This document shows, in pieces, positions 1-61,491 of a DNA stretch of 61,491 nt. The notes beneath the pieces were generated by a model. That model did not search any database and was not told where the DNA came from. It saw nothing but the letters and a program-made list of their open reading frames with translations. The translations under genes were made by a program, and so were the position numbers. The first letter of the stretch is position 1. Every line of letters begins with the position of its first letter. This stretch comes from an uncultured Pelagibacteraceae bacterium (GTDB lineage: Bacteria; Pseudomonadota; Alphaproteobacteria; Pelagibacterales; Pelagibacteraceae): the NCBI GenBank assembly GCA_902601545.1, contig CACKNR010000006.1:1-61491 (forward strand). Direction: 5' to 3'.

Positions 1-2553
1 ATGTCTAAAAAAATAATCATTACGGGTGGATTAGGGTATATTGGCACTGAGCTTTGTAAACTTTATTCTGGGATAAGTTGGAATAATAAAATATTAGTAA
101 TTGATAACAGGTTTAATTCCGAAAGAGTAAATCAGCTTCGTAATTGGAACATGGATTTTGTTCATGGAGATATTTTAGATAAAGATCTAATATCTTATCA
201 CTTTAAAGATGCAGATATTGTACATCATTTAGCTGGAATTACTGATGTCCCACGGACTAAAAGTGAATCATCCACTGAAAAAGATAATCTTATAAAAAAA
301 GTAGGAGAACAGGGAACTCAAAATATATTAGATTCAGTTAGTGATAAATGTAAAATAATATTTCCATCAACGCATGTAGTTTTTGAAGGAGTAGATAAAA
401 TCAAACAAGATATTAAAGAAAATGAAGAAAAAAAACCTTTATTATCCTATGCGCAATCTAAAGCATCAAATGAAGATCAGATTAAAAACTCAAAAAAAAA
501 TTATGTAATTTTAAGATTAGGATCTGTCTATGGATATTCTTCAGATACAATGAGAACTGATATTATGCCAAATCTGTTTTCAAGAATTGCATCACAAAAT
601 GGTACTATAAAATTATTTGCAGGCGGAAAACAAATTAAAAGCTTAGTCCCATTAATTGATGTTGCCAGATGTTTTAAATTTATGGAGGAAAATGATGAAA
701 TAAATTCTGAAATTTTCAATCTAACTAAAGATACTGTCACTGTTAAAGAAGTAGCTAATATATGTAAGAAATATAATTCGAAATTAAAATTAAGAGAAAC
801 AAATGATGAAATACCTAACTTAGGTTTTTCGCTTTCAAATAAGAAATTATTAAATACTGGTTTTAAGTTTCTATATAGACTTGATAATAGCATTGGTGAA
901 ATGATCTCAAAATGGTCTAAACAAAATATAAGAAAAGATTTAGAATATGTAAAAGATGGCGAAGATAATTTTATTGACGCTAGAGGATCTATTAGCAACC
1001 ATGAACTTACAGAGTCAATAAATTTAATTGGTTTAATAGACTCAAAAAAAGGAACAATTAGAGCCAACCATTATCATCCTCAACAAGAACAAAAATGCTT
1101 ATTCACAAAGGGTCAAATTATTGAAGTTTTTCAAGACATCATAAATCCAAATTCTCCAAAAATTACTCAAGTAGTGAACGCAGGCCAACTGTCAGTAATT
1201 AAACCAAATGTTGCACATGCAATGGTGTTTACAAAAGATACAACTTTTTTAAATTTGGTGAGAGGAGAGAGGGATCATGAAAATTATGGTATTACACATA
1301 CAATTAAACATGTTTTCGTTGATGAAAAAGAAAAGAACTTATTATTAAACTGTTATAAGTTTGAATGCAGATCTTGTGGAAATACTGATTTAAAAAGAGT
1401 TGTCTCTTTAGGCTATCAACCCCTAGCTAATAATCTATTAAATAAAAAAGAGGAAAAATGTGAACTATATCCTCTGGAAGTTAATTTTTGTGAAAAATGT
1501 TTTAATTGTCAGCTATCTGTGTCTGTAGATTCAAAAAAAATGTTCTCAAATTATTTATATACATCATCTACCTCTAAAATATTTAGAAACCACTTCATAG
1601 AATCTGCAAAAAAATATATTAAGCAACTTAAATTAAATAAAAAAAAAACCTACATTATCGATGTAGGAAGCAACGATGGAGTTGCTTTAAAACCTTTCTT
1701 AGAATTAGGTTTCAAAAAAGTTTTAGGCATAGAACCAGCTAAGAATCTTGCAAAACTTGCAAATAAAAACAAAATAAAAACGTTTAATGGTTTTTTGGAA
1801 AAAAAGAATTTAAATAAAATTAAAAAAAATGCTGATTTAATATTAGCCTCAAATGTGTTTGCTCATTCAGATAAATTAAGAGAGATGGCTAAGTGCATGC
1901 TTAGTTTATTAAGTAAAAATGGAACTATAATTATTGAGGTTCAATATCTGGTGAATACTTTAACGGATCTAACTTTTGATAACATTTATCACGAACATTA
2001 TAATTACTGGTCTCTCACATCTTTGATTAATTTTTTCAATCAATTTAATGCAAAGGTAGTCAAATCTGAAAGGGTAGATACCCATGGGGGATCGATTAGA
2101 ATTTACGTTAAGAAAGATAAAAAAACTAAAGTAGATAAAAGTGTTAATCAAATGCTTAAAGAAGAAGAAAAATTTGGAATAAAAAAACTTAAAACTTATA
2201 AAGATTTTGGAGAGAAAGTTTATAAAATAAGGGAAAATGTAAGAAAAAATATTAAAAAATTAAAAGATAAAAATAATTTAGTTATTGGCTACGGAGCCCC
2301 TGCAAAAGCTACCACAGCATTAAATTTTTTTGGTATTTCAAATGAAATTGATTTTATTGTTGAGGATAATAAACTTAAACATAATAAATTTATCCCTGGA
2401 GTAAAAATACCAATTAAAAATAAGTCATATATAAAGAATAAAAATAATACTCTTATTGTATTAGCTTGGAATTTTTTTGAAGATATCAAAAAAAATAATC
2501 TAAACCTTTCAAAAAATATAATAAATATTAAAGACCTTGAGATTAATAGGTAA
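1..2553 (+). CDS. Trifunctional nucleotide-sugar enzyme: SDR epimerase/dehydratase + CapF-like cupin + sugar C-methyltransferase
   Basis: Three enzyme domains in one 850-residue chain, probably modifying a nucleotide-activated sugar for surface glycan in the cytoplasm. Residues 1-310 are an extended short-chain dehydrogenase/reductase: the NAD(P)-binding glycine motif GGLGYIG lies at 9-15 and the YxxxK pair at Y150/K154. Residues about 315-445 form a cupin with an NHYH metal-site motif at 356-359, resembling the SDR+cupin arrangement of CapF. From Cys456 there is a CxxC zinc-binding lead, then a SAM motif I (DVGSNDG, about 553-559) and the long C-terminal region ending in a YGAPAKA motif, as in TylC3/NovU-type C-methyltransferases. 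The chain begins at the first base of the window; the start is plausible because strand beta-1 follows at once, but upstream sequence is unseen. Its stop overlaps the convergent next gene by 11 bases. Fold assignments are firm; the sugar substrate is unknown. Confidence 0.85.
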   Translation: MSKKIIITGGLGYIGTELCKLYSGISWNNKILVIDNRFNSERVNQLRNWNMDFVHGDILDKDLISYHFKDADIVHHLAGITDVPRTKSESSTEKDNLIKKVGEQGTQNILDSVSDKCKIIFPSTHVVFEGVDKIKQDIKENEEKKPLLSYAQSKASNEDQIKNSKKNYVILRLGSVYGYSSDTMRTDIMPNLFSRIASQNGTIKLFAGGKQIKSLVPLIDVARCFKFMEENDEINSEIFNLTKDTVTVKEVANICKKYNSKLKLRETNDEIPNLGFSLSNKKLLNTGFKFLYRLDNSIGEMISKWSKQNIRKDLEYVKDGEDNFIDARGSISNHELTESINLIGLIDSKKGTIRANHYHPQQEQKCLFTKGQIIEVFQDIINPNSPKITQVVNAGQLSVIKPNVAHAMVFTKDTTFLNLVRGERDHENYGITHTIKHVFVDEKEKNLLLNCYKFECRSCGNTDLKRVVSLGYQPLANNLLNKKEEKCELYPLEVNFCEKCFNCQLSVSVDSKKMFSNYLYTSSTSKIFRNHFIESAKKYIKQLKLNKKKTYIIDVGSNDGVALKPFLELGFKKVLGIEPAKNLAKLANKNKIKTFNGFLEKKNLNKIKKNADLILASNVFAHSDKLREMAKCMLSLLSKNGTIIIEVQYLVNTLTDLTFDNIYHEHYNYWSLTSLINFFNQFNAKVVKSERVDTHGGSIRIYVKKDKKTKVDKSVNQMLKEEEKFGIKKLKTYKDFGEKVYKIRENVRKNIKKLKDKNNLVIGYGAPAKATTALNFFGISNEIDFIVEDNKLKHNKFIPGVKIPIKNKSYIKNKNNTLIVLAWNFFEDIKKNNLNLSKNIINIKDLEINR

Positions 2554-3073
2554 TTAAATCTCTCCAAATTTCAAATAAATTTCTAATACTTTCAAAGAAA
2601 TAATTTAAATAATATTCAGTTGCTGGAATATTTAAGATTATGAATCCTTGAGCAAAATATAAAATACGTGACAAAGCAATTACAAAAAAAATAAATACGA
2701 TGAGTGAATTATAGAAACCAAAAGAAACTTTCCCTTTTTCCTGTTTATTAATTTTTTTTTCAGGTTTAGCGTCGCTAATTTTGATACCATGTTTCTTTGC
2801 CAAGTATTCAGGCGAGTATAAATTGATTTCCCTTGTTTTTTTAGGAGCAGTTTTTTTTATTTTTTTTGGTTTTTGAATATTTTGTTGAACTAGCTTAGGT
2901 CTTGAGCCCTCTTTTTGAGGGCGAGAGTTTGGTTGAGTGTTTTTTACTTTTCCAACAGGGAATTGTTTCCATTTATTTCCACATGAGCCACACTGAACCA
3001 TTCTTCCGGACGCAGTTATTGCGCTATCAGGTACAACAAATTTTTTACCGCATGAATTACAATTTAAAATCAT
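2543..3073 (-). CDS. MJ0042-type zinc-ribbon, single-pass membrane protein
   Basis: A 176-residue protein with an N-terminal zinc ribbon whose four cysteines are C5, C8, C28 and C31 (two CxxC knuckles). A lysine/proline-rich, probably disordered linker covers about 40-115, and one hydrophobic segment about 118-145. The family is common in Alphaproteobacteria, usually annotated only as a zinc-ribbon domain protein; its role is not established. The topology implies a cytoplasmic zinc ribbon tethered to the inner membrane. Its end overlaps the convergent upstream sugar gene by 11 bases, leaving no room for a terminator between them. It is transcribed away from the tRNA pair. The domain is clear, the function unknown. 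Confidence 0.8.
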   Translation of the reverse strand: MILNCNSCGKKFVVPDSAITASGRMVQCGSCGNKWKQFPVGKVKNTQPNSRPQKEGSRPKLVQQNIQKPKKIKKTAPKKTREINLYSPEYLAKKHGIKISDAKPEKKINKQEKGKVSFGFYNSLIVFIFFVIALSRILYFAQGFIILNIPATEYYLNYFFESIRNLFEIWRDLITY

Positions 3074-3173
3074 ATAAGTTCAATAATACTGCTATTTATA
3101 TAAATTACACTACAATTTAAATACTTTTTTACTTTATAAAATTTTTATTGTATATCTCGATTTTATTTAATTT

Positions 3174-3249
3174 GGGCGGTTAGCTCAGTTGGTAGAGCAT
3201 CTCGTTTACACCGAGAGGGTCATAGGTTCGAGTCCTTTACCGCCCACCA
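3174..3249 (+). tRNA. tRNA-Val (anticodon TAC)
   Basis: A 76-base cloverleaf. The acceptor 5' arm GGGCGGT pairs fully with ACCGCCC, followed by discriminator A and an encoded CCA. The anticodon stem TCTCG/CGAGA encloses loop TTTACAC with anticodon TAC at 3207-3209. The T loop carries GGTTCGAGTCC. It lies eight bases before tRNA-Asp and is probably co-transcribed with it. Confidence 0.97.
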
Positions 3250-3257
3250 TTAAATAC

Positions 3258-3335
3258 GGGGGTGTAGCTCAGCTTGGTTAGAGCGCCTGCCTGTCACGCA
3301 GGAGGTCGCGGGTTCGAGTCCCGTCACTCCCGCCA
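3258..3335 (+). tRNA. tRNA-Asp (anticodon GTC)
   Basis: A 78-base cloverleaf. The acceptor arm GGGGGTG pairs with CACTCCC with one G-U wobble, then discriminator G and an encoded CCA. The anticodon stem CCTGC/GCAGG encloses loop CTGTCAC with anticodon GTC at 3293-3295. The T arm GCGGGTTCGAGTCCCGT is canonical. Its 3' end is one base from the stop of the convergent glycosyltransferase-like gene. Confidence 0.97.
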
Positions 3336-3336
3336 T

Positions 3337-4908
3337 TTAGAACTCAGTGCAATTTTTTAAGCTAATTTTGTAGAAACTTTCATTGAACCTTTTTTTTAAC
3401 ATGCATTCTCCAAAAATGTTTTCTAGTGGTTTTTCTTCACCGTGTAATGGTTTTAGAACATAAATATTTTTTATCTTGTTTCTTTTAATATTTTCAATAG
3501 TAAAATTTTTCCAATAATTAAAATATTTATTATCTATTGCAGGATAACCGTGAAAATCATACCAAAATCTTGTAATTGAAAAGTCATATTGATTTGAAAG
3601 AACCGAAATAAACTGATAATCGGTTATAAGCATTTTTCGTTCTTTATCTTGATTTAATATATTAATAGCTAAATTAATCTTTTTTATCTCTTTTTCTGGA
3701 TCATTGGGATAAAAAACCGTAATCCAATTCACACCTTTAAACATAGCATTAATTTTTTGGGCATCTGTAGAATTTTCAAGATCCACATTTCTTAAATCCA
3801 TAAATGTTCTATTTTGAACGTAATTTATAAAATAGTAGATTGATGAACAAAAAGTTAAGATAATAATTGAATAATTTACTAATCTAATCCTATTTAAATT
3901 TAACATTTTTGAATAGGAATGAGAAAGCCCTGAAAAAATTGGAATTAAACAGTAAATAAAAATTGCATTTATCGTCATTAACTGATGGAAAATAAATAAA
4001 AGACATGTAAAAACTATACTTAAAATAATTATAAAGTCTTCAATTAGAATTTTTACTTTCTTATTTAACAAATACCTAATTAATAGAACTAAAAAAACTG
4101 TAATCGACAGGTAGAGAAGTTTGAATCTCCATACAAATCTTTTAAATTCAAAGGGAAGGACCCAATCTAATCTGGATGAACCAAGTGACTGCGGAAATAA
4201 AATATATTGAGTAAAAAAATCATTAAATTCAATTTTTCCAAAGAGGAGCATCAAATAAAGAAATATTAAAAAAGAAAAAGATCCTAGTATTGAATATAAA
4301 AATGCTCTTAAATTTTTTTTTTTATAAAAAAATAATAATGATAAAAAACTTATCATTAAAATTATATAGCTGGTAGGTGCTTGTTTTGATAAAAAAGAAA
4401 AACCTAATAATATCGGTAAAAAAAACCAAAAAAAATTATTATTTTTCTTAATTGCTAAAAAGAAAATATATAAAGATAAAATTGATAAAATTAATGTATG
4501 ATGGTCACTAAAAGGTGTTCCAGCAGTCGGATAAGTCAATGCTGCTACACAAATTGAATAAAAAAAACTTGATAAAGTATCTAGGTTGAAAAACTTGAGT
4601 ATAAAAAATGTAGAAATCGTAATTAAAAAATTAAATATAGAGGCATGCAATACGTAAACAAACCAAGATACACCAAATAATTTGAAAAAGAGCGCTTGTA
4701 GGAAATCAATAAATGGTTCTTTTATTGTCCAATAATCTCTAAAGGGATAATAACCTATAGAGAAATCATAACCAGAATTAAAAATTAGAAAACTATCTAT
4801 AGGTAAAATACCTTGATATCCATAATATTGATTTATTGAAATTGAGAAGATAGTTAAAACAAAGATTAAAATAATATTTAATATGTTATTTTTTTTTTGT
4901 AGGTTCAT
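3337..4908 (-). CDS. Multi-pass membrane protein, GT-C/ArnT-PMT-like glycosyltransferase (putative)
   Basis: A 523-residue integral membrane protein with roughly ten to twelve hydrophobic segments and a soluble C-terminal tail from about residue 390. The topology fits lipid-linked-sugar (GT-C) transferases: TM1, then a periplasmic loop with an acidic residue (GILPIDSF, about 33-40) and an aromatic/basic stretch (RDYWTIKEP), followed by many TM helices. That family glycosylates lipid A, glycans or proteins at the periplasmic face using polyprenyl-phosphate sugars. The membership is an inference from topology and loop composition. The gene abuts the upstream methyltransferase (that stop is immediately followed by this ATG), so the two are likely co-transcribed. 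It ends against tRNA-Asp. Confidence 0.6.
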   Translation of the reverse strand: MNLQKKNNILNIILIFVLTIFSISINQYYGYQGILPIDSFLIFNSGYDFSIGYYPFRDYWTIKEPFIDFLQALFFKLFGVSWFVYVLHASIFNFLITISTFFILKFFNLDTLSSFFYSICVAALTYPTAGTPFSDHHTLILSILSLYIFFLAIKKNNNFFWFFLPILLGFSFLSKQAPTSYIILMISFLSLLFFYKKKNLRAFLYSILGSFSFLIFLYLMLLFGKIEFNDFFTQYILFPQSLGSSRLDWVLPFEFKRFVWRFKLLYLSITVFLVLLIRYLLNKKVKILIEDFIIILSIVFTCLLFIFHQLMTINAIFIYCLIPIFSGLSHSYSKMLNLNRIRLVNYSIIILTFCSSIYYFINYVQNRTFMDLRNVDLENSTDAQKINAMFKGVNWITVFYPNDPEKEIKKINLAINILNQDKERKMLITDYQFISVLSNQYDFSITRFWYDFHGYPAIDNKYFNYWKNFTIENIKRNKIKNIYVLKPLHGEEKPLENIFGECMLKKRFNESFYKISLKNCTEF

Positions 4909-5706
4909 TTAAGATTTAATTTTCTTTAAAATTACAGATCTATTTAGAGCAAAAAAAGTAGGGAAAAAGAAAATCAAAATTTTATCTAAACAATGCACTA
5001 AATTTAAAAAAAAATTACTTAATTTTATGTGAAAAAAATCTGAATTCACACCACCTGAATTCAAAAAAATTAAAAATTCAGAAACATTATTTTTTTCAAT
5101 TTTATACTGAGGAAAAAACTCTCTAAACTTTGTCTCATCTTGAAATAAAAGCTGAGCTATTGCTGTATTTGAAACCCAAGGATCTTTAGCATTAAAAAGA
5201 TTTCTCTTTTTTTGAAAAACTTTATCAGTTAAACACCATCCTTCATCATCTAAAACTATTTGAATGAGTTTTAACATAAAAGAGGTTTCTGGTTCATTTA
5301 TTAAAATAACACCATTTTTTTTTAAATATTTAGACATTTTCTCTAGAGCTATTGCAGGATTAGCGCAATGATGCAACGAATGATTAATAATGAAAACATC
5401 AACTTTTTTGTGATATTTTTTCCCTAGATTTACCTTCAACATATCTACTTTTTTATCTATCCAAGAATATTTTATAATATCTGTTAATTTAATATTTTTG
5501 TAATTTAAGACTTTTTTCAAACAACCATTACCAGAACCTAGTTCAAATACATTTTTCTTTCTCAAAACGTATTTTTCCATCCATTGAAACCTTTTATTAA
5601 GCAAAAACAATAGATTAGGGTTATTGTTATTAAAAATTTTATCTCTGTTTTTATGGATGTTTGGTGACTTTATATTTTTGGGTATATATTTTTTTTTGAA
5701 AAACAT
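4909..5706 (-). CDS. Class I SAM-dependent methyltransferase
   Basis: A 265-residue protein with a motif I of FELGSGNG (about 54-61) and a post-motif strand DVFIINHSLHHC, followed by a KNGVILINEP strand typical of the Methyltransf_11/25 fold. The substrate is unknown; a small molecule or sugar is likely because it is directly coupled to the membrane glycosyltransferase-like gene. ATG at 5706 is chosen as start. The frame stays open to a TTG at 5727 (seven more residues), and neither start has a convincing Shine-Dalgarno. The hydrophobic aromatic C-terminal third, near the last 50 residues, may associate with the membrane. Confidence 0.7.
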   Translation of the reverse strand: MFFKKKYIPKNIKSPNIHKNRDKIFNNNNPNLLFLLNKRFQWMEKYVLRKKNVFELGSGNGCLKKVLNYKNIKLTDIIKYSWIDKKVDMLKVNLGKKYHKKVDVFIINHSLHHCANPAIALEKMSKYLKKNGVILINEPETSFMLKLIQIVLDDEGWCLTDKVFQKKRNLFNAKDPWVSNTAIAQLLFQDETKFREFFPQYKIEKNNVSEFLIFLNSGGVNSDFFHIKLSNFFLNLVHCLDKILIFFFPTFFALNRSVILKKIKS

Positions 5707-5974
5707 TAATTCTAAAGCCTGACCCAACTTAATTTTTTACTCATTCGTCAGAGATTTTTTTGATTCATCATTTTAGACTATAAAACTCTAATTATAATGA
5801 AAATTCTCTAGTTGCAACAGATTCTCATTAACTATTTAATAAAAGGGCTTATTTTGATTAACATTAATGCTTCTTTCTGTCCTGTACACTTTAAGCTTAA
5901 ATGTTATAAGAAGTGAGAATTAATATAAGAATCCTTAAGCCAAGTGCATTAAGGTAGGTATTAATAAAAACAAA
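5707..5974. promoter_or_regulatory. Upstream region of the nuo operon with promoter-like and palindromic elements
   Basis: No gene is visible in this gap. It holds a weak sigma70-like pair (TTGCAA at 5812-5817, 17-base spacer, TTTAAT at 5835-5840), a perfect 12-base palindrome TTTAAGCTTAAA at 5890-5901, and a possible hairpin CCTTAA/TTAAGG (5933-5938 with 5949-5954) ending 20 bases before nuoA. The palindrome could be an operator and the hairpin a leader element; in such AT-rich DNA chance is a real alternative. It must contain the nuo promoter, since nuoA follows and the left neighbour is divergent. Confidence 0.35.
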
Positions 5975-6343
5975 ATGATTTATAATTTTTTATCTGAATA
6001 TTTATCTATAATAATATTTCTTTTCATTGCTTTATTTTTGAGTATTGGCTTCATCGTTGCTAATTTTTTAGCCTCTCCTTCAAATCCTGATCCGGAAAAA
6101 TTATCTGCATACGAATGTGGATTTGAAGCATTTGATGATTCGAGAATGGAATTTGATGTAAGATTTTATTTAGTTGCAATTTTATTCATAATATTTGATT
6201 TAGAAATAGCATTTCTTTTCCCTTGGGCTATTTCCCTTGGAGAGTTAGGGGCGTTAGGTTTCTGGTCAATGATGATTTTTTTAGGAATTTTGACTATTGG
6301 TTTTATTTATGAATGGAAAAAAGGAGCTTTAGAATGGGAATAA
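5975..6343 (+). CDS. nuoA: NADH-quinone oxidoreductase subunit A
   Basis: Small 122-residue membrane subunit of complex I, sitting where the peripheral and membrane arms meet near the quinone site. Three hydrophobic helices are visible (about 8-30, 62-84, 88-112). The conserved loop [15 protein letters not shown] after the first helix is the NuoA/ND3 signature, including its redox-exposed Cys. First gene of a complete A-to-N operon. ATG at 5975 fits the family N-terminus although the nearest purine-rich sequence (AAGGTAGG) is about 17 bases upstream. nuoB starts within its last codons. Confidence 0.96.
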
Positions 6344-6870
6344 AATTTGAATCTTATTCGGAAAAAAATAAAAAAATACCCGAGGAATTTAAAGATCTAG
6401 CAAAAGATTTTGCAGAAAAAGGTTTTATAACTACCTCTTCAGAAAATCTAATCAACTGGGCTAGAACAGGATCCTTACATTGGATGACTTTCGGATTAGC
6501 CTGTTGCGCTGTTGAAATGATGCAAACTTCAATGCCTAGATATGATTTGGAAAGATTTGGAGCCGCACCAAGAGCTTCACCGAGACAATCAGATGTAATG
6601 ATAGTTGCTGGAACATTAACAAACAAAATGGCGCCAGCTCTTAGAAAAGTTTACGATCAAATGCCTGAACCTAGATATGTAGTTTCCATGGGAAGCTGTG
6701 CAAATGGAGGAGGTTATTACCATTACTCTTATTCTGTTGTTAGAGGTTGTGATAAAATTGTGCCAGTAGATATATATGTACCTGGCTGTCCACCATCCGC
6801 AGAGGCACTTTTGTATGGAATATTACAATTACAAAAAAAAATTAGAAGAGAGGGGGGTTCAGAAAGGTAG
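6334..6870 (+). CDS. nuoB: NADH-quinone oxidoreductase subunit B
   Basis: Peripheral-arm subunit of 178 residues carrying the terminal N2 [4Fe-4S] cluster that hands electrons to quinone. The adjacent cysteines of LACCAVEMM, the Cys of GSCANGGG and the Cys of PGCPPSAE are all present. Start chosen at 6334: a perfect AAGGAG at 6321-6326 lies seven bases upstream, whereas the longer in-frame ATG at 6313 has no ribosome site. The chosen start overlaps nuoA by ten bases, suggesting coupled translation. The protein is otherwise ordinary in length and motifs. Confidence 0.96.
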
Positions 6871-6872
6871 AA

Positions 6873-7487
6873 ATGACAATTAATTTAAACAAAATTGAAA
6901 AGTTAATTAACTCTGAGCTTTCAAGTAAAATTCAAGAATCTTCAATTTTAAACGACGAACTATCTATTAATATTAACGATGATGATTTAATAGAGGTTTT
7001 ACAATTTTTAAAATCACATGAAGAATTAAAATTTAGACAATTGATCGATTTAGCAGGAGTAGACTATCCTGATGAAGAGAAACGTTTTCAATTAGTTTAT
7101 CTTCTTCTCTCCCATGAAAAAAATATTAGAATAAAAGTAATAATTAAATTTAATAGTGATCAACTTATTAATTCTATAACAAAAATTTTTCCCTCAGCTA
7201 ATTGGATGGAAAGAGAAGTTTTTGATATGTATGGTATTAAATTTAAAAATCATCCTGATCTAAGAAGAATTTTGACAGATTACGGATTTAAAGGCCATCC
7301 TTTGAGAAAAGATTTTCCGCTAACTGGGTTTAATGAGGTCAGATACAGCGAGAAGGAAAAAAAAGTTATTTATGAACCGGTCAAACTTGAGCAAAACTAT
7401 AGAAATTATGATTTTACGAGTCCTTGGGAAGGTACGAAATATTTAAAAGAAATTAAAAAAAAAGTGGAAGATGGTAAAAAAAACTAA
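6873..7487 (+). CDS. nuoC: NADH-quinone oxidoreductase subunit C
   Basis: A 204-residue peripheral-arm subunit (30 kDa type) that scaffolds the hydrophilic connector. The diagnostic block at about 107-140 is present: [15 protein letters not shown], then [13 protein letters not shown] and [10 protein letters not shown]. Separate NuoC and NuoD genes, as here, are the alphaproteobacterial arrangement, unlike the fused nuoCD of E. coli. An AGAAAGG lies six to eleven bases before the ATG. The last 17 bases overlap nuoD. Confidence 0.96.
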
Positions 7488-8646
7488 ATCATTAAATTTA
7501 AATTTTGGACCTCAGCACCCTGCAGCTCATGGCGTTTTAAGGCTTATTCTGGAATTAGATGGTGAAGTTGTTGAAAAAGCTGATCCGCATATTGGGTTGC
7601 TTCATAGAGGAACAGAAAAATTAATTGAGCAAAAAACTTATACTCAAGCTTTGCCTTATTTTGATAGGTTAGATTATGTTGCACCTATGAATCAGGAGCA
7701 TGCTTTCGCTCTAGCGGCAGAAAAATTATTAGAAATTGAGGTACCTATAAGAGCAAAATATATTAGAGTAATTTTTTGTGAAATTGGAAGAATTTTAAGT
7801 CATATCTTAAATGTAACAACCCAAGCACTCGATGTTGGGGCTTTAACACCCTCATTGTGGGGTTTTGAAGAAAGAGAAACCTTGATGACATTTTATGAGA
7901 GAGCCTCTGGGTCAAGATTGCATGCGAATTATTTTAGAACAGGTGGAGTTCATCAAGATATTCCTTTAAAGTTAATTGAAGATATTGAAAAGTTTTGCAG
8001 ATCATTTCCAAAAATTATTGACGATTTAGAAAGTTTATTAACAGATAACCGTATTTTCAAACAACGTAACGTAGAAATTGGAATTGTGAGTAAACAAGAG
8101 GCGCTCGATCACAGTTTTTCAGGAGTAATGTTAAGGGGTTCAGGCGTGCCTTGGGATTTAAGAAGATCGCAACCTTATGAAATTTATAAAGATTTAGATT
8201 TTAAAATACCAGTTGGAAAAAACGGAGATTGCTACGATCGATATCTTTGTAGAATAGAAGAAATGAGGGAAAGTGTGAAAATAATTTTACAATGTATTGA
8301 AAGGATACCTAAAGGACCTGTCAAATCTATTGATAATAAAATTTCTCCTCCAAAGAGAGACGATTTAAAACAATCTATGGAAGCATTAATACATCATTTT
8401 AAATTATTTACAGAGGGATACAGAGTGCCTGCAGGGGACGTATATACAGCCGTAGAAGCTCCCAAAGGCGAATTTGGTGTTTACCTTATTTCAGATGGAA
8501 GCAACAAACCTTACAGGTGTAAAATTAGAGCACCAGGATTTTCACATTTACAGGCAATGGACTATTTGATTAGAGGTCACATGCTAGCAGATGTGCCTGC
8601 GGTACTTGGTTCTTTGGATATTGTTTTTGGGGAGGTTGATAGATGA
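7471..8646 (+). CDS. nuoD: NADH-quinone oxidoreductase subunit D
   Basis: A 391-residue 49-kDa-type subunit that forms the quinone-binding cavity with NuoB. The N-terminal [15 protein letters not shown] signature, [11 protein letters not shown], the YFDRLDYV segment and the C-terminal [20 protein letters not shown] block are intact, ending in the short ..GEVDR tail. The ATG at 7471 lies inside the nuoC end and follows GTGGAAG closely. The stop shares ATGA with nuoE. Confidence 0.97.
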
Positions 8647-9248
8647 GTATTAAAAAAGTTCACGATATTCAACCAAAAGAGTTTAAATTTTCAAATGAAA
8701 ATCTTAAGAAGGCCGAGGAAATATTAAATAGGTATCCAAAAAAAAGTAAAAAAAGTGCAGTGATGCCTTTTCTTTATTTAGCTCAAAAACAAAACGATAA
8801 TTGGATACCACTATCAGCTATGAAGTACATAGCAAATTTTTTATCCATGCCCTATATTTCTGTGTATGAAGTTGCAACTTTTTATACAATGTATAATTTG
8901 GCGCCGGTTGGGAAGTATTTTGTACAGGTTTGCACAACCACACCCTGTTTAATTAGGGGAGCAGATAAAATTGTAAAACTTTGTAAAGAAAAAATTTCAC
9001 CTAATGAAAACGAAGTGTCAAAAAAAGGTAATTGCTCTTGGATGGAGGTAGAATGTTTGGGTGCTTGTGTCAATGCTCCAATGATTCAAATAAATGAAAA
9101 TTATTATGAGGATTTAAATGAAAAATGCACAAAAGAGATTTTAGAGTCATTAATAAATGATAAGCCTTTAAAACCTGGTTCTTATAGGGGAAGAACAAAT
9201 ACATCTCCTGAAAAGAAACAAACTCTTAATGGAGAAAATCATGCTTAA
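8643..9248 (+). CDS. nuoE: NADH-quinone oxidoreductase subunit E
   Basis: A 201-residue 24-kDa-type subunit with a thioredoxin-like [2Fe-2S] domain. The four ligands appear in two pairs: the CTTTPC motif and the [10 protein letters not shown] motif. Upstream, the [14 protein letters not shown] helix is typical. It works with NuoF as the NADH-oxidising module. Start ATG overlaps the nuoD stop (ATGA). A basic, low-complexity tail after about residue 180 contains the nuoF ribosome site and start. Confidence 0.96.
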
Positions 9249-10572
9249 AAAAGAAAATAAAATTTTTAAAAATCTTTACAACGAATATGGTTGGGAAATC
9301 GAAAACGCTATAAAAAGAGAAGATTGGAAAGATACTAAAAATATTATTTCAAAAGGCAGAGACTGGATAATAAATGAGGTAAAAATATCCGAACTTAGAG
9401 GTAGAGGGGGTGCTGGTTTTTCTACAGGTCTCAAATGGTCTTTTGCTCCAAAAGAAGTTGGTTCTAGACCACACTATTTAGTAATAAATGCAGATGAATC
9501 CGAACCTGGAACTTGCAAGGATAGAGATATTTTAAGATTTGAACCTCAAAAATTAATAGAGGGATGTCTTATAGCCGGCTACGCTGTGAACGCCCATATA
9601 TGCTACATTTATATCAGAGGGGAATATCTAAACGAAGGTAAAAGATTACAAGATGCCATTAATCAAGCGTATGAAAAAAATTTTTTAGGTAAAAATGCTT
9701 GTGGATCAGGATGGAATTTTGATATTTTTATTCATTATGGTGCAGGAGCTTATATATGTGGAGAAGAAACAGCGCTATTAGAAAGTATCGAAGGTAATAA
9801 AGGTCAACCAAGACTAAAACCTCCTTTTCCTGCATTAGTAGGTTTGTACGGATGTCCTACAATTGTTAACAATGTTGAAACTATTGCAGTGGTTCCAACT
9901 ATTTTAAGACGAGGCGGAAAATGGTTTGCTTCAATTGGTAAACCAAAAAATACGGGAACAAAAATTTTTTGTATATCTGGAAATGTACATTCACCTTGTA
10001 ATGTTGAAGAAGAAATGGGCATACCTCTTAAAGATTTAATAGAAAAACATGCTGGTGGTGTAATTGGAGGTTGGGAAAATTTACAAGCAGTAATCCCTGG
10101 TGGTTCATCCATGCCATTATTACCAAAAAAAGTGTGTGATACTATCAAAATGGATTTTGACTCACTAATTGAAAATAAAAGTGGACTTGGAACAGCTGGA
10201 ATTGTCGTAATCAATAAAGATCAAGACATCGTTACGTGCATGGCAAGGATAGCAAGATTTTATAAACATGAAAGTTGTGGTCAATGTACCCCGTGTAGAG
10301 AAGGTGCAGGATGGATGTGGAGAATACTTGATAGAGTAGAAAAAAGAAAAGCTACTTTCAGTGATATTAATTTACTGTCAGACGTGACTAAGCAAATTGA
10401 AGGTCATACTATATGTGCTTTTGGAGAGGGTTCGGCTTGGCCAGTACAAGGATTATTAAGACATTTTAGAAAAGAGATCGAGAGTCGATGCAGAGAAGAA
10501 CCTCTTATCAAAAAGAAATCAGACAATCCGTATTTAGTAGACCAACATCTCTTGGAGAATAAGAATGCCTAA
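9241..10572 (+). CDS. nuoF: NADH-quinone oxidoreductase subunit F
   Basis: A 443-residue 51-kDa-type subunit that binds NADH and FMN and carries the N3 [4Fe-4S] cluster. The glycine-rich nucleotide loop [13 protein letters not shown], the [12 protein letters not shown] block, the [16 protein letters not shown] segment and the [10 protein letters not shown] cluster motif with its later Cys (TICAFGEG) are all present. Start set at 9241 because GGAG at 9231-9234 sits six bases upstream; the ATG at 9229 would add four residues without a ribosome site. It overlaps nuoE by eight bases and nuoG by eight. Confidence 0.97.
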
Positions 10573-12622
10573 AATTACAATTAACGGTAAAGAAATAGAA
10601 TTTGAAAAAGGCATGACGGTTCTGCAAGCATGTGAACTCGCTGATGTAGAAATACCAAGATTTTGCTACCATGAAAAATTGTCTATAGCTGGTAATTGTA
10701 GAATGTGCCTTGTTGAACTGGAAAAATCTGCAAAACCAATTGCTTCCTGTGCAATGCCTGCAGCAGAGGGCATGAACATTAAAACTAACACTCCTTACGT
10801 TGAGAAAGCGAGAAAGGGTGTAATGGAATTTTTATTGGCTAATCACCCTTTAGATTGTCCAGTTTGTGATCAAGGAGGAGAATGCGATTTACAGGATCAG
10901 TCTATGTACTACGGAGTTGATAAATCAAGGTTCGTGGAAAATAAAAGACTGGTCAAAGAAAAATATATGGGCCCTTTAATCAAGACACAAATGACAAGAT
11001 GCATTCATTGCACAAGATGTGTGAGATTTGCAACTGAAGTCGCTGGAGTTCCAGAAATTGGGGCAATTGGTCGAGGTGAAAACATGGAGATCACCACATA
11101 TTTAGAAAAAGCAATGGAGTCGGAGCTTTCCGCTAATGTAATAGATTTATGCCCTGTCGGAGCTTTAACTTCAAAACCATATGCTTTTGAAGCGCGTCCG
11201 TGGGAGCTAAAAAAAACTGAAACCATAGATGTAATGGATGCTGTTGGATCTAATATAAGGGTCGACACTTACAACTGGGAGGTAAAAAGAATACTACCAA
11301 GATTAAATAATAATATAAACGAAGAGTGGATATCAGATAAAACAAGATATTCTTGCGACGGCTTACTCAAACAAAGACTCGATGTGCCTTATATTAAAAT
11401 AAATAACAAACTTCAAAAATCCTCATGGGATGAAGCACTTAAAGTTCTATCACAAAAAATAAACTCAATTAATCCAAATGAAATAGCTGGGCATATAGGA
11501 GATATGATAAATTTAGAAAGTGCTTTAAGTTTTAAAAAATTTTTTGAAGTTCTCAAAAGTGAAAATTTGGAATTTAGAGAAAGAGAATTTTACATAAACT
11601 CATCAGAAAAAAGCAATTATATATTCAATTCTACAATAAATGGCATAGAAGAGTCAGATTTAATTCTTTTAATTGGAACCAATCCAAGGCATGAGGCCAC
11701 AATGTTAAATGCAAGAATAAGAAAAGTTTTTGCTAAGAAAAAAATTCCAATTTATTCAATAGGAAATCCAGGTGATTTAACATATAAATATAATATAATT
11801 GGAAATAAGACAGATGATATTAAAAAGATTCTCAACAACCAAATAGATTTTTCAAAAAAATTATCATCCTCAAAAAAACCTATAATTATTATCGGAGAGT
11901 CAGCTTTAGAAATTAAAAGTGGAGAGTATATTGTTGAGGAATTCAAAAAATTCTTAAAAAAAAATAATTTTATAAATAAAGATTGGAATGCATTCAACTT
12001 TTTACCTCAGAATGCTTCAACAGTTGGGTTAATAGACATAAATATCTTAAACAAAGAAAATGAGAAAAAAAGTTCATTTTTTGACAAACTAAAAAACAAT
12101 AAGTTTAAATTATTATATCTTTTGGGATCTGATAACTTAGAAATAAAAAAAAATAATGAGTTTATTGTATATCAAGGGAGTCATGGTGATAGAGGAGCAG
12201 AAATTGCTGATTTAATTCTACCAAGCGCCGCATTTACTGAGCAAAATGGACTCTATGAAAATCTTGAAGGAAGAGTTCAAGAATGTAAAAAGGCTTCTTA
12301 CCCAATAGGCGATGCCCTAGAGGACTGGAAGATTTTTAATCTAATCCTTAAAACGTTAGGCAAAAGAGAACATTTAACAAATTTTGAATCATTGAGAAAA
12401 GAAGTGTTAAATTTAATTCCAAATTTTACAAAACTTAATGAGTTACCAAACTTTAAAGAAATTGTAATTAAGAATACATCCGCAACTTTTTTAAGTGAGG
12501 AGGTAAATATTAAAGATTTAGACTATTATTTTACTAATGCCATTTCAAGAGCTTCAAAAACCATGAGTGAATGTAGACAAATTAGGGAAAAATCAAAAAA
12601 AACTGGAACAGATAATATATGA
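10565..12622 (+). CDS. nuoG: NADH-quinone oxidoreductase subunit G
   Basis: A 685-residue 75-kDa-type subunit, the largest of the peripheral arm. The N-terminal ferredoxin domain has [2Fe-2S] cysteines C34, C45, C48 and C62. Next come HxxxCxxC ([12 protein letters not shown]) and a further [4Fe-4S] set (CIHCTRC.. with a distal CPVGAL), then a molybdopterin-oxidoreductase-like domain that is catalytically silent in this family. The C-terminal half (about 320-480) is lysine/asparagine-rich and more divergent, while the conserved [20 protein letters not shown] block is kept. GGAG precedes the ATG by seven bases. Confidence 0.96.
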
Positions 12623-13626
12623 TGGAGTATCTACAAATTTTAGGCCAAGAAGTTTATAAAATTATCTTTTTACTTATTCCAATTCTAGTATCTGTAGCCA
12701 TGGTCGTATGGTTAGATAGAAGAGTTTGGGGTTTAGTGCAAAAAAGAAAAGGACCTAATGTTGTTGGTCCTTTTGGACTTTTTCAAACACTAGCCGATGC
12801 TTTAAAATATATTTTTAAGGAAATTATTATTCCAGCAAGTGCAAATAAAGTAGTTTTTATCCTTGCGCCAATAGTAACTATGACATTAGCTTTGATCGCC
12901 TGGGCGGTTATACCGATGAGCGAAGACTTAGTTTTAGCAGATATTAATGTTGGAGTTTTGTATTTGTTTGCAGTTTCTTCATTAGGCGTTTATGGGATCA
13001 TAATGGGAGGATGGGCATCTAACTCAAAGTACCCTTTTCTTGGGGCAATAAGATCTGCAGCTCAAATGGTATCTTATGAGGTCTCAATTGGAATAATTAT
13101 TATTAATGTACTTTTATGTGTTGGATCCCTTAATTTAAACGATATCGTTCTTGCGCAAAAAGAATTGTGGTATGTGATCCCACTCTTTCCAATGTTTGTA
13201 ATTTTTTTTATTTCAGCGCTAGCAGAAACTAACAGACCACCGTTTGATTTGCCTGAAGCAGAAGCGGAGTTAGTAGCTGGTTACCAAACCGAATATTCCG
13301 GTATGATGTATGCAATGTTTTGGTTAGGAGAATATGCAAATATTCTTCTAATGTGTGCAATGGGCTCAATACTTTTTCTTGGTGGCTGGTTACCAATAAT
13401 TGATGTATATCCACTAAATGTAATTCCTGCTCCAGTTTGGATGATAATAAAAATTTTATTTTTATTTTTCTTATTCGCACTTATTAAAGCTATTGTTCCC
13501 AGATATAGGTATGACCAGCTCATGAGACTTGGCTGGAAAATATTTTTACCATTTTCATTAGTTTATCTTGTTCTTACAGCAAGTTTCTTATTTTATTTTG
13601 ATAAATTACCTAAGGTGAACATTTAA
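12619..13626 (+). CDS. nuoH: NADH-quinone oxidoreductase subunit H
   Basis: A 335-residue membrane subunit next to the quinone channel, with about eight hydrophobic helices. Signatures include [21 protein letters not shown] after the first helix and the acidic loop [21 protein letters not shown] that lines the quinone/proton path. The first ATG overlaps the nuoG stop as ATGA; a second ATG lies directly after it, so the start could be one codon later. TAATG links it to nuoI. Confidence 0.97.
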
Positions 13627-14111
13627 TGAATTTAACTAGACTTTTAAAAACTGTATTTCTTGTAGAGTTTGTTTCAGGATTATATATGGCGATAAGAGAG
13701 CTATTTAGAAAATCAAAAACTATAAACTATCCTTTTGAAAAAGGCTCAATCAGCCCTCGGATGAGGGGAGAGCATGCTTTAAGAAGATATCCTAACGGGG
13801 AAGAGAGATGTATTGCTTGTAAATTGTGTGAAGCAGTTTGCCCTGCACAAGCTATTACAATTGAGTCTTCAGAGAGGTCAGATGGAAGTAGGAAAACAAC
13901 GAGATATGATATTGATATGCTTAAATGTATATATTGTGGTCTATGCCAAGAGTCCTGTCCCGTTGATGCTATTGTACAAGGACCAAATTTTGAATTTGCT
14001 ACAGAAACCAGAGAAGAACTTTATTATAATAAAGAAAAGCTTTTGGAAAACGGTGATAGATGGGAGTCAGTTCTGGCAAAAAATATCAAATTAGATAAGC
14101 CCTATAGATAA
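13626..14111 (+). CDS. nuoI: NADH-quinone oxidoreductase subunit I
   Basis: A 161-residue TYKY-type subunit with two [4Fe-4S] clusters (N6a/N6b) passing electrons to NuoB. The two 8Fe ferredoxin motifs are [12 protein letters not shown] and [12 protein letters not shown], separated by about 40 residues. An amphipathic N-terminal segment anchors it to the membrane arm. The start overlaps the nuoH stop by one base (TAATG), and the stop is directly followed by the nuoJ ATG. Confidence 0.97.
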
Positions 14112-14738
14112 ATGATAGCTCACTCAATTTTCTTTTATTTTTTTTCAGTTATAGCTATTTTTTCATCTTTGATGGTAATAACTTCAAGAAGCACAATTAA
14201 CTCAGTTTTCTTTTTAATTTTAGATTTCATTTCAGTAGGCTGCTTATTCATTATGGTTGGGGCTGAATTTTTAGGAATGATTTTATTAATTGTATATGTA
14301 GGAGCCGTCGCTGTTTTATTTTTATTCGTTGTTATGATGTTGAATGTTGCAGAACAAAAGCAATCTTGGTTTATTGGCAGAAAATCAACTCATATCCCTA
14401 CAGGATTGGTCGTAAGTGTTTTGATTCTACTAGAATTATTAGTTGTAGTAGGGGGATGGAAATTTAAAGAAGATATAATGTCCAGCAGCACATTGATTTT
14501 ATCGGATATCTCAAACACTCATCAATTAGGATTGGTAATGTATACTGATTATATTCTATATTTTCAGTTAGCTGGAATAGTCCTCCTTTTAGCAATGATT
14601 GGAGCCATTCTTCTAACATTTAGACAAAGAGAGGGAGTAAAAAAGCAAAGTTATATCAATCAAGTTACAAGGAGCCCATTAACTGCGGTAGAATTAGTAG
14701 AGGTAAAATCTAATCAAGGAGTAAAGATTGATGATTGA
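14112..14738 (+). CDS. nuoJ: NADH-quinone oxidoreductase subunit J
   Basis: A 208-residue membrane subunit with five predicted helices. The third contains the conserved [25 protein letters not shown] stretch (key motif [10 protein letters not shown]) that forms the pi-bulge helix near the quinone site. A polar C-terminal tail follows the last helix. It begins immediately after the nuoI stop, with no spacer. Overlaps nuoK by eight bases. Confidence 0.95.
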
Positions 14739-15042
14739 GATTGGTTTAGGACACTATTTGTCACTAGGGGCTATAATTTTTTTCTTAGGAGTAATAGGAA
14801 TTTTTTTAAATAGAAAAAATGTAATAGTCATTTTGATGTCTATTGAGCTTATTTTGTTAGCAGTAAATATAAATTTAATTTCATTTTCAATTTTCTCTGG
14901 TGACATTATTGGTCAAATTTTTACAATGCTAATTTTAACTGTAGCAGCAGCGGAGGCAGCAATAGGTTTGGCCATTATCGTAGTTTACTATAGAAACAGA
15001 GGGTCAATTAGAGTTGAAGATATTCATGGTATGAAAGGTTAA
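14731..15042 (+). CDS. nuoK: NADH-quinone oxidoreductase subunit K
   Basis: A 103-residue, three-helix membrane subunit (ND4L type). The buried glutamates used in proton relay lie in [14 protein letters not shown] and in the [11 protein letters not shown] helix. ATG at 14731 is preferred over the in-frame TTG one codon earlier; AAGGAG at 14716-14721 sits nine bases ahead of it. nuoL starts at the next base after the stop. Confidence 0.96.
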
Positions 15043-16947
15043 ATGGAATACGCAATAGTATTTTTACCTTTACTTGGTTCTATCATTGGATATTTGGGAA
15101 AATCTATAACTAAATTTTTTGCTGAAATCTCTACAAGCTTATTTGTAAGTATCTCAGCGGTCCTATCAATTTTTGTTTTTTGGAATGGAATTCAAAATGA
15201 ACTTTACGGTAATTATATTATTTTTGAATGGATAAGTTCTGGGGGGTTTACTGCTAATTGGTCGATTAATATCGATCCATTGAGCTCCGTCATGTTGGTA
15301 GTAGTTACTTTTGTATCAGCATTAGTTCATATTTATTCTATTGGATATATGAGCCATGATCCTCATAAACCAAGATTTATGTCTTATTTGTCATTATTTA
15401 CCTTTTCAATGTTGGCCTTAGTTGTTTCAGATAATTTTTTGCAACTTTTTTTTGGATGGGAGGGAGTTGGTTTATGCTCTTATTTACTCATTGGGTTTTG
15501 GTTTAAAAAAGAAACGGCAAATAATGCAGCTATAAAAGCCTTTATAGTAAATAGAATAGGAGATTTTGGGTTAGCTATTGCAATATTTTTAATTTTTTTC
15601 TTTTTTGGCACAATTAATTTTGACGAAGTTTTTCAAGCTACAAGCCAGTTCACTGAAAAAAAAATAGTTTTCTTTGGTTTTGAGTCTAATTTATTAACTT
15701 TAATATGCGTATTCCTATTTATTGGGGCGATGGGAAAATCTGCACAATTTTTATTACATACTTGGCTACCTGACGCAATGGAGGGGCCAACACCAGTTTC
15801 TGCTTTAATTCATGCAGCAACAATGGTTACAGCAGGAGTATTTTTAGTTGTAAGATGTTCACCGATGTTTGAATATTCCCAAATAGCTTTAAATTTAGTT
15901 ACTGTGGTAGGAATGATAACAGCAATTTTTGCAGCATCAGTTGCATTAGTGCAAAACGATATAAAAAAAATAGTTGCTTATTCTACTTGTAGTCAACTAG
16001 GTTACATGTTTTTTGCGGCTGGTATAGGAGCTTATCATGTCGCGATGTTTCACTTATTCACCCATGCTTTTTTTAAAGCACTATTATTTTTGGGCGCTGG
16101 TTCCGTAATACATGCATTTAAGGACGAGCAAGATATTAGAAATATGGGTGGGGTAAGAAAAAAATTACCGTATACTTATGTTTTTATGCTGTTAGGAACT
16201 TTAGCGTTAACCGGATTTCCTTTTCTTTCTGGATTTTATTCAAAAGATGCAATCATTGAATTTGCATATTTAAAAGGCTCTTCTTTAGGTAATTATGCGG
16301 CCTCAGTAGGTATTTTTACCGCATTTTTGACATCAATTTATTCTTGGAGGTTATTTTTCAAAACTTTTCATGGGCCATATAATAATAAGACACCTATTGG
16401 TGAAACACATGAGTCCCCTGTAGTAATGTTAGTTCCTCTTATATTTTTAGGTTTTGGTGCAGTATTTTCAGGATACTTTTTTAAAAGCACTTTTATAGGC
16501 CACCATAGTAGCGACTTTTGGCAAACCTCTATATTTTTTTTGAACGAGATAAAACATAATGCGATACCTCTTTGGTTTTTATTACTTACACCTATTTTAG
16601 TTATATTATCTATACCTGTCGCATTTTATTTGTATATTTTAAATCCAAAAGTTTTAGAAGATTTAAAGAATACTAATAAACCACTATATAACTTTTTACT
16701 AAATAAGTGGTATATTGATGAATTATACGAAAAGGTTTTTGTTTACCCTGCAAAAAGAGCAGGCTCTTTTTTTTGGAAAAAAGGAGATATAGGCGTTATA
16801 GATAGATTCGGACCCGATGGTATTTCAAAGCTGATCAAAATTATTTCAAGCAAAACAACACGTCTTCAAACAGGATTTATATATGATTATGCTTTTGTTA
16901 TGTTATTGGGACTATCGATTCTCCTAACTTATTTAATTTTAAAATAA
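15043..16947 (+). CDS. nuoL: NADH-quinone oxidoreductase subunit L
   Basis: A 634-residue antiporter-like proton-pumping subunit (ND5), with about 16 helices. Recognisable blocks are LFFGWEGVGLCSYLLIGFW (with the pumping Glu), the lysine-bearing MGKSAQFLLHTWLPDAMEGPTP, and HLFTHAFFKALLFLGAGS. The C-terminal 100 residues give the long lateral helix and the terminal helix. No length anomaly compared with family members (about 610-650). Confidence 0.97.
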   Translation: MEYAIVFLPLLGSIIGYLGKSITKFFAEISTSLFVSISAVLSIFVFWNGIQNELYGNYIIFEWISSGGFTANWSINIDPLSSVMLVVVTFVSALVHIYSIGYMSHDPHKPRFMSYLSLFTFSMLALVVSDNFLQLFFGWEGVGLCSYLLIGFWFKKETANNAAIKAFIVNRIGDFGLAIAIFLIFFFFGTINFDEVFQATSQFTEKKIVFFGFESNLLTLICVFLFIGAMGKSAQFLLHTWLPDAMEGPTPVSALIHAATMVTAGVFLVVRCSPMFEYSQIALNLVTVVGMITAIFAASVALVQNDIKKIVAYSTCSQLGYMFFAAGIGAYHVAMFHLFTHAFFKALLFLGAGSVIHAFKDEQDIRNMGGVRKKLPYTYVFMLLGTLALTGFPFLSGFYSKDAIIEFAYLKGSSLGNYAASVGIFTAFLTSIYSWRLFFKTFHGPYNNKTPIGETHESPVVMLVPLIFLGFGAVFSGYFFKSTFIGHHSSDFWQTSIFFLNEIKHNAIPLWFLLLTPILVILSIPVAFYLYILNPKVLEDLKNTNKPLYNFLLNKWYIDELYEKVFVYPAKRAGSFFWKKGDIGVIDRFGPDGISKLIKIISSKTTRLQTGFIYDYAFVMLLGLSILLTYLILK

Positions 16948-16948
16948 A

Positions 16949-18427
16949 ATGAACTTTCCAATATTATCAACGTTAATTTTTTTACCTTTATTAAGCTCGA
17001 TATTCATTTTTTTATCTAAAGACAAAACAAATAATTTAAGTTCTATTTATATTTCTTTATTTAGTAGCACCGCTACTTTTTTTCTCTCACTATTTTTATG
17101 GTATTCACTTGATTTAACTTCTTCAGATTTTCAATTTGTTGAAGAAAAAAATTGGATAAATAATTTCATTAAATTTAAATTAGGAGTTGATGGAATTTCT
17201 ATACTTTTTATTGTCTTAACAACTTTTATAACCCCTATTTGTATAATTTCATGTTTAAATAGTGTCAAAGTAAGAGTCAAAGAGTTCTTAATAGCAATTT
17301 TAATCTTAGAAACTTTTATGATTGGAGTATTCTGTTCACTTGATCTTGTAATTTTTTATTTATTTTTTGAAGCTGGATTGATACCAATGTTTTTAATTAT
17401 TGGGGTTTGGGGAGGACCAAAAAGAGTTTACTCTGCATTCAAATTTTTTTTATTCACCTTACTTGGCTCAGTTTTAATGCTTGTAGCCATAATAGTTATT
17501 TATTGGTTAACAGGTACGACTGATATTACTCAAATATATGAAATAAAAATACCCAAAGAATATCAGAACATACTATGGCTAGCTTTTTTGAGCTCTTTCG
17601 CAGTAAAAATGCCTATGTGGCCTGTTCATACATGGTTACCAGATGCTCATGTTGAAGCACCCACAGCTGGTTCAGTTATACTTGCAGCAATTTTATTGAA
17701 AATGGCTGGATATGGTTTTTTAAGATTTTCTATACCTATGTTTCCTTTTGCTTCAGAATATTTTACACCATTAATTTATACTTTGAGTATCATCGCAATA
17801 ATTTACACATCTTTAGTTGCGCTTATGCAAGATGATATGAAAAAATTAATTGCTTATTCCTCTGTTGCTCACATGGGCTATGTGACATTAGGAATTTTTA
17901 CAATGACAAAACAAGGTATCGAAGGAAGCATATATCAGATGATTAGTCACGGCTTGATATCAGCAGCACTTTTTTTGTGTGTTGGAGTAGTCTATGACAG
18001 GCTGCACTCAAGAATGATAAGTACTTATGGTGGTCTGTTAAATTATATACCTAAATACTCATTTTTATTTATAGTGTTTGCTTTAGCTGCATTAGGATTA
18101 CCTGGAACTTCTGGATTTTTAGGTGAGTTTCTTGTTTTAACGGGGGCTTTTCAAAAAAGTTATTTAGCAGCAATTTTCGCTACTTTTGGAGTTGTTTTAG
18201 GAGCCGCATATATGCTTTGGCTTACAAAAAGAGTAATTTTTGGAAGTGTTAGTAACTCAGAAATAAGGAATTTAAATGATATAAACAAACTAGAAATTTT
18301 AATGCTAGTTTCATTAGCATTTTTTATTATTTTTTTTGGTTTTTATCCCTCTCCTTTAATGGAGACCTTTAGCGTATCAGTAAACAGTTTAATAAACAAT
18401 TATGAAACAGCATTAATTTCAAATTAA
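16949..18427 (+). CDS. nuoM: NADH-quinone oxidoreductase subunit M
   Basis: A 492-residue antiporter-like proton-pumping subunit (ND4), about 14 helices. The YLFFEAGLIPMFLIIGVWGG block has the essential Glu, and KMPMWPVHTWLPDAHVEAPT carries the buried Lys and the quinone-oxidoreductase signature. Start one base after the nuoL stop. It differs from NuoL by lacking the long lateral helix. No oddities seen. Confidence 0.97.
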   Translation: MNFPILSTLIFLPLLSSIFIFLSKDKTNNLSSIYISLFSSTATFFLSLFLWYSLDLTSSDFQFVEEKNWINNFIKFKLGVDGISILFIVLTTFITPICIISCLNSVKVRVKEFLIAILILETFMIGVFCSLDLVIFYLFFEAGLIPMFLIIGVWGGPKRVYSAFKFFLFTLLGSVLMLVAIIVIYWLTGTTDITQIYEIKIPKEYQNILWLAFLSSFAVKMPMWPVHTWLPDAHVEAPTAGSVILAAILLKMAGYGFLRFSIPMFPFASEYFTPLIYTLSIIAIIYTSLVALMQDDMKKLIAYSSVAHMGYVTLGIFTMTKQGIEGSIYQMISHGLISAALFLCVGVVYDRLHSRMISTYGGLLNYIPKYSFLFIVFALAALGLPGTSGFLGEFLVLTGAFQKSYLAAIFATFGVVLGAAYMLWLTKRVIFGSVSNSEIRNLNDINKLEILMLVSLAFFIIFFGFYPSPLMETFSVSVNSLINNYETALISN

Positions 18428-18429
18428 AT

Positions 18430-19845
18430 ATGATTTTCAATCTAAATATACTGCTTCCAGAAATTTTTTTATCTTTATCAATTTTTTCTATCTTAATGAT
18501 TGGAGTATTTTTAAAGAATAGTTTTAATTTAGTATTTAACCTCACTTCATTAATAATTATTATCACCGCCTCAATTATTTTATCAAGTTCGAATAATGAG
18601 GAAAAAATATTTTCAGAAAGTTTTACAAGAGATGGTTTTTCAAATTACTTTAAAATTTTGATACTTTTATCATCACTATTTGTTTTAAACTCATCCAAAG
18701 ATTTTATTATAGATAATAAATTAGATAAATTTGAATATCCTATAATCATTTTGTTATCAATTTTGGGGATGTTTTTTATGGTAAGCGCCAATGACTTAAT
18801 ACTTTTCTATTTGGGTTTAGAGTTACAATCTTTATCACTTTATATCCTTGCATCAATTGATAGAGACAATTTAAGATCAACAGAATCTGGAATAAAGTAT
18901 TTCGTTTTAAGCGCCTTATCTTCAGGTTTATTATTATATGGATGTTCATTACTTTATGGTTTTACTGGATCCACAAATTTCGAGTCAATTGCCAATCAAC
19001 TTAATAAAGATAATACAGGCGCGGTATTCGCAATGGTTTTCATCTTGGTTGGACTCGCTTTTAAAGTATCTGCAGTTCCATTTCATATGTGGACACCTGA
19101 TGTTTACGAGGGTGCTCCAACTTCAATAACAAGTTATTTTGCAGTAGTTCCAAAAGTTGCAGGCTTAGCATTATTGATTAAATTTATGTTTATTCCTTTT
19201 TCAAATATTTTATTAGAATGGCAAACAATCATTATTTTTATATCTATTGCTTCAATGATTTTGGGAGCGATCGCAGCAATGGTTCAAAAAAACTTTAAAA
19301 GACTTCTGGCTTATAGCTCGATTGGTCATATCGGCTATGCCCTTGCTGGCGTTGCAACTGGAGCAATATCCGGTTATCAAAGTGCAATAGTATATATATC
19401 AATCTACGTAATTATGAATATCGGAGCTTTCTCTTGTCTATATTTACTTAAAAAAGATGGGGAATATAAAGAAAATATTTCTGATTTATCTGGAATTTCA
19501 AAAAAACATCCCTTGTTAGCTATTTCATTATTGATAATTTTGTTCTCTTTAGCGGGTGTTCCACCATTAGGGGGATTTTTTGCAAAATTTTATGTTTTTG
19601 TTGCTGTCTTAGAGAAAGAAATGTACGCATTAGCAATAATTGGATTGTTAACAACGGTTATGTCAGCCTTTTATTATCTTAAAATTATTAAAACTATTTA
19701 TTTTGATGATAGCCTTATCACTTTTGAGCCAAATAAAAATAGGATAGCTCAAATTTCTATATTTACGAGTTGTACAATTTTAATTACGTTCTTTTTATAT
19801 CCTTCTATTTTAAACAATTTAGTAAATACATTATTCACCAATTAA
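18430..19845 (+). CDS. nuoN: NADH-quinone oxidoreductase subunit N
   Basis: A 471-residue third antiporter-like subunit (ND2), last gene of the nuo operon. YLGLELQSLSLYILAS includes the conserved Glu, and the FKVSAVPFHMWTPDVYEGAPT block includes the functional Lys. The gene starts two bases after the nuoM stop. Its own stop overlaps the start of birA (TAATG), so transcription appears to read through into biotin, coenzyme A and RNA-decay genes. Confidence 0.97.
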   Translation: MIFNLNILLPEIFLSLSIFSILMIGVFLKNSFNLVFNLTSLIIIITASIILSSSNNEEKIFSESFTRDGFSNYFKILILLSSLFVLNSSKDFIIDNKLDKFEYPIIILLSILGMFFMVSANDLILFYLGLELQSLSLYILASIDRDNLRSTESGIKYFVLSALSSGLLLYGCSLLYGFTGSTNFESIANQLNKDNTGAVFAMVFILVGLAFKVSAVPFHMWTPDVYEGAPTSITSYFAVVPKVAGLALLIKFMFIPFSNILLEWQTIIIFISIASMILGAIAAMVQKNFKRLLAYSSIGHIGYALAGVATGAISGYQSAIVYISIYVIMNIGAFSCLYLLKKDGEYKENISDLSGISKKHPLLAISLLIILFSLAGVPPLGGFFAKFYVFVAVLEKEMYALAIIGLLTTVMSAFYYLKIIKTIYFDDSLITFEPNKNRIAQISIFTSCTILITFFLYPSILNNLVNTLFTN

Positions 19846-20408
19846 TGAAGATAAGGATTAAAAAGTATAAAAAAGTAAAAAGTACAAATGATATTGCATT
19901 AAAACTTATAAAAAAAAATATTTCGGAGCCAACGCTTATTACATCAGAAAAACAAACTAATGGGAGAGGTAGAGTTGGAAAAAAATGGATTTCAAAAAAA
20001 GGAAATCTTTTTATTTCCATTTTTTTTAAATTTGACCAAAAAAAAATTAATTTCAAACAGTTTGCTGTTCTTAATGCATTTTTGCTTAAAAAAGTTATTT
20101 CAAAGATAATTTCAAAAAAAATAAAAATAAAATGGCCAAACGATTTATTACTTGATAGTAAGAAATTTTGTGGAATTTTGCAGGAAGTAATTAAAAACGA
20201 CAATTTTAATTATTTGATAGTAGGAATAGGTTTAAATACCAATATAGTGCCTGAAAACAAAAGCTTTAAATCTACCAGTTTAAAAAATATATTGAATAAA
20301 AAAGTTAACAATAAAAATATCTTAAAAAATATTATAATTTCATATGAAAAACTTCTTAAAGAAAAAGATAAATTTTCCTTTTCAGAATTAAAAAAGAAAT
20401 ATAAATAA
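19845..20408 (+). CDS. birA: Biotin-[acetyl-CoA-carboxylase] ligase, catalytic domain only
   Basis: A 187-residue BPL/LplA-fold enzyme that activates biotin with ATP and transfers it to the acetyl-CoA carboxylase carrier protein. The biotinyl-AMP loop appears as GRGRVGKKWIS, the KWPNDLL motif is present, and GIGLNTN follows. There is no N-terminal helix-turn-helix, so unlike E. coli BirA it cannot act as the biotin operon repressor. It is also short, with little left of the C-terminal SH3-like domain. ATG at 19845 overlaps the nuoN stop by one base; the frame opens upstream to 19770, but that would lie inside nuoN and disagree with the family N-terminus. Confidence 0.9.
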   Translation: MKIRIKKYKKVKSTNDIALKLIKKNISEPTLITSEKQTNGRGRVGKKWISKKGNLFISIFFKFDQKKINFKQFAVLNAFLLKKVISKIISKKIKIKWPNDLLLDSKKFCGILQEVIKNDNFNYLIVGIGLNTNIVPENKSFKSTSLKNILNKKVNNKNILKNIIISYEKLLKEKDKFSFSELKKKYK

Positions 20409-20413
20409 TTTAA

Positions 20414-21157
20414 ATGTATTATATTATTGGCGATATTGGAAATACCTCAACAAGAATTTGTTTATTGAATAAATCAAAAATCATAAAATCAATTATTTTC
20501 GATACAAAGAAAATATTTCTTAGAAATTATTTTAAAAAAATTTTTAATAAACTTTTAAAAAAAAAATTTAAAAAAGAAATACTATTTTCATGCGTTGTCC
20601 CTTTAGCTTTAAAAAAAATAAAAAAAACTTTAAAAAACACTGATTATAAAGTTTTAGAGATTAAAAACTTTGATTTAAAGACTCTGATAAAATTAAATGT
20701 TAAAAATAAAAAACAGCTGGGATCGGATAGAATCGTAAATTCTATTGAAGGCAAAAAATTTAAAGATTGTTTAATTATTGATTTTGGAACTGCTACAACT
20801 TTTGATATTATTAAAAATGGAATTTACGAAGGAGGCGTTATAGCTCCTGGTATTAAATCATCTATAAAGAATTTAAGTCAGTCCACAGCTTTACTTCCAG
20901 TATTTAATTTAAAAAACAAACAAAAGAGCTATGGAAAGAATACAAAAGATGCTCTAAACGCAGGTTTTATCTGGGGTTATGATGGATTGATAAATAATAT
21001 AATAAGTAAAATAACTAGAAACTGGAAAATGAATTATAAAATTATACTTACAGGAGGATATGCAAATTTATTTAAAAAGATTATCAAACGTAAAACTATT
21101 GCAGATCAAAACATTACAATTAAAGGCGTTTCTAAAGTTTATAGGGAATTTTTATGA
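20414..21157 (+). CDS. coaX: Type III pantothenate kinase
   Basis: A 247-residue ASKHA-fold kinase that phosphorylates pantothenate, the first step of coenzyme A synthesis. The N-terminal phosphate loop GDIGNTST lies at 6-13, the second phosphate motif IIDFGTATTFD about 122-132, and GGVIAPGI about 141-148. A highly lysine-rich stretch (about 40-90) is typical of this genome's composition. ATG follows birA by five bases, and the stop shares ATGA with the RNase J gene. Confidence 0.93.
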   Translation: MYYIIGDIGNTSTRICLLNKSKIIKSIIFDTKKIFLRNYFKKIFNKLLKKKFKKEILFSCVVPLALKKIKKTLKNTDYKVLEIKNFDLKTLIKLNVKNKKQLGSDRIVNSIEGKKFKDCLIIDFGTATTFDIIKNGIYEGGVIAPGIKSSIKNLSQSTALLPVFNLKNKQKSYGKNTKDALNAGFIWGYDGLINNIISKITRNWKMNYKIILTGGYANLFKKIIKRKTIADQNITIKGVSKVYREFL

Positions 21158-22815
21158 GTAAAGAAGAATTGCTTTTTTGTCCTTTAGGTGGGTCAGGAGA
21201 GATAGGTGGAAATATGAATTTATACGCCTATGGGAAAGAGAATGATCAGAAATGGATTATAGTAGATATGGGAGTTTCTTTTGCTGATGACTCCGTGCCA
21301 GGAATTGATCTAATAATGCCAGACGCAGGTTTTATAATTGATAAGAAAGATGATCTACTTGGCATTGTCTTAACACATGCACATGAAGATCACATAGGCG
21401 CTGTCGCTCATTTATGGCCTAGTTTGAAATGTAAAATGTATGCCACACCTTTTACTTCCGCACTTATTCTTGAAAAATTTAAAGAAAAAAAAATTGATAT
21501 TTCTCCATATTTAGAAGTAGTGCCTTTAAATAGCAAAATTAAGCTGGGGAGTTTTGAAATTGATTTTGTTACTTTAACACATTCTATTCTAGAACCTAAC
21601 GGCTTGAGTATAAAAACTCCATTAGGAACAGTTTTACATACCGGGGATTGGAAAATAGACCCAAATCCATTGATAGGAGGCCAAATCGATAAACAGAAAT
21701 TACAATCTATCGGAGATAGCGGTATATCAGCAATGATATGTGACTCTACAAATATATTTAGCCCTGGTAGAGCCGGTTCAGAGTCAGAGGTAAGGGATAG
21801 CCTTTTAAGAATTATGGAATTAAAAACTAATAGAATTCTTGTAACTTCATTCGCATCAAATGTAGCTCGAATGGAGTCAATATTTTATTGTGCAAAAAAA
21901 ACAGGAAGAAATATTTGTTTAGTCGGTAGATCAATGCAAAGAATTTATAAAGCAGCAAGAAAATGTGGATATCTTCAAGGGATTATTGAGCCTTTAGAGC
22001 CTAGAGATGCAAAAAAAGTAACGAAAAATAAAATTTTATATTTAGCAACTGGTAGCCAAGGAGAGCCTATGGGAGCCATGACTAGAATTATTAATGGAGT
22101 ACATCCAGAGGTACATTTAGAAAGTGGAGATACTGTAATCTTTTCATCTAAAATTATTCCAGGAAATGAAAAAAAATTATATCATTTACAAAACCTAATT
22201 GTAAGAAACAAAATGGAAATGATCAGTGAAGAAAATGCTTTTGTGCACGTCTCTGGTCATCCCAACAGAGACGATCTTAAAGATATGTACAACTGGGTCA
22301 AGCCCCAGTGTGTAATACCTGTTCATGGAGAGCATCGTCATATGGCTGAACACGTTTTATTCGCTAAAGAAATGCAAGTTCCAAACACTTTATTAATTGA
22401 AAATGGTGACATAATTAAAATTCTCCCTGGAAATAAACCAGAAATTATTGATAAAGCACCATCTGGAAAAATTTATCTTGATGGAAATATAAACGTAGAA
22501 ACTGATGCTCAATCTATAAAAGATAGAAAAAATTTATCTTTAAATGGATACTTGGAAATTACATTAATTGTTTCAAACAATGGCAGTATAAAAAAACCAG
22601 TAATTTCTTATAAAGGGATACCAGAAAAAAATGAGGATGATACTTTTATTTTTGATATGGAAGATGAAATAATGAATATTTGTAGAACTTTTTCAATGGA
22701 TAATAAAAAACAACAACAAAATTTAATTGAAACTTTAAAACAAAATTGTAGAAGAATCGTAAGAGAGAAAACTGGAAAAAAACCTTTTACAAATATTAAT
22801 ATTGCAAGGATTTAA
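21154..22815 (+). CDS. rnj: Ribonuclease J
   Basis: A 553-residue metallo-beta-lactamase/beta-CASP nuclease with endo- and 5'-exonuclease activity in RNA maturation and decay. The zinc site HAHEDH is at 75-80; further ligands are in LHTGDWKID and the CDSTN segment. The beta-CASP blocks (SFASNVARM, ATGSQGEP, SGHPNRDDL, PVHGEHRHM) are all present, as is the C-terminal extension. It overlaps coaX by four bases. Its position between coaX and the DUF1467 gene is common in Alphaproteobacteria. Confidence 0.94.
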   Translation: MSKEELLFCPLGGSGEIGGNMNLYAYGKENDQKWIIVDMGVSFADDSVPGIDLIMPDAGFIIDKKDDLLGIVLTHAHEDHIGAVAHLWPSLKCKMYATPFTSALILEKFKEKKIDISPYLEVVPLNSKIKLGSFEIDFVTLTHSILEPNGLSIKTPLGTVLHTGDWKIDPNPLIGGQIDKQKLQSIGDSGISAMICDSTNIFSPGRAGSESEVRDSLLRIMELKTNRILVTSFASNVARMESIFYCAKKTGRNICLVGRSMQRIYKAARKCGYLQGIIEPLEPRDAKKVTKNKILYLATGSQGEPMGAMTRIINGVHPEVHLESGDTVIFSSKIIPGNEKKLYHLQNLIVRNKMEMISEENAFVHVSGHPNRDDLKDMYNWVKPQCVIPVHGEHRHMAEHVLFAKEMQVPNTLLIENGDIIKILPGNKPEIIDKAPSGKIYLDGNINVETDAQSIKDRKNLSLNGYLEITLIVSNNGSIKKPVISYKGIPEKNEDDTFIFDMEDEIMNICRTFSMDNKKQQQNLIETLKQNCRRIVREKTGKKPFTNINIARI

Positions 22816-23069
22816 TGGGTATAACAGGCTCAATAATAGTTTATGTAATGATCTGGTGGATAATATTTTTTTCAGTATTACCAATAGGAATTCGTTCAAA
22901 TAAAGAAGTTTTTCAGGAAAAAATTGAGGGAATGGATCCTGGTGCTCCAAAAAATCCGAATATAGCAAAAAAATTTTTCATTACCACATTAATTACTACT
23001 ATAATTTTTTCAGTCATATATTATCTAGTGGATATTGAATTTTTAAATTTAAGAGAACTTTTAAACTAA
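22815..23069 (+). CDS. DUF1467 family small membrane protein
   Basis: An 84-residue protein with two hydrophobic segments (about 4-24 and 54-72) separated by a polar loop containing the DPGAPKNP motif typical of DUF1467 proteins. That family is found next to rnj or proS in Alphaproteobacteria and has no established function. The start overlaps the RNase J stop by one base and the stop overlaps the proS start by one base (TAATG both times), so it is certainly part of the transcription unit. Confidence 0.85.
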   Translation: MGITGSIIVYVMIWWIIFFSVLPIGIRSNKEVFQEKIEGMDPGAPKNPNIAKKFFITTLITTIIFSVIYYLVDIEFLNLRELLN

Positions 23070-24382
23070 TGTACCTTTCAAAATTATTTATCCCAATAAC
23101 AAAAGATCTCCCAGCAGAGGCAAAAATTAAGTCACATCAGCTAATGCTAAGAACAGGTATGATCAAGCAGTCTTCTGCTGGAATATACTCTTGGCTTCCA
23201 TTAGGTTTCAAAGTAATGAAAAAAATTGAACAAATAGTTAGGGAGGAACAAAATTTAATCGGAGCTCAAGAAATGTTAATGCCTACTATTCAATCCTCAG
23301 AAATATGGAAAGAGAGTGGTAGGTATGATGATTATGGAGAAGAAATGCTAAGAATAAAAGACCGCCAAGGCAGAGAAATTTTATATGGGCCAACAAATGA
23401 GGAACTCATTACAGATGTTTTTAGGACGAGTGTAAAGTCTTATAAATTACTTCCTCAACTTTTGTATCACATTCAATGGAAATTTAGAGACGAGATTAGA
23501 CCTAGATTTGGAGTTATGAGATGTAAAGAATTTTATATGAAAGACGCATATTCTTTCGATTTATCTGATGAAGATGCAAAAAAATCTTATAACAAAATGT
23601 TTTATTCTTATCTTAAAACATTTAATAGGCTGGATTTAAAGGCTATACCAATGGCAGCAGATACCGGGCCTATAGGAGGGGATTTATCACATGAATTTGT
23701 TATATTAGCTGATACTGGTGAAAGTGATATTTATGCAGATAAAAATATTTTTGAAATAGATCTGAATCGATATAAATTTGATGACTCATCACTTCAAAAA
23801 ATGCGTGAAGATTTCACTAAAGTTTACGCAGTTACTGATGAAAAATTTAAAAAAGAAGAATTTAATAAATTAGTTAAAAAGGAAAACCAAATAATTACAA
23901 AAGGAATAGAGGTAGGTCATATTTTTTACTTTAGTGATAAATATTCAAAACCCATGAATTGTTTAATCGATGATAAAAGTGGAAAAAAAACTTCAGTTAA
24001 AATGGGTTCTTACGGAATAGGTGTTTCGAGACTAGTAGGAGCAATCATTGAGGCAAAATACAATAACGATATTATGAAATGGCCTGAGTCTATTGCACCA
24101 TTTAAAGTGGTAATTATACCAAGTATAAGCAAAAACAATAAGGAAAACTTGGAAAAAGCAATAAAAATATACCAAGAACTCAAGAAACAAAATATTGACG
24201 TATTGTTGGATGATGTTGACGAAAATATGTCTAATAAATTTAAGAAACATGACTTAATTGGAATTCCTTATCAAATTATAGTTGGAGCGAAATCAGATGA
24301 CGATAATTTTGAATTTAAGGAAGTGAACAATACAAGCCAAATATTAAGTCTTGATAAAATAAAATCAAAATTAAAGAATTAA
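23069..24382 (+). CDS. proS: Prolyl-tRNA synthetase (short alphaproteobacterial type)
   Basis: A 437-residue class II aminoacyl-tRNA synthetase. Class II motif 1 lies near residues 60-80 (MPTIQSSEIWKESGRYDDYG). Motif 2 is in FRDEIRPRFGVMRCKEFYMKDAYSF and motif 3 near MGSYGIGVSRLVGAIIEA. The C-terminal anticodon-binding domain follows. At about 440 residues it lacks the approximately 180-residue editing insertion of the E. coli-type enzyme, as is usual in Alphaproteobacteria, so mis-charged Ala-tRNAPro would need a separate editing protein. Confidence 0.95.
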   Translation: MYLSKLFIPITKDLPAEAKIKSHQLMLRTGMIKQSSAGIYSWLPLGFKVMKKIEQIVREEQNLIGAQEMLMPTIQSSEIWKESGRYDDYGEEMLRIKDRQGREILYGPTNEELITDVFRTSVKSYKLLPQLLYHIQWKFRDEIRPRFGVMRCKEFYMKDAYSFDLSDEDAKKSYNKMFYSYLKTFNRLDLKAIPMAADTGPIGGDLSHEFVILADTGESDIYADKNIFEIDLNRYKFDDSSLQKMREDFTKVYAVTDEKFKKEEFNKLVKKENQIITKGIEVGHIFYFSDKYSKPMNCLIDDKSGKKTSVKMGSYGIGVSRLVGAIIEAKYNNDIMKWPESIAPFKVVIIPSISKNNKENLEKAIKIYQELKKQNIDVLLDDVDENMSNKFKKHDLIGIPYQIIVGAKSDDDNFEFKEVNNTSQILSLDKIKSKLKN

Positions 24383-24386
24383 TAAC

Positions 24387-25619
24387 TTGTTTACAAAAGC
24401 TGAGAGACTAATTTCATTAAGAAACTTAAGACCAAAAAAAAAAGAAAGTTTTTTGAAAATCATCTCTGTATTTTCTTTTTTAGGAATTGCTTTAGGTGTT
24501 TCAATTCTAATAATTGTTATGTCAGTAATGAACGGGTTTAAAACAGATTTAACTGAGAAAATTTTGGGATTAAACCCACATGTAATAGTTGAGCCAAATA
24601 GTTTTGAGATTAATGATAAATTTATATCAAAATTAAAAAAAAATTATAAAGAAATAGATATTAGCAAATCTTATAGCGGCGAGGGTATAATATTTGGAAT
24701 TGATAATGCGAAAGGTGTTATTTTAAAAGGGGTTGATACAAAAGAAAAAAATATTGAAAATTTTTTTAAAAAATTTATTTCAAAAGGAGAATTAAGCAAC
24801 TTTGGAACAAACAGTGTTTTTATTGGTTCTGAACTTGCTTTTAATCTAAATCTTAAGGAAGGAGATACACTAAATTTAATGTCATCGTCTTTTATTTCAA
24901 CACCACTTGGAAGCGTGCCTTTACAAGAAAGTTTTAAAATTGCCGGTGTGTTTTCAACTGGATTTTTAGAATTTGACCAAAATATTGTTTATCTTAACAT
25001 AGAAGATGCGTTATCAATTTTTGACAAAGAGCATAAGGATTTAAATATCGAAATCTATTTAGACAATCCTTTAGAGGCAAATTCATACAAAAAAGAGATT
25101 CAAAAGATAAATCCAAATTATTTTATTTATACTTGGTCAGATTTGAATAAATCTCTTTTTAGTGCCTTAAAGCTGGAGAGAAATGTAATGTTTATTATAC
25201 TTACTCTTATAGTTGTCGTGGCTGCATTTAATATTATCTCAGGATTAACCATATTAATTAAAAATAAAACAAAAGAAATTGCAATATTAAAGACTTTAGG
25301 TTTAAGTAACAACTCAATTAAAAAAATATTTTTTTTGACAGGATTAACCATAGGTTTTTTTGCAACAATCACTGGCATCATATTGGGGATCATATTCTCT
25401 TTAAATATTGAGAAATTAAGAATTTTAATATCAAATATTTTTGATTTAGAAATTTTTCCATCTGATATATATTTTTTAGATAAACTCCCTACTGAAATAA
25501 ATGTAAGTTATATATTTCTTGTTTTTTTTATTTCAATAATTATTTCAGCTATAGCCTCTTATTTACCTGCTAAGAAAATTTCAAAAATGAATACTTTTAG
25601 AGCTTTGAGATATGAATAA
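24387..25619 (+). CDS. lolC: Lipoprotein-releasing ABC transporter permease (LolC/LolE family)
   Basis: A 410-residue permease with one N-terminal helix (about 25-48), a large periplasmic MacB-like domain (about 50-260) and three C-terminal helices: the FtsX/MacB topology. The N-terminus (LISLRNLRPKKKESF) is typical of LolC/LolE, which extract outer-membrane lipoproteins from the inner membrane. Only one permease gene is present next to lolD, so the transporter is likely a homodimer rather than a LolC/LolE heterodimer. The start is TTG at 24387, four bases past the proS stop; no in-frame ATG nearby would keep the first basic segment. Overlaps lolD by eight bases. Confidence 0.9.
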   Translation: MFTKAERLISLRNLRPKKKESFLKIISVFSFLGIALGVSILIIVMSVMNGFKTDLTEKILGLNPHVIVEPNSFEINDKFISKLKKNYKEIDISKSYSGEGIIFGIDNAKGVILKGVDTKEKNIENFFKKFISKGELSNFGTNSVFIGSELAFNLNLKEGDTLNLMSSSFISTPLGSVPLQESFKIAGVFSTGFLEFDQNIVYLNIEDALSIFDKEHKDLNIEIYLDNPLEANSYKKEIQKINPNYFIYTWSDLNKSLFSALKLERNVMFIILTLIVVVAAFNIISGLTILIKNKTKEIAILKTLGLSNNSIKKIFFLTGLTIGFFATITGIILGIIFSLNIEKLRILISNIFDLEIFPSDIYFLDKLPTEINVSYIFLVFFISIIISAIASYLPAKKISKMNTFRALRYE

Positions 25620-26298
25620 AATTATATTAGAGACCACAAATTTAAAAAAAAGTTTTGAACATACAAGTGGTTTGATAACACTTTTTGATAGATTTAACAT
25701 AAAGATTAAAGAAGGAGAGCTAGTTGCTTTGGTAGGTCCATCTGGTTCTGGAAAATCCTCATTACTCCATATGTTAGCTTTACTTGATGAACCGTCAAAA
25801 GGCAAAATTACATTCGATAAGATAGATACAAAGGGTCTTTCGAGTATAGAAAAAGATAAATTAAGAAAGAATAATATTTCAATAATTTTTCAAGACAATA
25901 ATTTATTATTAGACTTCACTGCAATTGAAAATATTATGATGCCATTAATTATAGAAAATAAAAAAAAAGAGCTCATTTTAGAAAAAGCAAAAAAAATTTT
26001 GAATGATCTTAAAATTGCAGACAGAGCAAATCATTTTCCAAATGAACTTTCAGGAGGAGAACAACAAAGAGTAGCTATTGGTAGATCACTTATAGCAGAA
26101 ACAAAATTAATATTAGCTGATGAACCAACTGGAAACTTAGATTTTAAAACTTCTAAAGAAATTTTTTCACTTTTTTTAAAATTAAAAAAACTTAAAAAAA
26201 CAATTATCTTTGCAACCCATAATAGAGAACTTGCTAACAGGGCTGATTACAAGTTGTTTATTTCTGATGGTGTTATAAAACGGGTTAATGCTAGATAG
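25612..26298 (+). CDS. lolD: Lipoprotein-releasing ABC transporter ATP-binding protein
   Basis: A 228-residue ABC ATPase powering lipoprotein release. Walker A is GPSGSGKSS, the Q-loop lies in IIFQDNNLL, the signature is LSGGEQQRVAIGRS, Walker B is LILADEPTGNLD and the switch His is in FATHN. LolD-type features are the late N-terminal extension and the LLDFTAIENI segment. It overlaps its permease by eight bases and dnaE by eleven. Confidence 0.94.
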   Translation: MNKIILETTNLKKSFEHTSGLITLFDRFNIKIKEGELVALVGPSGSGKSSLLHMLALLDEPSKGKITFDKIDTKGLSSIEKDKLRKNNISIIFQDNNLLLDFTAIENIMMPLIIENKKKELILEKAKKILNDLKIADRANHFPNELSGGEQQRVAIGRSLIAETKLILADEPTGNLDFKTSKEIFSLFLKLKKLKKTIIFATHNRELANRADYKLFISDGVIKRVNAR

Positions 26299-29200
26299 CA
26301 AAAACAATTTTAACAACTTAAAAATTCATACTCAATACTCTATTTGCGAAGGTGCAATAAAAATTGATGAACTTGCAGAATATTGTAAATCAAATAAGAT
26401 AAAATGTTTAGGTCTTGCGGATAGCTTTAATTTATGTGGTGCGTTGGAATTTTCGGAGAAACTTTCAAAAGTTGGAACTCATCCTATTATTGGAACTCAA
26501 ATAAATATTAGAGCTTTTAATAGTATAGGAAAAGTTACACTTTACGCTAAATCAGAAGCGGGATATAAAAATTTAACAAAATTGTCATCATTAAGTTATC
26601 TTAAAGCTTCAGGAACAGAAGATCCAGCTTGTGAAATTAAGGACATAATCAATAATAATTCTGATTTGATACTACTTACTGGTAATTACAGGAATTTTTT
26701 TGGAAATCTTTTCCAATCCAATAAAATAAAAGATTTAAAAGAAACAATTGTAAAATTCAAAAATCATTTCAAAGATAGAATTTATTTTGAAATTCAAAGA
26801 CATAATGAAATTGATGAGAAAAGTTTTGAAAATTTTATATTAAACAACTCTAAGTCATTGAATATTCCTCTCATTGCTTCTCAAGAAGTTTACTATCTTA
26901 CGCAAGATATGTATGAAGCTCATGATGCACTAAAATGTATTGGTGAGAAGAGTTTTGTAGATGATAAAAATAGATTTAAATTAAGTAATCAACATTTTTT
27001 AAAAGATAGCAATGAATTAGCGACTTTATTTTCTGATATTCCGGAAGCATTAGAAAATAATTATAATTTTCATTTAAGATTTAATTTCAAACCTAAAAAG
27101 TCCAAGCCTATACTACCATCTTTATCAAATAAAAAAAATTTATCACCTGAGGAGGAGCTTTCTATTCAAGCAAAATCAGGACTTACAAATAGAATAAAAA
27201 ATTTTATTTCAAAAAAAAATAAAGACAAAAACCTGGATCAAATTCAAAAAATTTATGTAGATAGACTTGAACATGAAATTAATATTATTAACTCGATGAA
27301 TTACGCTAGTTATTTTTTAATAGTTTCAGATTATATTAAGTGGGCCAAAAAAAACTCTATTCCTGTTGGACCAGGGAGAGGATCTGGTGCTGGCTCTTTA
27401 GTAGCCTATTCTTTAGATATTACAGATCTTGACCCAATAGAATATAATCTAATTTTTGAAAGATTTTTAAATCCTGATAGAATTTCTATGCCAGATTTTG
27501 ATATAGATTTTTGTGAGGAAAAAAGAGATCAAGTTTTTGAGTATTTAAAAAAAAAATATCAAGATGGTGTAGCTCACATTATTACATTTGGTAAACTTAA
27601 AGCAAGGATGGCCTTGAGAGATGTCGGAAGAGTCCTAGGTTTATCTTACGGACATGTTGATCGACTTTGTAAAATGGTACCATTTGATCCATCAAGACCT
27701 TTGACTTTACAAGAGTCCATAAATCGAGAGCCAAGATTTAAAGAAGAAATAAAATTAAACCCAAAAGTTAAAAAATTATTAGATTTGTCATTAAAATTGG
27801 AGGGCTTAAATAGAAACATGGCAACTCATGCAGCAGGAGTAGTGATAGCAGGAGAAAAATTGTTTGATCAATTCCCACTATACGTTGACCATAGTTCTAA
27901 TTTAATTTTACCTTCCACACAGTACGATATGTACTCGTCTGAAAACGCCGGATTAGTTAAATTTGACTTATTAGGTCTTAAAACGTTAACTGTCATTGAT
28001 AAAACAATAAAAAGATTAAAATTAAAAAAGATACAATTAGACATCAGTAAAATAAATCAAAACGATGAAAAAGTATTTTCTTTACTTTCAACAGGTGAAA
28101 CAACTGGATTATTTCAATTAGAAAGCGCTGGTATGAGAGAAGCTATTAAACAAATGAAGCCGAATAAATTTGACGATATTATTGCTTTAGTCGCTTTATA
28201 TAGACCAGGACCAATGAGCAACATACCAATTTATAATGATTGTAAAAATGGAACAAAAGAACCAGATTACATTCATCCAATTCTGAAAGAAATATTAAAA
28301 CCTACTTACGGTATTATAATTTATCAAGAGCAAGTAATGCAGATTGCCCAAATTTTAGCAGGCTTTACAGCAGGTGAGGCAGATATTTTGAGGCGAGCTA
28401 TGGGAAAAAAAAAGAAAGCAGAACTCGATAAACAAAAAGAGAGATTTATTAATGGGGCAATAAAAAATGGAATAGCCAAGGATGTTGCTAATTTTGTTTT
28501 TACGAAAATAGAACCTTTTGCTCAATATGGATTTAATAAAAGTCATGCTGCAGCTTATGCTTTAATAGCTTACCAAACAGCTTATTTAAAAACCTATTAT
28601 AAAGAGGATTTTATTGCAGCAACGATGTCAACTGAACTTACAAATACCTCTAAACTAAGAGAATTTGTTGAGGAACTAAAAAGACTTAAGGTAGAAATTA
28701 TTAATCCATCAATAAACAATTGTTTTGCAGAATTCAAAGCTATTGGAGGAAAAATTTATTATGGATTAGGAGCTATAAAGAATGTTGGGTTTGAGGCAAT
28801 TTCAAATATTGTAGATGAAAGAGAAAAAAATGGTAAGTTTAAATCTTTTTTCGATTTTATTAATAGAGTTAATTCGAAAGATGTAAATAAATTACAATTA
28901 GAAGGGTTAACAAAAGCGGGCGTTTTTGATGAATTTGAAAAGGATAGAAATAAAATATTTTTATCAATACCAAAAATAATACAACAAATCAAAATTATAA
29001 ATGAGGATAAAAGTAATAATCAAACAAGTCTTTTTGCTAATAATGACAATCATGGGTACAATTTTGACTTTCTGCCATCAAAGCCTTGGAAGCAAAAAGT
29101 GCTTCTTTCTGAAGAATTTAAAGCTCTAGGTTTTTATATCTCAAATCACCCACTAAATGAGTACGAAGAATTATTTAATAACTTAAATATACTCACTTAC

Positions 29201-29704
29201 GAAGAATTTTTTAGAAATAATGACAATGAGGGTTTAGTTGCGGGGACGATAATGTCAATTCAAGAAAAAAAAAGTGCAAAAGGAACACCTTACGCAATAG
29301 TAAAATTTAGTGATCAAAAAATGGAATTTGAATTATTTTTATTTGCTGAAATTTTAGTAGCTAACAGAGATAAAATAAAAGAGTCAGAGTCTTTCATTCT
29401 CACTTTACAAAAAGATAAAACAACAGAAGAAAATGTAAAAAAAAGAATAAATGTACGAAAGATTACCAGTATTGAAGAAATAACTAATAAACCATACTCT
29501 AAAGTGATAATTGAACTTAGAGAAAACTTTAAAATTAACGAAATCAAGGAAATTTTATGTCAAAAAGGAAATACTAAGATTGAAATAGTAATAAATAATG
29601 AAAATAAAAAAGTTCATTATTTACTTCAAAATAGTCGTAAATTTGATTTAAAAGATTACAAGGCTTTAAAAACTAAGGAATACGTTAAAAAAATAACAGT
29701 TTAG
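26288..29704 (+). CDS. dnaE: DNA polymerase III subunit alpha
   Basis: The 1138-residue replicative polymerase. An N-terminal PHP domain (about 5-260) opens with KIHTQYSICEG. The palm contains GPGRGSGAGSLVAYS (about 362-376) and the catalytic aspartates in PDFDID at 402-407. The fingers include FNKSHAAAYALIAYQTAYLK. The tau/beta-binding C-terminal region includes an OB-fold (about 965-1065), and the QTSLF motif (about 910-915) is a probable beta-clamp binding peptide. The PHP domain has lost several metal ligands of the proofreading type, as in many proteobacterial DnaE. Starts inside the lolD end by eleven bases. Confidence 0.96.
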   Translation: MLDSKNNFNNLKIHTQYSICEGAIKIDELAEYCKSNKIKCLGLADSFNLCGALEFSEKLSKVGTHPIIGTQINIRAFNSIGKVTLYAKSEAGYKNLTKLSSLSYLKASGTEDPACEIKDIINNNSDLILLTGNYRNFFGNLFQSNKIKDLKETIVKFKNHFKDRIYFEIQRHNEIDEKSFENFILNNSKSLNIPLIASQEVYYLTQDMYEAHDALKCIGEKSFVDDKNRFKLSNQHFLKDSNELATLFSDIPEALENNYNFHLRFNFKPKKSKPILPSLSNKKNLSPEEELSIQAKSGLTNRIKNFISKKNKDKNLDQIQKIYVDRLEHEINIINSMNYASYFLIVSDYIKWAKKNSIPVGPGRGSGAGSLVAYSLDITDLDPIEYNLIFERFLNPDRISMPDFDIDFCEEKRDQVFEYLKKKYQDGVAHIITFGKLKARMALRDVGRVLGLSYGHVDRLCKMVPFDPSRPLTLQESINREPRFKEEIKLNPKVKKLLDLSLKLEGLNRNMATHAAGVVIAGEKLFDQFPLYVDHSSNLILPSTQYDMYSSENAGLVKFDLLGLKTLTVIDKTIKRLKLKKIQLDISKINQNDEKVFSLLSTGETTGLFQLESAGMREAIKQMKPNKFDDIIALVALYRPGPMSNIPIYNDCKNGTKEPDYIHPILKEILKPTYGIIIYQEQVMQIAQILAGFTAGEADILRRAMGKKKKAELDKQKERFINGAIKNGIAKDVANFVFTKIEPFAQYGFNKSHAAAYALIAYQTAYLKTYYKEDFIAATMSTELTNTSKLREFVEELKRLKVEIINPSINNCFAEFKAIGGKIYYGLGAIKNVGFEAISNIVDEREKNGKFKSFFDFINRVNSKDVNKLQLEGLTKAGVFDEFEKDRNKIFLSIPKIIQQIKIINEDKSNNQTSLFANNDNHGYNFDFLPSKPWKQKVLLSEEFKALGFYISNHPLNEYEELFNNLNILTYEEFFRNNDNEGLVAGTIMSIQEKKSAKGTPYAIVKFSDQKMEFELFLFAEILVANRDKIKESESFILTLQKDKTTEENVKKRINVRKITSIEEITNKPYSKVIIELRENFKINEIKEILCQKGNTKIEIVINNENKKVHYLLQNSRKFDLKDYKALKTKEYVKKITV

Positions 29705-29708
29705 AGTA

Positions 29709-29736
29709 TTGATTTTTTGTCTTGTTTGTATATATC
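29709..29736 (+). promoter_or_regulatory. Candidate sigma70 promoter for rpsB operon
   Basis: TTGATT at 29709-29714 and TATATC at 29731-29736 are separated by 16 bases. This predicts a start near 29743, just ahead of the structured leader. The boxes match the consensus moderately. It is the only reasonable promoter-like pair in the 119-base gap between dnaE and rpsB. Confidence 0.4.
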
Positions 29737-29747
29737 AGTTAGTAATT

Positions 29748-29823
29748 TCGCACACAGTTTTAAGGGTAATTCCCTCCCGGTACATGAAAGTGGAGTTGCT
29801 GTGGTGGATTAACCGGAAAATAT
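29748..29823 (+). ncRNA. Ribosomal protein S2 (rpsB) leader RNA, putative pseudoknot autoregulatory element
   Basis: This is the most GC-rich non-coding stretch in the window and lies immediately before rpsB. Pairings visible by eye: CACAGT at 29753-29758 with GCTGTG at 29798-29803; GGG/CCC hairpin at 29764-29766 with 29772-29774; and CCGGT at 29777-29781 with ACCGG at 29812-29816. The first and third stems cross, forming a pseudoknot. The ACCGG strand overlaps the likely ribosome site (CCGGA, about seven bases before the ATG), so folding or S2 binding could block initiation. A structured leader upstream of S2 in Pelagibacter has been described; identity with it is inferred from position. Confidence 0.65.
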
Positions 29824-30558
29824 ATGAACGTACCAAAAATAGATATTAAGCAACTGCTTGAAGCAGGAGTTCACTTAGGTCACAAAACCTTGAGATGGAA
29901 CCCAAAAATGAAGAAATACATTTTTGGAGAAAAAAACTCTATACATATTATAGATCTAACTCAAACTGTAGATTTTTTAAAAAACGCTTTAGTAGAGGTT
30001 CATAAAATTATTTCAAGCGGTGGTAAAATTCTAATCGTTTCAACAAAAAAACAAGCCTCAGAACAAGTAAGTCAATTAGCAGAAGATACAGGACAGTACT
30101 ATGTTAATTATAGATGGTTAGGCGGTATGCTTACAAATTGGAATACGATCCAAAATTCAATTAAAAGACTTAAAAAACTTGAAGATCAACTTTCAAAAGA
30201 AAATTTAGGTTTTACCAAAAAAGAAATTTTAAAGTTTGGAAAAGAAAGAGAAAAATTAAAAAGATCTCTAGGAGGGATCATGGAAATGAAAAAAATTCCC
30301 GAATTAATTTTCATAATTGATACGAATATCGAGTCGTTGGCTGTTGCAGAAGCAAAAAAACTTGGTATCCCAATAATTGCTGTCTTAGACACAAATTCTG
30401 ATCCAACTGGAATTGATTTTCCTATCCCTGGCAATGATGATGCTAGAAGATCAATAAACCTTTATTGTGAACTTTTAAAAAATACGATTAAAGATGCGGA
30501 AAAATTTATTAAAGGTTCTGAGGAAGTAAATAAAAAAAAGCCTGAAAAGAAAAATTAA
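29824..30558 (+). CDS. rpsB: 30S ribosomal protein S2
   Basis: A 244-residue small-subunit protein. The N-terminal [25 protein letters not shown] block, the coiled insertion (about 105-160), the [42 protein letters not shown] run (key motif DTNSDP) and a lysine-rich C-terminal tail are all typical. It is preceded by the structured leader described here and followed 18 bases later by tsf, the classical partner gene. Confidence 0.97.
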
Positions 30559-30576
30559 ACTATTCGGTCAATTCCA

Positions 30577-31440
30577 ATGTCAAGTAAAGAAATTTTAGAC
30601 AATATCAAGAAGCTCAGAGAATTGACTGGCGTGGGATTTAAAGATTGTAAACTCGCGCTTGATGAAACAGGTGGAGATGTTGAAAAATCTATAGAATTTT
30701 TAAGAAAAAAAGGCATAGCTAAAGCATCAAAAAAAATGAGCAGGACCGCATCAGAAGGCTTGGTGTTGGTGAATGAAATTAAAGGTGAAATATCTTTAAT
30801 TGAAGTTAACAGTGAAACTGATTTTGTAGCAAAAAATGACGATTTCATAAAATTTTGTAAGGAATTATCTGAATTAAATTTTTTAGTAAAAGGTAATCTA
30901 AATGATTTAAACAATATGAAAATGAAGAATGAAACAACTGTTAAAGATAATCTTGTAAACCTAATAGCCAAAATAGGAGAAAAAATTACAATTAGACGCT
31001 CTCAATTCTTTGATAATAAAATTGGAAAAAACTTTTTCTATGTTCATTCAGCATTGGAAAAAAATATAGGCAAAATTATTTCTATTGTTAAGGTTGATGG
31101 CGTAAATGAAAATAATAAAGATATCGGGGCAAAAATAGCTATGCACATAGCTGCTTCAAATCCATTAGCGATTGATAAAAGTGAAATAGATAAGAAAATT
31201 GTCGATAAGGAACTCGAAATTATTAAGGAAGAAATTAAGAATTCTGGAAAACCGAATGAAATGGTTGAAAAAATTTCTAAAGGTAAAATCGCAAAATTTT
31301 TGAATGATAATTCATTAATAAACCAACTTTGGATAATGGATCCTAAGAAAAGAGTTTCTGATATTTTAAAAGAAAATTCATCTCAAAGTGAACTTAAAAT
31401 AATAGATTTTGTTAAATTTAAAGTAGGAGAAGGGGTTTAA
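30577..31440 (+). CDS. tsf: Elongation factor Ts
   Basis: A 287-residue nucleotide-exchange factor for EF-Tu. The N-terminal UBA-like domain (about 4-50) includes LRELTGVGFKDCKLALDE. The core contains EVNSETDFVAKND (with the TDFVAKN motif that contacts EF-Tu) and MHIAASNPLAI. Length is normal for Alphaproteobacteria. Its stop is directly followed by the frr ATG; the pyrH gene that often stands between tsf and frr is not here. Confidence 0.96.
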   Translation: MSSKEILDNIKKLRELTGVGFKDCKLALDETGGDVEKSIEFLRKKGIAKASKKMSRTASEGLVLVNEIKGEISLIEVNSETDFVAKNDDFIKFCKELSELNFLVKGNLNDLNNMKMKNETTVKDNLVNLIAKIGEKITIRRSQFFDNKIGKNFFYVHSALEKNIGKIISIVKVDGVNENNKDIGAKIAMHIAASNPLAIDKSEIDKKIVDKELEIIKEEIKNSGKPNEMVEKISKGKIAKFLNDNSLINQLWIMDPKKRVSDILKENSSQSELKIIDFVKFKVGEGV

Positions 31441-32001
31441 ATGAGTGGAGAGTTTAATGAAAAAAACTATTCAAATAAAATGGAGAAAAGCATTTTATCT
31501 TTTAAAAGAGATATATCAACTTTAAGAACCGGAAGGGCAAATGCAAATATGTTAGATACAATTAAGGTTGATGTTTATGGTCAATTAATGCCAATTGAAC
31601 AGCTTGGGACTGTTAGTGTTCCAGAAGCTAGATTAATTTCAATTCAAGTCTGGGATAAATCTAATTTAAATATAATCGAGTCAGCAATACAAAAATCTGA
31701 TTTAGGAATAAATCCTCAAATAGATGGTCAAATTATAAGACTAAGAATTCCAGATTTAACTGAGGAAAGAAGAAAAGATCTGATTAAAATTCTTAAAAAT
31801 ATGGGGGAGAAAGGTAAAATATCTATTAGAAATATTAGAAGAGAAGCTAATGAAGAACTAAAAAGGAAATTAAAAGAAAAATTAATTTCAGAAGACGAAA
31901 ATAAAAATTTTGAAAAAAACATACAAAAACTTACAGACACAAATATAGAGATCGTAGAAAAACTTCTAGCAGAAAAAGAAAAAGAGATTATCCAAATATG
32001 A
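31441..32001 (+). CDS. frr: Ribosome recycling factor
   Basis: A 186-residue protein that splits post-termination ribosomes together with EF-G. Features are the LRTGRANANMLDTIKVDVYGQLMPIEQLG block (motif RTGRAN) in the hinge between the three-helix bundle and the small beta domain, and the DLTEERRKDLIK helix. An AAGG-containing purine run precedes the ATG, which abuts the tsf stop. The stop overlaps uppS as ATGA. Confidence 0.96.
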   Translation: MSGEFNEKNYSNKMEKSILSFKRDISTLRTGRANANMLDTIKVDVYGQLMPIEQLGTVSVPEARLISIQVWDKSNLNIIESAIQKSDLGINPQIDGQIIRLRIPDLTEERRKDLIKILKNMGEKGKISIRNIRREANEELKRKLKEKLISEDENKNFEKNIQKLTDTNIEIVEKLLAEKEKEIIQI

Positions 32002-32666
32002 GTAAACCCAATCATATTGCCTTTATTATGGACGGCAATGGAAGATGGGGTAAAAAAAAAAATAAAAGTAGAAATTATGGACATTTGAAAGGGGTTGAAA
32101 CTGTAAAAAAGGTTGTAAGTGCTGCAATTAAACTCAAAGTTCCTATAGTGACATTTTATGTATTTTCGTCTGAAAATTGGAGGCGACCTAGATCAGAAGT
32201 AAAATTTTTATTTAAGTTAATTAAAAATTATTTTTCGAAAGAAATTAAAAGTGTAATATCTGAGGGTATTAAAATAAATATTTTGGGAGAAATAAATAAG
32301 TTATCTTTGGATCTTAAAACTACACTTAAAAAAAGTTCTCAACTAACAAAAAAGAATAAAAAAATAATCGTAAATTTAGCTATTAATTATGGTTCAAAAA
32401 ATGAAATTATTAATACGATAAAAAAAATTAAGAATAAAATTACTATAAAAAATTTCGAAAAAAATTTGTATACACAAAATATGCCAAATCCAGATATATT
32501 AATTCGTACAGGGGGGCACTATAGATTAAGTAATTTCATGTTATGGCAATTAGCTTATACAGAACTGTTTTTTGAAAAGAAATTATGGCCTGAATTTAAC
32601 TCTAATGATTTAAAAAGAATTATTAAAGATTTTAAAAAAAGAAAAAGAAATTTCGGAGGTATATGA
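31998..32666 (+). CDS. uppS: Undecaprenyl diphosphate synthase (cis-isoprenyl transferase)
   Basis: A 222-residue cis-prenyltransferase that elongates farnesyl diphosphate to the C55 lipid carrier for peptidoglycan and polysaccharide. The IAFIMDGNGRWGKKK pyrophosphate-binding motif (Asp12) and the YVFSSENWRRP segment are intact. The later motif usually written RTSGEQRxSNF reads RTGGHYRLSNF here, so the Glu that assists the Mg-pyrophosphate site is replaced by His174. The flanking arginines are kept, so activity is still likely. Overlaps frr and cdsA by four bases each. Confidence 0.9.
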   Translation: MSKPNHIAFIMDGNGRWGKKKNKSRNYGHLKGVETVKKVVSAAIKLKVPIVTFYVFSSENWRRPRSEVKFLFKLIKNYFSKEIKSVISEGIKINILGEINKLSLDLKTTLKKSSQLTKKNKKIIVNLAINYGSKNEIINTIKKIKNKITIKNFEKNLYTQNMPNPDILIRTGGHYRLSNFMLWQLAYTELFFEKKLWPEFNSNDLKRIIKDFKKRKRNFGGI

Positions 32667-33313
32667 CTTCAAAAAATCTTAAAAAAAGAATATATACCTC
32701 ATTTGCTTTACTATTTTTACTTTATCTAATATTTTTTTCTAAAATTGTATTATTGTTTAGTTTAATCGTCTTAGGAGTACTTTCTATACTAGAATTTTTA
32801 AGTATAACTAAAAATATTTTTAAAAAAAAGATTAGTAAATTTTTATCAAATATTATTTTTATAATTTTTATTTTTATATTTTGCTTTACTTTTTTCTTTT
32901 TTTCTAATTTTTTACATCTTAAAATTTTACTGTTTGTGATATTATTTAGTTGTGTTGCATCAGATATTGGCGGGTATATTTTTGGAAAATTTTTTAAAGG
33001 TCCTAAGCTTACAAAAATTAGTCCAAAAAAAACAAAAGCAGGAGCATTAGGTTCTTTTTTTTTAACATGCTCAACACTTACAGCTCTTGTCTCATATTAT
33101 ACGAGTAATTTTTCAATGAAAATTTTAATAATTGGTTTTTTAATTTCATTAGCTTGTCAACTAGGCGATCTTTTTTTTTCTTTTTTAAAAAGAAAAGCTA
33201 AAATTAAAGATAGTGGAAATATATTTCCAGGTCACGGAGGTGTTCTTGACAGGTTAGACGGAATTTTTATCGGTGTACCAGTGGGGTTTATTTCGTTAAT
33301 CTTAATATTTTAA
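32663..33313 (+). CDS. cdsA: Phosphatidate cytidylyltransferase
   Basis: A 216-residue membrane enzyme that makes CDP-diacylglycerol from phosphatidate and CTP. The C-terminal CDS signature is clear: KRKAKIKDSGNIFPGHGGVLDRLDG, with the conserved KD, PGHGG and DRxD residues. About six hydrophobic helices are visible. It is shorter than the usual 260-290 residues, with the N-terminal helices reduced. It overlaps uppS by four bases and lies three bases before dxr. Confidence 0.9.
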   Translation: MTSKNLKKRIYTSFALLFLLYLIFFSKIVLLFSLIVLGVLSILEFLSITKNIFKKKISKFLSNIIFIIFIFIFCFTFFFFSNFLHLKILLFVILFSCVASDIGGYIFGKFFKGPKLTKISPKKTKAGALGSFFLTCSTLTALVSYYTSNFSMKILIIGFLISLACQLGDLFFSFLKRKAKIKDSGNIFPGHGGVLDRLDGIFIGVPVGFISLILIF

Positions 33314-33316
33314 TTT

Positions 33317-34483
33317 ATGAGACAGACTATATCAATACTTGGCTCAACCGGATCTATAGGTCTTACTTCCTTAGATTTAATTGATAGAAAAAAAAATAAA
33401 TTTATTGTTTTTTTACTCGCAGCAAATAAAAACTTTAGAATAATATGTAGGCAAATTAATAAGTATAAACCAAAATATTTTATAATTTCTGATAAGAAAA
33501 TTTTATCAAAAGTAAAAAAGAAATTTAAAAAAAAAAATATTAAATTTCTAAATAAATTCGATGAAATCAACCTGAAAAAAAAAATTGATATAACTATTTC
33601 AGCTATACCGGGATTAGAAGGGTTACAGCCTACAATTTCTATGACTAAAATTTCTAAAAGAATTTTGATAGCTAATAAAGAGTCTGTCATTTGTGGTTGG
33701 GGTCTTATAAAAAAAATTGCAAATAAATATAAAACAAAAATTATTCCTATAGACTCTGAACATTTTTCAATATTCAAACTGATCGAAAATCATTCTATTG
33801 AAGATATTAAAAAAATTTATATTACTGCTTCTGGAGGTCCTTTTTTAAATTTTAAATATAAAGACCTTAAAAAAGTTCAACCTAAAGCTGCCCTAAAACA
33901 TCCTAAATGGAAAATGGGAAAAAAAATCTCAATAGACTCAGCAACTATGATGAATAAAATTTTAGAAATCATAGAAGCTCAAAAATTATTTAATATTCCA
34001 AATAATAAAATAGATATTTTGATTCACCCAGAGTCTTTAGTTCATGCAATTATTGAATTAAAAAATGGGCTCTCACAATTTATTTACCACGATACGACTA
34101 TGAAAATTCCTTTAGCGAATGCAATCTTCGAAAAAAAATTAGATATTCAAGATTTTAAAATTTTTAAAAAAAATAATCGTCAAAAGGTTTTTAATAAGTT
34201 GACTTTTAGTAAAGTTGATAAAAAGAATTTTCCAATTATCAAAATAAAAGATAGAGCTAATGAGTATCCGTCCACTTCAATTATACTTAATGCGGCAAAC
34301 GAGATGTTAGTTGAATATTTTCTTCAAAAAAAGTTACCTTTTTTAAGCATATCTAAAATTATTCTGACCATTATGAACGATAGAAATTACTATAAATATG
34401 CTATAAGAAAGCCTAAAAATATAAATCAAATAAAAGAAATAGATCTTTGGGTAAAAAAAAGAATTATTTATAATTTTAAATAG
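33317..34483 (+). CDS. dxr: 1-deoxy-D-xylulose 5-phosphate reductoisomerase
   Basis: A 388-residue NADPH enzyme converting DXP to MEP, the committed step of the non-mevalonate isoprenoid pathway. The N-terminal GSTGSIGLTSLDL Rossmann motif, IANKESVICGW, the metal/substrate block PIDSEHFSIFK, the ITASGGPF loop and HPKWKMGKKISIDSATMMNK are all intact. It supplies precursors for the neighbouring uppS product. bamA follows after five bases; the site-2 protease gene rseP, often between dxr and bamA, is absent. Confidence 0.95.
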   Translation: MRQTISILGSTGSIGLTSLDLIDRKKNKFIVFLLAANKNFRIICRQINKYKPKYFIISDKKILSKVKKKFKKKNIKFLNKFDEINLKKKIDITISAIPGLEGLQPTISMTKISKRILIANKESVICGWGLIKKIANKYKTKIIPIDSEHFSIFKLIENHSIEDIKKIYITASGGPFLNFKYKDLKKVQPKAALKHPKWKMGKKISIDSATMMNKILEIIEAQKLFNIPNNKIDILIHPESLVHAIIELKNGLSQFIYHDTTMKIPLANAIFEKKLDIQDFKIFKKNNRQKVFNKLTFSKVDKKNFPIIKIKDRANEYPSTSIILNAANEMLVEYFLQKKLPFLSISKIILTIMNDRNYYKYAIRKPKNINQIKEIDLWVKKRIIYNFK

Positions 34484-34488
34484 AAATA

Positions 34489-36723
34489 ATGAAAAAAATA
34501 ATTTCCATATTCCTTTTTATAATTTTTTTTACAACAAATGTATTTGCTGAAATTTTTAGTAAAATAAGCATCAATGGTAATAAACGTATAAGCGATGAAA
34601 CAATAAAAGTTTATGGAAATATCAAACCTTTAGGATCTAATTTATCATCTTCAGAATTAGACCAAATATTAAAAGATTTATATGAAACTAATTTTTTTAA
34701 AAATGTAAGTGTAAAAATTCAAAATAATATTTTAATTATAGATTTAGAGGAATATCCAACAATAAATCAACTTGTGTTACTCGGAGAACAAGCTAACAAA
34801 ATAAAAAAACAAATAAAAAATCAAATTTCTTCTAAAGAAAATAATTCATATATAGAAAATAATATTAATAACGACATTACTAAAATTAAACAACTTTATT
34901 CATCAATAGGCTATAATTACGCAAAAATAGATGTAAAAATCAAAAATATAGATAAAGAGAATGTAGATTTAATTTTTGAGATAGACAGAGGAAATCTAAC
35001 AAAAATTTCAAAAATTTCCTTTTCAGGTGATAAAAAGATTAAAGAAAAAAGATTGAAAGACGTTATTGCTAGTGAAGAAGATAAATTTTGGAAAGTTGTA
35101 ACTAGAAATACAAGATTTAGTGAAAATTTAGTTGAATTAGATAAAAGACTTTTAAGAAATTATTATAAATCCTTAGGGTATTATGATGTACAGATTGCAT
35201 CAAGTTCAGCAGAAGTTCTGGATCAAGAGAATATAAATCTGGTTTACACTATTAATGCAGGTCAAAGATATGTAATAAATAAGATAAGTACCGAGGTAGA
35301 CCCTGTTTTTGATAAGAATATTTTTTATCCGTTACAAAAGTCTTACGAAAAAGTTTCAGGTGAATATTATTCTCCATTTAAAGTAAAAAATCTTTTAGAT
35401 GACATTGATGAATTAATCGCGAGAAATAATTTACAATTTGTTGAACATTCAGTCCAAGAATTAATAGAAGGTGATAATATTTCACTAGTATTCAAAATTT
35501 CAGAGGGACCTAAAATCTCTGTTGAGAGAATAAATATTGTTGGTAATAATATTACTAATGAAAGTGTAGTTAGAAGTGAACTAATTTTAGATGAAGGTGA
35601 TCCTTATACAAAATTAAAACTTGATAAATCGATTGCAAATATTAAAGCTAGAAATATTTTCGGCAAAGTAACACCAAAAGTTAGAAATGGCTCTGCAAAA
35701 AATTTAAAAATTATTGATATTTTTGTTGAAGAAAAATCAACTGGAGAAATAAGCGCAGGAGCAGGAGTAGGTACAGACGGTGGAACTGTTGCTTTTTCTA
35801 TAAAAGAAAATAATTGGTTAGGGGAAGGAAAAAGGGTTTCACTTGATTTTGAGGCAAATGAAAATTCTGTGAAAGGTGAATTAAGTTACGTGAATCCTAA
35901 TTACGACTTATTAGGTAATGCTTTAAGATTCAACTTGACCAATATTACAAATGATCAACCAGATCAGGGATATGAAAATAAAATTTTAGGTTTAGGTATG
36001 AGTACTTCTTTTGAGCAGTATAAAGATATTTATACAAATATTGGCCTAAATGCTACTTACGATGATTTAAGGACAACGGGGGGTGCATCTTCTTCCTTAA
36101 AAAAACAAGCTGGTGAGTTTACAGAGCTTACAACTGATTATGGCTTCTCTTTAGATAGAAGAAATAGATCTTTTATGCCTACCGATGGATTTATTTCAGG
36201 GTTTAATCAAAGCATACCTTTGTACGCTGATAAACCATTTGTTTCAAATACACTTACATCAAGCTTTTATCATTCATTTAGTGAAAATATTGTCGGCGCT
36301 AGTAAATTTTATCTTTCAACCATAAACGGTTTAAATGATGAAGATGTAAGACTGAGTAAAAGAAGATATCTTTCTAGTAAAAGGCTTAGAGGCTTTCAAA
36401 GAGGTAAAGTTGGACCGCTTGACGGGGCAGACCATATTGGTGGAAATTATGCAGCTGCTTTAAATTTTGAAGCTAATCTTCCAAATATATTGCCGGAGTC
36501 AAGCAACACTGATGTTGGTTTATTTCTGGACTTTGGAAATGTTTGGGGAGTTGACTATGATAGCACAATTAATGAAAGTAACGAGATTAGATCTTCAACA
36601 GGTATTGCAGCAAGTTGGATATCACCTTTGGGACCAATGACTTTTACGTTTTCAACAAATTTATCAAAAGCATCAACTGATGAAACGGAGTCATTTAATT
36701 TTAACTTAGGAACCTCATTTTAA
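34489..36723 (+). CDS. bamA: Outer membrane protein assembly factor BamA
   Basis: A 744-residue Omp85 protein that folds beta-barrels into the outer membrane. A signal peptide covers residues 1-20 (cleavage after VFA). Five POTRA repeats span about 21-420, for example SKISFSGDKKIKEKRLKD and VERINIVGNNITNESVVRSEL. A 16-strand barrel follows, with the substrate-gate motif RGFQRG in the loop-6 region (about 633-638). The chain ends in Phe (..NLGTSF), the usual C-terminal barrel signal. It is followed by skp after four bases. Confidence 0.95.
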   Translation: MKKIISIFLFIIFFTTNVFAEIFSKISINGNKRISDETIKVYGNIKPLGSNLSSSELDQILKDLYETNFFKNVSVKIQNNILIIDLEEYPTINQLVLLGEQANKIKKQIKNQISSKENNSYIENNINNDITKIKQLYSSIGYNYAKIDVKIKNIDKENVDLIFEIDRGNLTKISKISFSGDKKIKEKRLKDVIASEEDKFWKVVTRNTRFSENLVELDKRLLRNYYKSLGYYDVQIASSSAEVLDQENINLVYTINAGQRYVINKISTEVDPVFDKNIFYPLQKSYEKVSGEYYSPFKVKNLLDDIDELIARNNLQFVEHSVQELIEGDNISLVFKISEGPKISVERINIVGNNITNESVVRSELILDEGDPYTKLKLDKSIANIKARNIFGKVTPKVRNGSAKNLKIIDIFVEEKSTGEISAGAGVGTDGGTVAFSIKENNWLGEGKRVSLDFEANENSVKGELSYVNPNYDLLGNALRFNLTNITNDQPDQGYENKILGLGMSTSFEQYKDIYTNIGLNATYDDLRTTGGASSSLKKQAGEFTELTTDYGFSLDRRNRSFMPTDGFISGFNQSIPLYADKPFVSNTLTSSFYHSFSENIVGASKFYLSTINGLNDEDVRLSKRRYLSSKRLRGFQRGKVGPLDGADHIGGNYAAALNFEANLPNILPESSNTDVGLFLDFGNVWGVDYDSTINESNEIRSSTGIAASWISPLGPMTFTFSTNLSKASTDETESFNFNLGTSF

Positions 36724-36727
36724 ACTT

Positions 36728-37243
36728 ATGAAAAAAAAATTCCTAACGCTATTTTTTATATTTCTTTTAATAACTCCATTAAATGCGGACGTGCCATATT
36801 ATTTGGATTTTAAATATGTTTTGAATCAGAGTGTTGCAGGAAAGAAAGCTCAAGATTTTTTAAAAAACAAACTTGAAAAAGGAATTAATGATTTAAAAAA
36901 ACAAGAAAAATCTATTCAAGAAGAAGAAAAAAAAATAATTCAACAAAAAAAAATAATTAAACCAGAAGAATACAAATCAAAAGTTGAAGCGTTAAGAAAT
37001 AAAGTTTCAAAATTACAAGCTCAAAGAAGTAAACTCTTGGAAAGCACTGCCAATCAAAGAAATACAGCAAGGAAAGAACTTTTGAAAAATTTAAACCCTA
37101 TAATTAAAGATTACATGAAAGAAAAAGGGATAAGAATGGTAGTTGATAAAAAAAGTTTACTTCTTGCTGATCAGAACTTAGATATAACTAAAGATATTAT
37201 TGAAATTCTTAATAAAAAATTGAAAAGTATAAATTTAAAATAA
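36728..37243 (+). CDS. skp: Periplasmic chaperone Skp/OmpH family
   Basis: A 171-residue periplasmic holdase that keeps outer-membrane proteins soluble on their way to BamA. A signal peptide covers residues 1-20 (cleavage after LNA), followed by the strand YYLDFKYVLNQSVAGKKA. A long lysine/glutamate/glutamine coiled coil (about 45-120) forms the tentacles, and the final strand is IRMVVDKKSLLLAD. Adjacent to bamA, its functional partner. The coiled-coil family is easily recognised though sequence is low-complexity. Confidence 0.9.
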   Translation: MKKKFLTLFFIFLLITPLNADVPYYLDFKYVLNQSVAGKKAQDFLKNKLEKGINDLKKQEKSIQEEEKKIIQQKKIIKPEEYKSKVEALRNKVSKLQAQRSKLLESTANQRNTARKELLKNLNPIIKDYMKEKGIRMVVDKKSLLLADQNLDITKDIIEILNKKLKSINLK

Positions 37244-37246
37244 TTA

Positions 37247-38212
37247 ATGAGGACTGCTATTTTTTTTCAAAAAAAAAAAATCAAAATCAAAAAATTATTT
37301 CCAAAACATTCTTTTAAAAAAGATATAATTGTAACTAATATAAAATCACTTAATACGGCCGAAAAATCAGATTTAACATTTTTCGACACTATAAAATATA
37401 AAAATCTTGCCGCGAAGACTAATGCCTCTTTTTGTATAACAAAAAAAAAATTACAACATTTTTTACCCCTAAAAGTAGAAAAAATTATAGTAGACAATGT
37501 TTTATTTGAATTAGCCAATGTTTTGAAACAAATTTATCCTTTAGCAGATGTGGACTATCCTGACTTAAGTTTAAAAAAACCAAATTTAAAAAAATTTCCC
37601 TCTGTAAAATTTAGTAATAATGTTTTAATTGGAAAAAATGTTAAAATTGGTAAGAATTCTATGATAGGTTCTAATACAATCATCGAACATGATGTAATTA
37701 TTGGTAAAAATTGTGTTATTGGTTCCAATACTAATATTAAAAATTCAATAATCGGAGATAATGTGATTATTCAAGATGGCAATAAATTAGGTCAAAAAGG
37801 TTTTGGTTTTATTCCTTTGGAAAAAAAAAATTTTAAGTTTCCCCACATAGGAAAAGTAATTATACATAATGATGTTGAGATTGCATCAGGTTGTACGATA
37901 GACAGAGGTTCAATCGAGGATACTACAATAGGAAACAATACTTATTTAGATAATCAAGTTCATATTGCCCATAACGTTAAAATTGGATCTAATTGTATGA
38001 TTGCGGGACAAGTTGGTTTTGCTGGTAGCGCTATGATTGGTAATAATGTTTCAATTGGTGGCCAAGCTGGTGTTTCAGGACACATAGTAATAGGAAATAA
38101 TGTAAAAATAGGTGGTGGTAGTGGAGTTGTTAAAAATATTGACGACAATCAAGTCGTGATGGGATACCCAGCTTTACCTTTAAAAGATTTTATTAAAAAT
38201 TCAAAAAAATGA
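37247..38212 (+). CDS. lpxD: UDP-3-O-(3-hydroxyacyl)glucosamine N-acyltransferase
   Basis: A 321-residue acyltransferase adding the N-linked 3-hydroxyacyl chain in lipid A synthesis. An N-terminal uridine-binding domain (about 1-100) is followed by a left-handed beta-helix of hexapeptide repeats (for example IGKNVKIGKNSMIGSN). The catalytic His lies in NQVHIAHNVKIG, and the GQAGVSGHIVIGNNVKIGGGSGV stretch closes the helix. Starts three bases after skp and overlaps fabZ by four bases. Confidence 0.94.
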   Translation: MRTAIFFQKKKIKIKKLFPKHSFKKDIIVTNIKSLNTAEKSDLTFFDTIKYKNLAAKTNASFCITKKKLQHFLPLKVEKIIVDNVLFELANVLKQIYPLADVDYPDLSLKKPNLKKFPSVKFSNNVLIGKNVKIGKNSMIGSNTIIEHDVIIGKNCVIGSNTNIKNSIIGDNVIIQDGNKLGQKGFGFIPLEKKNFKFPHIGKVIIHNDVEIASGCTIDRGSIEDTTIGNNTYLDNQVHIAHNVKIGSNCMIAGQVGFAGSAMIGNNVSIGGQAGVSGHIVIGNNVKIGGGSGVVKNIDDNQVVMGYPALPLKDFIKNSKK

Positions 38213-38661
38213 GTGTTAAAGAAATAGATAAAAAAAAAATTCAAGAACTTCTTCCGCATCGAGAGCCGATGCTATTAATTGATAAGCTTACTAATATAGT
38301 TCCTCTTAAATCTGCAACTGCAATAATGTATGTAAAAAAAAATGGTTTCTATGTTCAGGGTCATTTTCCCGATCAACCAGTAATGCCTGGAGTTTTAATT
38401 GTAGAAGCATTTGGACAGGCAGCAGCAGCATTGACCGCTCATGGTATTGATAAAAAAGAATATGAAAATAAATTAGTTTTTTTAATGAGCGTGGATAAAG
38501 CAAGATTTAGAAATCCAGTTATTCCAGATTGTGAGTTACACCTTGAAATTGAAGCAATCAGATCTCACGGAAGAGTTTGGAAATATAAAGGGACAGCAAA
38601 AGTAAACGGAAAAAGGATGGCCGATGCCGAATGGTCAGCAACAATAGTCGATAAAAAATAA
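38209..38661 (+). CDS. fabZ: 3-hydroxyacyl-[acyl-carrier-protein] dehydratase FabZ
   Basis: A 150-residue hot-dog-fold enzyme that dehydrates 3-hydroxyacyl-ACP in fatty acid elongation. It thereby competes for the same 3-hydroxyacyl-ACP used by the neighbouring lpxD and lpxA. The catalytic His lies in GHFPDQPVMPGVLIVEAFGQ (motif HFPDQPVMPG), with the catalytic Glu in VEAFGQ. The HREPMLLIDK N-terminal helix is standard. Four-base overlap with lpxD; one-base overlap with lpxA (TAATG). Confidence 0.95.
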   Translation: MSVKEIDKKKIQELLPHREPMLLIDKLTNIVPLKSATAIMYVKKNGFYVQGHFPDQPVMPGVLIVEAFGQAAAALTAHGIDKKEYENKLVFLMSVDKARFRNPVIPDCELHLEIEAIRSHGRVWKYKGTAKVNGKRMADAEWSATIVDKK

Positions 38662-39440
38662 TGATACATAAATCGAGCATAATAGACAGCAAAGCAAATA
38701 TTTCAAAGAAAGCGAAAATTGGACCCTTTTGCATTTTAGGACCTAATGTGACTATAGAGGATAACGTTGAATTAATTTCAAACGTGCATATCGAGGGTAA
38801 CACAAGGGTTGGAAGAGGCACAAAAATTTTTCCTTTCGCATGCTTGGGCACTCAACCACAAGATTTAAAATTTAAGGGTGAAAAAAATAGTCTAGAAATA
38901 GGAGAAAATAATTTAATAAGGGAGTATGTAACTATAAACCCTGGTACAGCAGGCGGTGGGTCAAAAACAATTGTAGGAAATAATTGTTTATTTATGATTT
39001 CATCTCACATAGCTCATGATTGTAAAATTGGAAATAATGTAATTATAGCTAACAATGTTCCTTTAGGTGGTCATGTTACTCTGGAAGACTCAGTAATTAT
39101 TGGAGGGAATTCAGCTGTACAACAATTCACACGAATTGGTCGATTGGCAATGATTGGTGGAATGACCGGGGTTTTAAAAGATGTAATTCCTTTTGGTTTA
39201 TCAATAGGAAATAGAAATTTCTTACAAGGTTTAAACTTGATAGGTCTAAGAAGACAAAAATATGATAACCAGAAAATTATAGGACTAGATAAAGCCTATA
39301 AAGAAATATTCGCTTCAAAAAATTTATATGAAAATCTGAGTAAAATTAACGGAGAATACAAAGATAATGAGTTAGTAGGTGAAGTCATAAAATTTATTGA
39401 AAAAGATAAGAAAAGACCAATTTGTTCACCACAAAATTAG
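38661..39440 (+). CDS. lpxA: UDP-N-acetylglucosamine O-acyltransferase
   Basis: A 259-residue trimeric acyltransferase for the first step of lipid A synthesis. Hexapeptide repeats run from the N-terminus, with the catalytic His in SSHIAHDCKIGNN. The acyl-chain ruler region GGHVTLEDSVIIGGNSAVQQFTRIG and the C-terminal helical domain beginning GLNLIGLRRQKYD are intact. It begins in the last base of fabZ, and lpxI follows eight bases after the stop. Confidence 0.95.
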   Translation: MIHKSSIIDSKANISKKAKIGPFCILGPNVTIEDNVELISNVHIEGNTRVGRGTKIFPFACLGTQPQDLKFKGEKNSLEIGENNLIREYVTINPGTAGGGSKTIVGNNCLFMISSHIAHDCKIGNNVIIANNVPLGGHVTLEDSVIIGGNSAVQQFTRIGRLAMIGGMTGVLKDVIPFGLSIGNRNFLQGLNLIGLRRQKYDNQKIIGLDKAYKEIFASKNLYENLSKINGEYKDNELVGEVIKFIEKDKKRPICSPQN

Positions 39441-39447
39441 ATTATTT

Positions 39448-40236
39448 ATGATTGGATTAATGTTTGGGGAAACAGAATTTCCAAAATATATTTTAAGATC
39501 AATTAAGAAAAAATACAAATACCTAATAATAGATTTGACGAAAAGGAAATTATTTAAAAGAGAAAAAAATTCTTATTCAGTATCGATTGGTCAGTTTGGA
39601 AAAATTATTTCTATTTTGAAATCAAATAAATGCAGAAAAGTTTTATTTGCAGGAAAGGTAAAAAGGCCAAATTTTAAATCTTTAAAATTAGATTTAAAAG
39701 GTATCTATTATATGCCTAAAATCATTAAAAGTTCAAAACTAGGCGATGCTGCAATTTTAAAACAAATTATTAATATATTAAAATCTGAAAAAATTCAGAC
39801 TATAAATTCAAATATATTTACACCCGAATTAAGTTTGAAAAAAGGTATTTATACAAAAACAAAACCAAATATGAATGATAATAAAGATATTCACTATGGT
39901 ATTAAAGCTTTAAAAAGAACAGGAAACTATACATTTGTCCAAGGGCTTGTATCACGAAATAAAAAAATTATTGCAATTGAAGATAAAAATGGAACAAAAA
40001 AAATGATTAAAAAAGTTAAAAAATCAAATTTTTTAAATGGTGTCTTAATAAAATTTCCAAAAAAGAAACAAGATTTAAGAATTGATCTTCCGACTGTAGG
40101 ACTAGAAACATTCAAACAATGTAAAAAAGCCGGAATTAAAGGAATTGTTTTAAAAAACAAAATGAATATTTTTTTAAATATGAAAAAAAGTATTCAATTC
40201 GCAAATAAAAATAAAATGTTTATTTTAGTAAAATGA
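39448..40236 (+). CDS. lpxI: UDP-2,3-diacylglucosamine pyrophosphatase LpxI
   Basis: A 262-residue LpxI (DUF1009) enzyme that hydrolyses UDP-2,3-diacylglucosamine to lipid X, the alphaproteobacterial replacement for LpxH. The ordered blocks are IGQFGKIISILKSNKCRKVLFAGKVKRP (motif FAGKVKRP), LGDAAILKQII, a later TGNYTFVQGLVSR and the C-terminal DLPTVGLETFKQCKKAGIKG. It is lysine-rich and divergent. Start placed at ATG 39448, just after the lpxA stop; the frame opens to 39397, but that would overlap lpxA by 44 bases. The N-terminal glycine motif is weak (IGLMFGETEFP). Four-base overlap with the next gene. Confidence 0.85.
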   Translation: MIGLMFGETEFPKYILRSIKKKYKYLIIDLTKRKLFKREKNSYSVSIGQFGKIISILKSNKCRKVLFAGKVKRPNFKSLKLDLKGIYYMPKIIKSSKLGDAAILKQIINILKSEKIQTINSNIFTPELSLKKGIYTKTKPNMNDNKDIHYGIKALKRTGNYTFVQGLVSRNKKIIAIEDKNGTKKMIKKVKKSNFLNGVLIKFPKKKQDLRIDLPTVGLETFKQCKKAGIKGIVLKNKMNIFLNMKKSIQFANKNKMFILVK

Positions 40237-41288
40237 TCAAAATAATAATTATCTTATCAATATTTTGTTCCCAAGTTTATGCAGGTAGCTTTAAACTAGA
40301 AAAACTTGTTGACGGATTTAATAAACCATGGAGCCTTTCATTTATTAATAAAGAAAACGTTCTCGTAACAGAAAAATCAGGTGATATAAACTTTGTAAAT
40401 TTAAATAAAAAAAAGATTGAAAAAATTGAACATAACCTTGATGTTTTAGAGGATGGCCAAGGTGGTCTATTAGATATCTTATATAAAGATAATATTGTTT
40501 TTGTCTCTTATTCTGAAAATAGATCAAATGGAATGTCTAGCACTTCTGTTGCAAGAGCTTATTTAAATAAAACTAAGCTTAATTTTAAAAATATATTTCG
40601 TGCAGAACCTCCAATTAATTCAGGGTATCATTTTGGCTCAAGATTAGAAATTAAAAATAAGCATCTATATATTACAGCTGGAGAGAGAGGCGAAGGGATG
40701 ATAGCCCAAGATTTTACTAAGCATCCTGGAAGTATAATTAGAATAAATATGGATGGTTCTATTCCTGATGATAACCCAAAATTTACAAAAAACAAAAATT
40801 GGCTTCCAGAAATTTTTCAAATAGGGGTAAGAAACCCACAAGGAATGTCACTATCTCCTTTTGATGGAAAAATTTACATTACAAATCATGGTGCAAGAGG
40901 CGGTGATTGGTTTGGTACAGTTAATACTGGTGAAAACTATGGTTGGAAAATTTTAGGTTGGGGCGGAACAAACTATTCTGGGATTAAAATTGGTCCTAAA
41001 TGGAAACCAGGTTTTACAAAAGCTATCAAATATTGGGTACCCTCTATTGCGGTTAGTGCTATGACCATTTATAAGGGCAAAACTTTTCAAGAGTGGAACG
41101 GTGATGCTTTAATTACATCGTTAAAAGATCAATCATTAAGAAAAATTGAATTTGATAAATCAAAGTTCATAAGTGAAAAAATTATTTTTAAGGGTAACAT
41201 TGGTAGAATTAGAGACATAAAAATACATGCTAGTGGAGATTTATACTTATTATCAGACCAAGGCGGACTTTGGAGGATGTATAAGTGA
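40233..41288 (+). CDS. PQQ-dependent aldose sugar dehydrogenase-like protein (exported)
   Basis: A 351-residue six-bladed beta-propeller of the glucose/sorbosone dehydrogenase family. It has a signal peptide (about 1-17, cleavage after VYA) and so acts in the periplasm. The catalytic His lies in SGYHFGSRLE; the calcium/PQQ-site region includes RNPQGMSLSPFDGKIYITNHGARGGD (motif RNPQG) and the GENYGW loop. The family oxidises sugars at C1 with PQQ and passes electrons to the respiratory chain. It is inserted between lpxI and lpxB, overlapping both by four bases, so expression follows lipid A genes. Substrate unknown; no PQQ synthesis genes are in the window. Confidence 0.85.
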   Translation: MIKIIIILSIFCSQVYAGSFKLEKLVDGFNKPWSLSFINKENVLVTEKSGDINFVNLNKKKIEKIEHNLDVLEDGQGGLLDILYKDNIVFVSYSENRSNGMSSTSVARAYLNKTKLNFKNIFRAEPPINSGYHFGSRLEIKNKHLYITAGERGEGMIAQDFTKHPGSIIRINMDGSIPDDNPKFTKNKNWLPEIFQIGVRNPQGMSLSPFDGKIYITNHGARGGDWFGTVNTGENYGWKILGWGGTNYSGIKIGPKWKPGFTKAIKYWVPSIAVSAMTIYKGKTFQEWNGDALITSLKDQSLRKIEFDKSKFISEKIIFKGNIGRIRDIKIHASGDLYLLSDQGGLWRMYK

Positions 41289-42415
41289 AAAAAATATTTA
41301 TTTTAACAGGTGAAGCATCAGGTGATAAACTTGCTTCAAAGGTTTTAAAAGAATTCATAAAAAATAATTCACAAGTAGAATATTTAAGTGTAGGAGGGGA
41401 AAATCTAAAATCCTTAGGTATAAAATCAATTTATGATTTAAAAGAGGTTACCTACATAGGTTTTACTAATGTAATAACTAATATTTTTAAAATAAAAAAA
41501 AAGATTAATGAAACCGTCAATTCAATTATAGATTTTAATCCTGATATTTTATTTACAGTCGATAGTCCAGATTTTACACTTCGAGTTGCTGAAAAAGTGA
41601 AAGCTAAAAATCCTAATATAAAAACTATTCATTTTGTTGCTCCACAGGTTTGGGTATGGAGAGAGGGCAGGGTCAAAAAAATTAAAAAATTTATAGATCA
41701 CATGTTATTATTATTTGATTTTGAAAAGCCATATTTTGATAAAGAAAATTTGAGCAATGAATTAGTTGGTCATCCACTACTAGATGATACTGCAGAAAGT
41801 AAAATTGATATAAATCAAATCTTCGATAAAAATAAAGCCGTAATATCAATTTTTCCTGGTAGTAGAGCTTCAGAAATAAATATTTTGATGCCTATACTGT
41901 TAGAATTTATCGATTTAATGAATCATAATTATGAGGATTTTATTTTTGTATTTCATGCAACAAAACAATATTATGATTTAGTTCAAAACTACCTAAAATC
42001 AAAAAATTTTGATAATTGTGAAATTATAAGTGATGAGAAAATTAAACATCATACCCTCAAGAAATCTGTATTTGCAGTGGCCAAATCAGGAACCATCTCG
42101 CTAGAAATTTGTAAATTAAAAATTCCGTCAATTATTCTTTATAAAATGAATTTTTTAAATTATTTAATTGTAAAATCTCTTGTTAAAGTAAGATTTGCAA
42201 ATATCATCAACATTGCAGCAAAAAAGGAAATTATTCCCGAATTATTACAATCAAATTGTAATTCAAAAAACCTATTTAAAAATGTAAGTTCATTTATTGA
42301 TGATCCTAAAAAAATAAAAGATCAAGTTGAAAAAACGCAAACAATACTTAATAAATTTAAATTGAACACATCCTCAAGTATTCTTGCTAGTAAAGCGCTT
42401 AGTAAATTTTTATAA
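41285..42415 (+). CDS. lpxB: Lipid A disaccharide synthase
   Basis: A 376-residue GT-B glycosyltransferase (GT19) that condenses UDP-2,3-diacylglucosamine with lipid X. The N-terminal LTGEASGDKLASKVLKEF, the DSPDFTLRVAEKVK block, the FVAPQVWVWREGR motif and FPGSRASEI are standard. It begins with GTG in the GTGA overlap with the upstream stop. It ends two bases from the convergent oxidoreductase gene, so this operon stops here with no obvious hairpin terminator. Confidence 0.95.
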   Translation: MKKIFILTGEASGDKLASKVLKEFIKNNSQVEYLSVGGENLKSLGIKSIYDLKEVTYIGFTNVITNIFKIKKKINETVNSIIDFNPDILFTVDSPDFTLRVAEKVKAKNPNIKTIHFVAPQVWVWREGRVKKIKKFIDHMLLLFDFEKPYFDKENLSNELVGHPLLDDTAESKIDINQIFDKNKAVISIFPGSRASEINILMPILLEFIDLMNHNYEDFIFVFHATKQYYDLVQNYLKSKNFDNCEIISDEKIKHHTLKKSVFAVAKSGTISLEICKLKIPSIILYKMNFLNYLIVKSLVKVRFANIINIAAKKEIIPELLQSNCNSKNLFKNVSSFIDDPKKIKDQVEKTQTILNKFKLNTSSSILASKALSKFL

Positions 42416-42416
42416 A

Positions 42417-43328
42417 TTATTGAATATTAGCTTTAGATAAAGCCTCTGCACAAATTTTTTGGGTAAGCAAACCCTCTTCCAGTAATAAATTTTTTTTATT
42501 ATCTAAAAATTTTTTTAAACATTCAAAATAAGAATTTTTATACCTTATTGAAAAATCTTTATATAAATTTTTTTTATCAGCGTACTTATTTAATTCCGTG
42601 AAAAATTTATCCCCATAAACTTTTACATTTTCAAGGTTTCCTTCTCTATTTTTTCTACTGAATATCATTTCAACATTTACGCCATTTTTAAGTTTCATAT
42701 TAATTATTGCATCAGAGAAATCATTTTTTTTTAAAAAATCATTAGAGCTTATCGATCTTGAAATAACGATCATTTGATGAGGTTTTGATTTTCCTAACCA
42801 GCAAGCTAAATCAAAAAAATGAAAACCTTTATCAAAAAACAAACCTCCATTTCTTGTTGATAAATTAATGTTATGATTAGCTGATTTAGATATTATTTGT
42901 ATTATTTTAACTCTCTTTCTATTCAATATTTTTTTCAAATGGACGTACTCTTCAGCGAATCTTCGATTTAGACCAACACAAAATTTTATTTTATTTTTTT
43001 TTATTGAATTGTGAATTTTTTTTAAATTTTTATTATTTTTAAGAATTGGTTTTTCACAATAGATTATTTTTTTATATTTAATTAATTTTTTAATATAATA
43101 CTCGTGTGTAGAAGTTGGAGAAGAAATTATAAAAAGCTTAATTTCACTTTTTTTTATTATTTCATCAAAGTTTTTTGATGTTTTGCACTTAAATTTTTTT
43201 GAGACACTTTTACTAAGTTCATGATTGGTATCAAATACATAATTAAGAGAAGTTTTTTTAAGCTTTAATAAACTTTCACAATGAATTTTCCCAACTTTTG
43301 ATAATCCAATTACACAGGATTTTATCAT
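42417..43328 (-). CDS. Gfo/Idh/MocA-family oxidoreductase (III)
   Basis: A 303-residue NAD(P)-dependent dehydrogenase. The N-terminal Rossmann motif reads VIGLSKVGKIHCE and the CEKPI motif with the catalytic Lys lies near residue 96. The GGLFFDKGFHFFDLACWLG segment corresponds to the family's Asp-His region (DxGxHxxD). The family oxidises polyols, inositols and sugar derivatives or reduces keto forms. It is the last and smallest of three consecutive paralogs in the leftward operon and starts at the base following the stop of the previous one. Very Lys/Asn-rich. Substrate unknown. Confidence 0.8.
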   Translation of the reverse strand: MIKSCVIGLSKVGKIHCESLLKLKKTSLNYVFDTNHELSKSVSKKFKCKTSKNFDEIIKKSEIKLFIISSPTSTHEYYIKKLIKYKKIIYCEKPILKNNKNLKKIHNSIKKNKIKFCVGLNRRFAEEYVHLKKILNRKRVKIIQIISKSANHNINLSTRNGGLFFDKGFHFFDLACWLGKSKPHQMIVISRSISSNDFLKKNDFSDAIINMKLKNGVNVEMIFSRKNREGNLENVKVYGDKFFTELNKYADKKNLYKDFSIRYKNSYFECLKKFLDNKKNLLLEEGLLTQKICAEALSKANIQ

Positions 43329-44459
43329 CTAAAAAGATACCCATTTTTTTCTTTTTGATGATTTTACACACCCATCAATAAATTTCGCTGTGAGTAATCC
43401 CTCATAGGCTGTTGGAAAATAAAACCTTTTTTTAATATTTTTTGAATTAATTTTAGAGGCTATTTCTTTATATAAATTAGAAAACGCACTTAAATATCCC
43501 TCAGGGTGACCGAATTTAATTCTTGAAAAGTTTTTTGAGAAACTACTTTCATTGAAACCTCTTTCTAAAATTTTTGTTGCACCGTTAGCAGCATTATATT
43601 TTAGATAATTAGGATTATTTTGCACCCATTCTAAACTTCCTATTGAGCCAAATACTCTTATTCTTAATCCATAAACACCACCCTTAGCAGTCGTTGATGC
43701 CCAAAATAAACCCTTAGCTCCATTTTCGTAGTTTATGAAAACTTGAGCGTTTGTATCAAATCTAATTTTTTTTGAATATTGTTTGATATCAGCAAATAAG
43801 CTTTTTCCTTTAAGACCAGTAATGTAATTACATAAATGATATGCATGAGATCCTATTTCATTAAGCACAGTGGAAACTCCAGCTATTTTTTTATCTAATT
43901 TCCATTTAAATATTTTTTTTGCAGAACCAGGTGTAACTTTTTTACCATTAGACCAGTCCTGAACATATTCGACGTTAATATATTCAATATTTCCAATTTT
44001 CTTATCCTCTACCAATTTTTTTGCATGCCTTACCATCGGGTAGGCTGAGTAATTGTGCGTAAGTCCATAAACAATTTTTTTATTATTTTTAATTGTTTTA
44101 TAAAGTTTTTTAGCTTGAGTTAGAGAACCTGCAAAAGGTTTATCAGATATTACATGTATGTTATTTTTAATGAATAACTCAGCTATTTCTTGATGACTCC
44201 CAGGGGGTGTCATAATTGCAACTACATCAATACCATTTTTAATTTTTTTTTCAAAATAGCAAAGATCTTTGTAATTTTTGTAACATCTATTTTTCTTTAA
44301 TCCTATACTTTGACCAAAAGATTGATTGATTTTATAATTTCTTGAGAAAACACCTGCTACAATTTCATATTTGTCATCAAATCTTGAAGCTATTCTGTGC
44401 ACATGACCAATCCAAGATCCAGGGCCACCACCAATGATGCCAAGTTTAAGTTTTTTCAT
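43329..44459 (-). CDS. Gfo/Idh/MocA-family oxidoreductase (II)
   Basis: A 376-residue NAD(P)-dependent dehydrogenase. It starts GIIGGGPGSWIGHVHRIAS, an N-terminus typical of one Gfo/Idh/MocA subgroup often found beside inositol and keto-sugar genes. SDKPF holds the catalytic Lys (about 94-98), and the His region reads VLNEIGSHAYHLCNYITG. It shares one base with the upstream paralog (stop/start overlap), so it is translationally coupled. Possible roles are oxidation of inositol-type polyols or keto sugars; the actual substrate cannot be read from sequence. Confidence 0.82.
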   Translation of the reverse strand: MKKLKLGIIGGGPGSWIGHVHRIASRFDDKYEIVAGVFSRNYKINQSFGQSIGLKKNRCYKNYKDLCYFEKKIKNGIDVVAIMTPPGSHQEIAELFIKNNIHVISDKPFAGSLTQAKKLYKTIKNNKKIVYGLTHNYSAYPMVRHAKKLVEDKKIGNIEYINVEYVQDWSNGKKVTPGSAKKIFKWKLDKKIAGVSTVLNEIGSHAYHLCNYITGLKGKSLFADIKQYSKKIRFDTNAQVFINYENGAKGLFWASTTAKGGVYGLRIRVFGSIGSLEWVQNNPNYLKYNAANGATKILERGFNESSFSKNFSRIKFGHPEGYLSAFSNLYKEIASKINSKNIKKRFYFPTAYEGLLTAKFIDGCVKSSKRKKWVSF

Positions 44460-45499
44460 TAGTTTACTCTAATTTTTTTTCCAGTTTTAGAACTTTTTAG
44501 TATGGCATCAAATATCTTTAGCGATTGCAAGCCATCATTTCCACTTACTTTTGGCTTAGCTTTTCTAGATACAACATCACATAAGTGATCAATTTGATTT
44601 ATTAAAGTAAATCTACTTAGTCTAATATTAAAATCCTTATGATAAATTGGTTTCCACCAACTTCTCTCACCTTTGTTATACCAATGTTTTAAGTTTGGAA
44701 ATTGAATTGAGCCTTTTGTCCCCCCAATAAAATATGCTGATTGATTTGTTATAGGGTAAGCTGGATTTTCTCCAGCTGTGAGCTCATAACTATAAGGAGC
44801 TACAATAGTATCTGAAACACTTAATGTACATAAAGCACCTGACCTAAAGGTAAAATTGACAATTGCAGTATCTTCAACTTCATATTTTCTAATTTTATTC
44901 GAAGATGTTGCTTGTACATGAGTTATAGGACCGAGTAGGTAACAAATTAGATCAATATCATGTACAAGATTAATGCCTAAAGGACCTCCTCCTTTTTTAA
45001 TACGCCATTTTTCTTTGTACCAATCCTTATTTTTATATAACCAGCACATAACATTAGCAGCAACAATTTTTCCAAGATTACCGCTGTCTATTTGTTTCTT
45101 GACTTTAGTAACTATACTGTTGTGTCTTCTATGATAGCCAATAAGTAGATGAGTTTTATTTTCTTTTGAGCTCTGAATAATTTTTTTTGCTTTTGAGATG
45201 TTATCGGAAATTGGTTTTTCTAATAAAACAGGTATTTTTGCATTTAAAAAGCTTATCGTATGCTTTTCGTGAAACTGATTGGGTGTAGCTACAATTACAG
45301 CATCTGGTTTATTATTACTAAGTAATTCAGTCGATGATTTATAGAATGGAACTTTGAACTTTCTAGCATGAATAACTGAATTTTTATTTACATCAACAAT
45401 TGAATGGAGTTTTGCTTTTTTTGAAACACTTAAAGCTTTTAAATGTTGACTACCCATCAAACCAATTCCAACAACTGCAATCTTTATTTTGTTTTTCAC
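44459..45499 (-). CDS. Gfo/Idh/MocA-family oxidoreductase (I)
   Basis: A 346-residue NAD(P)-dependent dehydrogenase. The Rossmann motif VGIGLMG lies at 10-16, the LLEKPIS motif near residue 95, and the Asp/His motif in GGGPLGINLVHDIDLICYLLG (motif NLVHDIDL). GTG at 45499 is preferred as start because the beta-1 strand (KIKIAVVG) begins at once and it lies one base past the upstream stop. An earlier in-frame GTG at 45544 would add 15 residues and overlap the upstream gene by 44 bases. It is the first of three tandem, mutually divergent paralogs. Confidence 0.82.
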   Translation of the reverse strand: MKNKIKIAVVGIGLMGSQHLKALSVSKKAKLHSIVDVNKNSVIHARKFKVPFYKSSTELLSNNKPDAVIVATPNQFHEKHTISFLNAKIPVLLEKPISDNISKAKKIIQSSKENKTHLLIGYHRRHNSIVTKVKKQIDSGNLGKIVAANVMCWLYKNKDWYKEKWRIKKGGGPLGINLVHDIDLICYLLGPITHVQATSSNKIRKYEVEDTAIVNFTFRSGALCTLSVSDTIVAPYSYELTAGENPAYPITNQSAYFIGGTKGSIQFPNLKHWYNKGERSWWKPIYHKDFNIRLSRFTLINQIDHLCDVVSRKAKPKVSGNDGLQSLKIFDAILKSSKTGKKIRVN

Positions 45500-45500
45500 T

Positions 45501-45905
45501 TTAATATTTAAGATTAAATTTATAGTTATTTTGCCGATAACCACTTTTCATGACTTTAAGATAATACTTTGCGGGTTTTAAGATAGGGGTTTTTCGTTTC
45601 ATAAAATAATACATTACTTTTTTTCTATTTTTATTAAAAAATTTTTTTATATATAACTTAGGAAAGTCTTCGTATCTATCTAATTTTTTCTCGGTTACCT
45701 TATCTATTTCATAGATTATGCCTTTTACACTTGAACCCTTTTTTCTTTGTATATCTGGTACTCTATATTTTGATCTAAAAACTAATTCAAATCCTTTCAG
45801 AATATGCTTGCTTAAATATTTGGCGTTTTTATATTTTTTTAAAAAAATTTTTTTATTAAGATTTGTACCGTAAGCAAAGTACAATAGATTCTTAGTATTT
45901 ATCAT
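45501..45905 (-). CDS. Gamma-glutamylcyclotransferase-fold (AIG2/GGCT-like) protein
   Basis: A 134-residue protein with the BtrG/GGCT fold signature: LYFAYGTNLN at about 8-17, and the LDRYEDFPKLY segment with the probable catalytic Glu. Family members cyclise gamma-glutamyl amines or peptides to 5-oxoproline, but many bacterial members are uncharacterised. Start chosen at ATG 45905, which overlaps the stop of the CitE-like gene by one base; the frame continues 15 codons upstream without a family-like start. In an operon for organic acid use its role is unclear. Confidence 0.72.
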   Translation of the reverse strand: MINTKNLLYFAYGTNLNKKIFLKKYKNAKYLSKHILKGFELVFRSKYRVPDIQRKKGSSVKGIIYEIDKVTEKKLDRYEDFPKLYIKKFFNKNRKKVMYYFMKRKTPILKPAKYYLKVMKSGYRQNNYKFNLKY

Positions 45906-46555
45906 TAAAAAATTTTGTTTGAGATTTGAACTTGGTCTGGATGAATACAAGCTTTACCACCAAAACCTAATTTTTTTACAAAATTACATGATTTTTCAAA
46001 TCCATTTAAATCTTTAAAGTTTAAATAAGATGTATCTATTGGGCTCTTAATATTTTTAGATTTATTTACTATATTTTTTCTAAATTCTAATATTTCTTTT
46101 TCATCATCTGAAATCTTAAGATTTATTGATTTAGCTAAATCATGAGAACCAAAAGATATTATTTGAATTCTTTCTGAAAAAGAGCAAATTTCCTCAAGAT
46201 TAGCTAGACCGTTTATACTTTCTAAAATTGGGATTACATCAGTTTTCAATTTCTCAGTTTTTTTTAATAATGTATCTATCTCAATTAATTGTTTTTTTGT
46301 TTCTGTGAACGGAAGAAATATTCCAGGGAATTTTTCTGCTGTTACAAATTCTAAATCTGAATTATTATTTACCCTTATATATGTTTGATCTTTATTAACA
46401 TTGCATTCTTTTATTATTTTTTTAGCCTGATCTTTTTGATCTTTAGGCACGGTAGATTCTAAGTCAAGAACTATTAAATCTGAATTTAATGTATAAGCTT
46501 TTTTAATTTTTTTTTCTTCATGTCCTGGAACGAATAAAACAGATCTATATTTCAT
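45905..46555 (-). CDS. HpcH/HpaI (CitE-like) aldolase/lyase family protein
   Basis: A 216-residue TIM-barrel protein of the CitE/citramalyl-CoA lyase group. It opens with RSVLFVPGHEEKKIKKA and has LDLEST (metal site), YIRVNN (the CoA/carboxylate Arg), LESINGL (metal Glu), FGSHDLA and the C-terminal ACIHPDQV. It is shorter than the 270-290 residues of most members, with less C-terminal lid. Family enzymes cleave or form (3S)-malyl-, citramalyl- or related CoA thioesters. This fits the CoA-ligase and crotonase genes in the same operon. It overlaps the enolase-superfamily gene by eleven bases. Confidence 0.82.
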   Translation of the reverse strand: MKYRSVLFVPGHEEKKIKKAYTLNSDLIVLDLESTVPKDQKDQAKKIIKECNVNKDQTYIRVNNNSDLEFVTAEKFPGIFLPFTETKKQLIEIDTLLKKTEKLKTDVIPILESINGLANLEEICSFSERIQIISFGSHDLAKSINLKISDDEKEILEFRKNIVNKSKNIKSPIDTSYLNFKDLNGFEKSCNFVKKLGFGGKACIHPDQVQISNKIF

Positions 46556-47633
46556 ATTTACTTAATTTATTATAATCTAAATCAATACCAAGACCTGGTC
46601 CTGATGGTAATTTATATTTCCCATTTAATGCTCTTTTAAAATTAGGGTAAAATTCTTGATCGATATCTAAATAGAATCTTTCAATATAAGTATCCTTTTT
46701 CATTAATGCAGCTAATTGAAGTGTAGCTAAAAAACCTGGTCCAAAATAAGCAGTATGTGGCATTACAGATATATTATTTTTTTCTGCATGCTGGATTATT
46801 TTGAACATCTCATAAATTCCACCAACTTTAATTACTGACGGTTGAACGAAAGTAATTGCTTTTTGTTTAATCATTGATTTGAATTCAAATTCTGTGCATG
46901 CATTCTCTCCACAAGCTATAGGTATCCCAAGTTCTTCATTTAATTTTGCAAGAGTTTCATAATCTTCTGGTGGGTAAATAGGTTCTTCTAACCAAGTAAG
47001 TTTCATACTTTTTAAAAAATCCTTTTTGGATAGTGTTTCTTCGTAAGTCCAAGGACAATTAGTATCTAACATTAAAGGAAGATTACCTGTTCCTTTTCTT
47101 CCAGCTTCAATGCAATCATTTTCTATTTCATGAAGTTTTATAGCTTGGTAACCATCATCTAATGATTGCTTACATTTTTGCTCTATAATTTTTGGATCTC
47201 CATATCTAAAAAGACTTGAATAGGCTTTAAATAGATCTTTATTTTTTTTTCCTAACAATTCATGAATTGGCTTACTTTTTTCTTTGCCTAAAGCATCCCA
47301 TAAAGCAATTTCAACACCAGATATTGCAAACATTGTAATCCCGTATCTACCAAATAAGTGTAAAGATTTTTGAAGAGTCAAAAGAAGTTCAGGTATATTA
47401 CTCATATCTTTTCCAACGAGTAAAGGAGCCACCATTTCTTCAATTGCTATTTTTACTGCTTTCCAACTTGTATAACCAAAAGCTTCACCCCAACCAGTGA
47501 TACCCTTATCTGTTTCAATTTTTACTAAGTTAAATTCTAAACTTTTCCATTCTTTTCCATGAAAAATTACCTTTTTTCCTCCATGGCTAAACGGCATACT
47601 CAAAGTGATTGCTTTGATTGATTTAATTTTCAT
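46545..47633 (-). CDS. Enolase-superfamily protein, mandelate racemase/muconate lactonizing subgroup
   Basis: A 362-residue protein with the N-terminal capping domain and C-terminal (beta/alpha)7 barrel. Metal ligands are D190 (LMLDTN), E216 (WLEEP) and E243 (CGEN). The second-strand base motif is K166-L-H168, and H293 sits in MPHTAYFGPG. The Asp that normally partners the seventh-strand His (QPDxxxxGG) reads Ser266 (QPSVIKVGG), so the His-Asp dyad of racemases and acid-sugar dehydratases is broken. Substrate and even reaction class (racemase, dehydratase, cycloisomerase) remain open. It shares one base with the crotonase stop (TAATG). Confidence 0.82.
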   Translation of the reverse strand: MKIKSIKAITLSMPFSHGGKKVIFHGKEWKSLEFNLVKIETDKGITGWGEAFGYTSWKAVKIAIEEMVAPLLVGKDMSNIPELLLTLQKSLHLFGRYGITMFAISGVEIALWDALGKEKSKPIHELLGKKNKDLFKAYSSLFRYGDPKIIEQKCKQSLDDGYQAIKLHEIENDCIEAGRKGTGNLPLMLDTNCPWTYEETLSKKDFLKSMKLTWLEEPIYPPEDYETLAKLNEELGIPIACGENACTEFEFKSMIKQKAITFVQPSVIKVGGIYEMFKIIQHAEKNNISVMPHTAYFGPGFLATLQLAALMKKDTYIERFYLDIDQEFYPNFKRALNGKYKLPSGPGLGIDLDYNKLSKYEI

Positions 47634-48403
47634 TATCTAAATTTTTTGAAATTTGGCTTTCTTTTTTCTAGAAAGGCCTTTGCGCCTTCAGCCTGTTCTC
47701 CAGTTTTAAAATAATCAGGAGCAACTTCTTCGACCATACCTTTTTGGGTAATTTTTAAAATTTCCTCAAATTGTTTTCTAAAACTGGCCTTTAATATTTT
47801 TAAACAAGTTGGTGCAGCTTTTAAAATTTCATCGCCATACTTTTTAACTTCCTCATCTAATTTATCTTTCTTAACTACTGAATTTACCAAACCCCAATTC
47901 ATCATCTCTTTTGCTGAATATCTTTTGCAAGTCATCCACATTTCTCTTGCACGTTTGTGTCCTAAAATATTTGCAGAGTGGGCAACTATAGCTCCTCCGG
48001 CTGGAGAACCAACTCTGGGGCCATTTTGACCAAATATAGAATTCTCACTTGCAATAGTTAAATCACAAAAGTAAGCCATATGATTTCCACCACCAATCGC
48101 GTATCCATCAACTTTAGCTATGATTGGTTTACTACATTTTGTTAAGTGAATATGAAATTCGTATTCATGATCTTTAAATTCTTTAGAGCTTTCCCAATTC
48201 ATATCTCCACCTGAGCAAAAAGCTCTATCTCCAGCACCTGATAAAACTATTACTCCAACTTCTTTATCTTTTTCTGCAGCGTCGAGAGCTGCCTTAAGTT
48301 CTTGAAGAGTTACTGGTGTAAAAGCATTTAATACCTTAGGTCTATTAATAGTGACATGAGCGTAATCACCTTTAACTTCATATAATATATCTTTAAATTG
48401 CAT
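47633..48403 (-). CDS. Enoyl-CoA hydratase/isomerase family protein, MenB/BadI-like
   Basis: A 256-residue crotonase. The oxyanion-hole segments are CSGGDM (63-68) and GGGNH (104-108). The FGQNGPRVGSPAGG stretch from 124 resembles MenB (naphthoate synthase) and BadI (2-ketocyclohexanecarboxyl-CoA hydrolase) rather than simple enoyl-CoA hydratases. This subgroup performs Dieckmann-type ring closure or the reverse, hydrolytic ring or C-C cleavage, on CoA thioesters. An AGGAG lies ten bases before the ATG; the gene overlaps the upstream acyl-CoA synthetase by eleven bases. No menaquinone genes are visible, so a catabolic C-C cleaving role is preferred, as an inference. Confidence 0.85.
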   Translation of the reverse strand: MQFKDILYEVKGDYAHVTINRPKVLNAFTPVTLQELKAALDAAEKDKEVGVIVLSGAGDRAFCSGGDMNWESSKEFKDHEYEFHIHLTKCSKPIIAKVDGYAIGGGNHMAYFCDLTIASENSIFGQNGPRVGSPAGGAIVAHSANILGHKRAREMWMTCKRYSAKEMMNWGLVNSVVKKDKLDEEVKKYGDEILKAAPTCLKILKASFRKQFEEILKITQKGMVEEVAPDYFKTGEQAEGAKAFLEKRKPNFKKFR

Positions 48404-50306
48404 GAGATCTAATCTCCTCTACAGACTCCGGATTTAATAGTGTTGATAAATCACCTGGATCTTGGTTTGCTAAACATGATTTTATAACTCTTCTCATAAT
48501 TTTCATATTTCTTGTTTTAGGCAAATCTTTTACAAAAATTACTTTATCAGGCTTAAATGATTTCCCTAAATCTTTTATAACTAAATCTTCAAAAAAACTT
48601 TCTTTTTGATCATTATTTTCTGTAGGAACTATAGATAAAATTATTTTTGACCCTTTATTAGCGTCAGGTATTCCAACAGCAGCAACCTCTTTTGCTTTTC
48701 CACTTTTTACTATTACACTCTCAAGCTCAGAAGGACCTATTCTTTTACCTGATACTTTAATGGTATCATCAGATCTTCCGTGTAAATACCAATGACCATC
48801 AGAATCTCTACTTGCAAGATCACCATGCACCCAATAATCTTTAATTACGCTCCAATAATTATCGATGTAACGCTTATCATCATTCCATAAGCTCTTAGTT
48901 AATCCGATTGATGATTTTCTCATGACTAATTCGCCCATCTCATTTGTGGAAACTTTTTGTCCATCTAAATTTAAGATATCCACGCTCATTCCAGGAATAG
49001 GAGCATTAAAAGATCCGACCTTAAAAGTACGATGTAAACAACAATGCAAAATAGAACCAGAAACCTCAGTACCCCCGGCTGAATTCATAATAGGAACTTT
49101 AGATTTACCAATGACTTGAAATAACCATTTCCAGGGTTTTTCCGTCCAAGGTTCTCCACCAGTACAAATCATTCTTAATGAGTTTAAATCTAAATCTTTA
49201 AAAAGTTTTTCATCTTTAATCATTTGTGTTCTGATGAAAGCAGGGGAAAGCTCTGTCCAGGAAACCTTATATTTTTCTATTAGTTTCCAAAAACGAACTT
49301 CATCAGGAAAATCAGGAACACCCTCAGCGATTACCATTTGTGCTCCATGCGCAGAAGCTATTGTTGCAGACTTAGAGCCCACCATCCATCCCATATCAGC
49401 CATACAAAAATGAATATCATTTTGTTTAAAGTCTGCTAAAACTCCTTCATCAAAAGACATCTTAGTAACTAAACCAATATGAGTATAAACACATCCTTTC
49501 GGTTTTCCAGTTGTGCCTGATGTAAAGTGGATAATAGCAGGATCTTCAGCATCAGTTTCCTCTGTCTTTAAATTATCAGAAACATTTTGAAAATTTTTCC
49601 AATTAAAGATTTTCTTTCCTTTTTCTTTTCCCAATAAAAAAATTTTTTCTAAAGAAATGACTTGATCTAACTCATTTTTAATTTGATCGAACATTCTTAT
49701 TTCTTTTGCTTTTCTAAATGTTTTTTCAACAGTAAAAATACCTTTAGCTTTTGCTATGTTGAGTCTTTCAATAACTGCTTTTGATCCATATCCAGAGAAT
49801 AAAGGGAGCACTACACACCCAATTTTTAAAATAGCAAAGTAAGCAACATAAGTTTCTATAAATTGAGGCATGTAAAGTGCGATCACATCACCTTTTTTAA
49901 AGCCATTTATTTTTAAAGCATTCCCAATTTTTGAGATTTGCTTATCAAATTCTTCATAAGTGATTGAGCTTTCTTTCCCATCTTCTCTTTCAGCAAAAAT
50001 GAAAGTATTTTTAAAAAATTCCTTATCTTTATGTCGATCTATACAATTTAAAACTATATTAGTTTTTCCCCCGATACACCACCTTGTCCAAGGAGTCCCT
50101 TTTGATTCATCCAATATTTTTGAGTAAGGTTTATAAAATTTTAAATCCGAAAATTTTATTACATTGTCCCATAACCATCCAGGATCAGAAAAACTTTTTT
50201 TCTCAAGCTCATCGTAATTATTTAATTTACAATGTTGTATAAACTTAGTTAGTTTTGAATTTTCAATCTGCTCTTTTGATGGTTGCCAAATAATTTCTTT
50301 AGACAC
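48393..50306 (-). CDS. AMP-dependent acyl-CoA synthetase (acetyl/acetoacetyl-CoA synthetase-like)
   Basis: A 637-residue ANL-superfamily ligase that activates a carboxylic acid to its CoA thioester through an acyl-AMP. The P-loop HFTSGTTGKPKG lies at 260-271, the hinge region is WYLHGRSDDTIKVSGKRIGPSELE (motif GRSDDTIKVSG), and the catalytic C-terminal Lys is K602 in TRNMKIMRR, where most relatives have TRSGKIMRR. The N-terminal extension and GTPWTRWCIGG region place it near the acetyl/propionyl-CoA synthetase type. It begins with GTG at 50306. The acid activated is unknown; it is likely the entry to the pathway encoded by this operon. Confidence 0.87.
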   Translation of the reverse strand: MSKEIIWQPSKEQIENSKLTKFIQHCKLNNYDELEKKSFSDPGWLWDNVIKFSDLKFYKPYSKILDESKGTPWTRWCIGGKTNIVLNCIDRHKDKEFFKNTFIFAEREDGKESSITYEEFDKQISKIGNALKINGFKKGDVIALYMPQFIETYVAYFAILKIGCVVLPLFSGYGSKAVIERLNIAKAKGIFTVEKTFRKAKEIRMFDQIKNELDQVISLEKIFLLGKEKGKKIFNWKNFQNVSDNLKTEETDAEDPAIIHFTSGTTGKPKGCVYTHIGLVTKMSFDEGVLADFKQNDIHFCMADMGWMVGSKSATIASAHGAQMVIAEGVPDFPDEVRFWKLIEKYKVSWTELSPAFIRTQMIKDEKLFKDLDLNSLRMICTGGEPWTEKPWKWLFQVIGKSKVPIMNSAGGTEVSGSILHCCLHRTFKVGSFNAPIPGMSVDILNLDGQKVSTNEMGELVMRKSSIGLTKSLWNDDKRYIDNYWSVIKDYWVHGDLASRDSDGHWYLHGRSDDTIKVSGKRIGPSELESVIVKSGKAKEVAAVGIPDANKGSKIILSIVPTENNDQKESFFEDLVIKDLGKSFKPDKVIFVKDLPKTRNMKIMRRVIKSCLANQDPGDLSTLLNPESVEEIRSHAI

Positions 50307-50311
50307 AGGCC

Positions 50312-51256
50312 TTATACGTACATACCCTCTTTAATCTTAATAATATTATACATGAGGTCATTTAAAGGTGTCTTAATCCCATGTTTTTTTCCAATTTTAG
50401 AAACAGCTCCACTTATGAAATCAATTTCTGTTTTTCTATGCTTTACAACATCGAATGCCATTGATGATTTATTGGTTTGTCTTGAGTCTACTATTCTGTT
50501 GAACATTTCTAAACAATCACTTTCACTAACATCAACTCCATCGGCTTTTGCTACTTCTCTAGTTTCAAGGATTATATCCTTACCTAATTTTCGAGACATA
50601 GTCTGATTTTTATTAGAAATGTATAAATCTGTATGATGTAAATCAAATATTGCAGATAAAGGACCAATTGCTGTTAAAGCAAATAATTTCATCCATTTTC
50701 TTCTTTTAATATTTTCTTCTGCAATAGTTTCTAAGCCATGTGCAGTAAAAGTTTCAGCTAAATCTTTTACTCTTTCACTTGAACCACCTTCGTATTCACC
50801 AATCCATGATGGCAAACTTGCGTGGTTTTGAATTATTCCAGGACCTTGAATACTAGAAGCTTGTGTTGTAGAACCACCTAAAACTTTTTCTTTACCAGCT
50901 ATTTTTTGCATAATTTCTTCATGACCAATACCATTTTGAAATGACATCAGCATTGTATTATCTCCTATAATGTTTTTTGAATTGGATAAAGCTTGCTCTA
51001 ATGCAGTGGCTTTACACATAATAATTATTGCATCTACTGGTTTTAAAGTTTTTGGATCAGTCGTGGCATGGATTTTTACTGTTCTATCTCCGCCATGACC
51101 CATCATTTTTAAACCTTTGCTATTAATTTCATCTACATGTTCTTTCCAAACATCAATAAGATGAACCTCTAAACCTTTTTCAGCTAACAACCCGCCGAAA
51201 AGACAGCCCATAGCACCAGCACCCAATACTGCAACTTTTGTATCTTTCTTTATCAT
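50312..51256 (-). CDS. Ketopantoate reductase-family (PanE/ApbA-like) oxidoreductase
   Basis: A 314-residue 6-phosphogluconate-dehydrogenase-fold reductase. NADP motif GAGAMG is at 12-17, SFQNGIG around 105-111 keeps the conserved Asn, K190 (RKWMK) matches the catalytic Lys, and the C-terminal SSMAFDVVKHRKTEIDFISG (motif RKTEIDFISG) keeps Ser and Glu. The two Asn of the usual KLxxNxxxNP signature are L194 and G198 here, so true ketopantoate reduction is doubtful. It more likely acts on another 2-oxo or 2-hydroxy acid. It follows livH with a one-base overlap. Annotation as panE should be avoided. Confidence 0.8.
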   Translation of the reverse strand: MIKKDTKVAVLGAGAMGCLFGGLLAEKGLEVHLIDVWKEHVDEINSKGLKMMGHGGDRTVKIHATTDPKTLKPVDAIIIMCKATALEQALSNSKNIIGDNTMLMSFQNGIGHEEIMQKIAGKEKVLGGSTTQASSIQGPGIIQNHASLPSWIGEYEGGSSERVKDLAETFTAHGLETIAEENIKRRKWMKLFALTAIGPLSAIFDLHHTDLYISNKNQTMSRKLGKDIILETREVAKADGVDVSESDCLEMFNRIVDSRQTNKSSMAFDVVKHRKTEIDFISGAVSKIGKKHGIKTPLNDLMYNIIKIKEGMYV

Positions 51257-52293
51257 TAAGCTTTCATTTTAACTTGAACACCAAAGAAGCCTGTTGGCTT
51301 GATCATTAAAACAACTATCATTAATAAAAAGGCGTATAAATCTTTGTGGCTTCCAGAAATATAAAAAGAAGAAGCTGTTTCAAATATTCCAACTGTAAAG
51401 CCTCCAACTATTGCACCAGGCAGATTACCAAAACCACCTACGACCGCAGCAGCGAAAGCTTTCATAAGAATGATATAACCCATGAATACAACAACTTGAT
51501 AAGTTGGACCAACTAAAGTTCCTCCTATACCTGCTATGGCGCAAGCAATACCAAAAATAATTGATATGTATAGTGGTACATTTATTCCAACCAGATTTGA
51601 AACATCTTTGGAGTAAGCTACAGCTCTGATACCTAATCCCATTTTTGTTTTATTTAAAAAGAACCAAAGACCTGCAGCTACAGATAAACCAACTACAATC
51701 ATCCAAATATAAGTAATCGGTAAAAATAGTCCTCCAATTTCCATTGGCAAACCTAATTCAGCAGGGAAAGGTTTTGCTACTGGATTCCAAATTAAATAAG
51801 CAACATTAATTAAAACTACTGAAAGACCAAATCCACATATGATTATTCCCATTCCAGCTACAGTGTAACCACCACCTTTTTTTGTTAGAGGTCTTAAGAA
51901 AACTCTTTCAATAAAAACTCCAAATAAACCCATTGAAACAAAGGCTGTAAATAAACAAACGACATAAATTATCCAACCATAAGCATCAGGAAATATATTA
52001 AAAATCCAATCTTGATTACCCAAAAGATTAAACATGGTAAGACCGGCAAAAGCGCCTATCATGAAAAATTCACCGTGAGAAAAATTAACTACATCTAGAC
52101 CTGTGTAGATTAACGAAATTCCAAGGGCAACTAAGCCATAAATAATACCAACAGATAGACCGATTGTTAAAACTGATTTGAGCGACTCAATATTCATATC
52201 GGGGCTATTCACACACCAGCCGATATATAGAAGTACGAATGTTCCAAATATGATATTTTCACCTTTTTTTCCAATTCTAAGTTTATTAAACAT
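51256..52293 (-). CDS. livH: Branched-chain-type ABC transporter permease LivH
   Basis: A 345-residue inner-membrane permease with about eight helices. The signature loops are NFSHGEFFMIGAF and the coupling motif GGFGNLPGAIVGGFTVGIFE (motif GGFGNLPGA). It pairs with LivM (encoded divergently at 55237) to import amino acids or other small organic compounds. ATG at 52293 is preferred; GGAGGG lies ten bases upstream, while the frame opens six codons earlier with TTG. Overlaps livF by eight bases. The N-terminal helix from residue 15 precedes the canonical fold. Confidence 0.88.
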   Translation of the reverse strand: MFNKLRIGKKGENIIFGTFVLLYIGWCVNSPDMNIESLKSVLTIGLSVGIIYGLVALGISLIYTGLDVVNFSHGEFFMIGAFAGLTMFNLLGNQDWIFNIFPDAYGWIIYVVCLFTAFVSMGLFGVFIERVFLRPLTKKGGGYTVAGMGIIICGFGLSVVLINVAYLIWNPVAKPFPAELGLPMEIGGLFLPITYIWMIVVGLSVAAGLWFFLNKTKMGLGIRAVAYSKDVSNLVGINVPLYISIIFGIACAIAGIGGTLVGPTYQVVVFMGYIILMKAFAAAVVGGFGNLPGAIVGGFTVGIFETASSFYISGSHKDLYAFLLMIVVLMIKPTGFFGVQVKMKA

Positions 52294-53005
52294 TTGCTTT
52301 AGTCCCTCCAAGATATGATTCTTTTACACTTTCGTCGTACATTAATTTTTTACTATCGCCTTCAACATTGATCACACCGTCTTTAATTACATATCCGTAA
52401 TCAGCAAGCAATAATGCCATCCTAACATTTTGTTCTACTACAAGAACTGTTAATCCATCTTGTCTAATTCTATTAATATTTTTAAAGATATCTAAAACTA
52501 TTTGAGGCGCTAAAGCAGCACTGGGCTCGTCTAGCATTATCATTTTAGGATTAGACATTAACCCTCTTCCAATACATAACATTTGCAACTCTCCACCTGA
52601 TAAAGTTGCGGCCAATTGATCTTTTCTTTCATTTAATCTTGGAAAATAGTTATAAACCTTTTCTAAATTATCTGACAGTTGTTGTTTACTTTTTAAAATA
52701 AATCCACCTAATTTTAAATTTTCGGTAACAGACATTGCAGGGAAAACATCCTTTCCTTGAGTTACTTGCACTAATCCTTTTCCAACTATTTCGTGAGCAG
52801 GCAAGTTTTGAATTTGCTCACCATTAAATTCGATCGTACCTTTCCATGATCTAATCAATCCAGATGCAGCTCTAAGAATAGTTGATTTACCTGTCCCATT
52901 ACCACCAAGCAATGCAACTATAGATTGTTTTTCAACTTTCATATTAGCTCCATTTAAAATTTGTACAGAGCCATATCCAGAAATTAGTTGATCTATCTTA
53001 AGCAA
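52286..53005 (-). CDS. livF: Branched-chain-type ABC transporter ATP-binding protein LivF
   Basis: A 239-residue ABC ATPase. Walker A is GGNGTGKST, the signature is LSGGELQMLCIGRGLM, Walker B is MIMLDEPSAALAP, and the switch region VVEQNVRMALLLADYGYV is the LivF type. It starts with TTG at 53005: an ideal GGAGG lies four bases upstream, whereas the ATG overlapping that site runs into a stop after three codons. First gene of the eleven-gene leftward operon, divergent from the binding-protein gene. Confidence 0.9.
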   Translation of the reverse strand: MLKIDQLISGYGSVQILNGANMKVEKQSIVALLGGNGTGKSTILRAASGLIRSWKGTIEFNGEQIQNLPAHEIVGKGLVQVTQGKDVFPAMSVTENLKLGGFILKSKQQLSDNLEKVYNYFPRLNERKDQLAATLSGGELQMLCIGRGLMSNPKMIMLDEPSAALAPQIVLDIFKNINRIRQDGLTVLVVEQNVRMALLLADYGYVIKDGVINVEGDSKKLMYDESVKESYLGGTKANV

Positions 53006-53116
53006 TCATCCTCCAATTTTTTTTTCTGATTTACCAAAAATGTAACTATTAGTCATAGACATTATAACTATTATTTTATAGCCTTAGCAACAATTAAATA
53101 ACAAATGGGGGAAATA
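53006..53116. promoter_or_regulatory. Divergent promoter region between livF and the binding-protein gene
   Basis: This 111-base AT-rich gap must hold promoters for both transcription units. The leftward ribosome site is seen as a GGAGG complement at about 53010-53014, and the rightward site is GGGGGA at 53107-53112. Only weak -10/-35-like boxes were found (for example TATAAC at 53063-53068), and no clear operator palindrome. Confidence 0.4.
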
Positions 53117-54307
53117 ATGAATAAACTTAAATTTGTTTTTTCAGCAATTGTCTTTTCCGCAGGTTTAGTAATCACGACTTTAGCTCAAGCAGAAACAATC
53201 AAAATTGGTGTTTCTTTTAGAATGCTATCAGATGTTGGTTATAAACACGGAGAGTTAATTACTGATACTGTTGCAAAGTGGAATAAAGAAGGCACTATCA
53301 ACGGTCAAAAAATCGACTTAACACTTTATAACGATGAGTGTAAATCTGAAAAAGGTGTAGCAAACGCAACAAAACTTGCTTACCAAGATAAAGTTCACGT
53401 TATAATTGGATCTAGCTGTAGTTCTGTAACATTACCTATGGTACCTGTTTCAGCTAAAGCTAAAGTTCCACAAATCATACCTCACTCAACAAATGCTGAC
53501 ATTACTAAAAAGGGTAGTGAATACATTTTTAGAGTACCTGTATCATCAAGATTTTACAAAATCGTACAAGGTAAATTTACTGCAGAAAATCAAGGTACTA
53601 AGATAGCTTATATCTACGGTCCAGATGCTGCTGGTAAAGATTTTGCATTATCTTTAGCTGATTACATGAGAGAGAACTACAACGTTGAGCCAACTTATAT
53701 GGTTCAATCTGGAGAAAAAGAAACTGACTTTAGAAGTTACTTAACTAAAGCTAAAGCTACTAATCCAGAAGTTCTTGTAATTTCAGCTTTATTGGATGAA
53801 ACAGTTAGAGGACTTGTACAATCATATGAAGTTGGAATACCAAAATCTGTTCACAGAGTAACAGCTTCTATTGGTTCTAAAGTAGAGATACCAATAAATG
53901 CTGGTTCTGCTGCAAAAGGTGTAACTTTCTCAGCTGCATTCGCTGCATCTGACACTAGACCTGTAGCTAAGAAATTTGTGAAAATGGTAAAAGACAAATA
54001 TGGTGTTGTACCTGGTCACGACTTTTCACAAATGATGGACTTACTAGATATTCTAGAGATAGCTCTTAAAAAAGTTAAATTCACTGGAGATCTAGCAGCT
54101 GACAGAAATAAAGTTAGAGACGCAATTGCTGCGACAACTGACTTTAGAGGTTTAGCTTCCGGTCCAATCAATTTCTGTAAATCAGGAACGCCTGAGTGTA
54201 GAGATGGTAACAGAACTCCTGTTATGATTGAGTACACTAAAGGTGGAAAAAACTTTAAAACAAAAGTTGCTGGTACTGTAACGTTTAATGCTAGTGCTGG
54301 TTTATAA
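53117..54307 (+). CDS. livK: ABC transporter periplasmic substrate-binding protein (LivJ/LivK type)
   Basis: A 396-residue type I periplasmic binding protein. The signal peptide is residues 1-25 (cleavage after AQA), the mature N-terminus is ETIKIGVSFRM, and the hinge-domain strands follow (VHVIIGSSCSSVTLPM, KIAYIYGPDAAGKDF). Cysteines in NDECKS and GSSCSS, and in FCKSG and PECRDG, may form disulfides. Start is set at ATG 53117, four bases after GGGGGA, rather than at 53105. Its codons end in C or G far more than those of neighbours (many AAC, TTC, GGT, GCT), which suggests very high expression. A strong terminator follows immediately. Ligand unknown. Confidence 0.88.
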   Translation: MNKLKFVFSAIVFSAGLVITTLAQAETIKIGVSFRMLSDVGYKHGELITDTVAKWNKEGTINGQKIDLTLYNDECKSEKGVANATKLAYQDKVHVIIGSSCSSVTLPMVPVSAKAKVPQIIPHSTNADITKKGSEYIFRVPVSSRFYKIVQGKFTAENQGTKIAYIYGPDAAGKDFALSLADYMRENYNVEPTYMVQSGEKETDFRSYLTKAKATNPEVLVISALLDETVRGLVQSYEVGIPKSVHRVTASIGSKVEIPINAGSAAKGVTFSAAFAASDTRPVAKKFVKMVKDKYGVVPGHDFSQMMDLLDILEIALKKVKFTGDLAADRNKVRDAIAATTDFRGLASGPINFCKSGTPECRDGNRTPVMIEYTKGGKNFKTKVAGTVTFNASAGL

Positions 54308-54322
54308 TAGTTAAAAAAATTG

Positions 54323-54354
54323 TGAGCGGTAGGTAAAACTACCGCTCATTTTTT
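54323..54354 (+). terminator. Rho-independent terminator after the binding-protein gene
   Basis: A ten-base-pair stem TGAGCGGTAG / CTACCGCTCA (54323-54332 with 54339-54348) with a six-base loop GTAAAA is followed by six T residues at 54349-54354. It lies 15 bases past the binding-protein stop. Partial read-through would allow high binding-protein and lower permease/ATPase expression from one promoter. Confidence 0.9.
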
Positions 54355-54370
54355 CAAGGAAACCACAAAA

Positions 54371-55237
54371 ATGATAAACGTTAATAAATTGAAGAAAGTA
54401 AAAAGCAACTTTCCTGTAATGGTTGGCAAAGGCGCTATTTCAAAAAAAGATTGTGAAAAACTTATAGATGAAATTCGAAATACAAAATCATTCGATGATT
54501 TAATACAAGGTGGAAGAAATAGAATTAACAAAGGTTCAAGTAATTTTAAGAATTATTTAAAAAAATCAAAATTATCTAATAAATTATATAAACAATTTAA
54601 TAGCCAATCTTTTTACAAAAAAGTTGAAAATAGATTTAAAAAAACTTTTAAGGATTATGGTTGGTCAAATGCATACTTGCCTAGCAAATTTTTAAGGGAA
54701 AAATTTACAAATAAAAAATTGATGAATTCAAAAGAATTAATGAAAATGTTAGGTAAAACTTACAAAAACCCGAATGTAAATTTAGACATAGATTTTTCTG
54801 TTTCTAGGGGCGGATATAGGTTAAGGCCGCATAGAGATGATGTAACCAGACTTTATAATTTTCTTATTTATTTAAACGATATACCAAAAAAAAATGGCGG
54901 AGCTTTATCAATTTTTAAAAAGAAAACTGATATGAAATATAGAAAAAGTTTTAAAAGATTTCCTGGTATTTCTGAACTAGCAAAAGTTAAAGAATTTACT
55001 CCGTCAAAAGGGAGTGTAATTTTTTTCCAATCAACACCTAACTCTTACCATGGTGTATCTTTATTTAGAGAAATCAAAGGCAAGAAAAGATTTTTCATTT
55101 ATGGAAGTTATGCTTTAAGTAAACCCGTTGTATGGAGATACAAAAACGTTAGCTATTTACCCAAAATTAAGAAAACAAACAAAAGAATGCTCACATCTTC
55201 ACATGACTCAGATTATTTAATGAGAGAAGTTGGATAA
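54371..55237 (+). CDS. 2-oxoglutarate-Fe(II) oxygenase (prolyl 4-hydroxylase-like fold)
   Basis: A 288-residue double-stranded beta-helix dioxygenase. The iron triad is H154-x-D156 (PHRDD) and H227 (SYHGVS), and R240 (KKRFFIYG) is the probable 2-oxoglutarate anchor. The region DVTRLYNFLIYLND after the HxD motif is typical of the 2OG-FeII_Oxy family. It lies between the binding-protein terminator and livM, with TAATG-type contact to livM, so it is co-expressed with the importer. It may hydroxylate the imported compound or a component of the cell envelope; the substrate is not inferable. Confidence 0.82.
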   Translation: MINVNKLKKVKSNFPVMVGKGAISKKDCEKLIDEIRNTKSFDDLIQGGRNRINKGSSNFKNYLKKSKLSNKLYKQFNSQSFYKKVENRFKKTFKDYGWSNAYLPSKFLREKFTNKKLMNSKELMKMLGKTYKNPNVNLDIDFSVSRGGYRLRPHRDDVTRLYNFLIYLNDIPKKNGGALSIFKKKTDMKYRKSFKRFPGISELAKVKEFTPSKGSVIFFQSTPNSYHGVSLFREIKGKKRFFIYGSYALSKPVVWRYKNVSYLPKIKKTNKRMLTSSHDSDYLMREVG

Positions 55238-56229
55238 TGGAAAAATTTAAATCGATTATCAGAGATTATCCTTTTATTGCTTTTATTATAGCTTTCATCA
55301 TCTTAGCTTTCGTACCGTCAGTAGTTTTCACGGATGTTTATCAGTCACATTTAGCTACTTTAATATTTGTGAACATTGTGGTAGCCGCAGGACTAAACAT
55401 TGTTAAGGGTTATTGTGGTCAAGTTACAGTTGGACACGTTGGTTTATTTGCAGTTGGTTCTTATACTGCTGGAACATTGTTTTTATATTTAGGACTTGGT
55501 TTTTGGGCAACTTTACCCATAGCTATAATAGTTACTGCATTTTTTGGAGTAGCAATGGGAATTCCATCTTTTAGATTGGAAGGTCCTTATTTAGCTTTAG
55601 CGACATTAGGTGGGGGTGAGGCGATAAGATTATTTATTGAAAACGGAAACTTTTTTAGATCTACATTTGGTATTTCTGATATTCCAACACCTTCTTTAAT
55701 GGGTTACAACTTCGACTCCCCAGATAGATATTATTTTATCTCAATGACAATAATGATTATAGCGGTTTACTTCTCATTCAGTATTTTAAGATCTGGAGTT
55801 GGAAGAGCGTTTATGTCTATCAGGGAGGATCCAATTTGTGCTGCAGCCGCTGGAATTAATGTAAAAAAATATAAGATCTTAGCTTTCATTCTTAGCGCTA
55901 TGTTTGCTGGTGCGGCAGGTGCAGTTTATGCTCATATGCCTCCAGGATACATTCATCCTAATAATTACACAGTTATAGAAATGGTAACCTTCTTAGCTAT
56001 GGTTGTCCTAGGAGGTCTCGGTCATATTTGGGGCGGAATTATTGGCGCTATAGTCATTACAATTGTTTATGACTTAACTAGACCATTATATAAATATCAG
56101 CTTTTAATATTTGGTTTAACAATTGTATTAACTATTTTGTTTATGCCTAAGGGTTTAGGCGGTTTTATTGACAGATATTTCTTAGAAAAGAGATTTAAAA
56201 AGAAAACTGGAACAGAAAAAACATCATGA
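55237..56229 (+). CDS. livM: Branched-chain-type ABC transporter permease LivM
   Basis: A 330-residue permease with about nine helices. GYCGQVTVGHVGLFAVGSY near residue 60 and GGLGHIWGGIIGA (about 258-270) are the LivM/LivH loops; RSGVGRAFMSIREDPICAAAAGIN is the cytoplasmic coupling motif. Begins at the last base of the oxygenase gene and overlaps livG by four bases. It completes the membrane part of the importer with LivH of the divergent operon. Confidence 0.92.
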   Translation: MEKFKSIIRDYPFIAFIIAFIILAFVPSVVFTDVYQSHLATLIFVNIVVAAGLNIVKGYCGQVTVGHVGLFAVGSYTAGTLFLYLGLGFWATLPIAIIVTAFFGVAMGIPSFRLEGPYLALATLGGGEAIRLFIENGNFFRSTFGISDIPTPSLMGYNFDSPDRYYFISMTIMIIAVYFSFSILRSGVGRAFMSIREDPICAAAAGINVKKYKILAFILSAMFAGAAGAVYAHMPPGYIHPNNYTVIEMVTFLAMVVLGGLGHIWGGIIGAIVITIVYDLTRPLYKYQLLIFGLTIVLTILFMPKGLGGFIDRYFLEKRFKKKTGTEKTS

Positions 56230-57023
56230 TTTTAAAAACTAAACAATTATCTAAATCATTTGGTGGTTTGAAAGCTATTAATAAAGTTGATTTTGAACTT
56301 CCAAAAAATGAAATTAGAGGAATAATTGGACCCAATGGCTCAGGCAAAAGTACATTTTTTAATTTAGTTTCAGGAATTTATGATAGCGACCCTGGAAGCT
56401 ATATTGAGTTTGATGGTCATGATATTACTTACACACCTCCACACGAGATTGCTGGTTATGGTTTATCAAGAACGTTCCAATTACTAAGACTTTATCAAGA
56501 TATGACAGTTATAGATAATGTTATGTCAGGGTATCATACTAGAGTTCCTTACAAGTTTTTCGATGCAGTTATAGGAAGAAAAAAAATCTGGGATCAAGAA
56601 AGAGCTATCAAAGAGGAAATGATGGAACTCCTTTCTTTTGTAGGATTAGCAGACTATGCAGAGCTAAATGCTAGTGAACTTTCTGGAGGTCAGAGAAGAT
56701 TATTAGTTTTAGCAAGGGCAATCGCCATGAAACCAAAATTACTAATGTTAGACGAACCAGCTGCAGGTTTATCCCCAGTCAACGTAGATAATTTAATGAA
56801 AATTATTATGCAGCTAAAAGAAAAATATGGCCTTACTCTTATTATTATAGAGCATATTTTAAAGGTCGTAATGGATACTTGTAATTCAGTAACTGTTTTT
56901 GACCATGGTCAGAAAATTGCAGAGGGTACTCCAGCTCAAGTAAAAGATGACAATGCTGTAATCGAGGCGTATTTGGGTAAAAAAATGGACGATGAAGAGA
57001 TGAGAAAAGCACTTGCAGTCTAA
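56226..57023 (+). CDS. livG: Branched-chain-type ABC transporter ATP-binding protein LivG
   Basis: A 265-residue ABC ATPase. Walker A is GPNGSGKST, the signature is LSGGQRRLLVLARAI, Walker B is LLMLDEPAAGLSP, and the switch IIIEHILKVVMDTC plus the ..GTPAQVKDDNAVIEAYLG tail are LivG-specific. It pairs with LivF of the leftward operon. A short C-terminal extension (DDEEMRKALAV) follows the usual end. The next gene starts 38 bases later. Confidence 0.92.
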   Translation: MILKTKQLSKSFGGLKAINKVDFELPKNEIRGIIGPNGSGKSTFFNLVSGIYDSDPGSYIEFDGHDITYTPPHEIAGYGLSRTFQLLRLYQDMTVIDNVMSGYHTRVPYKFFDAVIGRKKIWDQERAIKEEMMELLSFVGLADYAELNASELSGGQRRLLVLARAIAMKPKLLMLDEPAAGLSPVNVDNLMKIIMQLKEKYGLTLIIIEHILKVVMDTCNSVTVFDHGQKIAEGTPAQVKDDNAVIEAYLGKKMDDEEMRKALAV

Positions 57024-57061
57024 AATGAATTTGATAATATTTTCCCATTCATTACGATTCA

Positions 57062-58045
57062 ATGAGCCAAAATATTAAAAAAATTTTTGAGAAACAAGGT
57101 TTCATAAGATTAAAGGGTGTTTTAGATTATAAAGAGGATTTAGAACCAATTTTAAATGATATGGCTTTTATCATGGATAGGCTCATTCATAGATTTGTTC
57201 CTAAAAGTGACAAAGTAAAAGTACTAAATTATGAGTTTAAGAAAAAATACTCATATTTGGTTTCTTTAGATATTCCTGAACTTGATCAATATTTTAATAT
57301 AAGACTTCCTGAAAAAAACATAAACGCTAATAGTGATTTTTTTGCAAGTCAATCAATATGGAATTTAATTAAAAATAAAAAGATTTTAGATAAGATTGAA
57401 AAAATTCTAGGTCCCGAAATAGCTTCTAATCCTTGTCAAAATTCAAGAATCAAACAACCTGAAAAAGGTGTTGCAAAAAAGAATTTAAATGACGGCCTAG
57501 TTGGAAGAACTCCTTGGCATCAAGATGCCGGTGTTATGAATAAAAAAGGACAGAAGGGCACTGAATTAATAACGTGTTGGATACCTTTTACTAAAACAAG
57601 AATAGAAAATGGTTGTATGCTTGCTGTAAAAGAAAGTCATAAATTTGGACTTGTTAACCACGATTTTGGAAGTAAGGGACAAGTAGAAGTTAGAGACAAA
57701 GAAATAATTGATAAATTATCAACCGTGCCTCTTGAAGCTGATGTCGGCGATATAATATTGTTAAATAGATATCTACTTCATTGTTCACTACCAAATAAAT
57801 CAAAAAATTTTAGAATAAGTATGGACTTGAGATATAATAAAGCAGGCCAACCCTCTGGAAGAGACCCATTACCTAATTTTATTGTCAAAAGCAAAAACAA
57901 AAATAAAATTAAAGTACAAAATTACAAACAATGGATAGCTTTATGGGAAAAAGCTAAAGTTAAATGCATTCCAAGAAAATGGTCTTATAAATATCCTCTT
58001 CCTACTTTCAAAGGAACTAAAAGAGATTTAGCAAATATTATTTAA
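57062..58045 (+). CDS. Phytanoyl-CoA dioxygenase (PhyH) family 2OG-Fe(II) oxygenase
   Basis: A 327-residue non-haem iron dioxygenase. Iron ligands are H153-x-D155 (PWHQDAG) and H240 (LLHCSLPN), and R251 (NFRISMD) binds 2-oxoglutarate: the PhyH spacing. The family hydroxylates small molecules, including phytanoyl-CoA, ectoine and halogenated or methylated metabolites; no substrate can be named. It follows livG by 38 bases and overlaps the EamA transporter by one base (TAATG). It is the second oxygenase of this transport cluster and is not a close paralog of the first. Confidence 0.85.
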   Translation: MSQNIKKIFEKQGFIRLKGVLDYKEDLEPILNDMAFIMDRLIHRFVPKSDKVKVLNYEFKKKYSYLVSLDIPELDQYFNIRLPEKNINANSDFFASQSIWNLIKNKKILDKIEKILGPEIASNPCQNSRIKQPEKGVAKKNLNDGLVGRTPWHQDAGVMNKKGQKGTELITCWIPFTKTRIENGCMLAVKESHKFGLVNHDFGSKGQVEVRDKEIIDKLSTVPLEADVGDIILLNRYLLHCSLPNKSKNFRISMDLRYNKAGQPSGRDPLPNFIVKSKNKNKIKVQNYKQWIALWEKAKVKCIPRKWSYKYPLPTFKGTKRDLANII

Positions 58046-58971
58046 TGAATTCAAAATTATCGGAGAAGAATTATCTTCCCGAATTTTTTCTAGCTTGCCT
58101 AGGGTATTTTTTATTTGTAACTCAAGATGCAATAGTAAAATATATTGCTGAAGATTACGACATAATACAGATAATTTTCGTCAACTCCTTGTTCGCTCTT
58201 ATACCTATTATTTTGTACACCCAAACCCTCGATGGCTGGAAGGAATTAAAGGGTGCTAATTTAAAAATTCATTTTTTTAGAACTTTAACGATGGTATTAG
58301 CCGTTTTTTTTGCCTACACAGGATTCTATTTATTACCAATGGTTACTATGTACAGTATTGTATTTTTAATACCATTATTAATTACCATCGGATCAGTTTT
58401 ATTTTTAGGTGAAGTTGTTAGATGGAAAAGATTTACTGCTATAGTAACTGGTTTTATCGGAACACTTATTTCTATTAATCCTTTTGGAGCCGAAATTAAT
58501 AGTTACGCATTTATAGCTTTGTTGTGCCCAATTTTTGCGTCTGCAAGTTATTTAATAGTAAGAAAATATGGTTATGAGGAGAGCTTGTTCTCATTTTTAA
58601 TTTTCGGAAAAATTTTTATGATATTGTTTTCTGGTATATTTGTATTCTTTGTTTTCAAAGAGATGGCTTTTAATGATTTAGTGTTGAACGCTATTTCTGG
58701 AATTTCTAGAGGAACAGCCATGATATTTGTTATCAATGCTGCTAGACACCTGCCTGGAGCAATTTTTGGATCAATTTTATATACTCAAATTTTTGCAGGT
58801 GTATTTTTGGGTTATGTTGTTTTTAATGAGATACCTACAATTAATAATTATATAGGAAACTTAATAATAATTGCAGCAGGTGTATATATCGTTTTGAGAG
58901 AAGTAAAATTAAAGAAAAACATTGTTACTTCAACAGCAAGACACCCAACTATTCCTATTAAAAAAGATTAA
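58045..58971 (+). CDS. EamA/DMT-superfamily transporter
   Basis: A 308-residue membrane protein with ten hydrophobic helices in two EamA repeats (about 10-145 and 155-290). Typical blocks are the PEFFLACLGYFLFVTQDAIVKYI start, the FLGEVVRWKRFTAIVTGFIGTLIS half-repeat end (motif LGEVVRWKR) and the GNLIIIAAGVYIVLREVK end. DMT members export or exchange metabolites. One-base overlap with the PhyH gene. Its stop codon shares bases with the stop of the convergent PanB-like gene. Confidence 0.88.
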   Translation: MNSKLSEKNYLPEFFLACLGYFLFVTQDAIVKYIAEDYDIIQIIFVNSLFALIPIILYTQTLDGWKELKGANLKIHFFRTLTMVLAVFFAYTGFYLLPMVTMYSIVFLIPLLITIGSVLFLGEVVRWKRFTAIVTGFIGTLISINPFGAEINSYAFIALLCPIFASASYLIVRKYGYEESLFSFLIFGKIFMILFSGIFVFFVFKEMAFNDLVLNAISGISRGTAMIFVINAARHLPGAIFGSILYTQIFAGVFLGYVVFNEIPTINNYIGNLIIIAAGVYIVLREVKLKKNIVTSTARHPTIPIKKD

Positions 58972-59780
58972 AGTTTCTTTTTAAAATTTTCTAGAATTTC
59001 TTCACTAACATTTACTGAATTTTCAGGCCCAGGAAATTTCCCCTCTAAACTATCTTTGATAAATGCTTTTAAAGCTTTAACTCTTTCGATTTCAATTTCA
59101 TCTTTCATCTTTTTTAAATTTGTATAAGCTTTTGCATGTCTAGGAGACTTTTCTTGCTCTCCACAGATATCGTTCATGAATAGATACATAACATCAGCTT
59201 TTTTTCCAGATCCTAGAGATACAGTTACAATACTCGTCCTTTTTGATATTTCCCCCATAATATTTTCAGGAATAACTTCACATTCGGCTGAAAAGGCCCC
59301 AGCATCCTCCAAACGTTTAAATTTTTTAAATAGTTCGTATGCTTCATCAGCAGTTTTACCTACAGCTCTTAAGCCACCAATCCATGTAGATTTTCTAGGA
59401 ACCAAACCTAAATGACCCATAACTGGAACATCTTCTTTTGCAAGCATAGAAACAACATCCATACTTCTGGCAGTCATAACCGCATCAGCACCATTCTCTA
59501 AAGCTTTAAAGGCTCCACGTAAAACATCCTCGCCTGTAGGATAATTATGTAGTTCGAGTGCTGCCGTATAAAAAAGAGACTTGGATCCTTCCCGAACCTT
59601 CTTAACATTTGAAGCACTTCCTATTATCATATCAAAACCTGCTTCTTCAGCTGCTTTTGCCTCTAATGAATTATTTGCAGTTACTTGTGTAAGAATTTTT
59701 TTTCCTTTAGCTTCAATAATATCACCGACAGTGACAGTTCTTTTTGCAGGATTAGCTGCCCACGTATAAATATTTTTCAT
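58968..59780 (-). CDS. PanB-like (ketopantoate hydroxymethyltransferase family) TIM-barrel protein, divergent active site
   Basis: A 270-residue barrel resembling PanB across its length: MGHLGLVPRKSTWIGGLRAVGKTADEAYELF (motif GHLGLVP) and CEVIPENI match the family, keeping His123 and the catalytic Glu168. The metal-site Asp of GDSLG is replaced (GSASN, Ser55), the second metal Asp is not found, and the KxE pair aligns with M102 and A104. About 20 residues are also missing between the first two blocks. Authentic THF-dependent PanB activity is therefore doubtful; it may be another phosphoenolpyruvate/2-oxoacid-type lyase. The DUF1907 gene is 17 bases upstream in the same direction. Confidence 0.75.
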   Translation of the reverse strand: MKNIYTWAANPAKRTVTVGDIIEAKGKKILTQVTANNSLEAKAAEEAGFDMIIGSASNVKKVREGSKSLFYTAALELHNYPTGEDVLRGAFKALENGADAVMTARSMDVVSMLAKEDVPVMGHLGLVPRKSTWIGGLRAVGKTADEAYELFKKFKRLEDAGAFSAECEVIPENIMGEISKRTSIVTVSLGSGKKADVMYLFMNDICGEQEKSPRHAKAYTNLKKMKDEIEIERVKALKAFIKDSLEGKFPGPENSVNVSEEILENFKKKL

Positions 59781-59797
59781 ATTTATATTTAATCAAA

Positions 59798-60760
59798 CTA
59801 ATTAGTATTTTTCAATTCCTTGTAAATATTATTTACTCTATGAACTTCTTCGGCGGTATTGAAATAGCATTCATATTCAATTTCATTGGGGGTTACATCG
59901 AAATGATAATGACCTGCATCTTGAGTTCCTTTATAAGAGTGAAAATGTGTATGTTCGCCTGACTCCCTTAAATCTAATTTTCCTCCAGAGGGATCATTAG
60001 TCCATAAAACTGAATAGCATTGAAAATGTGGCCCTATAGGTTCGTAAAATTGTAAAAAATCCTTTACACATTTCATTTGTTTTGGATCATAATATTCGTG
60101 TTTTATATCTGCATAGTCTGGTTGGACATGGGATTTAATCTTACCATTTAAGATTCTAAACACACCACCCAGCGCAACACTAAAGTTTGTTTGTAAATTT
60201 TCAATTAGTGCAGTTCTCATAGATTGAGGTAAAGAGCCTTGCTCACCTGACCTTCTTTTAATTTTAATTTTTATAACATCTCCTTTTTTCCCCTCAGAGT
60301 AATAGATATTTCCTAGTCCGCCATGTTTTCTGTGAGTGTATGACGTTGATTTGCATTTTTTATTTTCATCAACTTGAGCAATTATAGATTTTGACTCGTT
60401 AGTTATTAAATTCTCATTAATGATAAGTTCTCCACAGTGACCCTCTAAACACGACATAGCTCCTGAACCTGCGCCTAAAGCATATGATTTTTCAGAGCCT
60501 ATTCTTTTTGCTATTTCTTCATAATCAAATTCTTTACCTATGAACCTTTTATCGTGCATGTATGGCTCACCTCCAACATCAATAATTCTTTGGTTTCCAC
60601 TTATACCTTCAGCAGGGCAATCCCATTTTCTTAGATCAGGGCATTCAACAATCGAAACATCAACCTCAACATAGTTTTTAGATAAACCTTTTTTTAAAGC
60701 TTCGCTTACTTGTTTTAAGGAAATTTGGTGAAACTTGGCTTTTTCGATTGTTAATTCCAT
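59798..60760 (-). CDS. DUF1907 family protein, C11orf54 (PTD012) ester hydrolase homolog
   Basis: A 320-residue protein with the DUF1907 fold. The C-terminal zinc motif is HTHFH then GHYHFD; H272, H274 and H284 have the same 2- and 10-residue spacing as the zinc ligands of human C11orf54. GAGSGAMSCLEGHCGEL and the GLGNIYYS segment are further family blocks. The human protein is a zinc-dependent ester hydrolase of unsettled physiological substrate; bacterial members are little studied. It precedes the PanB-like gene (17-base gap), so the two may act together. It is divergent from the hydratase gene. Confidence 0.82.
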   Translation of the reverse strand: MELTIEKAKFHQISLKQVSEALKKGLSKNYVEVDVSIVECPDLRKWDCPAEGISGNQRIIDVGGEPYMHDKRFIGKEFDYEEIAKRIGSEKSYALGAGSGAMSCLEGHCGELIINENLITNESKSIIAQVDENKKCKSTSYTHRKHGGLGNIYYSEGKKGDVIKIKIKRRSGEQGSLPQSMRTALIENLQTNFSVALGGVFRILNGKIKSHVQPDYADIKHEYYDPKQMKCVKDFLQFYEPIGPHFQCYSVLWTNDPSGGKLDLRESGEHTHFHSYKGTQDAGHYHFDVTPNEIEYECYFNTAEEVHRVNNIYKELKNTN

Positions 60761-60811
60761 AATCTATTAATATCATTTGAAGAAGTTTATCAATTAAATA
60801 TAATTTTTATT

Positions 60812-61491
60812 ATGAACAAGTTGGGCACAGAACTAGCTAATGCATGGATGAAGAAAACTTTAGTTGATCTAAATGGGTTCAGCGAAAATGAAATTCCAAA
60901 AAATCGAGATGAAGCATACAAGGCTTTAAATTCATTTTATGAAGAATTAGATAAAAAAACAGTAGGTTGGAAAATAGGGGCAGTCGCAAAAGAAGTTCAA
61001 AGAGAAGAAGGTTTTGATGGACCTGTACCAGGTAAAATTTTTAAAGAATCTATTTTACCTTCTAATTGCTCAATTGAATATTCAGAAATCCCTTACTCCA
61101 ACTTGGAATGTGAATATGCATTTGAAATTAATCAAGATGTAAAAATTGATGGTGAATTACTAAATAAGATAAATAATTTTAAATTACATACAGCTATTGA
61201 TATTACGTCTTCAAGGTATGTACAAAGTTCAAAAAATAAATTTGATAAATTAGTTCAAATGTATCTTGGAATTTCTGATCATGGAAATGGAGGTAAGATT
61301 ATTATTGGAGAAGAGATAAAGAATTGGCATACAAAAGATATTAATGAAATTAAAATTAAATTAAAAATCAACGATAATGTTACTGAACCTTATTTCACTG
61401 GAACAAAGAGAATAGATCCTAGAGACTCATTAAAGGCTTTTATTGATGAGTTTAAAGATAAAAATATAAGCTTTAAAAAAGGAGATTATCT
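60812..61491 (+). CDS. 2-keto-4-pentenoate hydratase (MhpD)/fumarylacetoacetase-like protein, 3' partial
   Basis: An open frame of 226 codons begins at ATG 60812 and runs off the window end. The translated part matches the hydratase/decarboxylase branch of the FAH family: TVGWKIGAV, the DGPVPGKIF substrate loop, LECEYAFEI with metal-binding Glu residues, and AIDITSSRY. The family adds water to 2-oxo-4-enoates or decarboxylates oxalocrotonates in ring-cleavage pathways. It lies 51 bases from the divergent DUF1907 gene and would fit the end of a ring- or sugar-acid catabolic pathway. The C-terminal part is unseen. Confidence 0.82.
   Translation, partial: MNKLGTELANAWMKKTLVDLNGFSENEIPKNRDEAYKALNSFYEELDKKTVGWKIGAVAKEVQREEGFDGPVPGKIFKESILPSNCSIEYSEIPYSNLECEYAFEINQDVKIDGELLNKINNFKLHTAIDITSSRYVQSSKNKFDKLVQMYLGISDHGNGGKIIIGEEIKNWHTKDINEIKIKLKINDNVTEPYFTGTKRIDPRDSLKAFIDEFKDKNISFKKGDY

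Follow-up and report, generated by a model that had tools for sequence, protein, structure and literature searches.

What does the short stretch between dnaE and rpsB encode in an uncultured Pelagibacteraceae bacterium, and does its fold lie over the site where ribosomes would bind? The window (the whole 61,491-nt stretch of DNA that was analysed) is SAR11, and the best 80 relatives of its S2 protein, found in a protein search of named genome records, are all Pelagibacteraceae, Pelagibacterales or Pelagibacter. It comes from an 844-kb assembly that is 72% complete. The dnaE stop is at 29704, just upstream of a promoter-like pair, and the two open frames downstream of the leader are ones we take to be rpsB, from the leader family, and tsf, from its sequence (Table 1).

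Table 1. Positions in the window of the rpsB leader elements and of the neighbouring genes.
Feature	Position	Strand	Remarks
Candidate promoter TTGATT / TATATC	29709-29714 / 29731-29736	+	Hexamers 16 nt apart; conserved in the closest leaders
P1, 5' strand	29749-29758	+	A29752 bulged; partner 29798-29806; 5 of 9 P1 pairs changed on both sides in SAR11
P2 hairpin AGGG/CCCU	29763-29775	+	From the sequence; 1 of 2 tested P2 pairs changed on both sides in SAR11
Pseudoknot, 5' strand CCGGU	29777-29781	+	Invariant in 81 of 81 SAR11 leaders; covaries in Proteobacteria
P3, two possible pairs	29783-29792	+	29783-29792 and 29784-29791; letters complementary
P1, 3' strand	29798-29806	+	Partner of P1 5' strand
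Pseudoknot, 3' strand ACCGG	29812-29816	+	Ends 7 nt upstream of rpsB start; invariant in SAR11
Presumed rpsB, ribosomal protein S2, 244 aa	29824-30558	+	Open frame; homologs in Pelagibacteraceae records
Presumed tsf, elongation factor Ts, 287 aa	30577-31440	+	Open frame, second operon gene, 18 nt past rpsB

The original prediction had read two crossing stems by eye, CACAGT/GCTGTG and CCGGT/ACCGG, and both proved exact in letters and coordinates: the printed letters and pairs place CACAGT at 29753-29758 and GCTGTG at 29798-29803, forming the core of P1, and CCGGT at 29777-29781 and ACCGG at 29812-29816, the two strands of the pseudoknot. P1 is longer than had been noted, since 29749-29751 can pair with 29804-29806 around the bulged A29752; the middle pair of this outward extension, the G-U at 29750/29805, is the weakest in SAR11 (G-U in 62 of 69 distinct leaders, U-A in one and unpaired in six). 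P3 is weak in the window copy because A29782 replaces a C that is present in all 80 other SAR11 leaders of the 81-leader alignment; this may be a true substitution or an assembly error. An ATG at 29784, inside P3, opens an out-of-frame ORF running into rpsB; because 27 of the 80 other SAR11 leaders also contain ATGs, at scattered other positions, this one looks like a chance occurrence.

Folded as a single sequence, the leader gives a weak signal (z -1.55, with 13 of 200 shuffles folding equally well). For the bare core, 29749-29826, another structure comes out as the best nested fold (-15.5 kcal/mol, versus -13.0 kcal/mol for P1 plus P2); a nested fold cannot count the pseudoknot pairs, which as an isolated duplex amount to -6.6 kcal/mol. 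The predicted fold does exceed chance, but only when homologs are compared.

The leader is the published rpsB motif, pseudoknot included, and is thus an already known element, because Meyer et al. described this motif from 'Candidatus Pelagibacter ubique' in 2009, between dnaE and rpsB (motif section of PMC2704228). That section gives P1, P2 and P3, the latter two short, and a pseudoknot which by the authors' account had not been identified before; an excerpt of a 2019 paper reports the motif again in strain HIMB5. As far as the motif section goes, the Pelagibacter ubique element and ours share the dnaE-rpsB location, P1, a P2 and a P3 that are both very short, and a five-pair pseudoknot, and no difference is apparent except the window's weak P3 (A29782). 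The window copy lies directly upstream of rpsB, ending 7 nt before the start; its P1 and P2 covary in SAR11, its P3 comes to two possible pairs, and the five pairs joining the P2-P3 junction to the 3' extension are present, invariant in SAR11 and covarying Proteobacteria-wide. The earlier statement that a pseudoknotted S2 leader had been described in Pelagibacter was likewise borne out, by Meyer et al. and by the Rfam alignment: RF01815 (rpsB) aligns end to end over 29749-29832, including UCCGGU and UUAACCGG, with E = 2.3e-4 in a 251-base search and 0.056 over the whole window. Its score of 29.8 bits is below the gathering score of 40, and we therefore file the leader under the published motif and not as an Rfam-level RF01815 call. 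RF00127 (t44) was absent from the three matches to the window stretch at E <= 10. In the RF01815 model P2 and P3 are longer, and an AGGAG-like stretch, absent from SAR11 leaders, follows downstream. The E. coli rpsB leader (RF00127 t44, 83.5 bits on MG1655) resembles that of the window: read by eye, it has a similar P1 (CACACACGUAUC / GAUACGUGGAGG) and a pseudoknot, GGGGU/ACCCC, and its elements follow one another in the same order.

Across 147 Pelagibacterales genomes, RF01815 matches 77 at E <= 1 and none at its cut-off. With a model trained on the SAR11 alignment and lacking the pseudoknot, 123 of these genomes are matched at E <= 0.1 (119 below 1e-4, counted from the listing). These matches are no independent proof, since many of the genomes lie near the rows on which the model was trained; it found no match in 24 of the 147, many of them incomplete and some more than 90% complete (e.g., G295, G311 and G347). 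The Rfam cut-off leaves SAR11 rpsB leaders unannotated (e.g., L245-L274), though the motif was first described in Pelagibacter. Our analysis confirms that a further SAR11 genome carries the published RNA, and supplies covariation counts for its pseudoknot.

The original prediction was staked on covariation at 29777-29781/29812-29816 among homologs; none is seen within SAR11, where it would have been the most direct evidence but the bases are invariant, and it is present across Proteobacteria. The SAR11 set comprised 81 leaders, 69 of them distinct, made up of the window and the best 80 loci chosen by S2 protein similarity and not by leader. In this set 99.2% of the structure cells pair, versus 95.6% in shuffles, and 46 cells are changed on both sides, versus 10.7 in shuffles, a count matched by none of 500 shuffles. 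Double-sided change was seen in six of the sixteen pairs tested, five of them belonging to P1 and one to P2. All of the variation lies in P1 and P2, however, and the pseudoknot pairs show none in any of the 81 leaders; with these ten bases fixed through all 69 distinct rows, the covariation test is empty in SAR11 and speaks neither for nor against pseudoknot pairing. RNAalifold suggested a simple hairpin in which the pseudoknot helix gains two pairs by using the GG that follows P1; we rejected it, as neither added pair is double-changed, the window itself breaks one of them, and the covarying P1 is omitted.

For a wider comparison, S2 was searched in 115 genomes of the class (111 matched) and 120 of the phylum (116 matched), two samples that overlap, and 160 leaders were fetched, from 100 of the 111 class genomes and from 60 of the 116 phylum genomes hand-picked for spread. 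A template was passed by 124 leaders and failed by 36. The resulting MAFFT alignment, A2, holds 117 rows (108 of the 160 leaders plus 9 of the 81 SAR11 leaders), 16 template-passing rows having been omitted by eye; restoring these gives a 133-row set with all 124 template rows and the 9 SAR11 rows. Because the template requires pairing at four P1 positions, P1 counts on A2 are biased by selection; the choice of rows made no use of pseudoknot pairing. All five pseudoknot pairs are formed in 97 of the 117 rows, and the covariants include CUGGU/ACCAG in three alphas as well as GGGGU/ACCCC, CGGGU/ACCCG, UGGGU/ACCCA and UCGGU/ACCGA. Two of the five pairs hold 20 double-changed cells, versus 3.3 in shuffles, and 92.5% of pseudoknot cells are paired, versus 87.5% when shuffled, each value being reached by 0 of 500 shuffles; counted by pair, those with at least one double change are no more numerous than in shuffles (2 vs 1.7). 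Sliding the 3' partner by one to three columns (+1 to +3) still leaves 13-16 double-changed cells, versus 20 in register, with 14-42% of cells paired (92.5% in register) and a covariation score of 0.018-0.049 (0.130 in register).

The 133-row set gives 30 double-changed pseudoknot cells, where shuffles have a mean of 5.3 and a maximum of 12 in 500. Of its 42 rows with a 3' strand other than ACCGG, 26 can form all five pairs with a partner close to where it is expected, as against 115 of 1592 trials in a control using a strand of another type, and among the 16 that fall short, 15 reach four pairs and one reaches two. In a separate count by type of 3' strand, a strict five-base complement occurs in 2 of 11 rows with ACCGA and in 0 of 7 with AACCG, where the anchor is one base off. 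Because its pairs covary across Proteobacteria, the pseudoknot is, on the evidence of aligned homologs, a real feature of the rpsB leader family.

The second stem had also been said to cover the bases just before the start codon, and the geometry holds. The rpsB start codon is 29824-29826, which puts the 3' strand of the pseudoknot at -12 to -8, where a Shine-Dalgarno sequence would lie, and in all 81 SAR11 leaders this strand ends 4-10 nt upstream of the start (median 8). In other alpha leaders with ACCGG the distance is 9-23 nt (median 16, n = 68; these are the template-passing leaders with a start codon at the expected place, among them one of the window's own family, L082, with 10 nt and AAGGA), and in E. 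coli MG1655, unlike the window, it is 24 nt to the AUG, with a separate AGAGGU. A Shine-Dalgarno tetramer (AGGA, GGAG, GAGG or AAGG, strictly inside the gap between pseudoknot and AUG) occurs in 2 of 81 SAR11 leaders versus 60 of 68 other alphas; a looser count, in which the tetramer may use the last two pseudoknot bases, gives 2 of 81 and 66 of 68. Four leaders from another family of the same order (L275-L278) have a spacing of 10 nt; after P1 they read GGAUG instead of GGUGG, and their GGAG includes the pseudoknot strand's final two bases. Among window ORFs generally the tetramer is found in 12 of 57, versus 5 of 58 at a control position, and because so few window genes carry it, its absence at rpsB is in line with the genome at large and need not be regulatory. 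The anti-Shine-Dalgarno sequence is retained in the order, as seen in genomes other than the window's own: GGATCACCTCCTT is present in 8 of 31 genomes searched, one of the same genus as the window, and the window's own incomplete genome yielded no 16S rRNA 3' end. The motif section of Meyer et al. is silent on AUG distance and on a Shine-Dalgarno sequence (PMC2704228), and the titles, abstract openings and excerpts of open literature on the rpsB leader, on SAR11 or Pelagibacter ribosome sites and on RF01815 yielded no description of the SAR11 spacing among the matches listed. The series of operator-AUG distances, from E. coli through other alphas to SAR11, could help explain S2 repression.

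In E. coli, excess S2 represses rpsB-tsf, S1 is needed, and details are unclear; the ribosome site is reported to be outside the S2 operator (excerpt of PMC10931766). We consider it likely that 29749-29816, the rpsB motif in its SAR11 form, acts as a pseudoknotted translational operator of rpsB-tsf, in which a fold held by S2 competes with the 30S subunit. Transcription probably begins just upstream of P1; the leader would then fold into P1 with two short arms, P2 and P3, and the CCGGU of the junction would pair with ACCGG on the 3' side of P1. Excess S2, partnered by S1 as in E. coli, would stabilise the folded leader by binding to it, and translation of rpsB-tsf would fall. An S1 homolog is found in the window's genome (E 2.2e-134), yet below the curated cut-off. 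By descent of the structure, S2 control is the likeliest function of the leader in SAR11. Because the pseudoknot strand is at -12 to -8 and a separate Shine-Dalgarno sequence is hardly ever present, the fold and the 30S subunit may compete for the same bases; from this geometry we infer direct competition at the ribosome site, and folding of the leader probably hinders the ribosome in SAR11. More tentatively, and at somewhat short of an even call, one could envision that the S2 operator in SAR11 has moved onto the ribosome site, the separate Shine-Dalgarno sequence having been lost and the pseudoknot strand having replaced it, so that competition with 30S would be direct, unlike in E. coli.

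Alternatively, the operator may be the same but S2 may repress without any need for the ribosome site to be covered, as reported for E. coli; the short SAR11 distance would then reflect only genome shrinkage together with weak Shine-Dalgarno use. The report of an E. coli ribosome site outside the operator (excerpt of PMC10931766), the distant E. coli pseudoknot with its separate AGAGGU, the median of 16 nt in other alphas and the low Shine-Dalgarno use within the window are all consistent with this account. The 4-10 nt left in SAR11 nevertheless imply, given the extent of the ribosome footprint on the messenger, that the strand could not be both paired and open to 30S, however S2 otherwise acts, and we regard this explanation as rather unlikely, although it is the strongest of the alternatives. 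The leader might instead be a static structure, one that shields the messenger or aids initiation, with no S2 control at all. The genome has little regulation and the structure has been retained in it, and the literature consulted shows no S2 binding or repression in SAR11; however, structure and place both match the leader that responds to S2 in E. coli, which makes a purely structural role improbable.

Still less probable is control by an early end of transcription inside the leader. In Bordetella an rpsB leader transcript was observed as a small RNA, for which the authors suggest inhibited transcription of the full messenger (excerpt of PMC3110155), but a search of 29600-30000 for a terminator-like site found none. 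As for the pseudoknot itself, CCGG is present in both strands and invariant across SAR11, and ACCGGU is a palindrome, so that CCGG could be conserved for another reason, such as the pairing of two RNA molecules; non-palindromic covariants elsewhere in Proteobacteria (GGGGU/ACCCC, CGGGU/ACCCG) argue against this so strongly that we give it almost no credence. An S2-held fold in competition with the 30S subunit is the reading we prefer.

The start of transcription placed just upstream of P1 is inferred from 29709-29736, which from its letters and their conservation is a probable promoter. Among the 21 closest SAR11 leaders (the window and L002-L021), TATAT occurs no more than 40 nt upstream of P1 in 20 and TTGATT in 19 (rows read by eye), and TATATC ends 12 nt upstream of P1 in 15, the same distance as in the window; over all 81 SAR11 leaders, TATAT is present in only 21. 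A consensus promoter scanner reported no promoter at 29709-29736. Elsewhere in the window, 3174-3332 holds two adjacent tRNA genes, both ordinary.
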